A stretch of DNA of 64,000 nucleotides from Bacteroidota bacterium (GTDB taxonomy: Bacteria > Bacteroidota > Bacteroidia > 2-12-FULL-35-15), in contig JAOQAE010000004.1 of assembly GCA_025963725.1 (NCBI GenBank), positions 555,616 through 619,615 on the forward strand, given 5' to 3'. The notes beneath the pieces are model-generated. The model was not told the DNA's origin. It made no database searches and worked only from the letters and a program-made list of their open reading frames with translations. Positions 1 to 64,000 of this stretch are shown here, piece by piece; the first letter of the stretch is position 1, and each line of letters begins with the position of its first letter. The position numbers and the translations under genes are program-made.

Positions 1-1
1 G

Positions 2-832
2 ATCGATAAAATTTCCGAGAAGCATGTGAAGGCCGATTCCTTCCAGGCAGCCATCTCACAGCAGCTCCCGGTGCTCATCGATTTTATAAAGAAGAAAGAC
101 CTCATCTACATCGATCCTTCCAAGCCGCTGGTAGTGCGCAAGGAGCCTGATTACATGGCAGGCGTTGCAGGTGCGTCCATTTCTGCGCCCGGCCCTTATG
201 ATAAGAACGGCAACACCTATTATAATGTAGGCAGCCTCTCCGGCTGGGACAAAGCCAAAGCGGAAAGCTACCTGCGTGAATACAATTATTACATCCTCCA
301 GATCCTGAACATTCACGAAGCCATCCCGGGGCATTACACACAGCTGGTGTACAGCAACCAGTCGCCAAGCCTCATCAAATCACTATTCGGGAACAGCGCG
401 ATGATCGAAGGCTGGGCCGTGTACACTGAGCGCATGATGCTTGAAAGCGGCTACGGCGATAATGCCGATGAAATGTGGCTGATGTATTATAAATGGAACC
501 TGAGAAGCACCTGCAACACCATCCTCGATTACAGTGTCCATACCAAGGACATGAGTAAGGAAGATGCCATGCACCTGCTCGTGGATGAAGCCTTCCAGCA
601 GAAAACCGAAGCGGAGAACAAATGGAAGAGGGTTTCTGTTACGCAGGTGCAGCTCTGCTGTTACTATACCGGCTATACCGAAATTTATGATTTCCGCGAA
701 GAGCTGAAAAAGCAAATGGGCGATAAGTTCGACCTGAAAAAATTTCATGAAAAATTCCTGAGCTACGGAAGTGCCCCCGTGAAGTATATCAAAGAATTAA
801 TGCTGGCGGAAATGAACCCACGCACCAACTAA
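2..832 (+). CDS. DUF885 family protein, C-terminal part (5' truncated by window edge)
   Basis: The reading frame is open from base 2 with no start codon before the window edge, so the N-terminal part of the gene lies outside. The visible part holds an HExxPGH motif (HEAIPGH, bases 314-334) followed about 25 residues later by GWAVYTE, the pattern of the DUF885 family. These are predicted zinc-dependent peptidase-like proteins, often exported in Bacteroidota; the histidines and the downstream glutamate are the likely metal ligands. A GTG at base 26 could be mistaken for the start, but the family is usually 550-600 residues, so it is internal. The substrate is unknown. The next gene begins 13 bases after the stop, so the two may be co-transcribed. 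Confidence 0.85.
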   Translation: MDKISEKHVKADSFQAAISQQLPVLIDFIKKKDLIYIDPSKPLVVRKEPDYMAGVAGASISAPGPYDKNGNTYYNVGSLSGWDKAKAESYLREYNYYILQILNIHEAIPGHYTQLVYSNQSPSLIKSLFGNSAMIEGWAVYTERMMLESGYGDNADEMWLMYYKWNLRSTCNTILDYSVHTKDMSKEDAMHLLVDEAFQQKTEAENKWKRVSVTQVQLCCYYTGYTEIYDFREELKKQMGDKFDLKKFHEKFLSYGSAPVKYIKELMLAEMNPRTN

Positions 833-845
833 TTGTTAACTGAGT

Positions 846-2096
846 ATGCTCGTTTCCTGTAATAAAGTGCCCAATAAGAAGAGATCGGCAGTGCGTAAAA
901 AAGCCTCCGGTTTTGCCTTTGCCGTATACGATTCTGTTTCCATGATCAATAAGGAACACTGGAACGGCATTGTGGGCCATGGCAGCGAATTCCTGGAGAT
1001 CCCTTTTTTATCCGTGATCGAGAGAACGCGGCCGGGGAACATGCGATTTCATTACGCCATTATTTACGACCAGGGAGAGCCGGTTGCCATCTCTTATTTC
1101 CAGGTCATCGATTTTTCTGCCGAAAGCTTCGACAGCATCCTCGAGCAGGACAATTCCGAATTTTCATGCTTCATCACCGATTATATTAAAAAGCACCTCG
1201 CCAATCACATCCTGCGCAGCGCCGATAAGATCAACATGCGCCTGCTCATTTGCGGAAATGCTTATGTAAGCGGAGAGCATGGCTTTACCTGTGCCCCTGG
1301 CGTGGATAAAACCGGGGTGATCGATGCGCTTGCCGATGTGATCTACCGCATCAGCCGCGCTGAAAAGCTCAGGGGGAAAATTGCCGCCGTGCTGGTGAAG
1401 GATTTTTATCCTGCCTCGCTCGAGCATGCCTCCGAGCTGGAAGAATACAAGTACCACGATTTTTTGGTGGAGCCCAATATGATCGTCGATATTCAGTGGC
1501 AAACCTTTGAAGAGTACCTGGGCGCCATGAGCAAAAAGTACCGGAACCGTGCAAAGAGCATTGTTAAAAAAGGTGTAGCCCTCGAGCGGAAGGAATTCAG
1601 TGCCGCCGAGATCCTCGCGAATGCGGCGGAGATCCAAACGCTGTTCAACAACGTTCACCTGAAGGCCAAATTCAGAATGGTTTCCGTGGATTCCGCTTAC
1701 TTTGCAGAGCTGAAAAGCACGCTCAGCGATAAATTCAGCTTTACAGGGTATTACCATAATGAAAAGCTGGTGGGCTTCCGTTCAGCCTTTACCCTGAACA
1801 ATGAGCTGGAAGCGCATTTCATTGGCCTCGACTATGAGGTGAACAAAGAGCTGGAAGTGTACCAGAACATCCTGTACGATTACATCATCGAAGCCATAAA
1901 GCTGGGCAAAAAGCAGCTGATCCTCGGGCGCACTGCATCTGAGATCAAAAGCACCGTAGGGGCCGAAGCGCACGAGCTTACCTGCTATATCCGCCACCGG
2001 AATCCCCTTTCCAACCGCATTATTAAGCCTTTTATTGATTATTTGAAGCCTTCCGAGTGGGTCCCACGCAACCCTTTTAAAGAAATTAGCATCTGA
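846..2096 (+). CDS. GNAT-fold acyltransferase, FemAB/BioF2-like (Acetyltransf_6 type)
   Basis: A 416-residue protein without a convincing signal peptide or membrane segments. From about residue 215 it shows FEEYLGAMSKKYRNR and then a lysine-rich stretch, the pattern of the second GNAT domain in BioF2-like acetyltransferases (Acetyltransf_6), related to FemAB aminoacyltransferases. The C-terminal part (ELEAHFIGLDYEVNKE and LGRTASEIKSTVGA) fits the acyl-CoA-binding core of that fold. Members act in envelope or capsule modification and small-molecule N-acylation; the substrate here cannot be read. It begins at ATG 846, 13 bases after the DUF885 gene. The family assignment is fairly secure, the biological role is not. 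Confidence 0.7.
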   Translation: MLVSCNKVPNKKRSAVRKKASGFAFAVYDSVSMINKEHWNGIVGHGSEFLEIPFLSVIERTRPGNMRFHYAIIYDQGEPVAISYFQVIDFSAESFDSILEQDNSEFSCFITDYIKKHLANHILRSADKINMRLLICGNAYVSGEHGFTCAPGVDKTGVIDALADVIYRISRAEKLRGKIAAVLVKDFYPASLEHASELEEYKYHDFLVEPNMIVDIQWQTFEEYLGAMSKKYRNRAKSIVKKGVALERKEFSAAEILANAAEIQTLFNNVHLKAKFRMVSVDSAYFAELKSTLSDKFSFTGYYHNEKLVGFRSAFTLNNELEAHFIGLDYEVNKELEVYQNILYDYIIEAIKLGKKQLILGRTASEIKSTVGAEAHELTCYIRHRNPLSNRIIKPFIDYLKPSEWVPRNPFKEISI

Positions 2097-2117
2097 TATC
2101 TGAAGTCGGAGGGGGAT

Positions 2118-2149
2118 ATTGTAAAAACCGATAATAACCCATATATTGG
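2118..2149 (+). promoter_or_regulatory. Candidate Bacteroidota promoter for the first giant T9SS gene
   Basis: ATTG at 2118-2121, a 20-base spacer, then TATATTGG at 2142-2149. This resembles the Bacteroidota -33/-7 consensus (TTTG, 19-21 nt, TAnnTTTG) with one mismatch in each box. It would start transcription near 2156, about 35 bases before ATG 2191. Confidence 0.4.
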
Positions 2150-2190
2150 CTAAATATTTTTTGAACTCTGACTAATTTTTTTTTTGATTG

Positions 2191-5100
2191 ATGAAATTAC
2201 TTCCTACATGTATTCTTGCAGGCCTGGGATTATTGTCCTCTCTTTCTTTTGCCCAGCGCGGTAAAGACGGGAACGTGACCGTGAATACAGCGAATCGTAT
2301 CGTGAACGAATACACCGGTGTAACGGCCAATGTGGCTGCCGGTGCAACATCGATTTCAGTTACCGCCAGCAGCTTAAATGCCAACGGGCGCTTTACAGGG
2401 AACCTTGCCCCCGGCGATCTCATTATGATCATCCAGATGCAGGGCGCCACCATTCTCGGCCAGCCCGATGCAGGTGTGCCTGCCATCAGCGATCCGAACG
2501 ATCCTACCTGGGGAACAGTTACCAGCTACAATAATTCAGGAAGATATGAATATGCCGAAGTGCTCGCAGTTCCGAATGCGACCACCATTACGGTTGACTG
2601 CGGGCTCACCTATAGTTATACTGCCACAGGGAAAACACAAGTTGTGCGTGTGCCGCGATACAATTCACTTACGCTCACTGCGCCCGGCGTGCTTACCTGC
2701 CAGGCATGGAGCGGGACCACCGGCGGGGTGCTGGCAGTAGAAGTGCTCGGAAATACTACCATGAATGCGGGTTCAAAGATCAATACCACAGGAACCGGCT
2801 TCAGGGGCGGTGCGGTGTTCACAACCACGGGGAGGACAACCACCGGGCTGTATTCCTGCGCATCGCTCGATGTAGGAACAAATAAAGGAGAAGGCATTGC
2901 AGGATATGATACCGACTATACGCCTTATGGCGGAAAGTTCTGCCGTGCAGCCCCTGCAAATGCCGGCGGCGGCGGTAACGTATGGAATACCGGCGGCGGC
3001 GGCGGCGGAAATGCCGGCAATACCGCGGCATGGACCGGGCAGGGAAATCCGAATACAAGCGGCGCGGGCTGGACAGCAGCCTGGAACCTCGAATCCCCGG
3101 GCTTTGCAACTTCCACATCTTCGGGTGGAGGAAGAGGCGGATATTCTTTTTCAAGCTCCAACCAGAACGCTACCACGCTCGGGCCCGGAACTCCCGGTGT
3201 TACCAATGCATGGGGCGGATCGTACCGTTATAATTTAGGAGGGCTCGGTGGCCGTCCGCTCGATTATTCCGGCGGCAGGATCTTCCTTGGCGGCGGCGGC
3301 GGCGCAGGTGAGCAGGATAACGGACAGGCAGGCGCAGGCGGAAGAGGCGGCGGGATCATTTATTTTGTAACATACGGCACATTCACAGGAACCGGCAACG
3401 ACTCTATTATTTCCGACGGCGCAGTTGGCGGAAGCACTAATATTTCAGGCTCAAATCCGGGTAAGGATGCGGGCGGCGGGGCAGGAGCAGGCGGAACTAT
3501 TATCCTTAATACGACTGGCGTTGTTTCGGGTGTTGCCATTCGTGCAAATGGTGGCATCGGCGGATTCCAGCTTCAGAACACCAGCGGGTTCTTCAATCTT
3601 ACCGAGGCGGAAGGCCCGGGCGGCGGCGGCGGCGGCGGCTACATCGCAGTGGCCAACGGAACACCGGCTCAGCAGGCAAACGGCGGCAACAGTGGCTATA
3701 CGCAGTCTTCACAACTTTCCGAATTCCTTCCCAACGGCGCAACCATGGGCGGCGCCGGACTTACAGGACAAACCATTACCAATTTTACGATCTCGGCAGC
3801 CAACGTAACCATTTGTTCCGGCAACACGGCCACGCTTACGGCAACATTAACAGGAACAGTTCCCCCGGGAACAACCATCACCTGGTGGAATGCGCAAACC
3901 GGCGGCTCTGTAGTAGGTTCCGGCTCTTCGTTCACAACACCTGCGCTTGCAAGCACAACAACCTATTATGTGGGCACCTGTCCGGGTACATACCGGATCG
4001 CGGTAGTTGTAACTGTTAATCCCGGCTTAACGGTAACCGTAAATTCACCAACGATCTGCTCCGGCGGAACGGCAACATTAACGGCTTCCGGCGGCACCAC
4101 TTATACCTGGACCGCGGGCGCTACACCAACAGGTGCGAACACTGCTACCGCAAGCCCGGCATCCACAACAACCTTTACGGTAACCGGCACAACAGGAAGC
4201 TGCTCGGGAACCGCCGTAGCGACCGTTTCCGTGAACCCTGCACCGGTGGCAACCTTCAGCTATACCGGAACACCTTATTGCCAGAATGCAGCTAATCCCT
4301 CTCCAAATTTCAGCGGCGGCGGATCTGCCGGCACATTCACATCCACGGCAGGCTTAAGCATTACAGCTGGTACGGGTGTGGTGAACCTCGCGGCCAGCAC
4401 ACCGGGAACCTACACGGTAACCAACACGATCCCTGCAGCGGGCGGTTGTCCTGCCGCAACAGCCACTTCCAGTATTACTATCACGGCGCAGCAGGTGGCA
4501 ACCTTCAGCTATGCAGGAACTCCTTATTGCCAGAATGCAGCCAATCCTTCGCCAACATTCAGCGGCGGCGGCGTTGCAGGTGTATTCAGCTCCACAGCGG
4601 GCTTAAGCCTTAACTCTTCAACCGGGCAGGTGAATCTTCTTGCCAGCACCCCGGGAACATACACCGTTACAAATACAATTGCAGCTTCGGGCGGATGCCC
4701 TACCGTTACTGCAACATCACCGATCACGATCACTGCGCAGCCGGTAGCAACATTCAGCTACACGGGAACACCATATTGTAAAACGGCTGCGAATCCATCA
4801 CCTGCATTCAGCGGCGGCGGTGTTGCCGGAACATTTACATCCACAGCCGGCCTGAGCATTACTGCGGGAACCGGAGTGGTAAATCTTTCGGCAAGCACGC
4901 CCGGAACGTACACGGTTACGAATACGATCCCTGCTGCAGGCGGCTGTCCTGCCGCTACAGCCACCGCTTCCATCACTATCACAGCGCAACCTGTAGCCAC
5001 ATTCAGCTACACGGGTACGCCTTATTGCCAGAACGCAGCGAACCCATCCCCGACATTCAGCGGCGGCGGAGTTGGGGGAACATTCACGTCCACCGCAGGC

Positions 5101-8100
5101 TTAAGCATTAACGCCGCAACAGGCGCTGTTAATTTATTGGCCAGCACCCCGGGAACTTACACGGTAACAAATACCATTGCCGCTTCGGGCGGATGTGCTG
5201 CAGTAACGGCCACATCCCCGATCACCATTACGGCACAACAGGTGGCTACATTCAGCTACACGGGAACTCCCTACTGCCAGAATGCGGCCGATCCGTCACC
5301 AACATTCAGCGGCGGCGGAGCTGCGGGAATATTCACATCCACCGCAGGCCTCAGCATCACAGCGGGCACGGGCGTAGTAAACCTTGCCGCAAGCACGCCG
5401 GGAACCTATACGGTAACCAATACCATTCCTGCTGCAGGTGGCTGTCCGGCTGCCACAGCTACCGCTTCCATTACAATTACGGCACAGCCGGTAGCTACGT
5501 TCAGCTATACGGGAACACCGTATTGCCAGAGCGCTGCCGATCCATCGCCAACGTTTAGCGGCGGAGGTGCTGCAGGAACATTCACATCCACGGCCGGCTT
5601 AAGCATTGCAGCCGCTACGGGTATTGTAGACCTTTCGGCAAGCACGCCCGGAACCTACACGGTGGCCAATACTATTCCTGCTTCTGGCGGATGCGCAGCT
5701 GCAACAGCCACATCGTCGATCACCATCACTGCGCTGCAAACAGCGGCCTTCAGCTATACCGCATCACCGTATTGCCAGGATGCTGCCGATCCTTCTCCTG
5801 TTTTTGGAGCAGGAAGCGTTGCGGGTACATTCACATCCACTGCCGGCCTGAGCATCAACGCGTCTTCCGGGCTGGTAGACCTTGCAGGAAGCACGGCAGG
5901 AACATATACAGTTACCAATACGATCGCTGCCTCGGGCGGTTGTCCTGCAGTTACGGCAACTTCATCCATTACCATTACACCGGTACAGAGCGCGGCCTTC
6001 AATTATTCATCTTCAACGTTCTGCGTTTCGGGTACCGATCCGTTACCAACGATCACCGGCACACCGGGCGGAACATTCACGGCTTCTCCTGCCGGCATCA
6101 GCATTAATACCGGCACAGGAACGATCACGCTGGCCTCGACCGCATTGAATACATACGCCATAACGTATACCACGGCAGGGCCTTGTCCGGCGAGCAGCAC
6201 CATTAACGTTACCATCACCAATGCACCTGTAGCTACGTTCAGCTATACGGGAACTCCTTATTGCCAGTCGGGCAGCGATCCATCGCCAACGTTTAGTGGC
6301 GGCGGAACGGCCGGAACCTTTACATCCACGGCAGGATTGGTATTTGTAAGTGCTGCAACGGGTGAGGTCGACCTTTCGGCGAGCAGCCCGGGAACGTATA
6401 CCGTTACCAATACGATCCCCGCTTCGGGCGGATGTGCAGCTGCAACGGCAACTTCATCCATTACGATCACGGCTCCGGCCATCGCGGCATTCAGCTACGC
6501 GGGCACACCTTATTGCCAGAACGGAACAGATCCTTCACCAACGCTTGCGGCAGGCGGAACTGCCGGCACGTTCAGTTCCACAGGCGGACTCAGCATCAAT
6601 TCCTCAACGGGCCTTGTCGACCTTTCGGCAAGCACTGCAGGCACATACACGGTGATCAATACTGTGGGCGGCAGCTGCGGCAGCACGGATTCAACTACCA
6701 TTACTATTACTGCGCCGTCTGATGCCACCATCACTCAACCTTCCACCATCTGCGTAAGCGCTGCTGCATTTAACCTCAGCGCTGCAACAGGCGGAGGAAC
6801 CTGGACGGGAACGGGCATTACAGACGGGCTTAACGGAACATTTGATCCTGCCACTGCAGGTACCGGCTCTCACGTGATCACTTACACAGTAGGCGGATCA
6901 TGCGGTGCAACGGATACGGTTACCGTAACCGTAAGCTCCCTGCTCAATGCAACGATTACCACTATACCACCAGCCTGCGTGGCTTCTTCTGCCTTCAATC
7001 TTTCGGCGGCCACAGGCGGCGGAACATGGAGCGGAACAGGCATCACGGATGGTACAAACGGAACATTCGATCCTTCGGTAGCGGGTGTGGGAACATTCAC
7101 CATCACCTATACGATCAGCGGAAGCTGCGGTAATTCGGATACGGCGCTTGTTACCGTTTCTTCAAATTCCAACGCAACCATCACTCAACCGGCGGCAGTT
7201 TGCCAGGGTGCAGCTGCATTCAATTTAACGGCAGCCACTTCGGGTGGAACCTGGTCGGGAACAGGCATCACCGATCCGGTGGCGGGCACATTCGATCCTT
7301 CGGTTGCCGGGGCGGGAACATATACAATTACGTATGCCATCAGCGGAAGCTGCGCGGCAAGCGATACGGTGCTCGTTACGGTGAACACCGTTGCCAATGC
7401 CACTATTTCCCCTGTCAGCAGTGTATGCGTGGGCGCGTCGCCATTCAACCTTACAGCAGCTTCACCGGGTGGTGCGTGGACGGGAACAGGGATCACAGAT
7501 GCCGCGAACGGAACGTTCAGCCCTGCCACTGCGGGTGTGGGCGGACATGTGATCACCTATAGCATCAGCGGCTCATGCGCTGCATCGGATACCGTAACAG
7601 TGAACGTAACCGCACCGCTCAACGCAGCGATCAGCAGCGTTGCACCGGTTTGCGCAGGCTCCCCGGCATTTAATCTTACTGCTGCAACTGCCGGCGGAAC
7701 ATGGTCGGGAACCGGCATTACAAACACCGCTGCGGGAACATTCGACCCTGCCGTTTCCGGCGCAGGAACATTTGCGATCACTTATGCGATCTCCGGCGCC
7801 TGTGGCGACACCGCCACGCAGAGCGTTACAGTGAACGCCTTGCCTTCGCCTGTCGCCACGCCTGATATTACAAGCGGCTGCGCACCGGTATGCGTTCAGT
7901 TCATCGAATCGGTAAGCACAACCTGCACATCTGTAAGCTATGATTTTGGCGACGGTACCACCGCGGGATCTTCCAATCCTTTACATTGTTATACGGCCGC
8001 AGGCACTTACGGATATACCATTACCTGTACCGATGCGAACGGATGCGTGGGTACAGCCACTGTTCCTGCGATCATCAATGTATCGGCACAGCCGGTTGCA

Positions 8101-8625
8101 ATGATGTCCATTTCACCTTCAGGCGTTGTGCCAACAAACACCGCGATCACCTTTACGGATGTTTCCACATCAGGAGGCCTCCAGGAATGGGATTTCGGCG
8201 ATCCTGCCTCATCGAACAACACCTCGTTCCTGTCGGCCGACATCCACACCTATGCAAATGAAGGAACCTATTGTGTAATGCTTGTTTCAGCCAATACCAG
8301 CGGGTGTGTGGATACGGTAACAGAGTGCGTTGTGGTGGCAAATGACGCTACGGTGAATATCCCGAATATCTTCACCCCGAACGGGGATGGAAATAATGAT
8401 GTATTCTTTATTTCCTCAACTGGAGTGAAAGAATTAACTTGCACCGTTTATGACCGGTGGGGATTAAAGATCGCGGAGCTTAATTCCGTGAATGCAGGAT
8501 GGGATGGAAGGACCACCAGCGGAAATACAGCTTCGGACGGCGTATATTATTTTATACTTGATATAAAAGGATTGAATGATAAGACGATCCAGAAACAGGG
8601 ATTTGTTCAGCTACTCAGTAAATAA
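2191..8625 (+). CDS. Giant repeat-built secreted protein with type B T9SS sorting domain
   Basis: A 2144-residue secreted protein. I chose ATG 2191 over the adjacent TTG 2188; it gives a signal peptide ending near SLSFAQ. In order: a glycine-rich N-terminal region (about residues 30-530) with GGGGG runs; a CHU_C-associated Ig-like domain (about 535-610); ten tandem modules of about 83 residues beginning A(T/A)FSY.G.PYC (bases 4249-6720); five 75-residue modules with GGTWSGTGIT (6721-7845); two PKD-like domains (YDFGDG and WDFGDP); and a C-terminal gliding-associated type B sorting domain (NIFTPNGDGNNDVF, then YDRWG). Such proteins are exported by T9SS and act as adhesins or surface filaments. 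The ligand is unknown. The next gene is a shorter relative directly downstream. Confidence 0.9.
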   Translation: MKLLPTCILAGLGLLSSLSFAQRGKDGNVTVNTANRIVNEYTGVTANVAAGATSISVTASSLNANGRFTGNLAPGDLIMIIQMQGATILGQPDAGVPAISDPNDPTWGTVTSYNNSGRYEYAEVLAVPNATTITVDCGLTYSYTATGKTQVVRVPRYNSLTLTAPGVLTCQAWSGTTGGVLAVEVLGNTTMNAGSKINTTGTGFRGGAVFTTTGRTTTGLYSCASLDVGTNKGEGIAGYDTDYTPYGGKFCRAAPANAGGGGNVWNTGGGGGGNAGNTAAWTGQGNPNTSGAGWTAAWNLESPGFATSTSSGGGRGGYSFSSSNQNATTLGPGTPGVTNAWGGSYRYNLGGLGGRPLDYSGGRIFLGGGGGAGEQDNGQAGAGGRGGGIIYFVTYGTFTGTGNDSIISDGAVGGSTNISGSNPGKDAGGGAGAGGTIILNTTGVVSGVAIRANGGIGGFQLQNTSGFFNLTEAEGPGGGGGGGYIAVANGTPAQQANGGNSGYTQSSQLSEFLPNGATMGGAGLTGQTITNFTISAANVTICSGNTATLTATLTGTVPPGTTITWWNAQTGGSVVGSGSSFTTPALASTTTYYVGTCPGTYRIAVVVTVNPGLTVTVNSPTICSGGTATLTASGGTTYTWTAGATPTGANTATASPASTTTFTVTGTTGSCSGTAVATVSVNPAPVATFSYTGTPYCQNAANPSPNFSGGGSAGTFTSTAGLSITAGTGVVNLAASTPGTYTVTNTIPAAGGCPAATATSSITITAQQVATFSYAGTPYCQNAANPSPTFSGGGVAGVFSSTAGLSLNSSTGQVNLLASTPGTYTVTNTIAASGGCPTVTATSPITITAQPVATFSYTGTPYCKTAANPSPAFSGGGVAGTFTSTAGLSITAGTGVVNLSASTPGTYTVTNTIPAAGGCPAATATASITITAQPVATFSYTGTPYCQNAANPSPTFSGGGVGGTFTSTAGLSINAATGAVNLLASTPGTYTVTNTIAASGGCAAVTATSPITITAQQVATFSYTGTPYCQNAADPSPTFSGGGAAGIFTSTAGLSITAGTGVVNLAASTPGTYTVTNTIPAAGGCPAATATASITITAQPVATFSYTGTPYCQSAADPSPTFSGGGAAGTFTSTAGLSIAAATGIVDLSASTPGTYTVANTIPASGGCAAATATSSITITALQTAAFSYTASPYCQDAADPSPVFGAGSVAGTFTSTAGLSINASSGLVDLAGSTAGTYTVTNTIAASGGCPAVTATSSITITPVQSAAFNYSSSTFCVSGTDPLPTITGTPGGTFTASPAGISINTGTGTITLASTALNTYAITYTTAGPCPASSTINVTITNAPVATFSYTGTPYCQSGSDPSPTFSGGGTAGTFTSTAGLVFVSAATGEVDLSASSPGTYTVTNTIPASGGCAAATATSSITITAPAIAAFSYAGTPYCQNGTDPSPTLAAGGTAGTFSSTGGLSINSSTGLVDLSASTAGTYTVINTVGGSCGSTDSTTITITAPSDATITQPSTICVSAAAFNLSAATGGGTWTGTGITDGLNGTFDPATAGTGSHVITYTVGGSCGATDTVTVTVSSLLNATITTIPPACVASSAFNLSAATGGGTWSGTGITDGTNGTFDPSVAGVGTFTITYTISGSCGNSDTALVTVSSNSNATITQPAAVCQGAAAFNLTAATSGGTWSGTGITDPVAGTFDPSVAGAGTYTITYAISGSCAASDTVLVTVNTVANATISPVSSVCVGASPFNLTAASPGGAWTGTGITDAANGTFSPATAGVGGHVITYSISGSCAASDTVTVNVTAPLNAAISSVAPVCAGSPAFNLTAATAGGTWSGTGITNTAAGTFDPAVSGAGTFAITYAISGACGDTATQSVTVNALPSPVATPDITSGCAPVCVQFIESVSTTCTSVSYDFGDGTTAGSSNPLHCYTAAGTYGYTITCTDANGCVGTATVPAIINVSAQPVAMMSISPSGVVPTNTAITFTDVSTSGGLQEWDFGDPASSNNTSFLSADIHTYANEGTYCVMLVSANTSGCVDTVTECVVVANDATVNIPNIFTPNGDGNNDVFFISSTGVKELTCTVYDRWGLKIAELNSVNAGWDGRTTSGNTASDGVYYFILDIKGLNDKTIQKQGFVQLLSK
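2991..3008 (+). repeat. (CGG)6 trinucleotide tract coding polyglycine
   Basis: Six CGG units in the glycine-rich N-terminal region of the giant T9SS protein. A second (CGG)6 tract lies at 3621-3638. Slippage by whole units would alter the glycine run without breaking the frame. Confidence 0.8.
3621..3638 (+). repeat. (CGG)6 trinucleotide tract coding polyglycine
   Basis: Second of two (CGG)6 tracts within the same gene, again encoding consecutive glycines before the Ig-like domain. Confidence 0.8.
4249..6720 (+). repeat. Ten tandem modules with 249-bp period inside the giant T9SS gene
   Basis: Module starts (codon before TFSY or AFSY) fall at 4249, 4498, 4747, 4996, 5245, 5494, 5743, 5992, 6232 and 6484. 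The first eight intervals are exactly 249 bp except the last, which is 240, followed by one of 252. Each unit codes for about 83 residues with a conserved pair of cysteines (PYC near the start and GGC near the end) that could form a disulfide. Synonymous positions differ freely between units, so these are not very recent copies. Confidence 0.9.
6721..7845 (+). repeat. Five tandem modules with 225-bp period inside the giant T9SS gene
   Basis: Units start at 6721, 6946, 7171, 7396 and 7621, exactly 225 bp (75 residues) apart. Each has the pattern (D/N)ATI..., C, then GG.W.GTGIT, FDP or FSP, ITY and GSCG or GSCA. The same module occurs seven times in the next gene. Confidence 0.9.
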
Positions 8626-8655
8626 ATGATAATAAAAAAACAACACAAAAACAAC

Positions 8656-11600
8656 ATGAAACAACAAACACTCAGGGGATTAATCAGCGGCTGTGCGGCA
8701 CTAATGCTTGTTATGCTGCATTCGGCTTCACTGAAAGCGCAAATAGTCGGAGCCAATGCATACATCAAGGCAACGAGCGTGGAGATCGGCATTGCCGGTG
8801 CGGGAGGATTCGAGGGATGCGACGTTACCGTATCGCCGCCACCGGCGGGAATGCATTACCGCTCGGGCACAAGCTATTTCGGCTTTGTGGCCAATCCGCA
8901 GGTGAATGCCTGGGCCACGTTCGATGGTGACTTCTTTACCCCGGGCTCGCCTGAGAACGGCTGGGGCTTCGAGATCGGCACTTCCGGCGGGGCTGTCGGC
9001 GGGAACAACTGCTCAAGCCTGAACCAGATCAACGGATCTATCACCAACTGGTCGCATACCTTCAGCTGCTATTCGGCCGACTGGGAAGGCGATGCCACTT
9101 CGGGCACCGACCTCCATTTCAAAATAAATTATTTCCTCCAGGAAAATGACCTGTTCTATACAACAACTGTATCGATCACGAACAACACTTCGGCAACCAT
9201 TCCCGATATGTATTATTACAGGAACCTGGATCCGGATAACAACCAGACGCTGAGCGGTGATTATACCACGCAGAATACTATTGTAAGCGAGCCTGGAACA
9301 GGTTGTAACCTTGCACACGTGAGCGCAACGCAAACATCGCCATGGAACTCCTACCTGGGGCTTGCCGCTATCGGTGCCAACTGGAGAGCGAGCTACGGCG
9401 GTTTCAGCAACCGTGATGCGTCCGACCTTTGGAATGGATCAGGATTTACACAAACGGTAGGCTCAACTGTGTTCGCCGATGAGGCCATCGCACTTGCTTA
9501 CCGCATCCAGAACCTTGCACCGGGCGCTACGGAAACCATCAAATTTGTGGTGATCCTCGATAATGCTTCCGCAACCAATGCGATCAACAACTTATTATAC
9601 TTCTCTTACCCGGGTGCTGCAGGTGCCCCTGCGGCAACATGCTCTTCCGTATCCGATACGGTAAGGACCTGCGGAAGCCCTGTTACCATTTCTGTGAACG
9701 GATCAAACGTAGGCGATTACAACTGGACATGGTCACCGACCACAGGCTTATCGCCAACAACAGGAACGAGCGTTACTGCCAACCCTGTTACAACCACAAC
9801 ATATACTGCAAGCGGTACGCCTTTAACGGCCTGCCTTTCACCTGTTACCATGTCGGTAGTAGTGGCGGTGACCCCGAGCGGCGGCGCCAATCCCATTATT
9901 GCGGCGGTACCACCCATGTGTATCAGCAGCCCGCCGATCACGCTTACTGCCGACAGTACCGGCGGAACATGGTCGGGAACAGGGATCACCAATTCCACAA
10001 CAGGCGCCTTCGATCCTGCTGTTGCAGGCATCGGCTCCGTGCTGATTACCTACACCACACCGGGCTTGTGTAATACCAGCGATACGGTTATGATCACCAT
10101 CGACAGTACATACGATGCTACCATCAGCCAGCCGCCGAGCATTTGCATCAGCGGCTCGCCAACCACTCTTACTTCCGTGACAAGCGGCGGTACATGGAGC
10201 GGAACCGGTATCACCAGCGGAGCGGCAGGAACATTTGACCCTTCAGTTGCAGGGCTTGGAACGCATGTGATCACGTACTCGATATCGGGTGTATGCGCAA
10301 GCATTGATACAGTAACGGTGGAGGTGACAAATCTCTTCGACCCTACGATCACAGCTCCCGCGCCAATGTGCCAGGGAACACCTTCGTTCAACCTTGTTTC
10401 GGCGCACCCGGGAGGAGTATGGTCAGGAACCGGCATCACCGATTCGGTAGCGGGAACATTTACGCCTTCAACAGCGGGAACAGTACAGATCATATACACT
10501 ATACCGGGAAGCTGCGGAAATGCAGATACGGTTAACATTACTGTGTTGTCAACACCGGATGTGACCCTTGCACCGGCAGGCCCATTCTGCCTGAGCAACC
10601 CTCCTGTGAACTTAACTGCCGACAGTACCGGCGGAACATGGTCAGGGCCGGGCATCACCAACGCATCCACCGGAACATTTGACCCGGCGCTTGCAGGATT
10701 GGGAACTCATATTATTACTTATTCAACGGCAGGTACCTGCAGCACGCTGGATACTGTGCTTATCCAGGTTACAACATTCTCCGATGCAACCATTACACAG
10801 CCGCCAACGATATGTGTCAGCGGTTCACCGGTTGTGTTCAGCGCAGTTACGGGAGGCGGAACATGGAGCGGAACAGGGATCACCAGCAGCAGCGGAGGTG
10901 TATTTGATCCTGCCGTTGCAGGCCTCGGCCCGCATGTGATCACATATACGATCACAGGCTCCTGCGCGAACCAGGATACGATGACCGTTATGGTTACCAA
11001 CCTGTTCGACGTTACGATCATGCAGCCGGCTAACATCTGCTTCGGCGCAAGCCCGATCACCCTTACTTCAGTACACCCGGGCGGAACCTGGAGCGGAACA
11101 GGCATTACGGACCCTATCAACGGTGTGTTCACTCCTTCTGCTGTGGGAACACAAACAATTAACTATACAATTTCAGGCGCCTGCGGCAACACCGACACCG
11201 TAAATGTAACGGTGATGAACGCTGCCGATGCAACCATCACTGCGGTAAGCCCTGTGTGCGATGGCGCACCGGCCTTCAATCTTAGCGGTGCAACTGCCGG
11301 CGGAGTATGGTCGGGAACAGGAATCACAAATTCTGCATCCGGAACATTTGATCCTTCGGTAGGACCTGGTACATACACTGTAACATACGGCGTGGCCGGT
11401 GTTTGCGGCGATACTGCAACGCAGAACATTGTTGTAAGGGCATTGCCGGTGCCAAGCATCACTTCCGATATCAACAGCGGATGTGTTCCGGTATGTGTGC
11501 AGTTCAGCGAAGGCGTAAGCCCTACCTGCAGCAATGTACATTACGATTTCGGGGATGGCGATACAACAAATGTTTCATCACCTTCACATTGCTACGATTC

Positions 11601-12210
11601 ATCTGCGGTATACACTGTTGCCATTACCTGCACCGACATCTTCGGCTGCGTGGGAACAACCATCGATTCCAATATGATCACGGTGAACCCGGTTCCGGTT
11701 GCTAATTTCACGATCACGCCTTCAAGCCCGGTTCCTTTGGGAACAGGTACCGGCTTCGTGAACCTTTCAACCCCGGGAACAAATGCACACTGGATCTTCG
11801 GTGATTCAAGCGGCTTCAATAACTCAAATGTTGCATGGTCGCCGATCCATTACTATACACACCCTGGATACTACTGCGCAACGCTTGTGGTGGTAAGCCC
11901 GGCAGGTTGTAAGGATACCACAACGGAATGTGTGAACATCTACGATCCGGTGCTGGTTGTGCCGAATGTATTTACTCCGAACGGGGATGGAAGCAATGAT
12001 GTATGGCGCGTTAGCAGCGATGGCATGAGCTCATTCCATTGCACGATCTACAACCGCTGGGGTATCAAAATTGCCGAGTGGGATGGCATCGAGCAGGGCT
12101 GGAACGGTAACGGATCGCCTGACGGAACGTATTACTACATCATCCATGCGAAAACGCTGGGCGATGCTGACATCGATCAGCAGGGATACATCCAGTTGCT
12201 GAGCAACTAA
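8656..12210 (+). CDS. Large repeat-built secreted protein with type B T9SS sorting domain
   Basis: An 1184-residue secreted protein that immediately follows the larger relative; an in-frame ATG (8626) abuts that gene's stop. I prefer ATG 8656, which gives a clean signal peptide (MKQQTLRGLISGCAALML..., ending SLKAQ). Residues about 25-330 form a domain I do not recognise, with aromatic and GSGF-type stretches. An Ig-like spacer follows, then seven modules of 73-75 residues with GGTWSGTGIT (9889-11440), two PKD-like domains (HYDFGDGDT and HWIFGD), and a C-terminal type B sorting domain (NVFTPNGDGSNDVW, then YNRWG). Likely T9SS-exported and surface-attached, and probably co-transcribed with the upstream gene. 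Its exact role is unknown. Confidence 0.88.
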   Translation: MKQQTLRGLISGCAALMLVMLHSASLKAQIVGANAYIKATSVEIGIAGAGGFEGCDVTVSPPPAGMHYRSGTSYFGFVANPQVNAWATFDGDFFTPGSPENGWGFEIGTSGGAVGGNNCSSLNQINGSITNWSHTFSCYSADWEGDATSGTDLHFKINYFLQENDLFYTTTVSITNNTSATIPDMYYYRNLDPDNNQTLSGDYTTQNTIVSEPGTGCNLAHVSATQTSPWNSYLGLAAIGANWRASYGGFSNRDASDLWNGSGFTQTVGSTVFADEAIALAYRIQNLAPGATETIKFVVILDNASATNAINNLLYFSYPGAAGAPAATCSSVSDTVRTCGSPVTISVNGSNVGDYNWTWSPTTGLSPTTGTSVTANPVTTTTYTASGTPLTACLSPVTMSVVVAVTPSGGANPIIAAVPPMCISSPPITLTADSTGGTWSGTGITNSTTGAFDPAVAGIGSVLITYTTPGLCNTSDTVMITIDSTYDATISQPPSICISGSPTTLTSVTSGGTWSGTGITSGAAGTFDPSVAGLGTHVITYSISGVCASIDTVTVEVTNLFDPTITAPAPMCQGTPSFNLVSAHPGGVWSGTGITDSVAGTFTPSTAGTVQIIYTIPGSCGNADTVNITVLSTPDVTLAPAGPFCLSNPPVNLTADSTGGTWSGPGITNASTGTFDPALAGLGTHIITYSTAGTCSTLDTVLIQVTTFSDATITQPPTICVSGSPVVFSAVTGGGTWSGTGITSSSGGVFDPAVAGLGPHVITYTITGSCANQDTMTVMVTNLFDVTIMQPANICFGASPITLTSVHPGGTWSGTGITDPINGVFTPSAVGTQTINYTISGACGNTDTVNVTVMNAADATITAVSPVCDGAPAFNLSGATAGGVWSGTGITNSASGTFDPSVGPGTYTVTYGVAGVCGDTATQNIVVRALPVPSITSDINSGCVPVCVQFSEGVSPTCSNVHYDFGDGDTTNVSSPSHCYDSSAVYTVAITCTDIFGCVGTTIDSNMITVNPVPVANFTITPSSPVPLGTGTGFVNLSTPGTNAHWIFGDSSGFNNSNVAWSPIHYYTHPGYYCATLVVVSPAGCKDTTTECVNIYDPVLVVPNVFTPNGDGSNDVWRVSSDGMSSFHCTIYNRWGIKIAEWDGIEQGWNGNGSPDGTYYYIIHAKTLGDADIDQQGYIQLLSN
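9889..11440 (+). repeat. Seven tandem 219-225-bp modules shared with the upstream gene
   Basis: Units start at 9889, 10114, 10339, 10558, 10783, 11008 and 11227, with intervals of 225 or 219 bp. The protein pattern matches the 75-residue modules of the preceding gene, so the two loci share a repeat family. Confidence 0.88.
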
Positions 12211-12231
12211 AAGAGATAAAATGCAAAAAAG

Positions 12232-12269
12232 AAAAGGTGTTGAATTATTCAACACCTTTTCTTTTTTTA
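12232..12269 (+). terminator. Strong rho-independent terminator after the two giant T9SS genes
   Basis: A 13-bp perfect stem (AAAAGGTGTTGAA with TTCAACACCTTTT), a 3-base loop and a following T-rich tail. It lies 21 bases after the stop of the second gene and separates it from convergent argS. Confidence 0.92.
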
Positions 12270-12307
12270 TAAAACGAGTTCGTTAGCTTATGTCCGTTCG
12301 GCCAAAG

Positions 12308-12350
12308 GTCTACTTCTCGATACTCTCCCTTCGGTCGAACTCGAAGTGAC
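12308..12350. repeat. Intergenic repeat, CTTCTCGATAC/GAACTCGAAGTGAC family (copy 1)
   Basis: Contains CTACTTCTCGATACT and TCGAACTCGAAGTGAC, matching parts of two other intergenic elements in this window (23069-23159 and 61750-61830) in the opposite orientation. It sits between the giant-gene terminator and the end of argS. Confidence 0.7.
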
Positions 12351-12352
12351 CT

Positions 12353-14245
12353 TTACATCCTTTCCGGCACTTCGATCCCCAGCAATCCCATTCCGCATTT
12401 AATTGCAATGCCAATGGTGTTGGACAATTGCAGGCGGAACATAATGAGGTCTTTCTCCGATTCCTTCAGGATATTTGTTTCGTGGTAATACTGGCTGTAT
12501 TCCTTTGCGAGGTCGTATACGTAATTGGCGATCAGCGATGGATTGAGCTCTGCAGCAGCCTGCTTCAGCACGGCATCAAAGCTATGCAGCTTTACCAGCA
12601 GCTCTTTTTCTTTCGGAAGCAGGTGGATGTTGTGCGTGAATACCTCCACATCCTCAAAGTTATGCAGGCCTTCCTTTGCCTTGCGCAGAAGTGCGCGGAT
12701 CCGTACGTAGTTGAACTGGATAAAAGGTGCGGTATTCCCGTTAAAGTCGATGGACTCGGCTGGATTAAAAAGCATTTTCTTTTTAGGGTCCACCTTGAGC
12801 ATAAAGTATTTCAATGCGCCAAGCCCGACCGTTTTATACAAATGCTCTTTGTCTGCTGTATCAAGATCCTGTGCTTTTCCGAGCTCTTCGGCGGTTTTTT
12901 TCGCCGTAGCGATCATTTCCTCCATCAGCTCATCGGCATCCACAACAGTGCCTTCCCGCGATTTCATTTTGCCGTCGGGTAATTCCACCATTCCGTAAGA
13001 AAGATGGTATAAGCCATCCGCCCATTTGTAGCCAAGCTTTTTCAGGATCAGGAACAGCACCTTGAAATGGTAATCCTGCTCGTTTCCTACCGTATAAATA
13101 TGCTTCTCGAAATTCACTTCCTTGGCGCGTTCGAGGGCTGTGCCCAGGTCCTGCGTCATGTACACGGAAGTGCCGTCGGAGCGGAGCAGTGTTTTCTCAT
13201 CCAGCCCATCGGCGGTAAGGTCGGCGTATACCGAGTTATCCGGGCGGCGCTTCAGTACGCCTTTCGCGAGGCCGTCTTCAATGATGTTCTTTCCGAGGAT
13301 GTATGTATTGCTTTCGTAATAGATCTTATCGAAATCCACACCGAGCATTTTATAGCTTTGTGCAAATCCTTCGTACACCCATCCGTTCATGGTTTCCCAT
13401 AATGCGCGTACTTCTTTGTCGCCGGCTTCCCACTTGCGCAGCATTTCCTGTGCAGCCTTAAATACCGGCGTGTTTGCTTTTGCAAGGTCCTTCAGCTCGG
13501 CTTTCAGCTTTGCTTTTGCCTCATCGTCTTTCGCCGATTCCAGCTTAGTGCTGATAGCGATATATTTTAATTGCAGCTCCTCATTCTCAAAGGTGCCCTG
13601 GCTCCATTTCTCCAGCAGCTCATTTGCTTCGGCATTGTACTGCTTGTCGAACAGCACATAATATTTTCCCACGAGGTGATCGCCTTTCATACCGCCGGAA
13701 GCAGGTGTTTCGCCGTTCCCGAACAGCTGCCATGCCAGCATGCTTTTGCAGATGTGGATCCCGCGGTCGTTCACAATATTGGTCTTGATCACCTTACTGC
13801 CTGAGGCTTTCAGGATCTCCGAAACCGAAAATCCAAGCAGGTTGTTGCGCACATGCCCGAGGTGCAAAGGCTTATTGGTGTTAGGGGAGGAGTATTCCAC
13901 CATCACCACCGGGGCATTTTCCGGTGCGGGTTTTATAAAGCTTCTGCCGTTGATGGATTTAAAGTAGTTCAGCCAGTAAGCATCCGCGATCACAAGGTTG
14001 AGGAATCCTTTTACCACGTTAAAGGAAGCGATCTCGGCCACGTTGCTTTTCAGGTAATTCCCGATCTCCGTTGCCGTATCCTCCGGCTTTTTCTTCGATG
14101 CTTTCAGGAAGGGAAATACCACGAGGGTAAGGTCGCCTTCAAAATCGGGGTTGGTCTTTTCAAAGGAAACTTTCTCAATGCCTGCGCTGTAAAGTGATTG
14201 CAGCGCTTCAATGGTTTTTTGAGAAAGTGTATGTTCAAGGGTCAT
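12353..14245 (-). CDS. argS: Arginyl-tRNA synthetase
   Basis: A 630-residue class I aminoacyl-tRNA synthetase that charges tRNA-Arg with arginine in the cytoplasm. It begins with an Arg-tRNA-synthetase N-terminal additional domain. The HIGH-type signature is in SPNTNKPLHLGHVRNN (about residue 120-135), a KMSKS-like loop is KMKSREGT (about residue 425), and the C-terminal part is a DALR-type anticodon-binding domain ending in GMGLLGIEVPERM. Length is slightly above the usual 550-600. The start ATG at 14245 follows a 78-base spacer after the arginase gene, which is on the same strand. Confidence 0.97.
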   Translation of the reverse strand: MTLEHTLSQKTIEALQSLYSAGIEKVSFEKTNPDFEGDLTLVVFPFLKASKKKPEDTATEIGNYLKSNVAEIASFNVVKGFLNLVIADAYWLNYFKSINGRSFIKPAPENAPVVMVEYSSPNTNKPLHLGHVRNNLLGFSVSEILKASGSKVIKTNIVNDRGIHICKSMLAWQLFGNGETPASGGMKGDHLVGKYYVLFDKQYNAEANELLEKWSQGTFENEELQLKYIAISTKLESAKDDEAKAKLKAELKDLAKANTPVFKAAQEMLRKWEAGDKEVRALWETMNGWVYEGFAQSYKMLGVDFDKIYYESNTYILGKNIIEDGLAKGVLKRRPDNSVYADLTADGLDEKTLLRSDGTSVYMTQDLGTALERAKEVNFEKHIYTVGNEQDYHFKVLFLILKKLGYKWADGLYHLSYGMVELPDGKMKSREGTVVDADELMEEMIATAKKTAEELGKAQDLDTADKEHLYKTVGLGALKYFMLKVDPKKKMLFNPAESIDFNGNTAPFIQFNYVRIRALLRKAKEGLHNFEDVEVFTHNIHLLPKEKELLVKLHSFDAVLKQAAAELNPSLIANYVYDLAKEYSQYYHETNILKESEKDLIMFRLQLSNTIGIAIKCGMGLLGIEVPERM

Positions 14246-14265
14246 AATCCAATTAGTAATTTGTA

Positions 14266-14303
14266 GAATTTTTGAATTGTAGAGTCAGGCAATTCAAAAA
14301 TTC
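14266..14303. repeat. 14-bp inverted repeat between arginase and argS
   Basis: GAATTTTTGAATTG (14266-14279) and CAATTCAAAAATTC (14290-14303) are perfect reverse complements around a 10-base loop. An extra TTCAAAAA unit follows. It lies in the spacer between two minus-strand genes. It could be an AT-rich transcript hairpin or a mobile palindromic remnant. Confidence 0.75.
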
Positions 14304-14324
14304 AAAAATTCAAAAACTCTAAAA

Positions 14325-15269
14325 TTAGTACGTCAGCTGGCTCACCACTTTCTGCAGGATCTCAAAGGTATTCTCTGCCATCAGGTTCTCCTTATCGAGG
14401 GTAGGGTTCACTTCGCAGATCTCGAAGCAGCAAACCTTTTCATTCTGGATCAGCCGCACGCATAAGCTGCCTGCTTCTTTTTCCGTAATACCGTTACGCA
14501 CAGGAGTTCCCGTTCCTTTGGAAATGGAGGAATCCATGCTGTCCACATCAAAGGAAACATAGATGAGGTTACAGCCCGAAAGATGCGCCAGCGTATCCCT
14601 TGCGATCTTTTCAACCCCGTTCCGCTTCACTTCGGCGGTGGTAAAGGTCTTGATCTTGTGCTTTTTGAGCAGGTAGGTCTCTTCCGGTTCCACATCGCGG
14701 ACGCCAATGTATACAAGGTCCTTGTAGGTGATCTTTGGTGCAATTCCGCCGATCTTTTTCAGCCGGTTCCACATATCCACCGTTTCCTTATCGGGCTTGT
14801 TCATCTTGCTCGCTACATTGTCCTCGTTTAAGGAAGCGGCAAGCGGCATCCCGTGCATATTGCCGGAAGGCGAGGTATAGGGGCTGTGAATATCGGCATG
14901 CGCGTCGATCCAGATCACGCCGAGGCGCTGTTTGGGGTACGCCATCTTGATCCCGGCAATGGTTCCGCCTGCGGAGCTGTGGTCGCCGGCGAGTATGATC
15001 GGGAAATTATTCTTTTTAAGCGTATTTGAAACCTGGGTGGCTACGCGTTCCCAGATGGCGAGAATGCCTTCGATCCGCTTCGCATAAGGCGGCTTCGACG
15101 GCTCAAACAAAAGCTGGTTCTCCGTTTTGATCTCGATCGATTCGATCTGCTTGAACATATTGCTTCCGTAATCGAGGGCTGCGATCTTGATCGCATCAAT
15201 TCCCATGCTGGCGCCGCGTGTTCCGGCGCCAATCTCCGATTTCACTTCAATGAATTTTAAGGTTTTCAT
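14325..15269 (-). CDS. rocF: Arginase (ureohydrolase family)
   Basis: A 314-residue ureohydrolase predicted to hydrolyse arginine to ornithine and urea using a dinuclear manganese centre. All metal-binding blocks are present: GDHSSAGG (about residue 95), DAHADIHSP (about 122) and SFDVDSMDSS (about 240). The SGNMHGMPL loop after the second block is of arginase type rather than agmatinase type. The gene is divergent from an arginine decarboxylase across a 150-base intergenic region and lies upstream of argS. An agmatinase role cannot be fully excluded, given the decarboxylase neighbour. Confidence 0.85.
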   Translation of the reverse strand: MKTLKFIEVKSEIGAGTRGASMGIDAIKIAALDYGSNMFKQIESIEIKTENQLLFEPSKPPYAKRIEGILAIWERVATQVSNTLKKNNFPIILAGDHSSAGGTIAGIKMAYPKQRLGVIWIDAHADIHSPYTSPSGNMHGMPLAASLNEDNVASKMNKPDKETVDMWNRLKKIGGIAPKITYKDLVYIGVRDVEPEETYLLKKHKIKTFTTAEVKRNGVEKIARDTLAHLSGCNLIYVSFDVDSMDSSISKGTGTPVRNGITEKEAGSLCVRLIQNEKVCCFEICEVNPTLDKENLMAENTFEILQKVVSQLTY

Positions 15270-15373
15270 AATAATTGCTTGTATTTAGGGCGGTGTGCCT
15301 GTTCAGCCCGCCTTCATATAAAATTTCTATCCGAATTACTTACATTGAATAAAAAATATCAAAGTAAGTTACT

Positions 15374-15381
15374 TACATTTG
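15374..15381 (+). promoter_or_regulatory. -7 promoter element for arginine decarboxylase
   Basis: TACATTTG exactly matches the Bacteroidota -7 consensus TAnnTTTG and lies 39 bases upstream of ATG 15420. I see no good -33 TTTG at the expected distance, so only the -7 box is called. Confidence 0.45.
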
Positions 15382-15419
15382 TGAAGCTTAATTTTACTAA
15401 CTGATCTAAAGACTATAAA

Positions 15420-16817
15420 ATGGATAATAAATACCGCGATCTGATCGAACAAACTTTTGATTTTCCGCAGGACGGCTTCAGCGTGTCGGATGATGAGCTG
15501 TATTTTCATGATATTCCGCTGATGGACATCATCAAAAAGTATGGTACGCCCCTTAAAATCAGTTATCTGCCTAAGATCAGCGCCCAGATCCAGAAAGCCA
15601 AAAAGCTGTTCAATGTGGCAATGGCCAGGGCTGATTATAAAGGCAAATATACATATTGTTACTGTACAAAAAGCTCCCATTTCTCTTTTGTTCTGGAAGA
15701 GGCGCTTAAAAATGATATTCACCTCGAAACTTCCTCGGCATTTGATGTTCCGGTGATCCGCTCCCTGTACAACTCAGGCCGCATCACAAAGGAAACGTAC
15801 ATCATTAATAACGGCTACAAAAGGCCGACCTATCTCAAATACATCTCCGAGCTTATTAACGACGGCTTTATAAACGCCATTCCTATCCTCGATAACAAAA
15901 AGGAGCTTCCCGCGCTGGAAAAGCTTTGCAAAAAGAAGTTCAAAGTAGGGATCCGCGTGGCAACGGATGAAGAGCCGAAGTTCGAATTTTACACCTCCCG
16001 CCTCGGGATCCGTGAAGCGGATATTATCGATTATTACAATACCAGCATCAAAGGAAGCGCGAAATGCGAGCTGAAAATGCTGCATTTCTTTATCAATACC
16101 GGGATCAAGGATACCACTTACTACTGGTCGGAGCTCTCCAAGTGCATCAACGTATATTGCGACCTTAAGAAGGTATGCCCTACGCTCGATTCGCTCGACA
16201 TCGGCGGAGGTTTCCCGATCAGGACCTCCCTGGGCTTTAATTACGATTACGCTTACATGGCGGATGAGATCATCCAGAAGATCAAGAACATCTGCGAGGA
16301 GCGGGATGTGCAGGAGCCGAATATCTTCACCGAATTCGGAAGCTACACGGTTGGAGAGAGCGGCGCCGCCCTGTATTCCATCGTGGATGTGAAAAAGCAG
16401 AACGACAACGAGCTCTGGTATATGATCGACAGCTCTTTCATCACCACATTGCCCGATACCTGGGGGATCAAGCAGAAATTCATCCTGCTTGCCATTAACA
16501 ACTGGGAAAAGGAATATCAGCGGGTGAACCTTGGCGGACTTACCTGCGACAGCGAGGATTATTACAATGCCGAATCGCACCTGAACCAGGTGTATATGCC
16601 GATAGTAACGGAAAAGCAGAAGGAGCCGCAATATCTTGGCTTTTTTCATACGGGCGCTTACCAGGAATCGCTGGGCGGCTATGGCGGTATCCAGCATTGC
16701 CTGATCCCCGCGCCGAAGCATGTGATCATCGACAGGGATGAGGATGGCGAGCTCAGCACACGGCTTTTTGCAAAAGAGCAGAGCTTTAAATCCATGCTGA
16801 AAACACTGGGTTATTAA
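15420..16817 (+). CDS. speA: Arginine decarboxylase, short Bacteroidota form (PLP-dependent, fold III)
   Basis: A 465-residue alanine-racemase-fold decarboxylase predicted to convert arginine to agmatine for polyamine synthesis. CTKSSHFSF (about residue 80-90) occupies the place of the PLP-lysine strand. SLDIGGGFP (about residue 260) is the glycine-rich phosphate-binding turn. EFGSYTVGESGA follows, and HTGAYQESLGGYGG lies near the C-terminus. It is much shorter than the E. coli 658-residue SpeA, as is usual in Bacteroidota. It is divergent from arginase, so two competing arginine-degrading enzymes share one control region. A lysine/ornithine decarboxylase specificity is less likely but possible. 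Confidence 0.82.
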   Translation: MDNKYRDLIEQTFDFPQDGFSVSDDELYFHDIPLMDIIKKYGTPLKISYLPKISAQIQKAKKLFNVAMARADYKGKYTYCYCTKSSHFSFVLEEALKNDIHLETSSAFDVPVIRSLYNSGRITKETYIINNGYKRPTYLKYISELINDGFINAIPILDNKKELPALEKLCKKKFKVGIRVATDEEPKFEFYTSRLGIREADIIDYYNTSIKGSAKCELKMLHFFINTGIKDTTYYWSELSKCINVYCDLKKVCPTLDSLDIGGGFPIRTSLGFNYDYAYMADEIIQKIKNICEERDVQEPNIFTEFGSYTVGESGAALYSIVDVKKQNDNELWYMIDSSFITTLPDTWGIKQKFILLAINNWEKEYQRVNLGGLTCDSEDYYNAESHLNQVYMPIVTEKQKEPQYLGFFHTGAYQESLGGYGGIQHCLIPAPKHVIIDRDEDGELSTRLFAKEQSFKSMLKTLGY

Positions 16818-16885
16818 CAGCCGGGGAGCGGGAATGCCGTTTTTCCATGGGTTTACGCTTAAGTTTTGAACAGGCAGGCTAAAAT

Positions 16886-16916
16886 TTTGACTTGTGTCAT
16901 TTAATCGCTACCTTTC
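16886..16916 (+). promoter_or_regulatory. Bacteroidota promoter for the DUF4412 pair
   Basis: TTTG at 16886-16889, a 19-base spacer and TACCTTTC at 16909-16916: a full -33 box with one mismatch in the -7 box. Transcription would start near 16924, leaving about 60 bases of leader that contains the inverted repeat at 16944-16970. Confidence 0.65.
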
Positions 16917-16943
16917 GCACCTTAATCGTAAAAATATAGGTGT

Positions 16944-16970
16944 TCAATTGTTTAGCACAGAAACAATTGA
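16944..16970. promoter_or_regulatory. 10-bp perfect inverted repeat in the leader of the DUF4412 lipoprotein gene
   Basis: TCAATTGTTT (16944-16953), a 7-base loop and AAACAATTGA (16961-16970). It lies between the predicted transcription start and ATG 16986 and has no T-run, so it is not a terminator. It could be a protein operator or an RNA stem next to the translation start. Confidence 0.65.
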
Positions 16971-16985
16971 GTTGCACGGACCGAT

Positions 16986-17663
16986 ATGAAAAAGCCACTA
17001 CTCATAGCTTTTGCCAGCTGTTTATATATCTTAGGTGTCACAGGTTGCGGAAGCTCCGATGAAAAGTTCATCTCGGAAGGTGCCATCGAGTATGATGCCG
17101 CCGTTGTTGATCAAAGCAATCCGATGGCCACCCTCGCGCCGAACAAAATGACCATTAAGTTCAAAAACAATAAGTCCGCCGCTGAAATGAGCGCCGGCAT
17201 GGGATTGTTCAGCACCGCCTTTATTTCCGACCCCGAAACAAAATCAATGACGCAGCTGGTGAAGCTGCTGAATAAAAAGTTCTCCCTCGTGCAGAACGAA
17301 TCCGAGATCAAAAAAGAAAATGCCGCTTATCCCGTGGAGGTCACCCCTGTAAAAGGAACCAAAGTGATCGCCGGCTACAATTGCCAGAAAGCCCATGTAA
17401 AGGTGAATGATGAAAACGCCAGCGAATTCGATGTTTACTATACCAAAGAGCTGAACATCAAGGACCCGAATTTTGCCAACCCTTTTTATAAAATAGATGG
17501 CGTGCTGATGGAATACCAGATGAAGAAATTCGGGCTGGAAATGAAATTTACAGCGAAAGCCATCAAAAATGAGGACATCGATGATGCTACCTTCGAGCTT
17601 CCGTCCGACTACAAGCCCATCACCAAGCAGGCAATGGATGAATTGTTTTTAGGATTACAATAA
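16986..17663 (+). CDS. DUF4412-like lipoprotein
   Basis: A 225-residue predicted lipoprotein: MKKPLLIAFASCLYILGVTGC has a lipobox (VTGC) with the acylated cysteine at residue 21. The body resembles DUF4412 proteins of Bacteroidota: a beta-rich chain with paired stretches such as KVIAGYNCQKAHVKV and FDVYYTKELNI. The matching GYKCKKAEV and VVNVYYTEEI occur in the next gene, so the two are paralogues. Such proteins are envelope-located with no known activity. It has a recognisable promoter and a leader inverted repeat, and the neighbour starts 24 bases after its stop. Confidence 0.75.
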   Translation: MKKPLLIAFASCLYILGVTGCGSSDEKFISEGAIEYDAAVVDQSNPMATLAPNKMTIKFKNNKSAAEMSAGMGLFSTAFISDPETKSMTQLVKLLNKKFSLVQNESEIKKENAAYPVEVTPVKGTKVIAGYNCQKAHVKVNDENASEFDVYYTKELNIKDPNFANPFYKIDGVLMEYQMKKFGLEMKFTAKAIKNEDIDDATFELPSDYKPITKQAMDELFLGLQ

Positions 17664-17687
17664 CCCTTAACCCTTAACCCTTTATAT

Positions 17688-18371
17688 ATGAAAAAGATCT
17701 TTACTGCGGCCGCATTCGCCGTATTGGCTGTTTTAAATGTTTCCGCCCAAAAGAACGCTCCTTTTGAAGGAACCATCACTTACACCATTTCCTTTGAAGG
17801 ATCGGGCCTGCCGCCGGAAGCGATGGCAATGCTGAACGGTGCCGAATCGGTTACTTACATTAAAGGCGACAAGCGCCGCACCGACATGAACCTGGCCATC
17901 CAGAGCACTTCAGCGATCATGGACACCAAATCAAAGCAGATCGTGACGCTTATGGATATGATGGGACAGAAATACCTGATCCGCATGAATGAAGCCGACC
18001 TTAAAAAAGAAGAGGCGAATGCGCCGCAAACCACTATCAAATACCTCGATGAAACAAAAATGATCGCCGGCTACAAATGTAAAAAGGCGGAAGTGACCAT
18101 GAAGACCAAGGAAGGCAAGGAGGAAGTGGTGAACGTGTATTACACCGAGGAGATCCCTACTTCTGATCTGAAGTCTGCCTACAAAGGCCTGAAAGGCTTC
18201 CCGATGGAATACACCATCAACCAGGGAGGCATAAAAATGTCGTTCACCACCAAATCGGTTTCCAAGGAGACGGTTGCCGACAGCAAGTTTGAGATCCCGA
18301 AAGAAGGATACAAGGAAACAACGATGGATGAGTTCCAGAAGGAAATGATGCAGATGGGCAGCGGGCAATAA
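17688..18371 (+). CDS. DUF4412 domain secreted/periplasmic protein
   Basis: A 227-residue protein with a standard signal peptide (MKKIFTAAAFAVLAVLNVSAQ) and no lipobox. The mature part fits DUF4412: an FEGTITYTISF start, a KGDKRRTDMNL stretch, and a C-terminal FEIPKEGY-type strand. It is a paralogue of the lipoprotein just upstream. One copy is predicted to be anchored in a membrane and the other soluble in the periplasm or secreted. The fold is reminiscent of LolA/LolB-like half barrels, which is only an inference, although a LolA gene lies 2.7 kb downstream. The operon is closed by a terminator at 18391-18424. Confidence 0.78.
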   Translation: MKKIFTAAAFAVLAVLNVSAQKNAPFEGTITYTISFEGSGLPPEAMAMLNGAESVTYIKGDKRRTDMNLAIQSTSAIMDTKSKQIVTLMDMMGQKYLIRMNEADLKKEEANAPQTTIKYLDETKMIAGYKCKKAEVTMKTKEGKEEVVNVYYTEEIPTSDLKSAYKGLKGFPMEYTINQGGIKMSFTTKSVSKETVADSKFEIPKEGYKETTMDEFQKEMMQMGSGQ

Positions 18372-18390
18372 GCCCTAAGCCTTTCCGGGA

Positions 18391-18424
18391 AAGCCTTTCG
18401 CAGCTGCGGAAGGCTTTTTTGTTT
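18391..18424 (+). terminator. Rho-independent terminator after the DUF4412 pair
   Basis: AAGCCTTTCGCAG pairs with CTGCGGAAGGCTT (one T-G pair), followed by TTTTTTG. It lies 20 bases after the stop codon. Confidence 0.85.
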
Positions 18425-18483
18425 TCCACAGTGCCCCGTTTATAAGATTTTTGCATTGCGCTCCCAACCGCATTGTCATTTGG

Positions 18484-18491
18484 TAATTTTG
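18484..18491 (+). promoter_or_regulatory. -7 promoter element for ftsK
   Basis: TAATTTTG is an exact TAnnTTTG match 63 bases upstream of ATG 18554. It supports ATG 18554 as the ftsK start over the upstream in-frame TTG at 18473, which would lie before the transcription start. Confidence 0.5.
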
Positions 18492-18553
18492 ATGTTGGAA
18501 AAAATGCAGGCGCTTGCCCCGCAGTTGGATCCATCATCTCAATTTCCGTTGCA

Positions 18554-21100
18554 ATGGCCGAGCCGAAAAAAAACACGTTAAAGAATACGATCAGGGAGGA
18601 GAAGGCCGAAAGTAAAGCTTCATCCAAAGAGAAGGAAAGCAAGCCGAAAAAGGAAAAAAGTGCAGAAAGCGCGCCCGGGCCATCCATTTCCGAAAAGGTG
18701 GACCTGCTGTTCGCGTTCAGCCGCAACGAGCGCTTCCAGAGGATCTTCGGGCTTTCATTGCTGCTGCTCTCCGTTTACCTTGCCATTGCATTCACCTCAT
18801 TTGCATTTACCTGGCAGGTGGACCAGGACAAGGTGCTGGGCGATCTTTTTGCGCCGGAAACCACCGTGCAGAACTGGCTTGGAAAGTTCGGCGCCCTGCT
18901 TTCACACATTTTCGTGCATAAATGGTTTGGCGTAGCCTCCTATATTTTTGCTTTTGTTGCTTTCGCGACGGGATTACGGATCACCTTCAACGTTTCCTTC
19001 TTCAATATCCGCAAGGTATATGCTTATTCCTTCTTCTTCCTGGTGTTCAGTTCCGTATTGCTGGGCTATATTTTCAGCGATGCGCTGTTCTTTCTTGGCG
19101 GCGCTTTCGGGTACACCATGAGCAACCGGCTGAATGGGCTGCTAGGCCACATCGGGACAGGGGTGCTGCTGTTCTTTGCCTTTATTGTTTTTCTTGTTGC
19201 GGCCTTCAACTTCTCCTTCGACCTTGGAAAAAAAGACCCGCTGAACGATGACAAAGGCCCGGAGCCGGAACCGGAGCCGGAAGAAAAAACACTGCCACTG
19301 AACTCCTTCAGGGAGGAAACGGAAATTGAAGAAGAGCCTTTCCTCGTGGAGGAAGAGGAGGAGGAAGAAGCGCTGCCACCTGTATTGAAGGTGAAGGAAG
19401 TGATGGAGATCACCAACGATGCAAGGCACGAGATCGTGGAAGAAGCGGAAAAGCCCGTGGAGCGCGAGCCGATCGTGCTTTCAACAGAAGCCGATGGCGT
19501 GCAGTTCACCGTTGAAAAATCGGAGCAGAAGGAGCAGGAGCTAAGCCCTGAGCAGATCTCCGAAGCGCTGGTGGCGCAGGTTGGCGAATATGACCCTACG
19601 CTCGACCTTGGCAATTACCAGTTCCCGCCGCTCGACCTGCTGGAGAATTACGGAGGCTCTAAAGATATTGTGATCAACACCGAAGAGCTGAACGCGAACA
19701 AGGACAGGATCCTGAAAACGCTGGCCGATTACGGCATCGAGATCGAGAAGATCAAAGCCACAGTGGGGCCTACCGTTACCTTGTATGAGATCATTCCCGC
19801 TGCAGGCGTGAGGATCTCGAAGATCAAGAACCTCGAGGATGATATCGCTTTAAGCTTATCGGCATTAGGCATCCGGATCATTGCGCCGATCCCCGGAAAA
19901 GGAACTATCGGGATCGAGGTGCCGAACCAGAATGCCGAAATGGTGCCGATGCGCACCATCCTCGCCTCCGAGAAATTTCAGAATACGACGATGGATCTGC
20001 CGATCGCGCTTGGCAAGACCATCAGCAATGAAACATTTATCGCCGATCTTGCGAAGATGCCCCACCTGCTGATGGCCGGTGCTACAGGGCAGGGTAAATC
20101 GGTCGGACTGAACGCCATCCTTGTTTCGCTTTTGTATAAGAAGCATCCTTCGCAGATCAAGTTCGTGCTCGTGGACCCTAAAAAGGTGGAGCTCACGCTG
20201 TTCAACAAGATCGAGCGGCATTTCCTTGCCAAGCTGCCCGATTCGGCGGAAGCCATTATCACCGATACAAAAAAAGTGGTGCATACGCTTAACTCGCTCT
20301 GCATCGAGATGGACCAGCGCTACGATCTGCTGAAAGAAGCGCAAGTGCGGAATTTAAAGGAATACAATGCAAAATTCATCGCGCGGAAATTAAATCCGAA
20401 TAACGGGCATAAGTTCCTGCCTTACATTGTGCTGGTGGTGGATGAGTTCGCCGATCTTATCATGACGGCCGGTAAAGAGGTGGAAACGCCTATTGCGCGA
20501 CTCGCGCAGCTGGCGCGTGCCATCGGGATCCACCTGATCATTGCCACGCAGCGCCCTTCCGTGAACATCATCACAGGAACCATTAAAGCCAACTTCCCTG
20601 CGCGGATCGCATTCCGCGTTACGTCTAAAATAGATTCGCGCACCATCCTCGATGCCGGCGGCGCCGACCAGCTCATCGGCCGTGGCGACATGCTTTTATC
20701 CACCGGTAACGACCTTATCCGCATCCAGTGCGCATTTGTGGATACGCCGGAAGTGGATAAGATCTGTGATTTCATCGGCAGCCAGCGCAGCTATCCTACC
20801 GCGTTCCTGCTTCCTGAATATGTGGATGAGAACGGCGAAGGCAGCGGCAAGATGGATGACCCTTCCGAAAGGGACCAGCTATTCAACCAGGCAGCCGAAA
20901 TTGTTGTTTCCACGCAGCAGGGATCGGCCTCTTTATTGCAGAGAAGGCTGAAGCTGGGCTATAACCGTGCAGGCCGCATTGTCGACCAGCTCGAATCTGC
21001 CGGGATCATCGGGCCATTCGAGGGTTCCAAGGCCCGCGAGGTGCTAATTAAAGATATGCTATCTTTGGAACAGTTTTTGAATAATACAGAGAAACTCTAA
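18554..21100 (+). CDS. ftsK: DNA translocase FtsK/SpoIIIE
   Basis: An 848-residue ATP-driven DNA pump at the division septum that clears the chromosome terminus and helps activate XerCD recombination. A lysine/glutamate-rich N-terminus is followed by about four membrane segments (residues roughly 60-225) and an acidic linker. The FtsK core has Walker A GATGQGKS (about residue 508) and Walker B VLVVDEFADL (about residue 625). The C-terminal winged-helix gamma domain contains SLLQRRLKLGYNRAGRI. I chose ATG 18554 because an in-frame TTG at 18473 lies upstream of the -7 box. The linker is short compared with E. coli FtsK. A lolA-type gene follows after 10 bases, as is common in Bacteroidota. Confidence 0.96.
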   Translation: MAEPKKNTLKNTIREEKAESKASSKEKESKPKKEKSAESAPGPSISEKVDLLFAFSRNERFQRIFGLSLLLLSVYLAIAFTSFAFTWQVDQDKVLGDLFAPETTVQNWLGKFGALLSHIFVHKWFGVASYIFAFVAFATGLRITFNVSFFNIRKVYAYSFFFLVFSSVLLGYIFSDALFFLGGAFGYTMSNRLNGLLGHIGTGVLLFFAFIVFLVAAFNFSFDLGKKDPLNDDKGPEPEPEPEEKTLPLNSFREETEIEEEPFLVEEEEEEEALPPVLKVKEVMEITNDARHEIVEEAEKPVEREPIVLSTEADGVQFTVEKSEQKEQELSPEQISEALVAQVGEYDPTLDLGNYQFPPLDLLENYGGSKDIVINTEELNANKDRILKTLADYGIEIEKIKATVGPTVTLYEIIPAAGVRISKIKNLEDDIALSLSALGIRIIAPIPGKGTIGIEVPNQNAEMVPMRTILASEKFQNTTMDLPIALGKTISNETFIADLAKMPHLLMAGATGQGKSVGLNAILVSLLYKKHPSQIKFVLVDPKKVELTLFNKIERHFLAKLPDSAEAIITDTKKVVHTLNSLCIEMDQRYDLLKEAQVRNLKEYNAKFIARKLNPNNGHKFLPYIVLVVDEFADLIMTAGKEVETPIARLAQLARAIGIHLIIATQRPSVNIITGTIKANFPARIAFRVTSKIDSRTILDAGGADQLIGRGDMLLSTGNDLIRIQCAFVDTPEVDKICDFIGSQRSYPTAFLLPEYVDENGEGSGKMDDPSERDQLFNQAAEIVVSTQQGSASLLQRRLKLGYNRAGRIVDQLESAGIIGPFEGSKAREVLIKDMLSLEQFLNNTEKL

Positions 21101-21110
21101 AAAAACAATT

Positions 21111-21752
21111 ATGTTCACAAAGAAAAATATCCTTGTTGCCCTGTTAGCCGTTGGAAGCTTAAGCGCTTTAACTGCACAGACCGATCCGAAAGCAAAAGCC
21201 ATTTTAGATGACCTGAGCGCAAAAACAAAAGCATATACCACCATAAAAGCTGAATTCACCTTCACCACCGAAAAGAAAGACAAAACGAAGGAGTCGCAGG
21301 AAGGGAAGATCCTGACAAAAGGAAACAAATACAAATTAGAGATCCCGGGACATGTAATCTACTGCGATGGCAAAACGATCTGGGATTACATCAAGGCGAG
21401 CAATGAAGTGCAGGTGAAGGATGCGGAAACCGGCGGCGATGATGCCGTAAACCCTTCCACCATCTTTACTATTTACGAAAAAGGCTTCAAATATAAGTTC
21501 GATGGCGAGGATGCAACCACGCAAACCATCAGCCTTTTCCCTGAGAACCCCGACAAGAAAAAGTACCATACCGCTAAATTGTTCGTGGATAAAGTGAAAA
21601 AGCAGATCTCCAGCGTGAAAATGATGATGAAGGACGGCTCTACGCAAACGTACACCATCAAAAGCTTCCAGTCAAACACCCCGATCGCGGACACCGAATT
21701 TACATTCGATATGAAAGGACATCCGGGTGTTAGCGTGGAGGATCTGAGGTAA
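21111..21752 (+). CDS. lolA: Outer-membrane lipoprotein carrier protein LolA
   Basis: A 213-residue periplasmic protein with a signal peptide (ending SALTAQ). LolA takes lipoproteins released by the LolCDE transporter and carries them to the outer membrane. The pattern fits: TIKAEFTFTT near the N-terminus, GKILTKGNKYKLEIPG, then CDGKTIWDY, and a C-terminal MMMKDGSTQTYTIKSF strand. The start is 10 bases after ftsK, so the two are almost surely one transcript. A terminator follows directly. Confidence 0.9.
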   Translation: MFTKKNILVALLAVGSLSALTAQTDPKAKAILDDLSAKTKAYTTIKAEFTFTTEKKDKTKESQEGKILTKGNKYKLEIPGHVIYCDGKTIWDYIKASNEVQVKDAETGGDDAVNPSTIFTIYEKGFKYKFDGEDATTQTISLFPENPDKKKYHTAKLFVDKVKKQISSVKMMMKDGSTQTYTIKSFQSNTPIADTEFTFDMKGHPGVSVEDLR

Positions 21753-21775
21753 TTTGATAACAAATATAAAATGAG

Positions 21776-21802
21776 AAAGGCCACTGAAGAGTGGCCTTTT
21801 TT
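21776..21802 (+). terminator. Rho-independent terminator after lolA
   Basis: A 10-bp perfect stem (AAAGGCCACT with AGTGGCCTTT), GAAG loop and T-run. It lies between convergent lolA and the thioredoxin-like pair; the A-run on the left side may let it act in both directions. Confidence 0.9.
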
Positions 21803-21824
21803 ATTGTGCTGTTGAGCTTAACGT

Positions 21825-22157
21825 TTATTCGGATTTAGTAAGCAGCTCTTCTAAAAGCTCCTCCACTCCCTCTTTTGTTGAGGAATGCCTGCTGTCGAGC
21901 AGCTGCCCTTTAAAATAAAGCGTAATTACAGGCTGCTTTTTATCCAGGATGCGCTGCTTCGCCTTTGGATTGTCATCAGCATTGATCACGAGAAAAATAA
22001 CATCTTTATACTTCGGGTCATTGGATAATTCCTTATAAACCGGGACGAAATCAGCGCAGGCCCTACCGCAATCATCGGTATGGTATTTCAGGATCACACG
22101 GTCGTTCTCAGCAACCTGCAGGAATAAATAGGAATCGGTGGTTTCAGTAACTGGCAT
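21825..22157 (-). CDS. Thioredoxin-fold protein with CxxxC motif
   Basis: A 110-residue cytoplasmic protein. The pattern VILKYHTDDCGRACADF, then VIFLVINADDNP, then QPVITLYFKGQLLD fits the thioredoxin fold, with TLYFKG in the place of the cis-proline strand. The usual CxxC site is replaced by C30-GRA-C34, a CxxxC spacing, so a normal oxidoreductase cycle is doubtful. It starts 3 bases after the stop of a second thioredoxin-like gene, so the two form an operon. A role as partner, chaperone or monothiol enzyme is open. Confidence 0.7.
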   Translation of the reverse strand: MPVTETTDSYLFLQVAENDRVILKYHTDDCGRACADFVPVYKELSNDPKYKDVIFLVINADDNPKAKQRILDKKQPVITLYFKGQLLDSRHSSTKEGVEELLEELLTKSE

Positions 22158-22160
22158 GTG

Positions 22161-22499
22161 TTATAATTTGAATTTAAAGGTAAATAATCGTTGCAGCATG
22201 CCTCTAAGGGTCTTTTCATCGGATACATTCTCGCATTCAATAAGGAAGCCTTCTTTAAATGCAGCAATGAACGGAACCTGTTTCTTTTTAATAAACTCCT
22301 CCGCTACGGGGTTATTGCGCGAATCAACCCACAAAAACTTCACCTTTCTGAAATCCTTATCCTTCGACAGCTCCTCGAACAGGTCATTCATTTCCTTACA
22401 GCCCTGGCAATCGGCCTCCGGCTGATAATTAACAACGATAAACTCATTTTCTAAAAAGAGCTTAGGCCATTCTACCTGATCACTGTTAATTATTTCCAT
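22161..22499 (-). CDS. Thioredoxin-fold protein with CQGC motif
   Basis: A 112-residue cytoplasmic protein with FIVVNYQPEADCQGCKEM (C31 and C34), then KFLWVDSRNNP and KKQVPFIAAFKEG. These fit a thioredoxin-like fold with a CxxC redox site and cis-proline (VPFI). It is the first gene of a two-gene operon with the CxxxC paralogue (3-base gap). The acidic residues before the CQGC site are unusual compared with the WCGPC of typical thioredoxins. The redox partner is unknown. Confidence 0.72.
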   Translation of the reverse strand: MEIINSDQVEWPKLFLENEFIVVNYQPEADCQGCKEMNDLFEELSKDKDFRKVKFLWVDSRNNPVAEEFIKKKQVPFIAAFKEGFLIECENVSDEKTLRGMLQRLFTFKFKL

Positions 22500-22602
22500 A
22501 AATCTTTAGGATGGGATTTGCAAGGATTACCTGCCTTTGTCTGCCTTTAAAAATATGCCAGATGGAACTATCCCATTAAAAGCAGCCGATGTTGAATGTG
22601 GC

Positions 22603-23019
22603 TTAGCCCGCTTTTCGGGAAGAAGCCTTGATTCCCCAGTATCCGCCAAGGTAAGAGCAGGGTATGAACAGGAAAATGGAAATGATGATGGTCCATACCG
22701 GGTGCGGGATCATGAACAGGTTGTAGGCGCCCAGTCCCATGAGAATGCCGCCAACGGTGATCGCATTTGCCATTTTATTCACCGGCGCCATTGCCGAGGC
22801 TATGAGTCCGCCCACAAGAGAGCCGAGCGCATAGGAAAGCACCAGCAGGATAAACACAATGGAAGGCGCCGCGCTTGTATACGCATTGATGGCTTCAGGG
22901 TCGTTGAGGTTCATTCCCGCAGGCATCGGGTAAATGACGTGGCCAAGCACTTCCAGTGAGATGATGATGAACAGCCCGCCAATAAGGCCAAGCGCAGTGG
23001 AGAGGATCTTTTTTGCCAT
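22603..23019 (-). CDS. Small four-helix membrane protein of unknown function
   Basis: A 138-residue integral membrane protein with four hydrophobic segments (about residues 5-28, 50-72, 83-105 and 108-130) and a short basic C-terminus (KASSRKAG). A loop after the first helix (YPMPAGMNLNDPEAI) probably lies outside. I do not recognise a named family, though similar short proteins are common in Bacteroidota. It is separated from the thioredoxin-like operon by 103 bases with no recognisable feature. The intergenic repeat at 23069-23159 lies upstream. Confidence 0.65.
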   Translation of the reverse strand: MAKKILSTALGLIGGLFIIISLEVLGHVIYPMPAGMNLNDPEAINAYTSAAPSIVFILLVLSYALGSLVGGLIASAMAPVNKMANAITVGGILMGLGAYNLFMIPHPVWTIIISIFLFIPCSYLGGYWGIKASSRKAG

Positions 23020-23068
23020 GATGTTTTAGTGTGTCAGAAATGTTGATTTTTTAAACGGCAATAACTGT

Positions 23069-23159
23069 GTCACTTCGAGTGCGTAATGAAATGAAGCGTA
23101 TCGAGAAGTAGACCAGTTCTCGATACTTCGCCGGAAAAGGCGAAACTCGAACTGACATA
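23069..23159. repeat. Intergenic repeat with CGAGAA-N9-TTCTCG dyad (copy 2)
   Basis: Starts GTCACTTCGAG, contains CGAGAA-N9-TTCTCG, then a GCCGGAAAAGGCG mini-hairpin and CTCGAACTGACAT. It is nearly identical to 61750-61830 over its second half and related to 12308-12350. It is non-coding. Confidence 0.85.
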
Positions 23160-23180
23160 CAAACTTACAAAAAGGAAATA

Positions 23181-23212
23181 AAAAAAGCCCTCCCGGTTTT
23201 CCGGAAGGGCTC
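23181..23212 (-). terminator. Terminator of the Asp-box T9SS gene
   Basis: On the minus strand, AGCCCTTCCGG pairs with CCGGGAGGGCT around an AAAA loop, followed by TTTTTT. It lies 20 bases after the stop of the minus-strand T9SS gene. Confidence 0.9.
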
Positions 23213-23232
23213 TTGTTTTTTTATTCGGCAAA

Positions 23233-25137
23233 TTATTTAACGATCAGCTTCTGAGTTGAAGTTCCATCTGCAGAGATCATGTTGATGATGTAAATACCTG
23301 CATTGAATTTCTCAAGGTTGATCTGCATGTTGTGTTTTCCTGCAGCGAATTCCTGGTTAGCCAGCTCAGCTACCATTTGTCCGGTTACATTGAACACGCG
23401 GATGCTTACTTTTCCTTTGTTCGCTACTGTGAATGCAAGGTTTGTGCTTGCAGCAGCAGGGTTAGGGTACAATTCCATTGAAGACATTGCAGCAGCATTT
23501 TCGCTGATGCCTGTTACGCATGCAAGGTCAGCTACCGGTACTTTAATGTAGTTGATGGTAGCATCGCCGCTTTGCGGGTCAGGAGTAGCGGCGGTAACAC
23601 CGTGTCCTACTGCATTGTCGGTTTGAACGATGAGGTGAACAAATCCGTCAACACGTTTTGCCATTGCACCGTAAACACCTTCTACGTAATCCTGCTGGGA
23701 AGGCCCCGGAGGGTCAGTAACGTCCTGTGGCGTGCACCATGTAGCACCACCGTCATCGGAGCGCATTACATAGGTGTGCCTGTAGCTTTTTCCATCGCCG
23801 GGAGCGCCTAATTCAGCGTTTCCTTCGTAGATGCTGGCATAAGAAACATAGATACGGCCTGCTGCATCAATACCTGAAGATGGCATAGAGCTAAGCGATA
23901 CCTGGTAAGTTCCCCACTCAGTAACATTTAAAACTCCGTCAGCATCGATATCTGCCGCAGCAGCGATCATTACAGGAGTGCTAACAGAAGCAGAAGAAGC
24001 TCCCATTGATTCATTCCAGTACATTAAGCCGTCAGTTCCCGGGAAGTAGCTTACGCCGCCATCGCCAAGGTCATCATTCAGCATGCGCATGCGTCCGAAC
24101 CATACGTGAGCCTTGCCCTGGTTGTCGAGCATAACGTGTACGGAAGCATCGTTTGTTTCCAGTGTATCGGCAATACCGTCACTGTCAATATCCGATAACA
24201 TTGTAGGCTCGTCAAATAAAGGGATCGGGAAATAGTTAACGATCGTTTTTGTCCAGGTAGCTCCGTTATCAATAGATTTGATCAGGACAACATCCACATC
24301 AAAGCCTCCTGCAACAATAGCAATAGTGTCGCCTTTTGCATCGATAGAATAAGAGTCTCCGCCAAATCCTAAATAAGAAGAAGCATCGATCTCAGGGATC
24401 ACCGTGTGAAGCTTATCCCAGGTAATTCCGCCATCAAGTGAGCGGGAATACGCAAGGGCTCCATCCTGGCCCATGAATGGCGCACCGCCAACCCCGGTAG
24501 TCTGGGAGATCACGTGCAGGGTCATTCCGTTAGCACCGCCAACAGCTAAACGTGCCCATACGTCAGGAGAACCTAAGAATGCAGCATCGCTCCATGGCCC
24601 GGTTCCTTTAACAGGACGTTTAGAAATGTGCAGGTCGGATGCTTCGTGGGAAACAACAACTTCAGCACCTGTAGAAGTAACGCCAATGTTGGTGAAGCCT
24701 GTTCTTACGTTTTCAATTTTTGCAGTAGGGTTTGGGCCCCAGCTTGAGCCATTGAAATAGTTATAGCCTGTTCCGCGGTCGGTCCAGCTAGCCTGCTGCG
24801 TGGAGAATGTCCATGTAGCGGATAATGTTCCGTCAGGATTGTTGATCAGGCGGTTGCAGATAGATGCATTGGTTTGCAGCTGGTAGCCGGTTGTTCCGAT
24901 AGCCGTTGTTGTATAAGCGCGCTGTGCAGGAGTTGCAGGCCTTAAGCCGCTTACCAGCCCGGAAAATGAAGGTGTTGCTTCTGCGCCCGGAAGCTGGTTC
25001 TTTTTGTAAAGCTCAGCTTTCGTAGCAAGGGCCGGCTTTACTTTAGGAGGAGTTACCCCATTGTTGAGCGTGGTTGTTTGCGCAAAGGCAAAACTCCCAA
25101 GACCCAAAGCAACTCCAAAGAGTACTTGTTTTTTCAT
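23233..25137 (-). CDS. Secreted Asp-box (BNR) repeat protein with type A T9SS sorting domain
   Basis: A 634-residue secreted protein. A signal peptide (MKKQVLFGVALGLGSFAFAQ) is followed by a predicted beta-propeller containing three Asp-box motifs of the S.D.G.TW type: SLDGGITW, SIDNGATW and SDDGGATW. Two calcium-loop-like stretches, DIDSDGIAD and DIDADGVLN, lie between them. The C-terminus (MELYPNPAAASTNLAF, GIYIINMISADG, KLIVK) is a type A T9SS sorting domain. Asp-box propellers occur in sialidases and other surface hydrolases, but I see no clear catalytic set, so the activity is unassigned. It has its own promoter (25182-25213) and terminator. Confidence 0.87.
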   Translation of the reverse strand: MKKQVLFGVALGLGSFAFAQTTTLNNGVTPPKVKPALATKAELYKKNQLPGAEATPSFSGLVSGLRPATPAQRAYTTTAIGTTGYQLQTNASICNRLINNPDGTLSATWTFSTQQASWTDRGTGYNYFNGSSWGPNPTAKIENVRTGFTNIGVTSTGAEVVVSHEASDLHISKRPVKGTGPWSDAAFLGSPDVWARLAVGGANGMTLHVISQTTGVGGAPFMGQDGALAYSRSLDGGITWDKLHTVIPEIDASSYLGFGGDSYSIDAKGDTIAIVAGGFDVDVVLIKSIDNGATWTKTIVNYFPIPLFDEPTMLSDIDSDGIADTLETNDASVHVMLDNQGKAHVWFGRMRMLNDDLGDGGVSYFPGTDGLMYWNESMGASSASVSTPVMIAAAADIDADGVLNVTEWGTYQVSLSSMPSSGIDAAGRIYVSYASIYEGNAELGAPGDGKSYRHTYVMRSDDGGATWCTPQDVTDPPGPSQQDYVEGVYGAMAKRVDGFVHLIVQTDNAVGHGVTAATPDPQSGDATINYIKVPVADLACVTGISENAAAMSSMELYPNPAAASTNLAFTVANKGKVSIRVFNVTGQMVAELANQEFAAGKHNMQINLEKFNAGIYIINMISADGTSTQKLIVK

Positions 25138-25181
25138 AGCATTATTGATTTAGGGTTAGACGTGCATTTTTTTAATGAAAA

Positions 25182-25213
25182 CAAATATAAAGAACCGATC
25201 CTTAGAAAACAAG
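25182..25213 (-). promoter_or_regulatory. Promoter of the Asp-box T9SS gene
   Basis: On the minus strand, CTTG, a 20-base spacer, then TATATTTG: an exact -7 box and a one-mismatch -33 box. The start would be near 25175, about 38 bases before the start codon at 25137. Confidence 0.65.
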
Positions 25214-25271
25214 CGCTGCGCGGCACATTCTTGATAAATTGTGTAAATCTTTCGGGAATGGGTAAAATTAT

Positions 25272-26087
25272 CTACAGCGCTGCGCCTGTATTGGCGCGCA
25301 GGTGGATCGAGAAGCTTTTGGCTGGTGTTTCCGGTGCTTCCTGGCGGTACGATGGAACAGGAGCGCTTGTATATATGGCGCAGAGCGTGTTCGACACGCG
25401 GTAGAGGTGTTTCTGCCTGCCGGCGGGTGTTCCGTCGAGGATGCCCCTCAGCACGTCCCAGCGCACATCATTCGGGTGGTTGCCGTAGTCGTGCCACACG
25501 ATCATGGAATGCTCATCCTTTAGAAGAGAGAATGCATTTCTTGTATCGCTCATCACGCTTTCATAGTGATGATCGCCATCGATAAAGATCAGGTCGAATT
25601 TTTTTCCAAGGCTTTTATAGTCGTAGCTGAGCGAGTTGCCCTGCAGGTGGGTTACATTCTGAAGGCCTTTTGAGTAAAAGCGGTGAAGCTCTACATATTT
25701 TTTGCTGAGCCCCATCCGGAGCATCTCGTTATCGGGGAGGTTGAGCGTGGTACAGTGCGTAGCCACGGAAGCCACGTTGGCAACGCTTTCTCCGCGCCAG
25801 GTGCCGATCTCGAAATATTCACAATCCTTGAATCTTTTTGCAAGCCCTTTCAGCAATGCAAGGTCGATGGGAGTGGAGCCGCCGTCGAGATAACAGAACG
25901 GGCTCACTGTTTCATCGAAGCCGGGGAGCAGGCTGCAAATGTCCACGCAGGGCAGCCCTTCGGGAAGCGAATGTTTTTCGGCAACGGCTTTTTTGTTCAC
26001 ATCGGTATCGTCCAGCACCTTGTTTAACAATGAAGGTTGCCGGAGGATCAGTGATAGTGCTTTGAAAAGTTTGCGTGCCTTGCTCAT
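25272..26087 (-). CDS. Class I SAM-dependent methyltransferase (Methyltransf_24 type)
   Basis: A 271-residue protein with a Rossmann-type SAM site. CEYFEIGTWRGES (about residue 90-103) is motif I. DLIFIDGDHHYESVMSD (about residue 165-180) is the metal- or substrate-proximal motif of the Methyltransf_24 family, and MIVWHDYGNHP follows. Relatives methylate sugars or glycan parts in surface polysaccharide clusters. Here it lies next to a flippase and a glycosyltransferase on the same strand, which supports a polysaccharide-related role, although 229 bases with a repeat separate them. The substrate is unknown. Confidence 0.8.
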   Translation of the reverse strand: MSKARKLFKALSLILRQPSLLNKVLDDTDVNKKAVAEKHSLPEGLPCVDICSLLPGFDETVSPFCYLDGGSTPIDLALLKGLAKRFKDCEYFEIGTWRGESVANVASVATHCTTLNLPDNEMLRMGLSKKYVELHRFYSKGLQNVTHLQGNSLSYDYKSLGKKFDLIFIDGDHHYESVMSDTRNAFSLLKDEHSMIVWHDYGNHPNDVRWDVLRGILDGTPAGRQKHLYRVSNTLCAIYTSAPVPSYRQEAPETPAKSFSIHLRANTGAAL

Positions 26088-26194
26088 TTAGGACAAAGAA
26101 AATAAAAAAAAGCTAAGGAGGGGCAGAACATGCTATTTTAATCTGCCACAGATTCACGGATTAGTAGAGAATGTGTTTTTGTTTTGCCGTTTGT

Positions 26195-26228
26195 ACCACC
26201 CCGACCCTCCTAAGAGGAGGGAGCTGAT
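26195..26228 (+). repeat. CCACCCC...CCTCCTnnGAGGAGGG palindromic repeat (copy 1)
   Basis: ACCACCCCGACCCTCCT, AA, then GAGGAGGGAGCTGAT. The core is an inverted repeat CCCTCCT/AGGAGGG. Two further copies flank the far side of the toxin-antitoxin pair (51819-51850 and 51897-51930). I see no gene in the surrounding 26088-26316 interval. Confidence 0.85.
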
Positions 26229-26296
26229 CCTGCGAACATTTAAAAAGAAGTTCTGATTAAAAATTTCTGCTCAAATTATTCCAACGAAGCGTTCCC

Positions 26297-26325
26297 CTCC
26301 TCCAACCTCCCAACTCCTAACTCCT
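26297..26325 (-). repeat. G-rich tract at the 3' end of the flippase gene (copy 1)
   Basis: On the minus strand, GGAGTTAGGAGTTGGGAGG then TTGGAGGAGG, containing the flippase stop codon TAG. Similar tracts lie at the stop codons of two other minus-strand genes (44403-44444 and 45720-45749). Spaced GG runs could allow a two-layer G-quadruplex in the transcript. Confidence 0.7.
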
Positions 26326-27582
26326 AAAAAGCCCTTTCACTTCAGAGCGCAGCCATTGAAGGTCGGAAAGCCTTGGCAGGAGCTGCCGCGAAGAGATCCC
26401 CGCTTCCTTTACAAAATACACGATAACGAGCAACGCGGTAGTGATGTAGGAGATGCTCGAAATAATGCCAACTTCCCAAATGCCGAATTTCGGATACCAT
26501 GCCAATGCAAGCACAATGGTGGTGATCAGCCCGGTAAGGTTTGCCCAGGTGTTCACGCGGAATTTTCCGGTGCCTGAAAAATAATGCCCGATCACCAGCG
26601 CAATGTTATAGAAGAGGATGCCGGGAGCGAGCAGCACGATCACCTGCTGTACGCCGGCGAACTCCGGACCGAACAGCCAAACATAAAAGGAGGAAGGCAG
26701 CAGCACCATCGGTACCAGCGCCGCCACGCAAAGCACAATGCTGAACTTGGTGAGCTGCAGCGTTAAGGTTTGTGAATAAACCGGGTCTTTTGAATTGGAC
26801 ACTTTCGGGTACAATACCGTAGCAATGCTGTTGCTCACCAGCAATACCGATTCCACGAGGGAAACGCCGTTAGAGAAAATGCCGAGCAGCACTTCACCCG
26901 AATAAGCGGAAAGCATGTAATACGTGCAGCGGAAGCTCATGAATTTCATGATGTGTCCGGCCTGGCTGTACGCGCCGTATTGGAACAGCTTTGCGCTAAG
27001 CCCCTTTTCTTTTTCTTTTTTATCCTGTGCAATGAGCGGGTAAACAAGAATGCTGCTCACGATGAGGCATACTCCCATTGCGCCGTAAAGCGACAGTATG
27101 TAAGAGCCGATGTTGTATTGATCGAGCCCTTTGATCATCAGCCAGAGGATAACGATGTTGGCGGCAGCCTGCAGCAGCGATACAAGGTTATGCGTGGTGA
27201 TCTTCTCCATGCCCAGCAAAATGGTGAGGTTGGTGGCAAGAAAGGAGCTGATGAGTGAAAGCAGGATCACGGGGACCACAGCGGCTGCCGGGACAAGCGG
27301 GAAAGCCAGGAAAATAAAGTATGATGCAACGCAAACCAGCAGCGACCATGCATTGCTGAGCAGGAACAGCTGCCGGATGTTATGGCGCGGTACAAAATAG
27401 ACGAGTGATGATCCGCCAACAATGTTGCAGAACAGCAGGATCATGGCAATGCTTGTTACGATCAGGCTGGCTTCGCCTTTTCCTGCCGCCCCGATGTTCC
27501 GCGAAAGCAGGATCACGATCGCGAGGTTGAGCACCGCGATAATGACCTTGATTCCGAATGTGAAGGCGATCTTTTTAAACAT
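26317..27582 (-). CDS. Polysaccharide flippase, Wzx/MATE-like
   Basis: A 421-residue membrane protein with about 12 hydrophobic segments, a basic first loop, and the pattern FTFGIKVIIAVLNLAIVILLSR.IGAAGKGE at the N-terminus, typical of Wzx-type O-unit and polysaccharide transporters (MVF superfamily). It would flip lipid-linked sugar units across the inner membrane. It overlaps the upstream glycosyltransferase gene by 8 bases, which shows translational coupling in one operon. Its stop codon lies inside a G-rich repeated tract, so the last residues (GLFRS) may derive from that repeat. Confidence 0.85.
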   Translation of the reverse strand: MFKKIAFTFGIKVIIAVLNLAIVILLSRNIGAAGKGEASLIVTSIAMILLFCNIVGGSSLVYFVPRHNIRQLFLLSNAWSLLVCVASYFIFLAFPLVPAAAVVPVILLSLISSFLATNLTILLGMEKITTHNLVSLLQAAANIVILWLMIKGLDQYNIGSYILSLYGAMGVCLIVSSILVYPLIAQDKKEKEKGLSAKLFQYGAYSQAGHIMKFMSFRCTYYMLSAYSGEVLLGIFSNGVSLVESVLLVSNSIATVLYPKVSNSKDPVYSQTLTLQLTKFSIVLCVAALVPMVLLPSSFYVWLFGPEFAGVQQVIVLLAPGILFYNIALVIGHYFSGTGKFRVNTWANLTGLITTIVLALAWYPKFGIWEVGIISSISYITTALLVIVYFVKEAGISSRQLLPRLSDLQWLRSEVKGLFRS

Positions 27583-28759
27583 TGTTCTTTAAAACCTGCT
27601 GATAAAGGTGATGAAATTTTGCGCTCACTTTTTCATAGCTGAAATTTTCTTCCGCATAAGCGGCAAGCGCTGCCGCATCGTAGCGCCCTGCGCGGATGTT
27701 CTCTATGAGCTGAGCCATGCCTTCTTCCAGCTCTTTTTCATTTTTGGCTTCTACTAACATTCCACGTTCCTGCGTAATGTGCTCGTGGATGCCGCCTACG
27801 TTTGACGACAGCACCGGCAACCCGCTTGCAAGCGCCTCGATGATCACCACCGGAAGGTTCTCGTAATTGCTGAAGAGCATAAATGCATCTGCATTGTGCA
27901 TCAGCGCAGCGATCTCCTCCGTTGTTTTTGTGCCATCAAAAAATGCAAATGTATTGTGAATTCCTAATTGCTTCGCCCTTGCTATGTGCGGTGCGGTATC
28001 GCCATCGCCAATGAAATGGCATTGAAAATCAGCTCGCCTTTTTGACAGCGCAGCGACGGTGCTCAACATCCCCGAAATGTTCTTATGAGGATCGTCCAGC
28101 GTGGAGATGTGCAGAAAATTTATTTTAGCATTTCCCGGTTTGGTTTTCGATGGACTGAACAGCTTCGTGTTTACTACGTTGTACACCACTTCATAATTTC
28201 CCGCAAGTCCGTGATCCAGCATCGCTTTTTTAAGATCGCCTGAAACCGGCGTAATAAAAGAAGCATTGCGGGCGATCATTTTGGAAAGTATGCTTTCGGT
28301 AAAGCCCATGCTCCTGCTTTTGGAAGGAAGGTATGCTGTGCTGTGCTCGGTTACAATATACGGAATGCGCTTTTTTCTTTTCAGGTTCAGGGCGATGATC
28401 CCGGAAGGGTAAAGGATGTTGTGATGAACAAGGTCGATGTGGCCGAGCTTTTTATTGATGTGCTGCAGGCCGATCGACCATGCTTCCAGGTTGCGCCTGA
28501 TCTTCTGCACTTGTGAAATTATCGGGATGCCGTGATTCACTTTCTTATAATATACGTTCACGGTGAAAACGTTGTTGATGGTATTTTCGGTGACCTCGAA
28601 CTCCTGCACGCAGGAAGCATCGGCGCATACATGCAGCGCGGCTACATTCGAATGCAGGGCAACGGCTTCGGCATGCTTCTGCACAAAATTCCCGAGTGTG
28701 GGAAGCACGCGGTTTGGATACCAGCCCGATAAAAATAAGATGTTCCGTTTTTTTGTCAT
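27575..28759 (-). CDS. Glycosyltransferase family 4 (GT-B fold)
   Basis: A 394-residue glycosyltransferase using a nucleotide-sugar donor, likely for surface polysaccharide. The N-terminal half starts ILFLSGWYPNRVLPTLGNF with the glycine-rich acceptor loop. The C-terminal half carries HISTLDDPHKNI and FSNYENLPVVIIEALASGLP with the EX7E motif (the E in NYE and the E in IIEAL), then SSNVGGIHE. I chose ATG 28759 over the TTG at 28774. It overlaps the flippase gene by 8 bases. The sugar specificity cannot be read. Confidence 0.87.
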   Translation of the reverse strand: MTKKRNILFLSGWYPNRVLPTLGNFVQKHAEAVALHSNVAALHVCADASCVQEFEVTENTINNVFTVNVYYKKVNHGIPIISQVQKIRRNLEAWSIGLQHINKKLGHIDLVHHNILYPSGIIALNLKRKKRIPYIVTEHSTAYLPSKSRSMGFTESILSKMIARNASFITPVSGDLKKAMLDHGLAGNYEVVYNVVNTKLFSPSKTKPGNAKINFLHISTLDDPHKNISGMLSTVAALSKRRADFQCHFIGDGDTAPHIARAKQLGIHNTFAFFDGTKTTEEIAALMHNADAFMLFSNYENLPVVIIEALASGLPVLSSNVGGIHEHITQERGMLVEAKNEKELEEGMAQLIENIRAGRYDAAALAAYAEENFSYEKVSAKFHHLYQQVLKNNV

Positions 28760-28822
28760 ACCAATGCCCTGCAAATTAACAAAAGATTTCCGGATGTTGC
28801 CTGCCGGCAGGGCTTCATTCGC

Positions 28823-30961
28823 TCAGCTGAGCTTTTTTGTTTTGAGGCGGATGGAATTGCCGATCACGATCACATCGGAAAATGCCATGATGAGCGCACC
28901 GAAGGTAGGCAGCAGCAATCCTGTGGCAGCTACGGGAATAGCGACAATGTTATAGAAGAAGGCCCAGAACAGGTTCTGCTTAATGGTGAGCAGCGTATGC
29001 TTGCTGATGAGTTGCGCTTCATACAGCTGTGAAAGGTCGTTGTTCTTCAGGAGCACGATCTGCGCCGACTGGATCGCCACCTGTGTGGCATTGCTGAGTG
29101 AAATACCTACGGAAGCTTTGGCAAGCGCCGGCGCATCGTTTACGCCGTCGCCCACCATGGCGGTGGAATGTTCCCTGTTGAGCCTTTCGAGGAGATCCAG
29201 CTTTTGTGCAGGAAGCTGCTCGCTGTACACCTGGTCGATCTTCAGCGTTTTGGCAAGCGACTCGCATTTCTCTTTTTTATCGCCGCTCAGCAGGATAGTA
29301 CGGATGCCGGCCGCATGGAACAGCGCAATGCTTTCCGCCGCATTCTTTTTTATTTCATCTTCAAGGTCCACCGTAGCGATGAGTGTATTGTTCTTTAATA
29401 CATACAGGCTGCGGGTATCGTCCTTCGTATGCTGCGCCGCAACCCGGTAGGAACCGATGCTGTAGCTGTTGCCGGCATCATCGGTTGCCGACATGCCCGA
29501 TCCTTTTTCTTCCCTGATCTCTTTGAAGGCTTTGTAGGAAGTATCTTTCAGCTCCCTTACCACCGACTTTGCAATAGGATGGGAGGAATGCTGCTCGATG
29601 CTGAACAGGATCTCTTCCACTTCCTTTTTTGAAGTATTGTTGAGCAAGTCAATGCTGCGGATCTTAAAATCGCCGGTGGTGAGTGTTCCCGTTTTATCGA
29701 ATACCACCGTTTTTACTTTTGCAAATTCCTCGAGCGTGCTTCCGCCTTTGATGAGGATGCCTTTTTTTGCAGCCCTGCCAATGCCTACCATTACCGCTGT
29801 TGGCGTGGCAAGCCCCATTGCGCAGGGACAGGAGATCACCATGACGGCGATGCTCCGCATCATGGCATCCTGGAAAGGAATCTGAAGAATGAAATAGGAA
29901 ATGAGAAAGGTGAGAATAGCAATGCCGAGCACCACGGGAACGAAGATGGCGCTGATCTTATCGCCGAGCTTCTGGATGTTGGGCTTCGAGAGCTGCGCCT
30001 GCTTCACCAGTTCTATGATCTTTGCAAGCACGGTTTCATCGCCAACGCTTTCCGCGCGCATTCGGATGTTGCCGTGCACGAGGATGGTGCCGCCGATCAC
30101 TTTGCTGCCGGCGCTTTTTTCCGCGGGAACGCTTTCACCCGTGAGCATGGATTCATCGATGCCTGCATCCCCGGAAATAATCTCGCCGTCAACCGGGATC
30201 TTATCGCCCGTGTTTACCTGCAGGATGGCGCCTGTATGAATGCTTTTGTAATCCACTTCCGTGATCACTTCCTTGCCCATCTGCAGGCTTACCAGCTTGG
30301 CTTTCAGCACGCGGATGGTATTCAGCTCCTTTAATGCGGTGGTGGTTTGCCTTACGGAGCGGTGCTCAAACACATTCCCGAGCAATACAAGCGTGATGAT
30401 GGTGGCGGTGGTTTCAAAAAAGAGGTAATTGTGCAGCTCGGGGCTGCCCTGGTAGAGGTACATGCCGGCAAGGCTGTAAATAAAAGCGGAGGTGGAGCCG
30501 ATGAAGATGAGCACGTCCATGTTGGGAACGCCGGCTTTTAAAGAGTTCCATGCGCTTCCGCCGAACTGGATAAAGCCCATGATGAATACCGGGAGGCAGA
30601 TCAGCAATTGTGCAAGCGGCTGATTGAGAATGAAATCGTGCCCCAGGAACATGTGGCCGAAAAAAAGCGGGATGGTGAAGGGCAGCGTAAAATAAAAGCG
30701 CTTCTCCACCGGCGACATTTTTCCTTCGTTCTCTTCCCGCGTTTTACTGTCGACCACCTTGTAGCCGATGCTGTGAATACCTTCAATGATCGACTGGAGG
30801 CGGCTTTTATCATCGAGCAGGAAGGAGGCTTCTCCTGTGGCGAAGTTCACATGCACATCGGCAAGGCCTTTTTTCTGGAGGTCCTTGGTGATGCCGAGTG
30901 CGCAGTTGGCGCAATCCATGCCTTCAACAAGCAGGGTAATATGTTTGGGATCTGAAGCCAT
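28823..30961 (-). CDS. copA: Copper-exporting P-type ATPase CopA
   Basis: A 712-residue inner-membrane P1B ATPase that exports Cu(I) from the cytoplasm. One N-terminal HMA metal-binding domain has GMDCANC (C17 and C20). The transmembrane CPC motif is in SCPCAMGLATP (about residue 378). The phosphorylation site is DKTGTLTTG (about residue 421), a SSHP motif occupies the nucleotide domain, and GDGVNDAPAL (about residue 602) is the hinge. The final helices carry YN and M..S, as expected for copper rather than zinc types. TM8 reads MAFSDV instead of the usual M.SS, a small deviation. The start is almost directly at the predicted transcription start. Confidence 0.93.
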   Translation of the reverse strand: MASDPKHITLLVEGMDCANCALGITKDLQKKGLADVHVNFATGEASFLLDDKSRLQSIIEGIHSIGYKVVDSKTREENEGKMSPVEKRFYFTLPFTIPLFFGHMFLGHDFILNQPLAQLLICLPVFIMGFIQFGGSAWNSLKAGVPNMDVLIFIGSTSAFIYSLAGMYLYQGSPELHNYLFFETTATIITLVLLGNVFEHRSVRQTTTALKELNTIRVLKAKLVSLQMGKEVITEVDYKSIHTGAILQVNTGDKIPVDGEIISGDAGIDESMLTGESVPAEKSAGSKVIGGTILVHGNIRMRAESVGDETVLAKIIELVKQAQLSKPNIQKLGDKISAIFVPVVLGIAILTFLISYFILQIPFQDAMMRSIAVMVISCPCAMGLATPTAVMVGIGRAAKKGILIKGGSTLEEFAKVKTVVFDKTGTLTTGDFKIRSIDLLNNTSKKEVEEILFSIEQHSSHPIAKSVVRELKDTSYKAFKEIREEKGSGMSATDDAGNSYSIGSYRVAAQHTKDDTRSLYVLKNNTLIATVDLEDEIKKNAAESIALFHAAGIRTILLSGDKKEKCESLAKTLKIDQVYSEQLPAQKLDLLERLNREHSTAMVGDGVNDAPALAKASVGISLSNATQVAIQSAQIVLLKNNDLSQLYEAQLISKHTLLTIKQNLFWAFFYNIVAIPVAATGLLLPTFGALIMAFSDVIVIGNSIRLKTKKLS

Positions 30962-30969
30962 GTTTCACA

Positions 30970-31002
30970 CAAATTTACGGAATTTATCGCATAGCCTTAT
31001 GC
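30970..31002 (-). promoter_or_regulatory. -7 box and upstream dyad of copA
   Basis: On the minus strand, TAAATTTG (30970-30977) is an exact -7 box whose start point would be about two bases before ATG 30961, making copA near-leaderless. Just upstream, GCATA-N4-TATGC (30989-31002) is a dyad in the -20 to -33 zone, where a copper regulator could bind. Confidence 0.45.
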
Positions 31003-31088
31003 TTATTCATTGCTGTTCCTGCGGAGAATGCTTTAATAACAAGTGAAATAGCATCCCTGTTCAAATTCTTTAAAATATTCTTCCATAA

Positions 31089-31119
31089 TTTCTCCTGATT
31101 ATAAATTTTGGTATATTTG
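31089..31119 (+). promoter_or_regulatory. Promoter of tRNA-His
   Basis: TTTC (31089-31092), a 19-base spacer and TATATTTG (31112-31119), an exact -7 box. Transcription would start near 31126, about 11 bases before the tRNA. Confidence 0.7.
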
Positions 31120-31136
31120 CAGCCTCAAATTCTATG

Positions 31137-31210
31137 GTGGCCATAGTTCAGTTGGTTAGAATATCGGTTTGTGGTACCGAGGGTCGTGGGTTCGAGCCCC
31201 ATTGGCCACC
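31137..31210 (+). tRNA. tRNA-His (anticodon GTG)
   Basis: A complete cloverleaf: acceptor GTGGCCA pairs with TGGCCAC, the anticodon loop TTGTGGT has GTG at 31171-31173, and the T-arm loop is TTCGAGC. A G at 31136 (position -1) faces C73 (31210), the hallmark identity pair of bacterial tRNA-His. CCA is not fully encoded. It is followed immediately by a terminator. Confidence 0.97.
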
Positions 31211-31216
31211 CAAAAC

Positions 31217-31244
31217 AAAAAATCCTGCGAAAGCAGGATTTTTT
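31217..31244 (+). terminator. Terminator of tRNA-His
   Basis: A 12-bp perfect stem AAAAAATCCTGC/GCAGGATTTTTT with a GAAA tetraloop. It starts seven bases after the tRNA. Confidence 0.9.
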
Positions 31245-31250
31245 GTTTAA

Positions 31251-31480
31251 CGTAATCATTCGCGAGAAGCCTGCCCTGAGCGTTCCGCTTTCGCGGAACA
31301 GTCGAAGGGAGCCCCATTGGCGTGCAGGATCATTCTGTTTTCTGAAAAGTTTTTATATACGTAATCATTTGCGAGAAGCCTGCCCTGCCTCGCCGTCGGC
31401 AAGCCTTTGGCGGCCGATGGAGCGCAGCCTGAGGTACGAAGGCGGAGTCGAAGGGAGCCCCATTGGCGTGCAGGATCATT
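31251..31480. repeat. Two direct repeats downstream of tRNA-His carrying 13 nt of its 3' end
   Basis: Copy 1 at 31251-31334 and copy 2 at 31360-31480. Both start CGTAATCATT.GCGAGAAGC and end GTCGAAGGG, GAGCCCCATTGGC, GTGCAGGATCATT, with different inserts in the middle. GAGCCCCATTGGC is also present at the tRNA 3' end (31194-31206). No ORF is convincing in the 31211-31539 interval. Confidence 0.85.
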
Positions 31481-31539
31481 GCCTGAGAAAATTTATAATA
31501 AAAAGAGAAAAATGGGGAGCACAACTCCGGTATAGTATG

Positions 31540-33261
31540 TTATTGAATTAGGATTATTTTTCCCTCTTTGATGTTTTGGTTCGCAGCAACTACTTTGTAG
31601 AAATAAACACCCTGATCCGCCCCGGCTAATCTGATCGTTTGAGCATCGCTTCCTGAAACTACCTTATAAACCAACCTGCCGGTGATATCATAAATTTCTA
31701 TTGTGCTTTCTTTTTCCAGTCCGCTGAAATTAAACTCCCCGGTGGACGGATTTGGAAACACAGTTAGTGTAGGCTTCTTTACTAATTCGGTTACTCCAAT
31801 ACTACCACCACTTTTTAATTTGGCGAGAAAAACGTTTTCTGAACTTGTTGGATAGAATGTGTCATTTCCGATAATCGATGGGTTTGTATAAATATCCCCT
31901 GTAACATAAGCATTTCCCCATTTATCAACACTGATTCCACTCCTGTCATCACCCCCTGTGTTAAGGTACGTTGCACAGCTTATATTTCCCGAAGGATCAT
32001 ATTTTAGTATAAACATTGGATCGTATGGGCCCGGTAGGGGTGGTGGAGGGGTGATTGTATCTGAATCAAATACAATGGATGAGCTGAAGAAGCTGCCGGT
32101 TACGTAAATATTTCCAAAAAGATCCTTGCAAACAGAATATCCAAGATCTGCATTGGTCCCTCCCCCGGATTTCACCCATATTACGTTCCCGGAGGGGTCG
32201 TATTTTGCAATGAAGGCATCGTCTGAATGGCCTGAATTATTCATGTTTGTAAGAATATGGCCTCCAAAATTCAATACCGTATCATTAAAGCTTCCGGTTA
32301 CATATGCATTTTCACTGTCATCTGCATAAATATAGGCTCCATAGTCGTATCCGGGACCTCCAACTGATTTCGCCCATAAAGCATTCCCCGCAGAATTATA
32401 TTTAGCAACAAAAAGATCCCAGGTATTTCCAGTAGGATCTGAATTGTTAACAGTGTAGCTCCCAAAAGTTACCGAAGGCGAAAGGAAATAACCTGTAATA
32501 AATAAGTTTCCGGCCGCTGTAGCGGAAATAGACAATGCCTCGTCAATACTGTTTTCTCCCATCGATTTTGCCCATAGAACATTTCCTGAGGCTGAAGAGT
32601 ATTTAGCGATAAACAAGTCACTGGAATTTCCGGAAGCGTCGGAATTTATAAGTGTATCAGTTCCCATAATCATTGACGGACTGTACATAGAGCCTGATAA
32701 ATAAATATTGCCGGAATTATCGGAGGTAACGGAATACGACAAGTCCTGGATGCTGCCGCCGGCCGATTTAGCCCACACTACATTTCCAAGGGGATCGTAC
32801 TTTGCAATAAAAATATTAGTGATTCCATTGTTGGTTAATGTATAACTATCAAAGGAAATTGAAGGACTGTAAAAAAAGCCTGTTACGTAAATATACCCAT
32901 AGTTATCCGTGCAAATGGAATATCCCGTTTCATCTGAAGAACCGCCAATTGATTTAGCCCAGAGCACAGTGCCTGCGGAATTGTATTTTGCAATGTAAAT
33001 GTCAGTAGACCCTGCATTTGGCAGCGTGTAGCTTCCAAAGGTTATAGGAGTGAGCTCGAACGATCCGGTTATGTATATATCCCCCGCGGAATCGTTACAC
33101 ACGGCCATGCCTTCACCACCTCCGCTGCCTCCGTCAGTAGCTACCCTGGCCCATTCCCAGTTAGCGCATTGGCCGGTGATAAGATCGCTATGCAACAAAC
33201 AGATAATAAAACCAACGCTTACAATAAATCGCCGGAGGTTCTTTGAGGCTTTTTCTTTCAT
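31540..33261 (-). CDS. Secreted SBBP-repeat beta-propeller with type A T9SS sorting domain
   Basis: A 573-residue secreted protein with a signal peptide (cleavage near ITGQCANW). It has about eight repeats of the SBBP type, each with KY...G.VLWAKS.GG then GNIYVTG.F, forming a predicted beta-propeller over residues about 35-470. The C-terminus (LTVFPNPSTGEFNF, YDITGRLVYKV, GVYFYKVVAAN) is a type A T9SS sorting domain. A related, much larger SBBP protein is encoded at 56548-60294. The ligand and function are unknown. The gene is noticeably more AT-rich than the giant T9SS genes. Confidence 0.85.
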   Translation of the reverse strand: MKEKASKNLRRFIVSVGFIICLLHSDLITGQCANWEWARVATDGGSGGGEGMAVCNDSAGDIYITGSFELTPITFGSYTLPNAGSTDIYIAKYNSAGTVLWAKSIGGSSDETGYSICTDNYGYIYVTGFFYSPSISFDSYTLTNNGITNIFIAKYDPLGNVVWAKSAGGSIQDLSYSVTSDNSGNIYLSGSMYSPSMIMGTDTLINSDASGNSSDLFIAKYSSASGNVLWAKSMGENSIDEALSISATAAGNLFITGYFLSPSVTFGSYTVNNSDPTGNTWDLFVAKYNSAGNALWAKSVGGPGYDYGAYIYADDSENAYVTGSFNDTVLNFGGHILTNMNNSGHSDDAFIAKYDPSGNVIWVKSGGGTNADLGYSVCKDLFGNIYVTGSFFSSSIVFDSDTITPPPPLPGPYDPMFILKYDPSGNISCATYLNTGGDDRSGISVDKWGNAYVTGDIYTNPSIIGNDTFYPTSSENVFLAKLKSGGSIGVTELVKKPTLTVFPNPSTGEFNFSGLEKESTIEIYDITGRLVYKVVSGSDAQTIRLAGADQGVYFYKVVAANQNIKEGKIILIQ

Positions 33262-33345
33262 GGATGAAGTTTGGGTCGGTTTCTGAATCTTAAGTCAAAT
33301 ATAAATCTTTTAAAATTACTCAGTATAATTGTGGGTTCAGGCCTG

Positions 33346-34806
33346 TTACAGCCTCTCTACCCTCTTCCCCAGCCACTCATGAAAAGGGATCAGCTCCGGG
33401 CTGAAATACTCCCAGGAAACATCCGAGCTCTTTGCTGCAAGCTGTGTGAGAATGTTCTTCAGGGCTTTATTTCCGGCGTCATATTCAAAATCATTCTTTT
33501 CCAGCTCCCGCAGGCATTTCGCGATCAGGTGATCCCGCTTCTTTATTTTATCATCCTGCTTGTTCCTGTCGAGGTATTTTCGCAGGGCTTCGAGTGTGCG
33601 GGATGCGTCGGAGATCTTGTTAAGCTCTATGTAGAGCATGATGGTGAAAATGCGGATCACAATATTCCATTCACTTTTATCTTTTTCAATTTCCAATGGT
33701 TTTAAAAGTAGCTTCATGGCTTTGTTGAATTCTCTTTGCTCAAAATGAACGCAGGCTTTGTAAAAAGTATATTTTGCCTTTCTGAATAATCCCGTGAATA
33801 GGGTGGGATATGTAAGCAAGTGATCAGCGCTCGATTCTGCTAAGTTGAGCTTTTTGTTGTAAAAGAATACACCGAATTCGATTTCATTGCAGATCATCAT
33901 GTCAATACTATCGGGACTAAAATAGTCTTTCGCTTTTTGTATGAACAACTCAGCTTCCCGCCGCCTGTTCAGAAACAGTGAGTAATAGCTTAAATTGTCA
34001 TACATAAAGCCAGCTCTTTTTTTGCGGTAAATGCATGGATGCTTTTGCATAAGCTCCAGAATCCTTTTACACTGTTTAATTGCCGAAGTATATTCTTTTT
34101 TATACTCAAATAATATGAGATTGAATAATTGCAGGTAGTAATTTATTTGTTGAGATTTTGTTGCCCTGTAGTCCGATTTCATTTTTTTTACTGAAGAGAT
34201 TAAAAATGCGAACAACTCCTGTCTGGAACGGGATTTAATTCCTTCAATATCTAAAATGAACCAGTAATACCGATCGGTGGCCTCATACATCGCTTTGTTA
34301 CAACGTTCATAGAATATTATTTTTTTATCTATGCGTTCAAAGTGTGATTTATACACACGGGCGAAGTGAAGATGTTTTTTGAAAGTAAGCGCTTCTATTA
34401 AGATGGGATACACTTCATATTTCTCCGCCGTTTTGATCAAATTGCTTAAAATATGATCTATCACTTCTGTTTTTGATTTAGATGAATTTAGATTCAGAAT
34501 TTTGCATTGAAGCATTTGTTTTTTCAGCTGGAAATGCTTTTGGTCAAAGTCACAAAAGGTCGTTGACAGGTAGTTTTCATCCATCATCAAGGCATCCAGG
34601 CTCATTTCAAAAATGCGCGATTTGATCTTGTTCAGGGCAGCCGGGCTTTTATACTGTACAGGCCTGCCTTCCGAAAGCTGCTCAAAAACCGAGATCGTTT
34701 TGCTTTGCTCCGCATTTGAAATGTGATTGCGGAGGTAACGGCCGATCGCCTTTTTTTCGCCCGCCTGCAGGTTGCCTAAAAAATTATCGATGAATGTATG
34801 TGCCAT
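33346..34806 (-). CDS. Helical repeat protein, paralogue A of a pair flanking T9SS cargo
   Basis: A 486-residue, presumably cytoplasmic protein with no signal peptide or membrane segment. It appears all-helical, with TPR-like spacing in the middle (YTSAIKQCKRILELMQKH, REFNKAMKLLLKPLEIEKDKS). It ends in a distinctive tail DVSWEYFSPELIPFHEWLGK. The same architecture and tail occur in the gene at 39389-40885, so they are paralogues. The N-terminal 60 residues (KKAIGRYL..., then KTISVFEQL) may be a helical adaptor. I do not recognise a named family. Codon use is AT-rich. It is divergent from the T9SS pair at 35051-39345. Confidence 0.65.
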   Translation of the reverse strand: MAHTFIDNFLGNLQAGEKKAIGRYLRNHISNAEQSKTISVFEQLSEGRPVQYKSPAALNKIKSRIFEMSLDALMMDENYLSTTFCDFDQKHFQLKKQMLQCKILNLNSSKSKTEVIDHILSNLIKTAEKYEVYPILIEALTFKKHLHFARVYKSHFERIDKKIIFYERCNKAMYEATDRYYWFILDIEGIKSRSRQELFAFLISSVKKMKSDYRATKSQQINYYLQLFNLILFEYKKEYTSAIKQCKRILELMQKHPCIYRKKRAGFMYDNLSYYSLFLNRRREAELFIQKAKDYFSPDSIDMMICNEIEFGVFFYNKKLNLAESSADHLLTYPTLFTGLFRKAKYTFYKACVHFEQREFNKAMKLLLKPLEIEKDKSEWNIVIRIFTIMLYIELNKISDASRTLEALRKYLDRNKQDDKIKKRDHLIAKCLRELEKNDFEYDAGNKALKNILTQLAAKSSDVSWEYFSPELIPFHEWLGKRVERL

Positions 34807-34830
34807 GATGAATGTGAAAAATTTGTGTGC

Positions 34831-34896
34831 GGCTAAAATACTTCATAAAGGCATTGAAATTGGCTCATGTCATTTTGGTGGTTGATTTGTCCATGG
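34831..34896 (+). promoter_or_regulatory. TTTGTCCATGG element, copy 1
   Basis: GGCTAAAATAC at one end and GATTTGTCCATGG (34884-34896) at the other, 66 bases in all. Two other copies lie at 40966-41039 and 41111-41173. It sits between the divergent genes at 33346-34806 and 35051. The function is unknown. Confidence 0.6.
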
Positions 34897-34961
34897 TACT
34901 TGGAATAATTTGTTGGAAATTTCCCCCGGATAAAACAAGGAGGTACCATGAGCTAAACAGT

Positions 34962-34993
34962 ATTGAGGATTCATTTAAAATGTTGTAATTTTG
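34962..34993 (+). promoter_or_regulatory. Promoter of the 35051 T9SS gene
   Basis: ATTG (34962-34965), a 20-base spacer and TAATTTTG (34986-34993), an exact -7 box. Transcription would start near 35001, about 50 bases before the TTG start codon, and would miss the TTTGTCCATGG element. Confidence 0.65.
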
Positions 34994-35050
34994 AATGGAA
35001 GCACCACGGCTCCGAACAGTGGTTAATTATACATTAAACGATCTTATTGA

Positions 35051-36037
35051 TTGAATAAATCCTTTTACATATTACTTTTTATTCTTGCTTCCGCTTTTAC
35101 TAAGGCGCAGACTAACCTTGTGTATAATGGAGATTTTGAAATGTACGATACTTGTCCGGTAATTGTTTCTCAACCTGGTGATCCACAACTTGAAACATGC
35201 TTTGGCTGGAAATCTCCTACCGATGCCACAAGTGATTATTATAATGTTTGTGCTACTTCAATTGTTGGTGTGCCAACTAATACTTTCGGTTATCAATATC
35301 CTTATTCCGGTAATGCCTATTGTGGAATTTTTATTGAATATGTTGCACCACCTTATTCTACTTATGGATACTGGTTTGAGTATCTTCAGGGAGGGCTAAT
35401 CACACCGCTAAAGGCTGGATATGAATATGAATTTTCATGTCAAGTTGTAATGAGCGATTTTGGCTGGGACTATGCATTGTCGAAATTTGGAGCGGCTTTT
35501 ACACCAAACGCAATTTCAAAAACAGATGGCAAGCCATTTAGTGGAGTTACACCGCAAGTACTAAATTCAGCTACAAATTATCTCACTGACACCCTGCATT
35601 GGATGGAGATTAAAGGGAAACTTGTCGCACAGGGAGGCGAACAGTACATTACACTTGGTTTTTTTTCTGATACCATAAATTTAGATACTTTAAAGCAGCT
35701 TGCTCCTTTCTTTGATCCAAACCATTTTGGAACTTACTATTTCATTGATGCCTGCACTTTGACTGAAACCGGAAAAGTGGAGGGCGCTTCAAATATTTTC
35801 ACTCCCAATGGTGACGGACAGAACGACTTGTTTTCAATTGCAGGTCTTCAAAATGATGAAAAAGTAGTGGTGTTTGACCGTTGGGGTATGAAGGTCGCTG
35901 AGTTTTCAGGCGAAAACAGCGGATGGGATGGAAGAACAACAGCAGGCGAAAACTGTGTGGACGGTGTCTATTATTATATTTTACAGCGGGAAGAAGAAAA
36001 AGAATCATTAAAGGGGTTTGTTCAGTTGGTAAGGTAA
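35051..36037 (+). CDS. Secreted protein with type B T9SS sorting domain (TTG start)
   Basis: A 328-residue secreted protein. TTG 35051 follows directly on an in-frame stop (TGA 35048-35050), so no upstream start exists, and it is needed for the signal peptide MNKSFYILLFILASAFTKAQ. The mature part begins NLVYNGDFEMYDTCP, typical of Bacteroidota jelly-roll or carbohydrate-binding-like domains (residues about 22-235). The C-terminus (NIFTPNGDGQNDLF, FDRWGMKVAE, DGVYYYIL) is a type B sorting domain. It is followed after 14 bases by the S74 tailspike-like gene, so the two are likely one operon. Confidence 0.85.
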   Translation: MNKSFYILLFILASAFTKAQTNLVYNGDFEMYDTCPVIVSQPGDPQLETCFGWKSPTDATSDYYNVCATSIVGVPTNTFGYQYPYSGNAYCGIFIEYVAPPYSTYGYWFEYLQGGLITPLKAGYEYEFSCQVVMSDFGWDYALSKFGAAFTPNAISKTDGKPFSGVTPQVLNSATNYLTDTLHWMEIKGKLVAQGGEQYITLGFFSDTINLDTLKQLAPFFDPNHFGTYYFIDACTLTETGKVEGASNIFTPNGDGQNDLFSIAGLQNDEKVVVFDRWGMKVAEFSGENSGWDGRTTAGENCVDGVYYYILQREEEKESLKGFVQLVR

Positions 36038-36051
36038 AAACCAATTGATAC

Positions 36052-39000
36052 ATGAAAAATAAATTTCTGACAATTATCTGTTGTTTGATCGTTGCCATTT
36101 CTTTTGGACAACCGCCAACAGGTGCTTCATCTGGTATTGTACCTCCTTCTCCACCTAATTCAAGTCTTGCATGGTATCGAGGAGGAAATACTATTGCAGG
36201 TACAGGCGGAGCCAATAATATTTTCGGCACAGCATTTAATTCGCCAATCTACACCATCACAAACAACCAGGAACGAACCCGTTTAAACGGTACGCAAACA
36301 GCAACTATTAACCTCGTTCCCGGGATCAATACCAGCGGTTATTTTGGAATAGCTCCGGGTGGCTATTTTGCGGCGAATACGCCAGCAACCATGCTACACC
36401 TGTATGGGCCAAATAACGTACCGGGTTTCGGTATTGGCGGAGGTTACAGAACCTGGATGGGAACGGGAATGCTGGTCAATGAAAACTCCGATGCCATGTA
36501 TGTCGGCATGAAGCCCGAAGTGGGAACTGGTACGGGAACCAACCGCTCCGACGCGATCATCTGCTGGAACGATGACGGTGTGGGAGGACAGACCGACATT
36601 GACAAGCTTCGCTTTATTTTCAGTGGCGCCTATACCAATGGGAACGGCAACGGCTTAAACCCGCTGGATCCGCGCTCGCTCAACGGCTATGAGTACATGC
36701 GCATGTCATCATCGCCTACACAAAACAATTCAACCGGCTTCCCGGTAGGGAATATCGGGATCGGGCCTGTATTTACCAATGCCGCGCCACCGCAGAACCG
36801 CCTGCACATGAACTCCGAAGAGTACTGGAGCAACTGGTTCCAGATGAGCATTGCGCAATCAACCGGGCAAACAAATACCGATGGTTTGAAGCTGGGGATC
36901 CTTGGCGATGCTGCGCCTGCCTCCAATCCGCAGAACGGGAATGCTTTCCTTTACAACCAGGAGAACCGTTACCTGCTCTTCAGCACCAACCATGCAACTC
37001 CTTCTACTGTAAACGCAACTGCGGAGCGCATGAGGATCACGGCTTTTGGAACGCCGACAAATTTACCCGCCGGCGGCTACGGCCTTTATACACCTCCGGG
37101 AAGTACGGGTGCTGTCACCTCCGACTTTACAAGAATGTCCATTAGTGAAGATCCTGCCTTTCCGGTAACCCGCCCGCTCAGCCTGCTTCACCTGGGCTAT
37201 AACACGGGCCTCACGCCATTCATTCCTCCGGGCTCAACAGACGGCTGGCGGCCCTGGATGGACATCGGAATGTTCATCAGTAACGGTACAGACAATGGCT
37301 ACCTTGGGTTGAAAACCGAAACCGGCGGCCTTGCCGGTGATCGCCAGGATATGGTATTGAACTGGGGCGATAATCAAACCGCTGGGCCTTTGGGCACCGG
37401 GCCGGATAACATGCGCTTTATTTTCACAGCCACTACCACGGGCGTTACCGGCTTTCCTCCGGCAACAGGCGCGGACGGGCTTGAGGGCATGCGGATGACG
37501 CCTACGGCAGCTACAGGGATTTATACCGGGATAGGTGGTGATCCCAGCGCAAACTTATATTCGGGTGCCAGTATTAATCCAACCGCAACACTCGAAGTTA
37601 ATTCATGGGGCGCAACAAGCGTTGCAGGTGGCAGCAGCGGACTGCGCTTTACAAATCTGCAGGCGGGCGTTTCCCCTACAACTCCTAACCCCGGACCCGG
37701 CGTGCTTTCAGTGAACGCAAGCGGGGACGTGATCTATGTTCCGGGTGGCAGCGGTTCAGGCGGCCCCGGCAATTATTGCAGTGCGCCATCCAGTGCATTG
37801 GCCTCAGATTATGAAATGCCCTTAAACGATAATAACTACTATTTTACGGGCCAAACCAGCCTGCTTACGAAAAATGCTGTCGGGGTAGGCTATTCCTGCG
37901 GAACTGTAATGCCCGCTAAATTCAATACATTGCAGCTTGCACCGGTATCTGTAGGTGCCTCTACCATGGCAGGGAGTTTTCTCAACCAGGATGTAGCCAA
38001 TACCAATGCCCTGAGCTTTATCGGTGTAAAGGGTGAAGCCAGCGGCATCCAGACGATTCCCAAGAACCTGAATATCGGAGGTTATTTTACCGCCTCCAAC
38101 TGCAGCGATGTAAGGGGCATAAAAGCCGAATTGTTTTCTTCCCCCGCCAACACTACGGGTGCAATGGGAGCAGAGGTAAATGTGAGCACTACGGCCGCAA
38201 GGAATTACGGCGTGTTTGTGAATGTATTCGGGGGGGCGCCTAATTTGAATATGGGGGTTAGCTCAACAGTGCAGGGAGCTAAAAATAACATAGGCGGCTT
38301 TTTTGAAGGTGTGGGCACTAATACCACTGGCTCCAATGTGGGGATCCAGGCACATGCAACAAGCTCTACCCTCCGCAATATAGCAGGCAGCTTTGTTACC
38401 GATGTTCCGCTTACAGGAGCCACAGGTGCTTATATAGCTGTGTCGGCATTTGCGGGGAACAGCCATTCCACTGCCTTGCCTGCCGATTATGCAATAGCGG
38501 TATATGGAAATGCGGATAACCCAAATAACGGGCTTCCCGGATATGCAGGATATTTTGACGGGGATGTTTATATAAACGGGACCGGTACGGGTTCAAGCGG
38601 GATCTTTTATGCTTCGGATCAGCTGTTTAAAACAAACATAGATTCAATACCCAATGCATTGGCGCTGATCCGGCAATTTAAGCCACGGAATTACTTTCTG
38701 GATACTGCCAACGGTTATGGAATTAAATTTCCTTCTGAAAAGCAATATGGCCTGATCGCCCAGGATGTGGAGCTGGTGCTTCCCGAATTGGTAGGTGAAA
38801 TTACAAAGCCTGCAATGACCGATTCGGCCGGAAATGTTGTAACTCCGGGTGTAACCTACAAAACCTTAAATTATAATGCTTTTATAGCGATCTTAATGAA
38901 AGGCATGCAGGAGCAGCAATCGAGGTTTGACAGCCTGAAACAGAACAACGACTCTGTGAATGGCTCTTTACAGGATCAGATCAATGTATTGTCTGATATG

Positions 39001-39345
39001 ATCAATGCCTGCTGCTCAAGCCACCAGGCGCAGGTGAAACCGGGCAATGTTGCAGCAGGCCTTGATGTGGAGCTCAAAGACGGGCAAAGCATTGTTTTAG
39101 AGCAGAACGTTCCCAACCCCTTTGCAGAGCAGACCACGATCAGCTACTATCTTCCTGAGAATATAAGCAAGGCGCAGATCCTGTTTTACAATGCGCAGGG
39201 TAAGCTCATCCAGTCGACCGAGCTTACGCAGAAAGGCAAAGGACAGCTGAATGTGTTTGCAAGCGACCTGAGCAACGGCATTTATACCTACACGCTGGTG
39301 GTAGATGGTAAGATCATTGAAACAAAGAAGATGATGAAGCAATAG
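36052..39345 (+). CDS. Tail-fibre-like protein: S74 intramolecular chaperone domain plus type A T9SS domain
   Basis: A 1097-residue secreted protein with a signal peptide (ending AISFGQ). A long beta-rich N-terminal part contains three repeats of about 270 residues with LHLY or LHLGYN.G and GMRMTP-like pieces. Around residue 850-930 is a Peptidase_S74 (endosialidase chaperone) domain with SDQLFKTNI: the Ser855 and Lys860 spacing matches the autocleavage dyad, followed by YGLIAQDVELVLPELVG. Residues about 1015-1097 are a type A T9SS sorting domain (NVPNPFAEQTTISY, then YNAQGKLIQ). In phage tailspikes S74 assembles trimers and cleaves itself off. Here the sorting domain follows it. Confidence 0.85.
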   Translation: MKNKFLTIICCLIVAISFGQPPTGASSGIVPPSPPNSSLAWYRGGNTIAGTGGANNIFGTAFNSPIYTITNNQERTRLNGTQTATINLVPGINTSGYFGIAPGGYFAANTPATMLHLYGPNNVPGFGIGGGYRTWMGTGMLVNENSDAMYVGMKPEVGTGTGTNRSDAIICWNDDGVGGQTDIDKLRFIFSGAYTNGNGNGLNPLDPRSLNGYEYMRMSSSPTQNNSTGFPVGNIGIGPVFTNAAPPQNRLHMNSEEYWSNWFQMSIAQSTGQTNTDGLKLGILGDAAPASNPQNGNAFLYNQENRYLLFSTNHATPSTVNATAERMRITAFGTPTNLPAGGYGLYTPPGSTGAVTSDFTRMSISEDPAFPVTRPLSLLHLGYNTGLTPFIPPGSTDGWRPWMDIGMFISNGTDNGYLGLKTETGGLAGDRQDMVLNWGDNQTAGPLGTGPDNMRFIFTATTTGVTGFPPATGADGLEGMRMTPTAATGIYTGIGGDPSANLYSGASINPTATLEVNSWGATSVAGGSSGLRFTNLQAGVSPTTPNPGPGVLSVNASGDVIYVPGGSGSGGPGNYCSAPSSALASDYEMPLNDNNYYFTGQTSLLTKNAVGVGYSCGTVMPAKFNTLQLAPVSVGASTMAGSFLNQDVANTNALSFIGVKGEASGIQTIPKNLNIGGYFTASNCSDVRGIKAELFSSPANTTGAMGAEVNVSTTAARNYGVFVNVFGGAPNLNMGVSSTVQGAKNNIGGFFEGVGTNTTGSNVGIQAHATSSTLRNIAGSFVTDVPLTGATGAYIAVSAFAGNSHSTALPADYAIAVYGNADNPNNGLPGYAGYFDGDVYINGTGTGSSGIFYASDQLFKTNIDSIPNALALIRQFKPRNYFLDTANGYGIKFPSEKQYGLIAQDVELVLPELVGEITKPAMTDSAGNVVTPGVTYKTLNYNAFIAILMKGMQEQQSRFDSLKQNNDSVNGSLQDQINVLSDMINACCSSHQAQVKPGNVAAGLDVELKDGQSIVLEQNVPNPFAEQTTISYYLPENISKAQILFYNAQGKLIQSTELTQKGKGQLNVFASDLSNGIYTYTLVVDGKIIETKKMMKQ

Positions 39346-39350
39346 GGCAG

Positions 39351-39388
39351 AAGCCACAGGTTCACCTACAGTGGCCTGTGGCTTTTAT
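39351..39388 (+). terminator. Hairpin terminator after the S74/T9SS gene
   Basis: AAGCCACAGG pairs with CCTGTGGCTT around a partly paired 14-base loop, followed by TTATTT. It lies between this gene and the convergent paralogue B gene, whose stop begins at 39391. Confidence 0.75.
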
Positions 39389-40885
39389 TTATTTCTTCTT
39401 TGCTTTTTTCAACAGCCATTCATGAAAAGGAATGAGCTCGGAGCTGAAGTATTCCCATGACATATCAGAATCCTTTTCAGAAAGCTGTTTAAGCATTTTT
39501 GTGGCGTTCTTGTTTTCGGGATCGTACTCGAAACCGTTCTTTTCAAGTTCTCTCAGTAGTTTAACAATAATTACGTCGCGTGGCCTCACTTCATCGGTTT
39601 TGCTGGTGCGCTCCATGTATTTGCGCAGGGATTCAACATGGCTGAAGGCTTCGTCGATCTTATTCATTTCGATATAGATCATAATGTTCAGGATCCGAAG
39701 CGAAATGTTCCAGCGGCTTTTATCTTTTTCAATTTCAAGTGATTCATTTAGAAGTAATAGTGCATCTTTAAAATTGCTTTCAGCGAAAAAGACACAAGCA
39801 CGATAATAAACGAATTTTGACTTTAAAAATTCACCAGTATCAATAGCTGAATGATTTAAAAGTTCACTGAGGCATTTCTTTGCGTCATTATAATTTTCGT
39901 TATAAAAATTGGCATAGAACTCTTGTTCCTTTGATTTTGCATAATTCAAGCTGTTTTCAAAGTAATACCTCTGGGCATGCTTCGCATCTTTAGTGGCATC
40001 GGAGTATTTCTTTAAATAGGTTTTAAATAGACTTAAATTATCATGAACAAACCCCATGCGTTCACTGCGATATATAGATTTATGTTTTTTAAGAATAGAA
40101 ATAAGTTTATTACAGCATTCAATTGCAAAAGAGTAATTCTTTTGTCTTTCCGCAAGGGCAAACTGCATAATGTGGAGATAATAATTAATTTGTTCCGATT
40201 TTGTTTTTTTATAATCAGCCCTCATTTCCTGTATAGAAGCCGCTAAATGCTTGTCGGCTTCTAACTTGGAAAGTGTTTTAATAAAACCATCATTTAATAT
40301 TAATCTGTAATAATTATCATTAGCATTTACTAATGCTTGACGGCAATATTCATAAAATTTAAGGGTCGTGTTTATTTTTTCAAAATCGGCTAAGCCTGAT
40401 CTAATGCCTTTAAAGTACTTTTTAGTATGAAGAGCTTCAACCAAGATGTCATACAGCTCAAACTCCGTTGAGATATCAATAATTTCATTTAGCAATTCAG
40501 ATATTGCTTCTGTTTTATCTTGATTTAAAACCCTTAATGAAATTTTACAAACCAAAAGCTTTTTTCGAAGATTGAAATTAATAATATCATTTTCAGTAAA
40601 CAGTGTAGAGTTCGTAATATATTTATCGAGTGTTAGAGCTTCAAGAATTTTGCTAAATAAATTATTTTTAAGATCAGTTACCCTTTTGGTACCTGTTTCT
40701 GCAATGATCATTTCATCTGTGATCGCTTCTCGAGTGTTAATAATGAATTTGAAAAGTTTGACTTCCATTACTTCATGACTACCCTTATCAATTAAGCCTT
40801 GAGTTTTATTCAGGTAGTCTTCTACCAAGCGAACTTCAGTATAAGATAAACCATGTATAAAACTAATGATATGAAGGTTGGCCAT
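39389..40885 (-). CDS. Helical repeat protein, paralogue B of a pair flanking T9SS cargo
   Basis: A 498-residue protein. I chose ATG 40885 (MANLHIISFIHGLSY) over TTG 40909 because it aligns with the start of paralogue A. Shared features are an N-terminal helical segment, central TPR-like repeats (YSFAIECCNKLISILKKH, FKDALLLLNESLEIEKDKS) and the tail DMSWEYFSSELIPFHEWLLK. It has no signal peptide. It is convergent with the S74/T9SS gene and AT-rich. The two copies A and B bracket the T9SS pair, which suggests a segmental duplication or a functional link. No known function. Confidence 0.65.
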   Translation of the reverse strand: MANLHIISFIHGLSYTEVRLVEDYLNKTQGLIDKGSHEVMEVKLFKFIINTREAITDEMIIAETGTKRVTDLKNNLFSKILEALTLDKYITNSTLFTENDIINFNLRKKLLVCKISLRVLNQDKTEAISELLNEIIDISTEFELYDILVEALHTKKYFKGIRSGLADFEKINTTLKFYEYCRQALVNANDNYYRLILNDGFIKTLSKLEADKHLAASIQEMRADYKKTKSEQINYYLHIMQFALAERQKNYSFAIECCNKLISILKKHKSIYRSERMGFVHDNLSLFKTYLKKYSDATKDAKHAQRYYFENSLNYAKSKEQEFYANFYNENYNDAKKCLSELLNHSAIDTGEFLKSKFVYYRACVFFAESNFKDALLLLNESLEIEKDKSRWNISLRILNIMIYIEMNKIDEAFSHVESLRKYMERTSKTDEVRPRDVIIVKLLRELEKNGFEYDPENKNATKMLKQLSEKDSDMSWEYFSSELIPFHEWLLKKAKKK

Positions 40886-40965
40886 ATTGTAAAAGTGGGG
40901 TGTACACAAATTAAAGTAATTTAATTAATTTATGCAGAATATTAAACACACAGGGCGATAAAAAA

Positions 40966-41039
40966 GATTAAAATATATCTAATTGATTGATTGGTAGAGT
41001 GTTACTTCGAGTCGAATTGTGAGGCTCATTTGTCCATGG
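40966..41039 (+). promoter_or_regulatory. TTTGTCCATGG element, copy 2
   Basis: GATTAAAATAT (40966-40976), TCGAGTCGAATT (41007-41018) and ATTTGTCCATGG (41028-41039). Copy 3 lies 72 bases downstream. No ORF covers 40886-41244; apart from these repeats I see only AT-rich sequence with a CAAAATT/AATTTTG dyad. Confidence 0.65.
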
Positions 41040-41110
41040 AAAGCTCTTGTAATTTGATCAATTTTGTTTCTATAAAATCAAAATTTATTATTGAGTTTTT
41101 AAAAGAAAAC

Positions 41111-41173
41111 GATTAAAATATTGATTATCAGTGATTTGCTCCGAGTCGAATTTCGGGGGTGATTTGTCCACGG
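41111..41173 (+). promoter_or_regulatory. TTTGTCCACGG element, copy 3
   Basis: GATTAAAATAT (41111-41121), CCGAGTCGAATTT (41141-41153) and GATTTGTCCACGG (41161-41173). It shares the same three blocks as copy 2 and lies 72 bases upstream of the small secreted-protein gene at 41245. Confidence 0.65.
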
Positions 41174-41244
41174 TTTATCAAGTGGAGTGGCGTTATTTTG
41201 TCAAAGAATTGAATGACATCCCTAACCCACACAAATCACAGATC

Positions 41245-41541
41245 ATGAAACACATTACAAAATCAGTATTAAAAGCGTTTTTAATTGTTGTTCTTTTAAC
41301 AGGGAGCTCGGCAGTAATGTCTTCTGCAAGCGTAAAAACCGTAAGCGTGGCGAACGCGGTAACCTATAATCAGGTTTATGAATATTTAGTGGCAAATGGC
41401 TACACGGTAATTACGTTAGAACCTAAGGCAGGAACGAAATATGACTGGATTGCCCGTACTGTTAAGAATAATGTTACTTATTGTACTACCATTTATTGTA
41501 CATCATATAGTATTATAACTCATGGCGATGTAGCGATGTAA
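41245..41541 (+). CDS. Small secreted protein, paralogue of the downstream anchored protein
   Basis: A 98-residue protein. I chose ATG 41245 over an upstream GTG (41131). It gives a signal peptide (MKHITKSVLKAFLIVVLLTGSSAVMSSA). The mature ~70 residues align with the C-terminal part of the next gene: VTYNQVYEYLVANGYTV, then W.A..VKNN, T, I..HGD. Two cysteines (in VTYCTT and IYCTS) are unique to this copy. No known family is recognised. It is predicted to be exported; a possible binding domain is suggested by its size and fold. It is followed 27 bases later by its membrane-anchored relative. Confidence 0.6.
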   Translation: MKHITKSVLKAFLIVVLLTGSSAVMSSASVKTVSVANAVTYNQVYEYLVANGYTVITLEPKAGTKYDWIARTVKNNVTYCTTIYCTSYSIITHGDVAM

Positions 41542-41568
41542 TTTAGTACTACTATAATTAAATAAAAC

Positions 41569-41889
41569 ATGCAATTAATATTCACCTCATTACCGGAAAC
41601 ATTGTTCTTCATCGTATTTATTGCAGCGATCGGGATCCTGGTATACATCTCCGTCAGTATGATCGTAAAGGACATGCGGGAAGAGAAGAAGAAAAAGGTG
41701 AAGTCGAGTGTAACAGCAAGGCAGGTGAGCCATTATTTCACAGGTAAAGGCTACGTGGTTTGCAACATTACACCTGTGAAGAACAGCAATAAGTGGCTTG
41801 CCTTCTTAGTAAAGAACGGCGAATACCTCATCGCTACCGTGTTTACTAACGGTGAGCGCATTGAAGGCCACCTCGATTCGCTTGAATGA
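41569..41889 (+). CDS. Small membrane-anchored paralogue of the 41245 protein
   Basis: A 106-residue protein with one N-terminal membrane helix (about residues 10-32), a basic stop-transfer stretch (KDMREEKKKKVKSS) that puts the C-terminal domain in the cytoplasm, and then a domain (SVTARQVSHYFTGKGYVV, WLAFLVKNGEY, IEGHLDSLE) resembling the secreted neighbour. So the same domain appears once exported and once cytoplasmic. No known family. The terminator at 41957-42007 closes this pair. Confidence 0.6.
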   Translation: MQLIFTSLPETLFFIVFIAAIGILVYISVSMIVKDMREEKKKKVKSSVTARQVSHYFTGKGYVVCNITPVKNSNKWLAFLVKNGEYLIATVFTNGERIEGHLDSLE

Positions 41890-41956
41890 TTTTTTTTATA
41901 TAGTTTTTTTGTTTAAAGAGAAAAGTTTAATGAACATGCTTGGTTATTAAACTCTA

Positions 41957-42007
41957 AAAGGCAAGGTGTTAACGGAGGAGTAGCCGTTTTCATCTTGCTC
42001 TTTTTTT
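41957..42007 (+). terminator. Terminator after the small paralogue pair
   Basis: AAGGCAAGGTG pairs with CATCTTGCTC (with two wobble pairs) around an inner AACGG/CCGTT hairpin, followed by seven T residues. An additional AGTTTAAT/ATTAAACT dyad lies just upstream (41924-41953). Confidence 0.75.
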
Positions 42008-42043
42008 CAATTATCGAAATTTTATTTTTTAAGAATCTCCCCC

Positions 42044-43126
42044 ATGTCCCGAACGTTGAAGATATTGATTTTAGAGGACAATTCAGGTGATGCGGGACTG
42101 ACGCTGAGGGCTTTACGAAGCTCAGGCCTTCAATTTGAACACCGCGTAGCAGATAATAAAGTGGATTATATTGTGGCGTTGCAGACTTTTCAGCCGGATG
42201 TTATCCTTTCCGATCACTCACTGCCCTCCTTTACTTCTGAAGAAGCATTGCCCATTGCAAAAGACATTTGCAAGACAAGCGCTTTCATCCTTGTTACAGG
42301 CACCGTATCGGAAGAATTCGCCGTAAAGATCATCAAAGCCGGCGCCGACGATTATGTGCTGAAATCATCCCTTACCCGGCTTCCCTCCGCCATACTGAAT
42401 GCCCATGCCAAGCGCAAGGCGGAAATGGAAAACGAGGAGCACATGAAAAAGCTTACGGCCGTGAACAAGGAGCTCCAAACCTTCATTTACCGCGCTTCGC
42501 ACGATCTCCGCGGCCCGCTCAGCTCTATGAAAGGCCTCATCAATGTTGCCAGGATAGAAACCGAGCCGCTGCAAATGGCCAAGCTCATCAGCCTGATGGA
42601 CTCCAGCGCCGAAAAGCTGGACAAGATCGTGGTCGACCTGATCGAAACCCTCGGAATCCGCGACCGCAGTGTAAAGCGGGAAGAGGTAGACCTTGAGGCC
42701 ATTGTTACAGAGCTGCTTGCTTCCTATCAGGCCGTCATTAAAAAGGGCAACCTGCGCATTTCCGTGGAAACCGAGTTTTCCACCGGCTTTTTCTCCGATG
42801 GGGCCATTTTAAAAATGGTGCTGAAAAGAGTGATCGATAATGCACTGAGGTTCCATAATTATGCGGTTCCGGGCTCCTACATCAGCATCAGGCTCAAAAC
42901 CGATTCCGACGGCGCCTTCATCTCTATTGCCGACAATGGCACCGGCATTAAGGAAGAGCTGCAGGAAAAAGTATTCGATATGTTCTACCGCGCCAATAAC
43001 GAGTCGGAGGGCAGCGGCCTCGGCCTGTATCTTGCCAGGATCGGCACCGAGAAGCTGGGCGGCCGCATCAGCCTCAAAAGCATTGAGCACATTGGCACAA
43101 CTGTAGAGATCACCATTCCTTCCTGA
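42044..43126 (+). CDS. Receiver-histidine kinase fusion protein
   Basis: A 360-residue cytoplasmic signalling protein. It has an N-terminal receiver domain (acceptor D57 in VILSDHSLPSF; conserved lysine in YVLKSS), then a HisKA helix with H153 in YRASHDLRGP, and a HATPase domain with DNGTGI and GSGLGLYLAR. There is no membrane segment or sensor domain, so input must come by phosphotransfer through the receiver or by protein contact. It is followed 65 bases later by a sister protein whose receiver is close in sequence but ends in a phosphatase domain. Confidence 0.87.
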   Translation: MSRTLKILILEDNSGDAGLTLRALRSSGLQFEHRVADNKVDYIVALQTFQPDVILSDHSLPSFTSEEALPIAKDICKTSAFILVTGTVSEEFAVKIIKAGADDYVLKSSLTRLPSAILNAHAKRKAEMENEEHMKKLTAVNKELQTFIYRASHDLRGPLSSMKGLINVARIETEPLQMAKLISLMDSSAEKLDKIVVDLIETLGIRDRSVKREEVDLEAIVTELLASYQAVIKKGNLRISVETEFSTGFFSDGAILKMVLKRVIDNALRFHNYAVPGSYISIRLKTDSDGAFISIADNGTGIKEELQEKVFDMFYRANNESEGSGLGLYLARIGTEKLGGRISLKSIEHIGTTVEITIPS

Positions 43127-43191
43127 GCCTCCGGGCACAATATTTTCATAGGTAAGCTAATTGCACTCCTATTGTTTTTATCCCGGCAGCA

Positions 43192-44388
43192 ATGAAAAAG
43201 CATATAAAGATCCTATTGCTTGAAGATAACCCTGCAGATGCAGAGTTGATCAGCCGGGAGCTGAGCCGCTCCGGGATGCTGTTTTCCATGCATGTGGTGG
43301 ATAGCCGCGAAGAGTTCATCATCGGCCTTAATAACTTTGAGCCGGATATTATCCTGTCCGATCATTCCCTGCCTTCCTTTAATTCGCTGGAGGCCTTTGC
43401 CATCGTCAATAAAAATTACAACATTCCCTTTGTGCTTGTAACGGGTTCCGTTTCGGAAGAGTTTGCCGTAACCTGCATGAAAGCGGGAGTGAACGATTAT
43501 ATCCTTAAGAATTCGCTGGTGCGGCTGCCGGCCGCCGTAAACAACATACTGGCGGGCAATGTGCTGAAAAAGGAAAAGGAAGCGGTGGAGGAGCTGCACC
43601 GCCAGCTGAAGAATGCCTTCAGGGAGATCGAGGAGAAAAACAAGGCTATCACCGATAGCATCGTATACGCACGCCGCATCCAGGAAGCCATGCTGCCGGA
43701 GCCATCGCGGCTCGACGAGCTGGTATCGGGTTGGTTTGTTTTTAACCAGGCGAGGGATATTGTGAGCGGTGATTTTTACTGGTTCGAGAAGTGCCATAAC
43801 CGGCTGATCGTGGCTGTAGCCGATTGTACAGGACATGGCGTGCCCGGCGCGCTCATGAGCGTGGTGGGAATAGGATTGCTAAACCGCATCGTGAATGAGA
43901 AGCATATTACGAAGCCTGCCGAGATCCTGCAGCACCTGAATCATGGCATCCGCCGCTTTTTCAGGGATAATGACACGAAGGACGGAATGGACATCGCGCT
44001 GTGCAGCATCGACATCCATACAAACCAGGTAGAGTTTGCCGGAGCAAACCGTCCTCTATGGATCATGCACCAGGGCGGGCTCGAGGAGATCCGGCCAACA
44101 AAGCTGCCAATAGGCGGCTTCCGCGGTTCGGATGGCCCCGAATATGAAACGCATATCCTGCAGGCGGAACCCGGAGATATTCTTTATCTTTTTACAGACG
44201 GATTGCCGGATCAGTTTGGCGGAGACAAGAACAAAAAGCTGATGAAGAAACGGTTCAGGAATTTTATCGCTTCCCTGCGCTTCAGGCACATGATAGAGCA
44301 AAAGGTGATCATTGATGGTTTTGTGAACGACTGGAAAGGCGATCACGAGCAGGTGGATGATATCCTGATAGTAGGACTAAAGATATAG
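43192..44388 (+). CDS. Receiver-PP2C (SpoIIE-type) phosphatase protein
   Basis: A 398-residue protein. The receiver domain (D57, LSDHSLPSF) closely resembles that of the preceding gene, a coiled linker follows (about residues 125-160), and then a SpoIIE/RsbU-type PP2C domain with YARRIQEAMLP, DIVSGDFYW, VADCTGHGVPGALMS, DGMDIALC and a final DDILIVGLKI. All the metal-binding aspartates appear present. Such proteins dephosphorylate STAS anti-anti-sigma partners when activated by phosphorylation. A STAS-like protein is encoded at 63420 but not beside this gene. Confidence 0.88.
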   Translation: MKKHIKILLLEDNPADAELISRELSRSGMLFSMHVVDSREEFIIGLNNFEPDIILSDHSLPSFNSLEAFAIVNKNYNIPFVLVTGSVSEEFAVTCMKAGVNDYILKNSLVRLPAAVNNILAGNVLKKEKEAVEELHRQLKNAFREIEEKNKAITDSIVYARRIQEAMLPEPSRLDELVSGWFVFNQARDIVSGDFYWFEKCHNRLIVAVADCTGHGVPGALMSVVGIGLLNRIVNEKHITKPAEILQHLNHGIRRFFRDNDTKDGMDIALCSIDIHTNQVEFAGANRPLWIMHQGGLEEIRPTKLPIGGFRGSDGPEYETHILQAEPGDILYLFTDGLPDQFGGDKNKKLMKKRFRNFIASLRFRHMIEQKVIIDGFVNDWKGDHEQVDDILIVGLKI

Positions 44389-44402
44389 TGCATTACGTCC
44401 TT

Positions 44403-44444
44403 CAATCTCCAACCTCCAACTTCCAACCTCCCTCCTCCAACCTA
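44403..44444 (-). repeat. G-rich tract at the 3' end of the DUF3999 gene (copy 2)
   Basis: On the minus strand, TAGGTTGGAGGAGGGAGG then TTGGAAGTTGGAGGTTGGAG, starting at the stop codon of the minus-strand gene. Same family as 26297-26325 and 45720-45749. Confidence 0.75.
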
Positions 44445-45680
44445 CTTCTCCTTCTTCAGCATGCTCAGCGCAAAATAGCCGATCAGCACGATCACCAGGC
44501 CCATTACCACCCAAAGCCACATTTTATTCCTGATCAGCGGCTCTGCGGAAGCATTCAACATTGGAGATACTTTCTGCTCTTCCTTTCCCGGTGTTACCAC
44601 GTTAAGCGCTGCTGGGATCTTATCTTTAAAATGCACGAGGTCATAAACAGGAGCAGCTGCATTTTCCTTTCCATACGCGAGGTACAGGCTGCCGCCTGCG
44701 GGGAGCTTTGCGGTGAGCGCTACTTTTTCGGAAAACACTTTTACTTCATCGAGGCTCACCGGCTGGTTGTCATAATTGATGGCCTCGATCTTAATTTTTT
44801 TCGACTGCTCATTCCCGAGTGTGAACGTGTTCTTTTCGCCTGAAATGATGACGCCGGAATTTACCATTTGCCAATTTTCCTGATCTCCTTTCGGCGTATG
44901 GTAGGTGCCTGCCGACCTGTAAATATTGATGTTCCGGTAAAAATCACTTTTGCTGCTGCTCTCCAGGCTCAGGTAGCTCAGCATGTAATTGTCCGGCAGC
45001 TCCAGCACCAGCTCCGATGTTTTTTCTTTTTTGTTCTCAGTTTGCTGTTTGTTCTTAATGGCAAGCTCATCGTACTGGCCTTTCGATGTTGTGCTTTCAA
45101 AGGCGTAGGCTTTTGTTACTTCGATCTTCTCGCTGGAATCATCATCAAAGCGGATCCTGAAATAGCTGTATTCGGCTGAAGGAAAGCTCACAGAGGTAGA
45201 GCGGAAGCTGACGCCGCCATTGTCGAAGCCCACAATACGCAAATGCTGCCTGATGGTAAACCATTCCCTGTTGTCGTTGCTTCCTTCAATGCTCAGGATC
45301 TTATCGAAATTATTCTGCAGCACATCGAGCTGAATAGTGTTGATCACTTTGCTTTTGCTCATTTTCAGCGTCACAAAGGAGCAGCATTTCAAATGCGATA
45401 CATCGTTGATCAGCTCAAAGTCAATGGGTGTTTCTTCGGTTTTGTCCCCCTGGTATTCCAGCAGGTAAGGCACTTCCGCGGTGTCGCTCCCGCTGATGTT
45501 GTAAATGCGAAGGTCGTTCAAGCCCGATCTTGAATGTGCTGTGATCTCCGGTGAAAGCGGGATCGAATAAAAATCTTCCTTCGCAACGGCGCCAAGCTTC
45601 CTGTTGTAATCATAAGAAGTTAATTGTGCAAACGCGCTGCCGGCGAGCAATAAGGCAAGAATAGTGCTTACTTTTTTCAT
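44442..45680 (-). CDS. DUF3999-type periplasmic protein with C-terminal membrane helix
   Basis: A 412-residue protein. A signal peptide (MKKVSTILALLLAGSAFAQ) precedes a beta-rich exported body (IYNISGSDTAEVPYLLEY, YFRIRFDDDSS), and one C-terminal helix (WLWVVMGLVIVLIGYFAL) ends in a basic tail, giving a periplasmic domain anchored in a membrane. The partner downstream of its own promoter region is a DUF2339 protein, and DUF3999 and DUF2339 genes are often adjacent in other bacteria. No activity is known. The gene follows the DUF2339 gene with a 58-base spacer. Confidence 0.72.
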   Translation of the reverse strand: MKKVSTILALLLAGSAFAQLTSYDYNRKLGAVAKEDFYSIPLSPEITAHSRSGLNDLRIYNISGSDTAEVPYLLEYQGDKTEETPIDFELINDVSHLKCCSFVTLKMSKSKVINTIQLDVLQNNFDKILSIEGSNDNREWFTIRQHLRIVGFDNGGVSFRSTSVSFPSAEYSYFRIRFDDDSSEKIEVTKAYAFESTTSKGQYDELAIKNKQQTENKKEKTSELVLELPDNYMLSYLSLESSSKSDFYRNINIYRSAGTYHTPKGDQENWQMVNSGVIISGEKNTFTLGNEQSKKIKIEAINYDNQPVSLDEVKVFSEKVALTAKLPAGGSLYLAYGKENAAAPVYDLVHFKDKIPAALNVVTPGKEEQKVSPMLNASAEPLIRNKMWLWVVMGLVIVLIGYFALSMLKKEK

Positions 45681-45719
45681 TTACTGCGAATTACGAATCT
45701 GAACTAATATACGAATTGC

Positions 45720-45749
45720 TACTCCAGCCTCCAACCTCCTAACTCCTCC
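45720..45749 (-). repeat. G-rich tract at the 3' end of the DUF2339 gene (copy 3)
   Basis: On the minus strand, GGGAGGAGTTAGGAGGTTGG then AGGCTGGAG, containing the DUF2339 stop codon (TAG) and lying between DUF2339 and DUF3999. Confidence 0.75.
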
Positions 45750-48150
45750 CATCTTCACCAAAGATCAGCACTTTGAATTTCTGGTACAGGAACGCAACCA
45801 CCAGCAAAATTACGCCAAGCAAAATAAAGGCGATGATCTTATAGCCTGTTGAAAGGTCCCATGTGTCGTACGTTACCAGCTTTACGAGCGTGATGCCGAA
45901 GAGAGAAATAGCGGAGATGCGCATGGTCCGGTTGCGTTTGAAGATGCCCCAGGCGATGAGAATGAACGAATAGATGCCCCAGAGCACCGTGAAGCCCATT
46001 TTGTATGCGGCATTCGTCCCGGTGTAATACTCATTCGCGATGTCGTAATTGTTCAGGATGTTGAGGTTGATGAGCTCGTTGCTGAGGATCACAAGAATGA
46101 AAAAATGCACGATGCAGCCTGCGTATACGCGTGAGATGCTGAACCTGGCGAAGGTTTCCGTTTTCAGCAGTAAATGAGTAAGGAACAGCAGGAGCCCCAG
46201 CATGCCGAAGCAAACGTAGCGGAGGAAAATAACAGGTTGGCTGAGCTGGTAATATTCAGAACTGTTTTGCGCCAGGTACTCGCTGCGCAGCTCGCCAAGC
46301 ATGTGCAACCCGGCAAGGATAAAGATGAACGCGCAGAGCATGTTGAAGATAAACGCGCCCCAGCGCACAACAGGATTGTTCCACCTGCGGATGGCCAGCT
46401 GGGTTACAATACAGAAGAAGAAGAGGCTGTACAGGCCGGAAGCAATTCCCTGCAGCTTCTGCCAGCTGTAATCGTAGATCTCCGTTACATTGCCATACTC
46501 TTTGTCGGGCACACTCAGGAACGATTGCTCATACTTTGCCTTGAAAAATGCATTGATCTCGTTGCCGAATGTGAGGTAAGTGAATACGAGCAGCAGCGCG
46601 GGGAAGAGATAATCGAGCAGTGGGTAGATCCTTGCTGCTGCGCGCTCTTCGGGCGGGAGCTTTTTGCCGAAATGTACGTATGTCATGCTGCCAAGCGCCG
46701 CGACAAAGAACAGCGAAGTGAACATGTGGATGTTAAGGAAAGGTGTCCAGAATTTAAACAGGAGAGTGTCGTAATAAGAAACATAATACGTATGGCTCCA
46801 GTCTTCCAGCAGGCTCAACACGGAAAGGGAGATCATAATAGCGCCGAGCCATTCGTAGAAACGCACCGCCTTGTACCTGCCGATGATAAAGAGCAATGCC
46901 GCTTCGGCGCTCCACGACAATGTAACCCAGCTGCCTTCCAGCTGAACAGGCACTGCAATGGTTATGAAGGTGAGCACCATGGCAATGAGGAGGTAAAACA
47001 ATTTGCGGTCGAGCAGCTTGTTCCTGAACACAATGTAGCTGAACACAAGGTGCACCAGGGCATTTGCAAGGGTGAACATCCCAAGGTAATCGCTGTACGC
47101 ATCGTTGTTGAGAAGCCCGTATCCTATCGCGAAAAAGATAAAGCTGTTGCTCAGCAGGCGTACAATATCGATCACGCCGAACTTTTCCTGCTTCAGGATC
47201 TTGTACGACATGTTGCTGATGTAAAAGATGATGAAGAAGAGGAAGCTGAAGATCATCGCCATCGGGAAATGTATGGTATGATCATATTTTGCGGCGGCCC
47301 ATCCTCCCACGATCAGCCAGGAAAGCCCGAACGCGATATGATTAAGCACCTGCCAGTATTTTTTGAATGAAAGCACAAGGATCCCCGTATTGATGATCAG
47401 CATGTAGCTGAACATCACATGGATCTTCCCGCTGCCGTCGCTCAGGAGCACAGGCACCGCATAGGCGCCCACCAGCCCGATGATGCCGATCACCTCGAGC
47501 TCGTACACGGTTGCCGCAAATACGGTGAAGGCAGTGAAGACCACCATGATCGCGAAAGCGGCCATCTGCGGAAAAAGGTCGTACATGCTGTACGCCGCGA
47601 AGGTGGTGAAGTACAGCGAAGCCATGCCGCCGCTGAGCAGTATCGCGCTGAATGCCTTGTAATTTTGCTTTAAGCGGAATGCTATGGCGAGAAGAATGCC
47701 GCCCGCTACATAAGCGAGGACTATTCGGGTAAGCGGAGTGATGAGGTTCCGGTCGATCGCATATTTCACGCCGATCGAAAGCCCGATCACGAGCACAACA
47801 ATACCGACGATGCTGATGAGCTTGCCACCCACAAATTCTTCAAGGTTGAACGTGGATGCCGGCTTCGCTTTGGGTGGAACAGGAGTAGAAATTTTAACAG
47901 GCTGGCTCATCACAGGAGGCTTCTCCGTGATCTGCTCTTCTAAAACAACCTCTTTCCAGATCTCCTGCTTTACTTCCGGGATATTCACCGCAGGAGGCGG
48001 AACAATGGCAGGCTCGGGGTTCGTTTGTCCGCGTTGTAGTGCCGCCAGTTCTTGCCTGAGCTGATCGAGCTCTGTTTTGTAATTGTCAAGAGTGTTGGAC
48101 AGGAGCATTATCTTCTGGCCGATGAGGTTGATTTTTTCCTCGTTTGTCAT
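45739..48150 (-). CDS. DUF2339 polytopic membrane protein
   Basis: An 803-residue membrane protein with about 20 predicted helices. It has a 60-residue coiled-coil N-terminus (KINLIGQKIMLLSNTLDNYK) and a proline-rich linker, then GGKLISIVGIVVLVIGLSIG, a family signature, and many alternating hydrophobic segments. I chose ATG 48150 over the upstream in-frame start at 48207. DUF2339 proteins occur with DUF3999 partners and are of unknown function; surface-polymer or lipid transport has been guessed. The HTH gene 122 bases upstream lies on the same strand. Confidence 0.8.
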   Translation of the reverse strand: MTNEEKINLIGQKIMLLSNTLDNYKTELDQLRQELAALQRGQTNPEPAIVPPPAVNIPEVKQEIWKEVVLEEQITEKPPVMSQPVKISTPVPPKAKPASTFNLEEFVGGKLISIVGIVVLVIGLSIGVKYAIDRNLITPLTRIVLAYVAGGILLAIAFRLKQNYKAFSAILLSGGMASLYFTTFAAYSMYDLFPQMAAFAIMVVFTAFTVFAATVYELEVIGIIGLVGAYAVPVLLSDGSGKIHVMFSYMLIINTGILVLSFKKYWQVLNHIAFGLSWLIVGGWAAAKYDHTIHFPMAMIFSFLFFIIFYISNMSYKILKQEKFGVIDIVRLLSNSFIFFAIGYGLLNNDAYSDYLGMFTLANALVHLVFSYIVFRNKLLDRKLFYLLIAMVLTFITIAVPVQLEGSWVTLSWSAEAALLFIIGRYKAVRFYEWLGAIMISLSVLSLLEDWSHTYYVSYYDTLLFKFWTPFLNIHMFTSLFFVAALGSMTYVHFGKKLPPEERAAARIYPLLDYLFPALLLVFTYLTFGNEINAFFKAKYEQSFLSVPDKEYGNVTEIYDYSWQKLQGIASGLYSLFFFCIVTQLAIRRWNNPVVRWGAFIFNMLCAFIFILAGLHMLGELRSEYLAQNSSEYYQLSQPVIFLRYVCFGMLGLLLFLTHLLLKTETFARFSISRVYAGCIVHFFILVILSNELINLNILNNYDIANEYYTGTNAAYKMGFTVLWGIYSFILIAWGIFKRNRTMRISAISLFGITLVKLVTYDTWDLSTGYKIIAFILLGVILLVVAFLYQKFKVLIFGEDGRS

Positions 48151-48272
48151 AGTTGTGTTATTAGATGATGCGATCCGGAGAGGAACTGCATTCCATACCC
48201 GTGGCAAATCGCGGGCATGTTATACTAATCTCTTGTTCTGTGACGTGAAGATAAGAAGGAATTTTGGAATTT

Positions 48273-48665
48273 CTAACTTTTGGCAACCTGTGCTTCAAGC
48301 GCATCGATCAGCAGGTCCTTGTTGCGGAGGTCGATGCGTAACTGCTGTATTTCCTGGCGCAATGCTTTTAATTCGAGGGTGTATTTGCTTTCTTCCTTGC
48401 TCCAGATATTTACATTGTAATAAGGCTCTTTTTCGAAGTCGAAGCCTTCGAAATTTTCCCGGAAAAAGCTGTAAAGCGGAATGCGGAGCTCTTTGGAGAT
48501 CAGTTCCAGCGTCCTGATCTCGAGCGTATTGTTCTCTAAAGCATAATCGAGGTCGTTTTCCGAAATATTAAGGTACGATGCCATGTCGGCATACGTAAAC
48601 TTCTTCATTTCGAGCACCTGGAGTATTTTGGATTTCAGGTTGACCATTTCTACTGTAGTTTTCAT
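48273..48665 (-). CDS. Small HTH protein with C-terminal coiled coil
   Basis: A 130-residue protein. Residues about 10-65 (LKSKILQVLEMKKFTYADMA, YLNISENDLDYAL) fit an XRE-like helix-turn-helix. The C-terminal part (ALRQEIQQLRIDLRNKDLLI) is a clear coiled coil for dimerisation. It is a plausible DNA-binding regulator, and it lies 122 bases upstream of DUF2339 on the same strand, so it could regulate that operon. Target sites cannot be predicted. Confidence 0.6.
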   Translation of the reverse strand: MKTTVEMVNLKSKILQVLEMKKFTYADMASYLNISENDLDYALENNTLEIRTLELISKELRIPLYSFFRENFEGFDFEKEPYYNVNIWSKEESKYTLELKALRQEIQQLRIDLRNKDLLIDALEAQVAKS

Positions 48666-48755
48666 AAATTATATATAGCGATAATGTTGAATTGTTCCGT
48701 TATACGGCAATTAACCGAAAAGGTTATAACCGTCTTATAATGAACGCTAAAAGAC

Positions 48756-49322
48756 TTATTTTATTTCAGCTACGAAGGTTTTCATGTAATCGTCGAACTT
48801 GGTATCCTTGTACTTTCCGCTGCCGAAATATTTCATGTAAGGCTCAAACTGGGCAGGCTGATAATAGCCCGTAAAGATCTGGATGCGCTGGATCTGCTCA
48901 TTTAAAAACACGATGGAAGGATATACGAGCTTCCCATCGAGGATCGAAATGGCAAAATCGTGCACCGGGCGTGGAGTTCCGGGTGCATTCTTGTTCTTGA
49001 AGGTATAGCCGTTAAAGCTTACGCTGTCGAAGGTTTCCGCATTGAATTTTACGGGATAATAGTTCTCATTGAGGTATTTTGCAACTTCGGCATTCCCGAA
49101 TGTATTACTGCTCATCATTTTGCAGGGGCCGCACCAGCTGGTGTAAACGTCCACCATAATAGGCCGGGGCGCCTTTTTCTGAAGGGCTACCGCTTCCGCG
49201 AAGGTATACCAGTGCACAGGGCCTTTCAGCTCATCGGCCGGTGCCTGTATCGTGGTTACAAAGCTTTGCGCCACTACGATGATGGCGGCTATTCCAAGAG
49301 CGATAAAAACTTTCCTGATCAT
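48756..49322 (-). CDS. Exported thioredoxin-fold protein (WCGPC)
   Basis: A 188-residue protein with an N-terminal hydrophobic signal or anchor (IRKVFIALGIAAIIVVAQSF) and a canonical thioredoxin site, SWCGPCKMM (C64 and C67), followed by VKFNAETFD and VYPSIVFLN (cis-proline). It is predicted to act in the periplasm, exchanging disulfides or supplying reducing power, as TlpA/DsbE-like proteins do. It is separate from the two cytoplasmic thioredoxin-like genes at 21.8-22.5 kb. Confidence 0.83.
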   Translation of the reverse strand: MIRKVFIALGIAAIIVVAQSFVTTIQAPADELKGPVHWYTFAEAVALQKKAPRPIMVDVYTSWCGPCKMMSSNTFGNAEVAKYLNENYYPVKFNAETFDSVSFNGYTFKNKNAPGTPRPVHDFAISILDGKLVYPSIVFLNEQIQRIQIFTGYYQPAQFEPYMKYFGSGKYKDTKFDDYMKTFVAEIK

Positions 49323-49385
49323 TTCCTGTAATTAATAAAGTAAAGATAAGAATAAGTTTTATTTAAGAAAAGCCCCGCCCCGGAC

Positions 49386-49415
49386 AAAAAAAAGCCGGAA
49401 CGTTGAGGTTCCGGC
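49386..49415 (-). terminator. Terminator of the POT transporter gene
   Basis: On the minus strand, GCCGGAAC/GTTCCGGC with a 6-base loop, followed by TTTTTTTT. It lies 24 bases after the transporter stop codon. Confidence 0.9.
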
Positions 49416-49438
49416 CTGCATTTTAAAGAGAGTGTATG

Positions 49439-50974
49439 TTATTTTACTCCGTGCATCATTTTTTCCAGCTTTTTGCAGAGCAGGAAGAGGAGCACTGAAG
49501 CAATACCGGAGAACACTACGAACAGCATGAAATAAGAGAAAAGGTCTTTGATTTCGAAGCCAAGGATGCTTGGATGCGTAGTAGCTGCCGCATCGGGATA
49601 CAATGAGCTCATGGTGCCGGCCAGCTTGTTCCCGGTTGCAATGGCCAGGAACCAGATCCCCATCATTAAGGATGTAAAGCGGGCAGGAGTAAGCTTGTTT
49701 ACCATTGACAAGCCGATCGGGCTTAAGAACAATTCCCCGATGGTATGCAGGAAATACAGGCCTGTTAAGAAGAAAATACTTGCACCTGTCACCGGGATCA
49801 CTTTCGACCCGAATGCGATGAGCAGGAAGCCCAATGCTAAAAATGCGAGCCCTAATGATTGCTTGTATGGAGCTGCCGGGTTGATCCCTTTTTTAGAAAG
49901 GCGCAGCCACATAGCGCTGATAATAGGGGCGAGGATAATGATAAACCCGGCATTAAAGCTTTGGAAGTAGCTTGCAGGCATCACCCAGCCGAAAATGTTC
50001 CTGTCGGTTTGTTCCTGGGCGAAAAAGGTAAGTGAGGCGCCCGCCTGCTCAAAGCACATCCAGAAGAAAATAACAAAGATCATAATGAGGATGATCACCC
50101 AAAGCCTGTCCTTCTCAATTTTGCTGAGCGACTTATCAGTGATGATCACAAATGGGCCTACCAGCGTCATACCGTAAATGAGTGAGCCCCATACATCCAC
50201 TTCAAAGCCGAAATGGATAATGCTGAAGGTTACGACGATACCTCCTAAGAGGATTCCCAGCTGCAAAGGGCTGAATGCCGCTTCCTTTTTCGCTTCCGGT
50301 GAAAGATCCGCTGATTTGTTAGGGCCTGTTCCCAATTGGGTGCCGTCAGGCGCAGTGATGTATTTGTCCTTTGTGAGGTAAAAAATGATAAGGCTGACAA
50401 CCATTCCTAAACCGGCAGCTAAAAAGCCCCATTTAAAATCTACGTTCTCACCGAGGTAACCGCAGATGAGCGGTGCAATGAAGGCTCCGGCATTGATCCC
50501 CATGTAAAAAATGGTATAGGCGGCATCCTTGCGGCTGTCGTTGGTTTCATATAATTGTCCGACCATTGTGGAGATATTCGGTTTGAAAAAACCGTTTCCG
50601 AAGATGAGGAAGGCAAGGCCTGCCCACATCATTGTAATGGCAAAGCCTTTATCATCGTTATGCGCCAGGGTGGCGGAAAAGAACATTAAGAACTGGCCCA
50701 GGGCCATTAAAGTACCGCCTACAAAGATGGATTTACGGTTTCCCCAGTACCTGTCGGCCACATATCCGCCGATCAAAGGCGTCAGATACACCAATCCTGT
50801 ATAACTCCCGTAAATGTTACTCGCTAATGCCTTATCGAGCAACAGTACTTTGGTCATGTAAAGGATAAAAATGGCACGCATGCCGTAATAACTGAACCTT
50901 TCCCAGAATTCCGTTGCGAATAGTACATACAATCCTTTTGGGTGACCACTCTTATGAGCTACTTCTGTTGACAT
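49439..50974 (-). CDS. Proton-dependent oligopeptide transporter (POT/PTR family)
   Basis: A 511-residue inner-membrane symporter importing di- and tripeptides. It has about 12-14 helices. The N-terminal ExxER motif appears in FATEFWERFSYYGMR, the PTR motif GGYVADRYWGNRKS lies after helix 2, and FYMGINAGAFIAP with CGYLGE marks helix 5. These are the defining POT family marks. It is encoded close to a DPP-IV-type peptidase (51945-54137) that could supply dipeptides. A terminator follows. Confidence 0.93.
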   Translation of the reverse strand: MSTEVAHKSGHPKGLYVLFATEFWERFSYYGMRAIFILYMTKVLLLDKALASNIYGSYTGLVYLTPLIGGYVADRYWGNRKSIFVGGTLMALGQFLMFFSATLAHNDDKGFAITMMWAGLAFLIFGNGFFKPNISTMVGQLYETNDSRKDAAYTIFYMGINAGAFIAPLICGYLGENVDFKWGFLAAGLGMVVSLIIFYLTKDKYITAPDGTQLGTGPNKSADLSPEAKKEAAFSPLQLGILLGGIVVTFSIIHFGFEVDVWGSLIYGMTLVGPFVIITDKSLSKIEKDRLWVIILIMIFVIFFWMCFEQAGASLTFFAQEQTDRNIFGWVMPASYFQSFNAGFIIILAPIISAMWLRLSKKGINPAAPYKQSLGLAFLALGFLLIAFGSKVIPVTGASIFFLTGLYFLHTIGELFLSPIGLSMVNKLTPARFTSLMMGIWFLAIATGNKLAGTMSSLYPDAAATTHPSILGFEIKDLFSYFMLFVVFSGIASVLLFLLCKKLEKMMHGVK

Positions 50975-51134
50975 ATACTGTGTTTTTAGTTTTACAAGAT
51001 TTGAATGTTGCGAATATAAGTAAAATAATGAATTTAACTATTCTCCTGCCGGGAATAGTAATGGAAGCGGGTATTTTATGAAAAATTTGCTTTGTACGTA
51101 TGGAATTAATATTTTTGTCGTAAAAGAAGAAAAG

Positions 51135-51392
51135 ATGGATGCAAAAGTAACTTTATCATTTGATAAGCAAATCATAGAAAGAGCCAAGCAATACGCAGAA
51201 AGCCAGAATATGAGCCTTTCCCGCCTCATGGAATTCCTCCTGGATAAGATCACATCCAGCAATTATAATTCTTTAGAGGATCTCCCCGTCTCCGATTGGG
51301 TAAACGCCGTGGCAGAAGGCAAGGCCACGTATGTTACCAAAGCCAAAAAGCGCTCCAGCCTTAAGGATGAATACAAAAACCGCAAGAAATGA
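51135..51392 (+). CDS. Antitoxin-like protein (DUF6364 type) of a PIN toxin pair
   Basis: An 85-residue protein. I chose ATG 51135 (MDAKVTLSFDKQIIERAKQY) over an upstream in-frame start. It begins with a beta strand followed by helices (VTLSFDKQIIERAKQYAESQ, then MSLSRLMEFLL) as in ribbon-helix-helix DNA-binding antitoxins (DUF6364). It ends in a basic tail (KKRSSLKDEYKNRKK). It overlaps the PIN-domain gene by 4 bases (ATGA), the typical type II antitoxin-toxin arrangement. It likely represses its own promoter and neutralises the toxin. Confidence 0.78.
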   Translation: MDAKVTLSFDKQIIERAKQYAESQNMSLSRLMEFLLDKITSSNYNSLEDLPVSDWVNAVAEGKATYVTKAKKRSSLKDEYKNRKK

Positions 51393-51811
51393 ACATTTTC
51401 CTCGATGCGAATGTCATTGTTTCGGTGCTGAACAAGGAGTACCCGCTGTTCACCTACAGCTCGAGAGTGCTGAGCCTCGCGGATGATCCGCGTTTTACGG
51501 TATACACTTCTCCCTTATGCCTTGCCATCGCTTTTTATTTTGCAGAGAAAAAGAACGGGACCGCGATGGCAAGGAAAAAGATCGCGGTGCTTACAGAGAA
51601 GCTGAGGTTTACGAGCATCACCGAAGAAACGGTAATGCTGGTGGAGAAGAATAAAAAGATCCACGATTTTGAAGACGGACTGCAGTACTATTCAGCAGTG
51701 GAGAGCGGCTGTAAATACATTATTACCGAAGATCTCGGTGATTTTTATTTTTCGGAGATCCCCACTGCGGGGAGCAGGGTGTTTTTGGAGAAGTGCGTGT
51801 TTGAAAAATAG
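51389..51811 (+). CDS. PIN-domain ribonuclease toxin
   Basis: A 140-residue PIN-domain protein. The N-terminal strand NIFLDANVIVSVL has the first acidic residue (D6). The middle and end carry HDFEDGLQYYSAVESG and YIITEDLGDF, supplying further acidic metal ligands. Such toxins cut specific RNAs with Mg2+ or Mn2+ to slow growth. Translation is coupled to the antitoxin by the ATGA overlap. G+C-rich palindromic repeats follow directly (51819-51930). Confidence 0.8.
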   Translation: MNIFLDANVIVSVLNKEYPLFTYSSRVLSLADDPRFTVYTSPLCLAIAFYFAEKKNGTAMARKKIAVLTEKLRFTSITEETVMLVEKNKKIHDFEDGLQYYSAVESGCKYIITEDLGDFYFSEIPTAGSRVFLEKCVFEK

Positions 51812-51818
51812 AGAGATT

Positions 51819-51850
51819 ACCACCCCTAACCCCTCCTGGGAGGAGGGGAA
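51819..51850 (+). repeat. CCACCCC...CCTCCT palindromic repeat (copy 2)
   Basis: ACCACCCCTAACCCCTCCT, GGG, AGGAGGGGAA. It is related to copy 1 at 26195 and pairs as an inverted partner with copy 3 across 46 bases. Confidence 0.8.
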
Positions 51851-51896
51851 TGCATTGTGCAAGGCGAGGACATTTCAATTGATATAATATAGCAGT

Positions 51897-51930
51897 ATCA
51901 GCTCCCTCCTCGTAGGAGGGCTGGGGTGGT
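51897..51930 (-). repeat. CCACCCC...CCTCCTnnGAGGAGGG palindromic repeat (copy 3)
   Basis: On the minus strand, ACCACCCCAGCCCTCCT, AC, GAGGAGGGAGCTGAT, nearly identical to copy 1. It forms an inverted pair with copy 2 downstream of the toxin gene and precedes the end of the DPP-IV gene. Confidence 0.85.
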
Positions 51931-51944
51931 GCACCTTTATGAGC

Positions 51945-54137
51945 TTATAAATTATTCAGGATAAAATCCGTCATTTTCGTATACAGGTGCAGGCGGGTGT
52001 TACCGCCATAGATGCTGTGGTTCTTATCCGGGTAAATGAACAGGTCGAATTGCTTGTTTGCGGCCACCAGCGCATTGATCATCTCCATGCTGTTCTGCAC
52101 ATGCACATTGTCGTCGCCGCTGCCGTGGATCAGCAGGTATTTCCCTTTTAATTCCTTTACATGGTTGATCGGCGAGTTATCGTCGTAGCCGCTTGCATTT
52201 TCCTGCGGCAGCGCCATGAAGCGCTCCGTATAAATGTTGTCGTAATAGCGCCAGTTGGTCACAGGTGCTACGGCAATGGCCGCTTTAAAATAATCGGCGC
52301 CTTTGGTAATGCAGAGCGAGCTCAGGTAGCCGCCGTAGCTCCAGCCGAATGTGCCAATGCGCGCCTTATCCACGAATGGAAGCGTTGCAAGGTATTTTGC
52401 CGCTTCTATCTGGTCGGCCACTTCCAGCTTGCCCAGCTGCTTGTAGGTGGATTTTTTAAACGCGGCGCCACGGTATGCCGTTCCGCGGTTATCCACGCAC
52501 ATTACGATGTATCCTTTTTCTGCAAGCATCTGGTGCCAGTAGTAATCACGGCCGTCAAAAGCATTGTTCACCATGTTGCGCCCCGGCCCGCCGTAGAACG
52601 TAAGGAACACAGGGTATTTCTTGTTCGGATTAAAATTGGTCGGCTTGATCATCCATGCATTGAGCTCAACGCCTTCGGAGGTTTTGAACATGAACAGCTC
52701 TTTCGGGCTGGTTTCATATTCCTGGATCTTTGCAGCCAGTGCAACATTGTTCTCCAGCACGCGCACCAGCTTGCCTTCGGCGTTTACAATGGAGTAAACG
52801 GGAGGAGTGTTTGCGCTGGAAAAAATATCAATGTAATATTTCATCCCGTTGCTGAACTCCGGCGCATGGGTGCCTTTTTCGGCAGACACTTTCTTCTTGC
52901 CGCTGCCGTCGAGCTTTACGGAATATACATCCTTTTCAGTCGCGGTGGTTTCGGAGGCCAGGTAAAACACCGTTTTAGTTTTTTCATCGATCCCTTTGAG
53001 CTCCACCACATCCCAGTTTCCTTTCGTAAGCTGCTTAACAAGCTTGCCGCTCATATCGTACAGGTAAATATGGTTGAAGCCGTCTTTTTCACTCTGGATG
53101 ATAAAGTTTTTGCCATCTGCGGTAAAATATACATAATCGCCTTCTCCCTCGTGGATGTCGATGTAGGTATCATTCTTCTCCGTGTAAACAACGCTGGCTA
53201 TACCGGAAGAGGCATTTGCCAGCAGCAGTTCAAGGTTGTTCTGGTGGCGGTTCATACGTACAATGGAAAGCACGTTAGGGTCCATTGTCCATTTAATGCG
53301 CGGAATGTACTGGTCGGTTTCCTTGCCGATATCCATCAGCTTATCAGCTGCGGTCGCAAGGTCGTATGTATGAATGGTAACTACCGAATTGGCTTCCCCC
53401 GCTTTCGGGTATTTGAATTTGTATTCGGTAGGGTAGAGCTGGTTGTTGAATTCATTAAAGGAAAACTCCTTCACATTGCTTTCATCAAATTTATAGTAAG
53501 CGATCTTTTTGCTGTCGGGGCTCCAGAAGTAGGCAACGGAAAAAGCGAATTCTTCCTCGTGCACCCAGTCGGTGGCACCGTTGATGATGCTGTTGAATTT
53601 GCCATCCGTAGTTACCTGTGTTTCCTTGCCGCTTGCCAGGTCTTTGATAAAAATATTGTTGCCTCGTACAAATCCCACTTTGCTGCCATCGGGCGAAAAG
53701 CTTGCATAGCTTTGTTTTTCGCCGCCTGTAACTACTGTGGTGGTTTTTGATTTCCGGTCGTACACATAATAATTCTCGCGGGTGGAATGACGGTAGATCT
53801 GCTCCGTTTCGCTGGAGATCAGCAGCTTTGTTTCATCGGGGCTGAATGTATAATTATCTATAGCGATCGCTTTGCCATCTATTTTCAGCTGGCTTTCCTT
53901 CAGGATGGTGTCGGGCTTGGAGAGCTTTGCATATTCGTAGCGCAGGATGAACGCATCCTTTTCCGTGTTACCGAAAGCGCTGTAATGCAGTCCGTCGTTC
54001 ATAGAGGCAAGGCCGAACACGCCGCTTGCCCGGAAAGTGCCGGTTTTCCATATATCTTCAAGGGTGATGCTCTTCTTTTGAGCGGAAAGGCTGGTGAAAA
54101 GAAGTGCGCAACCTGCAAGCAAAGCTAATTTCTTCAT
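51945..54137 (-). CDS. Dipeptidyl peptidase IV-type S9 peptidase
   Basis: A 730-residue exported serine peptidase (signal peptide MKKLALLAGCALLFTSLSAQ) that removes dipeptides, preferring Xaa-Pro, from peptide N-termini. An N-terminal beta-propeller is followed by an alpha/beta-hydrolase domain. The nucleophile is in FGWSYGGYLSS (about residue 599), the Asp in HGSGDDNVH, and the His in YPDKNHSIYGG. EEFAFSVAYFWSPDSKK carries the double Glu (EE) that binds the substrate amino end. It complements the POT transporter 1 kb away. Confidence 0.93.
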   Translation of the reverse strand: MKKLALLAGCALLFTSLSAQKKSITLEDIWKTGTFRASGVFGLASMNDGLHYSAFGNTEKDAFILRYEYAKLSKPDTILKESQLKIDGKAIAIDNYTFSPDETKLLISSETEQIYRHSTRENYYVYDRKSKTTTVVTGGEKQSYASFSPDGSKVGFVRGNNIFIKDLASGKETQVTTDGKFNSIINGATDWVHEEEFAFSVAYFWSPDSKKIAYYKFDESNVKEFSFNEFNNQLYPTEYKFKYPKAGEANSVVTIHTYDLATAADKLMDIGKETDQYIPRIKWTMDPNVLSIVRMNRHQNNLELLLANASSGIASVVYTEKNDTYIDIHEGEGDYVYFTADGKNFIIQSEKDGFNHIYLYDMSGKLVKQLTKGNWDVVELKGIDEKTKTVFYLASETTATEKDVYSVKLDGSGKKKVSAEKGTHAPEFSNGMKYYIDIFSSANTPPVYSIVNAEGKLVRVLENNVALAAKIQEYETSPKELFMFKTSEGVELNAWMIKPTNFNPNKKYPVFLTFYGGPGRNMVNNAFDGRDYYWHQMLAEKGYIVMCVDNRGTAYRGAAFKKSTYKQLGKLEVADQIEAAKYLATLPFVDKARIGTFGWSYGGYLSSLCITKGADYFKAAIAVAPVTNWRYYDNIYTERFMALPQENASGYDDNSPINHVKELKGKYLLIHGSGDDNVHVQNSMEMINALVAANKQFDLFIYPDKNHSIYGGNTRLHLYTKMTDFILNNL

Positions 54138-54251
54138 AGAGGGGATGTATTTTGAGTATTCAGGATCAGATACGAAAATAGGAAAATAATTTTTATGCGC
54201 TGTACATAAATGATGAATGGCAATTTTTGAGGATGGCCTTTATTGAAAAAT

Positions 54252-54275
54252 AAAAAATCCTGATCGCTCAGGATT
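54252..54275 (-). terminator. Terminator overlapping the end of the ribbon-helix-helix gene
   Basis: On the minus strand, AATCCTGA pairs with TCAGGATT around a GCGA tetraloop, followed by TTTT. The left arm includes the stop codon of the 59-residue gene. Confidence 0.85.
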
Positions 54276-54447
54276 CTTTTTTAGGATTTTTTTTCTCGGG
54301 CTTGCTGCGGTTGCTTTCCTTCAGCGCTTTCAGGAGCAGGTATTCTATCTGCCCGTTGACGCTGCGGAATTCGTCCTCCGCCCATCGTTCAAGATCTTTC
54401 AGGGTATCGGGGTTGATCCGTAATACAAATGCTTTTTTGTCAGCCAT
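54268..54447 (-). CDS. Arc-type ribbon-helix-helix protein, 59 residues
   Basis: A 59-residue ORF (ATG 54447, TGA 54268). It starts MADKKAFVLRINPDTLKDL, then WAEDEFRSVNGQIEYLLLKA, the strand-helix-helix pattern of Arc/MetJ repressors: FVLRI is the DNA-binding strand. A lysine-rich tail follows. It lies 26 bases downstream of an SPFH-domain gene on the same strand, and such an SPFH plus Arc-like pair is seen in other Bacteroidota. It is probably a DNA-binding regulator, though no target is known. The terminator overlaps the stop. Confidence 0.85.
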   Translation of the reverse strand: MADKKAFVLRINPDTLKDLERWAEDEFRSVNGQIEYLLLKALKESNRSKPEKKNPKKES

Positions 54448-54473
54448 TGGTTCGAAGCCTGTTTTGTAATAAT

Positions 54474-55331
54474 TTAATTATGCAGTGTTCCCGCATTGAT
54501 CACGGGGCTTGCATCCTTATCGCCGCAAAGCACAACCAGCAGGTTGCTCACCATGGCAGCCTTGCGCTCTTCATCCAGGTGTACGATCTCGCGCTCCGAT
54601 AATTTTGCCAGGGCCATTTCCACCATTCCCACGGCACCTTCAACAATGAGCCTTCTTGCAGCCACAACTGCCGCTGCCTGCTGCCTCCTGAGCATTGCGC
54701 CTGCAATTTCGGGAGCGTAAGCCAGGTGGCTGATGCGCGCTTCCAGCACTTTTATCCCGGCAGGAGCGAGGCGTTCGTTCAATTCCTTTTCCAGCAGCTC
54801 GCTCACAATGTCGGCGCCGCCTCTCAGGGTGATCTGCGCAGTGCCATGCTCATTGAAATCATCGTAAGGATAGCATCCCGCCAGGTGCCTTACGGCCGCT
54901 TCGCTCTGGATGGCAACATACTGGTTGTAATCGTTCACTTCAAATACCGCTTTCGCCGTATCCTGCACCTGCCATACGATCACGGCGGCGATCTCGATCG
55001 GGTTACCGATGTTGTCGTTCACCTTGAGCGACTGGCCGTTGTGATTGCGCGCCCGCAAGGAAATACGCTTTGTAAGGTAAAATGGGTTCACCCATTGAAA
55101 GCCGTGCTTTTTCACGGTTCCCTTGTAATCGCCGAAAAGGGTGCAAACCACCGCTTCATTCGGGTTCACGATGACGGAGCCTTTCAGGCATAATGCCAAT
55201 AAAAGAATAAGAATGATCGCCACCGGTACATAAAGAGCGATCATGCTTGCCACAGCCCCTGCAAGCAGCAGGAAGCTCAATACCAGCATTCCGTATCCGG
55301 AGAGCGGGTTTAAATTTTTTTCAGTGATCAT
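54474..55331 (-). CDS. SPFH/band-7 domain membrane protein (stomatin/prohibitin-like)
   Basis: A 285-residue protein. Two adjacent hydrophobic N-terminal segments (about residues 12-50), then a band-7 core ([57 protein letters not shown]) and a C-terminal helical region ([19 protein letters not shown]) typical of SPFH proteins. They form membrane-associated ring or cage assemblies that organise membrane domains or shield proteases. It has a clear promoter and an Arc-like gene 26 bases downstream on the same strand. The specific partner is unknown. Confidence 0.85.
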
Positions 55332-55364
55332 GGTTTGTTTGGGTTTGATATTGTTTTGATATCA

Positions 55365-55397
55365 CAAAGATATTGCATTAATACAATACGGTGCAAG
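55365..55397 (-). promoter_or_regulatory. Promoter of the SPFH gene
   Basis: On the minus strand, CTTG, a 21-base spacer, then TATCTTTG, an exact -7 box with a one-mismatch -33 box. Transcription would start near 55358, about 27 bases before the start codon. Confidence 0.65.
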
Positions 55398-55499
55398 AAA
55401 AAACGTTATTATTTTCAGCAGGGTGTTTAAACCTTGAGATATTATTACGGTCAGAACCAACGTCCGGCAAACAACCCGGCTTAACCCGAAAGAAAGAAC

Positions 55500-56432
55500 A
55501 TGAAAAAAAATAACCTGATGAAGCTTGCTGCGCTTCTGGTCCCCCTGGGTATGATTTATTCCTGCAGTCCTCCGAAATCCATCGTTAATTCCGGTAAAGT
55601 GGTGACAAAGAACCAGGTACGGTTCGGTACCAACTATTCCGTGAACGTATCCACATCGCCCATCACCGAATCTATAAAAGGTATAAAAGAGTTCAGCAGC
55701 TTCTCCAATAAGGATTCTTTCCAGCTTGATGAAGGGCTTGAGCACATCAATGCCGCGGCATTGGCCTACTGCCTGGATCCGATCGGCTACAAGGCCGATT
55801 TTTACATGCGTTATGGATTAGGGCATAATATAGACCTTGGCTACCGTAATTCCGGCAAGGCGCACCTGGTGGATATGCGGTACCAGTTCCTCGGCTCCAA
55901 TAGCACCTATCAATATTCCGATTATAAGGGATTGTACGGAAGCATCGGGCTGCAATACGGCTGGCAGAAATTCGGGTTCGGTGATCAAAAGTTCGACCAG
56001 CTGCAAAGGGTCTTTGACCTGAGCATGTCGCGCAAGGATATTGCCATTCCGCTGATCTTCAGCAAGTCCTTCGGGCCGGAGGAAAAATTCGGCGCGCTTT
56101 CCTTCGGATTGATATATACGCACAGCTTTGTGAAGTATAGCGTAAACCCAAAGAATGTGTACCTGCGGGATAATGAAGGTGTTCAGCACATGCTGGAGCC
56201 TCTGAACGCAAAGAAGAATTACGGATCGTACGGCTCTTTCCTGAGCGTGAAGGCCGGCTGGAAATTCATTTATTTCAATGCGGGAATTGCCTGCTATTAC
56301 CAGAAATACGGCACCTTCCCACTGCTCGGCGGCAGTAATGTTACCCTCAAAGGATTTACGATAGTGCCTTCCTACGGCGTGCAGTTCAACATCCTGCCAA
56401 GGAAAAAGAAAACAGAGCTAAGGAATATGTAA
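55500..56432 (+). CDS. Lipoprotein, possible outer-membrane beta-rich protein
   Basis: A 310-residue predicted lipoprotein: MKKNNLMKLAALLVPLGMIYSC has a lipobox (IYSC) with the acylated cysteine at about residue 22. The rest is rich in alternating aromatic strands (YMRYGLGHNIDLGYRNSG, GSIGLQYGWQKFGFG, GWKFIYFNAGIACYY), suggesting a beta-barrel or outer-membrane-associated fold, and ends in a basic tail (PRKKKTELRNM). I do not recognise a named family. The gene is divergent from SPFH and lacks an obvious partner. Confidence 0.65.
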   Translation: MKKNNLMKLAALLVPLGMIYSCSPPKSIVNSGKVVTKNQVRFGTNYSVNVSTSPITESIKGIKEFSSFSNKDSFQLDEGLEHINAAALAYCLDPIGYKADFYMRYGLGHNIDLGYRNSGKAHLVDMRYQFLGSNSTYQYSDYKGLYGSIGLQYGWQKFGFGDQKFDQLQRVFDLSMSRKDIAIPLIFSKSFGPEEKFGALSFGLIYTHSFVKYSVNPKNVYLRDNEGVQHMLEPLNAKKNYGSYGSFLSVKAGWKFIYFNAGIACYYQKYGTFPLLGGSNVTLKGFTIVPSYGVQFNILPRKKKTELRNM

Positions 56433-56450
56433 GAAGAAAAATTAGCGCAG

Positions 56451-56481
56451 GGCCCACGATATTTCAACAATATCGTGGGCC
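56451..56481 (+). terminator. Long hairpin after the 55500 lipoprotein gene
   Basis: A 13-bp perfect stem (GGCCCACGATATT with AATATCGTGGGCC) and a 5-base loop, 18 bases after the stop. The T-run that follows is weak (CTGCTCTTTC), so it may be a transcript-stabilising stem rather than a pure terminator. Confidence 0.6.
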
Positions 56482-56506
56482 TGCTCTTTCAGGATCGGAA
56501 CATAAT

Positions 56507-56518
56507 CGTAAATTTACG
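56507..56518. promoter_or_regulatory. 12-bp palindrome upstream of the SBBP T9SS gene
   Basis: CGTAAATTTACG, a perfect palindrome 30 bases upstream of ATG 56548. It may be an operator or part of the promoter. Confidence 0.35.
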
Positions 56519-56547
56519 GGCAGTATTTATTCCCGAAACCCCGGCCC

Positions 56548-59500
56548 ATGCTCTTCATTAAAAATCGTTGCCTCGCCATTGTCATCCTGTTCCTGACATC
56601 CTTTTCCGCAATTGCGCAAACTCCTTATTATAAATGGGCGCTCAGCTTCAGCTCCACTTATTATACTTCTTCCACAGCTGTAAAGGTAAATAACAGCAAT
56701 GATGTATTTGTTGCCGGCTGGATAGGCTCCCCGGTCGACTTCGACCCTACGCCCTCATCGGTAATGATCACTCCAACGGGAATGGACGGGTTCCTGGCCA
56801 AGTACGACCAGAACAAGAACCTGCTTTGGGCTGATGGCTTTATTACTTCCCCCGCAGGCAATGTGAATATCAATTCCATTTTCCTGGATGGAAATTCGTT
56901 TGTTTATGTGGTGGGTGATTTCAGCAGCAATATGGATGCAGATCCGGGAAGCGGCACATTTAACCTTACTGCTACTGCGGGAGGCAATCCCGATGTTTTC
57001 ATCATTAAGCTCAACCAGGCGGGGCAGTTCATCTGGGCTAAATCTTTTGGCGGAACAAATACGGATAAGGCCACCGATCTCTGTAAGGATGCCGCAGGCA
57101 ACCTATACCTTACCGGAACGTTCCAGGGGACTATCGATTCAAATCCGGGAGCGGGTGTGGCTTCGCTTACTTCAGCGGGTGTGGACGATATGTTTGTGCT
57201 GAAGATAGATGCTTCAGGGAACTATGTATGGTCGTTTGCGCTTGGCGGCAACTCTTATGATAACAGCATGCGGATCTTTACCGTAGGAAGCCAGGTACTG
57301 CTCTTCGGAACATTTGTAAATACAGTTGATTTTAATCCCGGCAGCGGGGTGAACAATATGACTACCGCCGGTTCTACCGGTGCGTTCTTTGCCAAATACA
57401 CACTTTCGGGTACTTATATAAATGCAACAAAAATTGAGGCGCTTTCAGGCAACTTCAGCCTGTTAGATATATGCATGAGCCCGGGAAACAGCATTTACAT
57501 TGCAGGACAGTATGCCGGCTCTTTCGATGCCGATCCTTCTGCCGGCACTGCCACGCTTAGCTCTACTCCCGAACCGCAGGGATACATCTGCAAATATGAT
57601 ACTGCCTTTTCGTATCAATGGGGGATCAGCACGGCCAGCGCTCCGTTCAGCAGTGCAAGCTGCAACTTTCTTGGTGTTGAAGCCGACAGCTCGGGGAATG
57701 TGTATGCTGCAGGGACTATAAGGGTAACGGTAGACCTGGACCCGGGGCCGGGAACATATAATCTTACCGCATCGGCAAACGAGGCGGGAGTTGTTTGCCG
57801 CTATAATTCAAGCGGCGCGCTCACGGGAGCCTTCAAGCTCGACTGCACCATATCGAGCTCATCAAATTATCAGAATGCGTTCAGGATCGCTGCCGATAAG
57901 AGCCAAAACTTTTATGTGATCGGAACATTGTGGGGGAATGTTGACTTTGACCCTTCTGCTGCCACCAGCAGCATCCTTACCCCAAGCTATTACAGCAATG
58001 GCTATCTTGCAAAATACGGGAATTGTATGAGCCTCACTTCTTCAGTGAATGCCACTATCTGTCACGGACAAACGTATAACTTAGGCGGACAGAACCTCGG
58101 TGAAACGGGCACTTACATGCATACATTTCATACGGCAATGGGCTGTGACAGCATTGTAACGCTTAATCTTACCGTGAAGCATGTGAACACGGAGGTTACG
58201 GTAAGCACGACTTCCATCAAAAGCCTCGCATCTGCACCTGCAGCATTCCAATGGATTAACTGTACATCCGGTACTTCCGTGGCCGGGGCGACTACAGCAA
58301 CTTTCCTCCCTGCGGATAACGATTATTATGCGGTGGCTGTTACCCAGAATGGCTGCACGGATACATCGGCCTGTGAAAACATTTTCAGCACTGCCAATTC
58401 CGGAGCGCCGGACATTGCCTGGGGAAGCGTTACAAACAACAGCTCCTGGGGCAGGGGCCGGTTCCTGAAAACGGACCAGTATGGTAATTTTTATGTTACC
58501 GGCGGGTTTGCAGGCACTATGGATGTAGACCTGCAGGCAGGCACTCATACGCTTACCTCCGCAGGCTCGTCGGTTGATCTGTTCCTTACAAAATACGATA
58601 ATAACGGCTTGTGGCAATGGTCCTTCCCGATCGGAAGCGCTGGCACTACGGGGAATACAGAGGAAGGCTACAGTGTTTATATCGACGGGCAGGAAAATGT
58701 TTATTTAACGGGAACCTTCCAGGGCACTTCGGATTTTGATCCGGGCCCTGGAGTGATGAACCTTACTGCACACGGCCCGGGCGATGCTTTTTTTGCAAAA
58801 TATAACTCCAACGGCGAGCTCATTTGGGCGAAAGGCTTTGGATCGACATCTGCAGATACCTATCCTGTGAGCATTGTGCTCGACAAAAATTCTAATGTGC
58901 TTTTGTCGGGAGTTTTCAGCGCCACCATGGATTTTGATCCGAATGCAGGAGTATACAATGTATCGCCGGCAGCGGCAAGCGGCAGCACACAGCTTAACTC
59001 CGGATATGTTGCGAAATATGATAATGCAGGAAATTTTATTTCAGCGTATGCGCTTGCAAGCTGCGACAATGGTGCGGGCGACGGGCCTGCACTGACGGTT
59101 GACAGAAGCAACAACATTATTGTAAGCGGCACATTTGACGGCACAAGTGATTTCGATGTGCTTGCAGGAACGTACAATGTAAGCTCTTCCGCTACCGGAG
59201 CGTCGGATGTGTATGTTGCGAAATACTCTCCAACAATGGCGCTTCTCTGGATCAGGAAGTTCGGCGATAGTGGCGGCGACCAGGCCTTCAGCCTTACAAG
59301 CGATGCCGACAACAATATATACCTGATGGGGCAGGCGAATGGAAATGTCGATTTTTCGGGAGGGGCAGGGACCGCTGTTTATTTTAATCCTGCTACGTTC
59401 ATTGTACGGTATGACAGTGCCGGCATCTTTCAGCTCAAATATCCTTTAACAGCTACGGGCGTTACCACTGTGGTGCATTGCCTCGAGCTGGATGCGGCGA

Positions 59501-60294
59501 AAAACCTGTATGCAGCGGGCTCTTACTTTTTTAACCTTAACTGTGGCGCAGGCAGCATTGCTTCACTCGGGCAGCACGACGGATTTGTTGTGAAATACGA
59601 TCGCACAGGCGCATTGCAGTGGAACTTCAGCATAGCTTCCGCCGATGATGATGAGGTGACAGGCGTAACAGCCGACAGGGAAGGAAATGTTTTCGTAGCG
59701 GGGATCTTCGCAAACACGGTTGATTTTGACCCCACCGCTTCTGCTTACCCAATGACATCACCATCGGGAAGCCGGTCGTTCATTGCAAAATACGGACAGG
59801 ATTGCGGAGCCATCAGCACCAGCTTCTCCAATTCCGGGGGCACTGTTACCGCAGCCGAGAGCGGTTCGTATTACACATGGATCGATTGCAGCACCAACCA
59901 GGTGGTGTATTCTTCATCATCCGCATCCTTTTCACCTTCTGCAAGCGGAAACTATAAAGCGATCATTCAGCAGGGAACCTGTGTTGATTCAACTGCCTGC
60001 ACATTTGTTGTGTCATCGGGCATCAGCGAACCAGAGGAGGTGAAGCTTGTTCTGTATCCCAACCCCGCCGGATCTTTCCTGTATCTTTCCTTTGGAAATA
60101 ATATACCTGTGAAGCTCCAAGCGATCCGCTGCGTGGATGTTGCCGGCAAGTCATCGCAGGTAACCGTCATTGAGCAAAAAGATAACCGGGCTGCTATTTC
60201 GCTTGAAGGCCTGAGTGAAGGGCTTTATTTTGTTGAGCTAATGACGGAAGACGGGCAGATCTATCATTCGAAATTCATTAAGCTCGGGGAATGA
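56548..60294 (+). CDS. Large SBBP-repeat secreted protein with type A T9SS sorting domain
   Basis: A 1248-residue secreted protein. A signal peptide (ending SFSAIAQ) precedes about seven SBBP-like units (KYDQN.NLLWADGF, then NLYLTGTF, FDP or DADPG) to residue 490. An Ig-like/cysteine-containing spacer follows (CHGQTYNLGG, GCDSIVTLNLTV), then a second set of SBBP units to about residue 1090, a second spacer and a type A T9SS domain (LVLYPNPAGSFLYLSF, GLYFVELMTEDG). Two propellers in tandem are therefore predicted. It is related to 31540-33261 but twice as long. The role is unknown; DxDPxxG-type motifs may bind calcium. Confidence 0.87.
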   Translation: MLFIKNRCLAIVILFLTSFSAIAQTPYYKWALSFSSTYYTSSTAVKVNNSNDVFVAGWIGSPVDFDPTPSSVMITPTGMDGFLAKYDQNKNLLWADGFITSPAGNVNINSIFLDGNSFVYVVGDFSSNMDADPGSGTFNLTATAGGNPDVFIIKLNQAGQFIWAKSFGGTNTDKATDLCKDAAGNLYLTGTFQGTIDSNPGAGVASLTSAGVDDMFVLKIDASGNYVWSFALGGNSYDNSMRIFTVGSQVLLFGTFVNTVDFNPGSGVNNMTTAGSTGAFFAKYTLSGTYINATKIEALSGNFSLLDICMSPGNSIYIAGQYAGSFDADPSAGTATLSSTPEPQGYICKYDTAFSYQWGISTASAPFSSASCNFLGVEADSSGNVYAAGTIRVTVDLDPGPGTYNLTASANEAGVVCRYNSSGALTGAFKLDCTISSSSNYQNAFRIAADKSQNFYVIGTLWGNVDFDPSAATSSILTPSYYSNGYLAKYGNCMSLTSSVNATICHGQTYNLGGQNLGETGTYMHTFHTAMGCDSIVTLNLTVKHVNTEVTVSTTSIKSLASAPAAFQWINCTSGTSVAGATTATFLPADNDYYAVAVTQNGCTDTSACENIFSTANSGAPDIAWGSVTNNSSWGRGRFLKTDQYGNFYVTGGFAGTMDVDLQAGTHTLTSAGSSVDLFLTKYDNNGLWQWSFPIGSAGTTGNTEEGYSVYIDGQENVYLTGTFQGTSDFDPGPGVMNLTAHGPGDAFFAKYNSNGELIWAKGFGSTSADTYPVSIVLDKNSNVLLSGVFSATMDFDPNAGVYNVSPAAASGSTQLNSGYVAKYDNAGNFISAYALASCDNGAGDGPALTVDRSNNIIVSGTFDGTSDFDVLAGTYNVSSSATGASDVYVAKYSPTMALLWIRKFGDSGGDQAFSLTSDADNNIYLMGQANGNVDFSGGAGTAVYFNPATFIVRYDSAGIFQLKYPLTATGVTTVVHCLELDAAKNLYAAGSYFFNLNCGAGSIASLGQHDGFVVKYDRTGALQWNFSIASADDDEVTGVTADREGNVFVAGIFANTVDFDPTASAYPMTSPSGSRSFIAKYGQDCGAISTSFSNSGGTVTAAESGSYYTWIDCSTNQVVYSSSSASFSPSASGNYKAIIQQGTCVDSTACTFVVSSGISEPEEVKLVLYPNPAGSFLYLSFGNNIPVKLQAIRCVDVAGKSSQVTVIEQKDNRAAISLEGLSEGLYFVELMTEDGQIYHSKFIKLGE

Positions 60295-60322
60295 TCATTT
60301 AAAAAATTAAACAGCTTTTAAC

Positions 60323-61741
60323 TTGCAACAGTATTCTAAAATAACACCCGGGATATTTACAGCGCTTCAGCAGATCGTTGGTGAAGGGTACATTTTTACC
60401 GACACTGAACATTTAGCCGGTTACGGACATGATGAGACCGAACAGCTTGTGTTCCTTCCTGAAGTAGTGCTGAAGCCACGCACAGCGCCGGAGATCTCCG
60501 CGATCATGAAGCTGGCGAATGAGCACATGGTGCCAGTTACGCCGCGGGGCGCAGGAACGGGACTGAGCGGCGGCGCGCTGCCGGTGCATGGCGGCATCAT
60601 CCTGTCGATGGAGCGCTTCAACGAGATCCTCGCGATCGATGAGCGGAACCTGCAGGCCACTGTGGAGCCGGGCGTGATCAACGAGATCTTCAAGAATGCC
60701 GTTGCAGAAAAAGGCTTGTTCTATCCGCCCGATCCGGCAAGCAAGGGAAGCTGCTTCCTTGGCGGCAATGTTGCGGAAAGCAGCGGCGGCCCCAAATGCG
60801 TGAAATACGGAACTACTAAAGATTATATATTAAACCTTGAAGTGGTGCTCCCTACCGGGGAGATCATTTATACCGGGGCCAATACGCTTAAAAATTCCAC
60901 GGGCTATAACCTTACACAGCTGATGGTAGGCAGCGAAGGGACGCTCGGCATTGTTACAAAGATCATTGTGAAACTACTGCCGCATCCGAAATACGACCTG
61001 CTGATGCTTGTTCCGTTCAGGAGCCTGGACGAAGCATGTGCCGCGGTGAGCGAAGTGTTCCGCTCCGGGTTTACGCCCAGCGCGCTGGAGCTGATGGAGC
61101 GCGATGCGCTTGATTGGGTGAGCAGGTATGTACAAAGCAATGTGGTGAAGCTGGAAGATGATATTGAAGCCCACCTGCTGATAGAAGTGGATGGCAATGA
61201 CCCTGAAGTGCTGATGAAAGAGATGGAGGCCATTGCCGGGCTGATGACGCGTTACAACATTGCCGATGTGCTGTTTGCCGACAGCGCCGCGCAGAAGAAC
61301 GAGCTCTGGCGCCTGAGAAGAGGAATTAACGAAGCCGTAAAGAACAACGCGGTGAGCAAGGAGCAGGATACGGTGGTGCCGCGTGCGGAGCTTCCTCAAT
61401 TGGTGAAAGGCGTAAAGAGAGTGGGAAAGAAGTATGGGTTTAAAACCGTTTGCTACGGCCATGCCGGCGATGGCAACCTGCACATTAGGCTGATCAGGGG
61501 AGACCTAACGGAGGAGCAATGGGAAGGCGATCATATAAAAGGCGCGATCGCTGAAATATTTACGATCTGCAAAGAGCTGGGCGGGACTATCAGCGGCGAG
61601 CACGGCATCGGCCTGGTGCAGCAGGAATACATGGGAATTGTTTTTTCTGAAAAGGCGCTGGAGCTGCAGCGCTCCATCAAACATGTATTCGATCCGAAGA
61701 ATATTTTGAATCCGGGGAAAATGTTTGGTGTAGGTGCTTAA
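60323..61741 (+). CDS. FAD-linked 2-hydroxyacid oxidase, GlcD-like (TTG start)
   Basis: A 472-residue flavoprotein. FAD-binding PCMH domain with TPRGAGTGLSGGALPVHGGI (about residues 73-92), then PASKGSCFLGGNVAE and the FAD-oxidase C-terminal domain with CYGHAGDGNLHI and ISGEHGIGL. This fits glycolate oxidase subunit GlcD or D-lactate dehydrogenase-type enzymes, oxidising a 2-hydroxyacid. TTG 60323 is the only start available: an in-frame TAA lies at 60308 and the first internal ATG would cut the FAD domain. No GlcE or GlcF genes are next to it, so the D-lactate type is as likely. Confidence 0.88.
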   Translation: MQQYSKITPGIFTALQQIVGEGYIFTDTEHLAGYGHDETEQLVFLPEVVLKPRTAPEISAIMKLANEHMVPVTPRGAGTGLSGGALPVHGGIILSMERFNEILAIDERNLQATVEPGVINEIFKNAVAEKGLFYPPDPASKGSCFLGGNVAESSGGPKCVKYGTTKDYILNLEVVLPTGEIIYTGANTLKNSTGYNLTQLMVGSEGTLGIVTKIIVKLLPHPKYDLLMLVPFRSLDEACAAVSEVFRSGFTPSALELMERDALDWVSRYVQSNVVKLEDDIEAHLLIEVDGNDPEVLMKEMEAIAGLMTRYNIADVLFADSAAQKNELWRLRRGINEAVKNNAVSKEQDTVVPRAELPQLVKGVKRVGKKYGFKTVCYGHAGDGNLHIRLIRGDLTEEQWEGDHIKGAIAEIFTICKELGGTISGEHGIGLVQQEYMGIVFSEKALELQRSIKHVFDPKNILNPGKMFGVGA

Positions 61742-61749
61742 TTGATTTA

Positions 61750-61830
61750 GTCACTTCGTTGCAAAGCGTATCGAGAAGTAGACCAGTTCTCGATACTTTC
61801 GCCGAAAAGGCGAAAACTCGAACTGACATA
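61750..61830. repeat. Intergenic repeat with CGAGAA-N9-TTCTCG dyad (copy 3)
   Basis: Starts GTCACTTCGTTG, has CGAGAA-N9-TTCTCG, a GCCGAAAAGGC mini-hairpin and CTCGAACTGACATA. It is nearly the same as copy 2 in its second half. It follows the GlcD-like stop by nine bases. Confidence 0.88.
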
Positions 61831-61882
61831 AATAATTCAATAGTTTCAATAATTATGGATCTTTCTTTTTATAGAATGAAAA

Positions 61883-62323
61883 TTATTTAACCGGGTGATT
61901 CAGGATCATCCAGTACAGGCCAAGGTCGGAAACGGCCTTTGAAAAATTATCAAATTCAACGGGCTTCACAATGTAGCTGTTTGCGCCAAGCTCATAACAC
62001 TTTTTAATATCGGGATCTTCCGCGGAGGAGGTGAGCACTACCACCGGGATCGCTTTTGTACGCGGATCGGATTTCACTTTTGCAAGCACTTCCATGCCGT
62101 TAAGCTTGGGCATTTTCAGGTCGAGCAGCACCACTCTTGGTGCAAGGTTTTCCAGCTCCACTGTACCTTTATCATCTTTACCGAAGAAAAATTCAAGCCC
62201 TTCCGCGCCGTCTTTCAGATGCACAAGTTTATTTGCAAGGTTGTTTTTTTTCAGTGCACGGATTACGAGTGTTGCGTCATCGATGTTATCCTCGATGAGG
62301 ATGATCTCTATTTGTGAATTCAT
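61883..62323 (-). CDS. Single-domain response regulator (Rcp1-like)
   Basis: A 146-residue receiver-only response regulator. Acidic pair ED (11-12), phosphoacceptor D68 in VVLLDLKMPKLNG, T/S switch in VVLTSSAED and lysine in YIVKPVEF. It has no output domain, so it acts by protein contact. It is the last gene of an operon after the histidine kinase (16-base gap) and STAS-like genes, and is the likely target of that kinase. Confidence 0.92.
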   Translation of the reverse strand: MNSQIEIILIEDNIDDATLVIRALKKNNLANKLVHLKDGAEGLEFFFGKDDKGTVELENLAPRVVLLDLKMPKLNGMEVLAKVKSDPRTKAIPVVVLTSSAEDPDIKKCYELGANSYIVKPVEFDNFSKAVSDLGLYWMILNHPVK

Positions 62324-62339
62324 GTTGTGTACGTCTTAA

Positions 62340-63416
62340 TTAATTTAATGTGAAGTAAAATGTGGCGCCTTTGCCCGGCTTTGATTCAGCCCAGATCTTC
62401 CCGCCATGACGGGTGATGATCCTTTTAATAAGCGCAAGGCCGACGCCGGTGCCTTCAAATTCCTCGGCAGAGTGGAGGCGCTGAAACACACCGAACAGCT
62501 TATCATAATATTGCATGTCGAAACCAACGCCATTGTCGCTTATGTAATAAACGGTTTCATCCTTTCTTTCCGTGGCGCCGATCGTTATTTCGGGGTTGGG
62601 AGTGGTGGAGCTGTATTTAATGGCATTCGAAATAAGGTTCACGAATACCTGGCTGATGAGGCTGTAATCCGCATTGGCCGGAGGAAGATCAAAAATAGTG
62701 ACCTTCGCATTAAATGCAGGGAATGCAGCTTTAACTTCCCCGAGAATAGAGGTAGCCAGCTCCTTCATATCAATTTCTTTTTTCTGCAGCTCTTTTCTTC
62801 CGGTACGGGAGAAGGTAAGAAGGTCATCGATGAGCTGCCCCATTTTTTTTGCATTGCGCATAACGCTTTGCATCATGTCCCTGCCCGAGTCATCAAATTT
62901 TCCGGCATAGTCGTCGAGGATGATCTTCGTGTAGCCGTGGATGGCGCGCAGGGGTGAGCGAAGGTCATGCGACACGGAATAGGTGAATGCTTCAAGCTCT
63001 TTGTTCACTGTTTCCAGCTCGCTTGCTTTTGCTTCGAGCAGGTTTCTGGAGTATTCTTCGGATTCCTGCGCCGACTTTAATTCTTCTGCCATGGTATTGA
63101 GGCCAACGGCAATTGCATCGAGCTCATCGCCTGCTTCGCTGATCTCTGCTTTGGCGGAAAAATCCATCAGCGTATAGCGCAGCAGCACTTCCATAAGCCC
63201 GGTGATGCGCTCATTGAACTGCCTTACCGCCCTTCCGGATGCCTGCATTTCTTCCCCCAGCGTGTTAAGGCCCACGGTGATGGCATCGAGCTCATCGCCT
63301 TTGTCGGAGATCACGCCACGCTCGCTGAAGTCCGCAACTGTATAGCGAAGAATCTGCGAATAGATCTTTTCTATGCGCTCATCATGCTTTGTATTTTCAG
63401 TTTTATTCTCCATCAT
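62340..63416 (-). CDS. Soluble histidine kinase with two duplicated HAMP-like modules
   Basis: A 358-residue cytoplasmic kinase without membrane segments. The N-terminus has two related modules (about residues 23-60 and 79-116), each LRYT..DFS....IS..GDELDAI.VGLNT, resembling HAMP-type or sensor helices. A coiled linker and HisKA (H150 in SVSHDLRSPLRAIHGYT) follow, then a HATPase with DNGVGF and GTGVGLALIKRI. It resembles phytochrome-type cytoplasmic kinases. It lies between a STAS-like gene (3-base gap) and a receiver gene (16-base gap). Confidence 0.9.
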   Translation of the reverse strand: MMENKTENTKHDERIEKIYSQILRYTVADFSERGVISDKGDELDAITVGLNTLGEEMQASGRAVRQFNERITGLMEVLLRYTLMDFSAKAEISEAGDELDAIAVGLNTMAEELKSAQESEEYSRNLLEAKASELETVNKELEAFTYSVSHDLRSPLRAIHGYTKIILDDYAGKFDDSGRDMMQSVMRNAKKMGQLIDDLLTFSRTGRKELQKKEIDMKELATSILGEVKAAFPAFNAKVTIFDLPPANADYSLISQVFVNLISNAIKYSSTTPNPEITIGATERKDETVYYISDNGVGFDMQYYDKLFGVFQRLHSAEEFEGTGVGLALIKRIITRHGGKIWAESKPGKGATFYFTLN

Positions 63417-63419
63417 TCA

Positions 63420-63824
63420 TTATAAGTATTGCCTGATCCATTCCTTTGCTTCCTTTTCATTGGAAAAGAATTTTACCGGGTAAGGCGGCGGCTTGAGGCC
63501 AAAAAAAAGATTTGCGATCATCCTGCTGAGCGGGGAAGTGGAGATCACGGCCATTGCCTTCGTGATCTGGTTGAGCTGATCGGCAATAAAATCCCGGTCT
63601 TCTTTTTTAGGCGGTTTTGAATGGCTGTTTGTTTCGAGGATCATGCAGCGCTTTTCATCGCCGATGATCTTCTTGAACTCCACCATCTGTGCGAGTGTTT
63701 CTTCCCTGGTAAGCTCAGGTTCGGGAACTCCCGGCTTCGGCATTGAATACATAACGCCATCTGCATCGAACCAGATGATACTCGTGGTCCAGTCGATTAT
63801 TTTAACATCCTTTGGTATTTCCAT
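63420..63824 (-). CDS. STAS/SpoIIAA-like protein upstream of the kinase
   Basis: A 134-residue protein. I chose ATG 63824 (MEIPKDVKIIDWTTSIIWFD) over the TTG at 63851, because a -7 box (TATCTTTG on the minus strand, 63849-63856) overlaps that TTG. It has STAS or SpoIIAA-like features: alternating short strands, TKAMAVISTSPLSRMIANLF, and an end YPVKFFSNEKEAKEWI, common in a Bacteroidota family of this type. It could be an input or switch protein for the kinase 3 bases downstream. The STAS phosphorylatable serine is not obvious. Confidence 0.6.
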   Translation of the reverse strand: MEIPKDVKIIDWTTSIIWFDADGVMYSMPKPGVPEPELTREETLAQMVEFKKIIGDEKRCMILETNSHSKPPKKEDRDFIADQLNQITKAMAVISTSPLSRMIANLFFGLKPPPYPVKFFSNEKEAKEWIRQYL

Positions 63825-63848
63825 AATGAGCGTATTAATGGCTTTTTT

Positions 63849-63856
63849 CAAAGATA
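63849..63856 (-). promoter_or_regulatory. -7 box of the STAS-kinase-regulator operon
   Basis: TATCTTTG on the minus strand, an exact TAnnTTTG, 25 bases upstream of ATG 63824. I see no strong -33 box. The remaining bases to 64000 hold no supported gene. Confidence 0.45.
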
Positions 63857-64000
63857 ATATTAAACTGTATTTCCACTACAGGTAAAATTGATCCAGGGAG
63901 ACTGCCTGAAGTAAAATTCTTTAAATCAGTATATTATAATGCTTTCCGCGGTGATAAATGTTTTGATGTAAAAGGTAGCACTGAGGCATTCTTCCTGCTA

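Follow-up and report, generated by a model that had tools for sequence, protein, structure and literature searches.

A small exported domain with an inner twin beside a divergent TPR gene in a Bacteroidota bacterium: a possible counterpart of RRNPP signalling

The RRNPP (RRNPPA) systems of Bacillota, which include Rap-Phr, NprR-NprX, PlcR-PapR and AimR-AimP, pair a small exported product with a cytoplasmic TPR protein encoded beside it. Peptide/TPR signalling of this sort is placed in the Gram-positive Bacillota (PMC10075063, PMC9765709), the pheromone gene of Bacillales systems lies directly downstream of the receptor gene (PMC9765709), and tandem pheromones inside one propeptide are known among RRNPPA systems (PMC11343458). 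From the Bacteroidota, PMC13419125 mentions N-acyl-cyclolysine signalling, which shares the phylum with the locus described below but employs small molecules rather than gene-encoded proteins or peptides. A search of an open literature collection found no peptide/TPR signalling system in Bacteroidota, which is weak evidence, preprints and most subscription journals being outside its scope.

Here we describe a locus of an uncultured Bacteroidota bacterium in which a gene for a small exported protein likewise adjoins a gene for a TPR protein whose location is predicted to be cytoplasmic. It lies in a stretch of 64,000 nt (assembly GCA_025963725.1, contig JAOQAE010000004.1, positions 555,616-619,615, forward strand), which we call the window and whose features, numbered from its first nucleotide, are the following.

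33346..34806, minus strand: second TPR gene, of the same family as the next, with no small-domain gene adjacent
39389..40885, minus strand: TPR protein of ~500 aa, candidate receptor, divergent from the exported gene; predicted fold Rap/NprR-like, with LGN tied
41031..41066, plus strand: promoter-like element TGTCC-N23-nnnYTTTG, first copy
41165..41200, plus strand: promoter-like element, second copy, with the ATG of the exported gene 80 nt downstream
41245..41541, plus strand: exported 98-aa protein with signal peptide, a domain of one helix and four strands, and the C-terminus D-V-A-M
41569..41889, plus strand: 106-aa inner twin with one N-terminal helix and the same domain, lacking a D-[VIM]-x-[MFLI] end
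41956..42005, plus strand: intrinsic terminator after the pair (-22.1 kcal/mol, z -4.55)
42044..43126, plus strand: receiver-histidine kinase gene downstream, possible output
43192..44388, plus strand: receiver-SpoIIE phosphatase gene downstream, possible output

An earlier, sequence-only reading of this DNA had described the two small genes as one domain encoded twice, exported in the first copy and kept in the cytoplasm by a membrane anchor in the second. We judged the topology of both products from hydrophobicity and charge counts. At its N-terminus the 98-aa protein is basic and then hydrophobic (Kyte-Doolittle scale, best 19-residue mean 1.97), and an AxA-like site, ANA, lies directly N-terminal of the domain, in agreement with the proposed signal peptide. 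The 106-aa protein has a strong single N-terminal helix (2.77), flanked by a net charge of -1 on its N-terminal side and of +4 over the 15 residues that follow, so that by the positive-inside rule its C-terminus would lie inside, as expected of the helix with a basic stop that had been suggested. The two domains do align (BLASTP E 4e-6, 30% identity over 56 residues), and a family profile, of which both proteins are rows, matches them with E 1e-34 and 3e-33; the two are thus homologous. Within its own genome, each is the best or second-best other copy of its partner. Pfam and NCBIfam hold no model that reaches its cut-off for either protein, so the domain keeps its status as one without a recognised family, and the terminator reported beside the pair is borne out by the folding of 41956-42005. 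A search of viral contigs with the 106-aa protein found no relative.

Searching a genus set of 36 genomes with the 19-row profile of the small domain, and assigning copies to the exported or inner class by inspection, we found 20 copies, spread over 9 genomes and divided into 14 exported and 6 inner ones. In the genome of the window itself, exported copies also occur on contig C1 and on contig C6, two in all. Across the phylum the profile matched 18 of 395 genomes, namely that of the window and 17 others weakly (E 2e-4 to 0.008); these weak matches were not counted as homologues, the two of the 17 that were inspected being CoA-binding proteins. Since this search returned only the genome itself and weak matches, the domain is taken to be limited, within a sample of genomes rather than a census, to the 9 genus genomes and one further MAG (nzgw121). 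The window-type loci number 15, with 19 exported and 6 inner copies, and come from the genus genomes and from locus L105 (JAHEYF010000126.1). L105 is one of 12 loci obtained by scanning named genomes with the TPR alignment, every one of them from an entry titled as a MAG of Bacteroidetes/Bacteroidota. It carries five tandem exported small-domain genes (3988-5749), each ending in SILGHEDIPI, and a small HTH-like ORF (3489-3731) downstream of the array on the same strand.

The sequence-only reading had asked whether the two genes always occur together, and had named their never being adjacent elsewhere as grounds for its rejection. Neither is the case, since in 6 of the 15 loci they stand side by side, which also shows the placing of the domain on both sides of the membrane (by charge counts) to be a conserved arrangement, and the other 9 carry exported copies alone. 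That reading had also suggested sensing or immunity-like pairing. Sensing fits the neighbourhood, as described below; immunity does not fare well. Two related proteins encoded side by side and placed across the membrane from each other might indeed be a toxin and its immunity protein, but the 9 twinless loci, one of them with five exported copies, would leave exported toxin genes with no protective gene beside them, and no toxin family is matched in Pfam or NCBIfam, so that we hold this explanation to be very improbable. The twin is also variable in its N-terminus: an anchor is present in three of the six inner copies and a hydrophobic segment is missing altogether from two, while the sixth (in G010) is ambiguous, having two possible starts of which the longer includes a hydrophobic segment of uncertain orientation. 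A membrane anchor is therefore not a constant feature of the twin. This variability, together with its lack in 9 loci, might be taken to mean that the twin is a functionless relic of tandem duplication and that the function rests with the exported protein and the TPR gene alone. Against this, a branch with full support (100/99) sets the inner copies apart as a single clade, retained in 6 genomes, and between the window and G032 the twins are 67% identical (106 residues) and the exported partners 47% (107 residues), so that the twin is not decaying faster; a relic thus seems improbable to us. The pair, in any case, is not what all the loci have in common: what accompanies the exported protein in every one of them is the divergent TPR gene.

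In all 15 loci an exported gene is divergent from a TPR gene of about 500 aa (with an interrupted frame in L035), and the TPR and domain profiles match an identical set of 9 among the 36 genus genomes. Of 18 TPR genes found in the genus set, 14 lie opposite a gene for an exported small-domain protein. The other four comprise, besides the window's second TPR gene, single copies on contig C1, in G018 (near a contig end) and in G032. The second window gene faces an ORF at 35051 for an unrelated exported protein of 328 aa, with a GATTTGTCCATGG motif between them (34884-34896), and the one on C1 faces an unrelated exported-looking protein of 127 aa. Such arrangements lend some weight to another explanation, in which the TPR protein would be a regulator, of DNA or of a response regulator, and the exported protein a periplasmic or secreted effector under its control, for example a PepSY- or cystatin-like inhibitor, with the twin doing the same on the inner face. 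We have also seen TPR genes that adjoin a different small exported-looking protein of 126-127 aa in L039 (7049-9168) and L108 (4992-7314; GLHFTGVK-type); these proteins do not match the small-domain profile.

The predicted structure of the small domain bears on the same question. Modelled for the exported copy alone, from an alignment containing both exported and inner copies, it is compact, with one helix and a four-stranded sheet, which goes part of the way towards the comparison of folds that the sequence-only reading had proposed; a compact folded product would suit an effector. PepSY and cystatin-like domains likewise have a helix followed by a four-stranded sheet, and the effector explanation may draw on PepSY_2, whose match (E 0.046, 14.2 bits) falls below its cut-off of 24.3 and hence does not place the domain in that family, and on the lipoprotein CD1622, the first Foldseek match (E 0.37) of a fold search that gave nothing at E <= 0.001. 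The C-terminus points elsewhere. It reads D-[VIM]-x-[MFLI]-COOH, a motif picked after the loci had been seen, in 19 of 19 exported copies versus none of the 6 inner copies, and the five tandem copies of L105 agree in every one of their last 10 columns, compared with 12 of the 60 preceding ones. This conserved tail is the last strand of the predicted domain. A tail that is invariant and confined to exported copies fits a signal better than an effector.

The model of the TPR protein (mean pLDDT 86) has a helical N-terminus and shows a TPR superhelix of the kind found in RRNPP receptors. Its four best structure matches, with Z 20.0-20.9 over ~270-300 residues, are NprR, RapJ together with its pheromone, and RappLS20, which appears twice. 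The eukaryotic TPR protein LGN, with Z 19.8, is tied with Rap, and the fold alone does not separate them. In sequence, a search of the PDB with the TPR protein did not retrieve any RRNPP chain at E <= 1, and among family models only TPR models of Pfam matched the TPR proteins, below their cut-offs, and none of NCBIfam. No HTH model of Pfam matches the protein, the N-terminal part of which was barely covered by the structure comparison.

Between the TPR gene and the pair lies a 54-nt direct repeat containing the two promoter-like elements. We considered the repeat as the ends of an insertion sequence and dropped this idea; the genome has one further copy, which is partial and precedes a regulator gene. 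Sense TGTCC stands upstream of the small gene, in its gap to the TPR gene, in all 15 loci (one antisense; 1.6 on average after single-base shuffling), and 13 of the 15 have the spaced form TGTCC-N22-24-nnnYTTTG (none antisense; 0.02 on average after shuffling), the promoter patterns having been picked, like the C-terminal motif, with the loci in view. The TTTG end is similar to the -7 box of Bacteroidota promoters. Genome-wide, WKTGTCC-N22-24-WNYTTTG has 18 matches compared with 15 for the reversed control, and because this loose pattern is hardly commoner than its control we claim no large regulon. The stricter GGNTGATTTGTCCAYGG, allowing up to two mismatches, finds 4 sites and 0 controls, one of the sites preceding an orphan NarL-type response regulator. 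The orphan NarL-type regulator on C1, which has a related element before it, is 53-54% identical to those found close to the small gene in G018 and on C6. A hairpin of 7 pairs (41139-41158, CTCCGAG...TCGGGG) that immediately precedes the second element in the window may be an operator.

Downstream of the pair, a homologue of the receiver-histidine kinase also follows the small gene or the pair in L029, L030 and L037. Where the window has its receiver-kinase genes, L031 (4139-4549), L033 (5438-5848) and L032 (5363-5611) have small proteins after the pair that are PAS-like in appearance; the one of L033 has no match in Pfam.

The TPR protein has relatives beyond the genus. Profile-profile comparison of the window type with two outer TPR groups gave E 1.8e-19 over 417 columns and 2.7e-7 over 408 columns, and the two outer groups match each other at E 4e-40. 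A TPR profile from which the window-type rows had been removed picks out 18 of 602 ORFs at E <= 4e-12, all of them TPR ORFs. The merged profile finds relatives in 25 of 395 phylum genomes, compared with 11 of 395 for the window-type profile alone, and in one family, f30, which may be Hymenobacter-like, they are present in 118 of 120 genomes, with only 15-20% identity between the window protein and those of f30.

We examined 50 loci of this family, the best 30 plus 20 chosen from other genera. In 49 of them a divergent ORF with a hydrophobic start (50-237 aa) begins 253-383 nt from the listed TPR start, the exception (L171) being at a contig end. These ORFs carry a motif of G, 1-3 small residues and W, once in 24 of them and 2-16 times in 25. 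As a control, 1 of 36 other long ORFs of the f30 loci passes the test for a Gly-rich-Trp motif and a hydrophobic start, the motif having been seen beforehand. The family models gave nothing above cut-off for the precursors compared with them. A homologue of SBP_bac_5 (OppA-type) is found in 48 of the 50 loci, and in neither the window nor 12 other window-type loci. Upstream of the f30 precursors, [TG]TCC-N23-nnnYTTTG occurs in 38 of 49 regions (antisense 0; shuffled mean 0.44), and in 20 of these loci (141 kb, both strands) 16 of its 23 occurrences, by our count, separate the TPR gene from the precursor. The spacing of this element is thus common to both kinds of system, window-type and f30, as is the receptor, although with so few fixed bases the likeness of the element could also have arisen by convergence. 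TPR relatives facing repeat-peptide precursors, with an OppA-type binder nearby, again fit a signal better than a regulated effector, and we consider the effector explanation unlikely on the whole.

Several further observations concern these precursors. L186 has three precursor-like ORFs, each ending in GGTGSWDDNN. Many of the hydrophobic N-termini in L156-L205 begin with acidic or neutral residues, and often the basic residues typical of a signal peptide are missing. In L202-L205 (g193 and other f30 genera), two or three tandem TPR genes face one precursor.

In other families, judged by eye, a precursor-like divergent ORF is present in 7 of 12 loci of a first set (L141, L143-L147, L149), of which L144, L146 and L147 are f30 loci counted again among the 50, and in 8 of 20 of a second (L237, L238, L241, L245, L248, L250, L252, L255), of which L255 is the same place as L149. 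No clear precursor was seen by eye in 5 of the 12 and in about 12 of the 20 (L236 being ambiguous), and the spaced element is present in only 2 of 25 upstream regions of these families. L149 (6071-6232, PYLIDRGENN three times) and L241 (1917-2060, IIDRGE three times) have second short ORFs of near-identical peptides, which adjoin a precursor ending in D-R-x-E-D.

In its resemblance to the RRNPP systems, then, the window has a small gene of predicted export beside a candidate receptor, as do all window-type loci and the 49 loci of f30, and a TPR model whose best fold matches are Rap and NprR; the f30 relatives add short precursors, conserved and often repeated peptides, and an OppA-type binding protein. 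It differs from them in the divergent orientation of its genes, in its phylum, in the lack of a sequence match to RRNPP receptors, in a product that is a predicted folded domain with an inner twin where RRNPP propeptides are unstructured, and in a TPR protein with no identified N-terminal HTH, which RRNPP receptors other than Rap possess. Because a search for sequence homology to that family was negative, we do not file the system as RRNPP; our claim is that it may work like one.

We propose signalling of this sort on the grounds of the exported product, the neighbouring TPR protein, the constrained or repeated peptide, the peptide-binding protein of the relatives and the common promoter element. 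For the window, we see the balance as even on whether the 98-aa exported protein acts as the signal and the divergent TPR protein as the receptor of an RRNPP-like module, with the twin as a cytoplasmic mimic or partner. The analysis shows the homology of the domains, their export and topology features, the strict linkage of the small domain to a TPR gene that occurs in the same genomes, and the constraint on the C-terminus, as well as the common promoter element, the TPR fold and the homology to TPR proteins that face repeat-peptide precursors in another family. Binding, uptake, regulation and the role of the twin we infer as follows. The small protein would leave the cytoplasm through its signal peptide, and it, or a C-terminal piece bearing D-[VIM]-x-[MFLI]-COOH, would be the ligand of the cytoplasmic TPR protein; since the window product is a predicted folded domain, either the whole domain or a cleaved tail may serve. 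The TPR protein, directly or via the neighbouring two-component output, would then act on TGTCC-N23-nnnYTTTG promoters, that of the signal gene itself probably among them. The 106-aa twin, which keeps the fold at the cytoplasmic face and is missing the exported tail, would be placed to meet the TPR protein without export and may be a mimic, a competitor or a co-ligand for the receptor.

The wider proposal, that Bacteroidota carry a Gram-negative counterpart of RRNPP made up of TPR receptors, divergent exported precursors, many of them with peptides in tandem, and, in one family, an OppA-type binder, and that the window is a derived form whose signal is a folded exported domain with a constrained C-terminus and whose cytoplasmic mimic is kept at the inner membrane, falls for us just short of an even chance. 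If it is true, RRNPP-like peptide/TPR signalling would exist in Bacteroidota too, and would be nearly universal in the f30 family, where it would be testable in these relatives of the window with synthetic peptides read off the genome. The window itself would raise the question of why a bacterium should keep a cytoplasmic twin of an exported signal.
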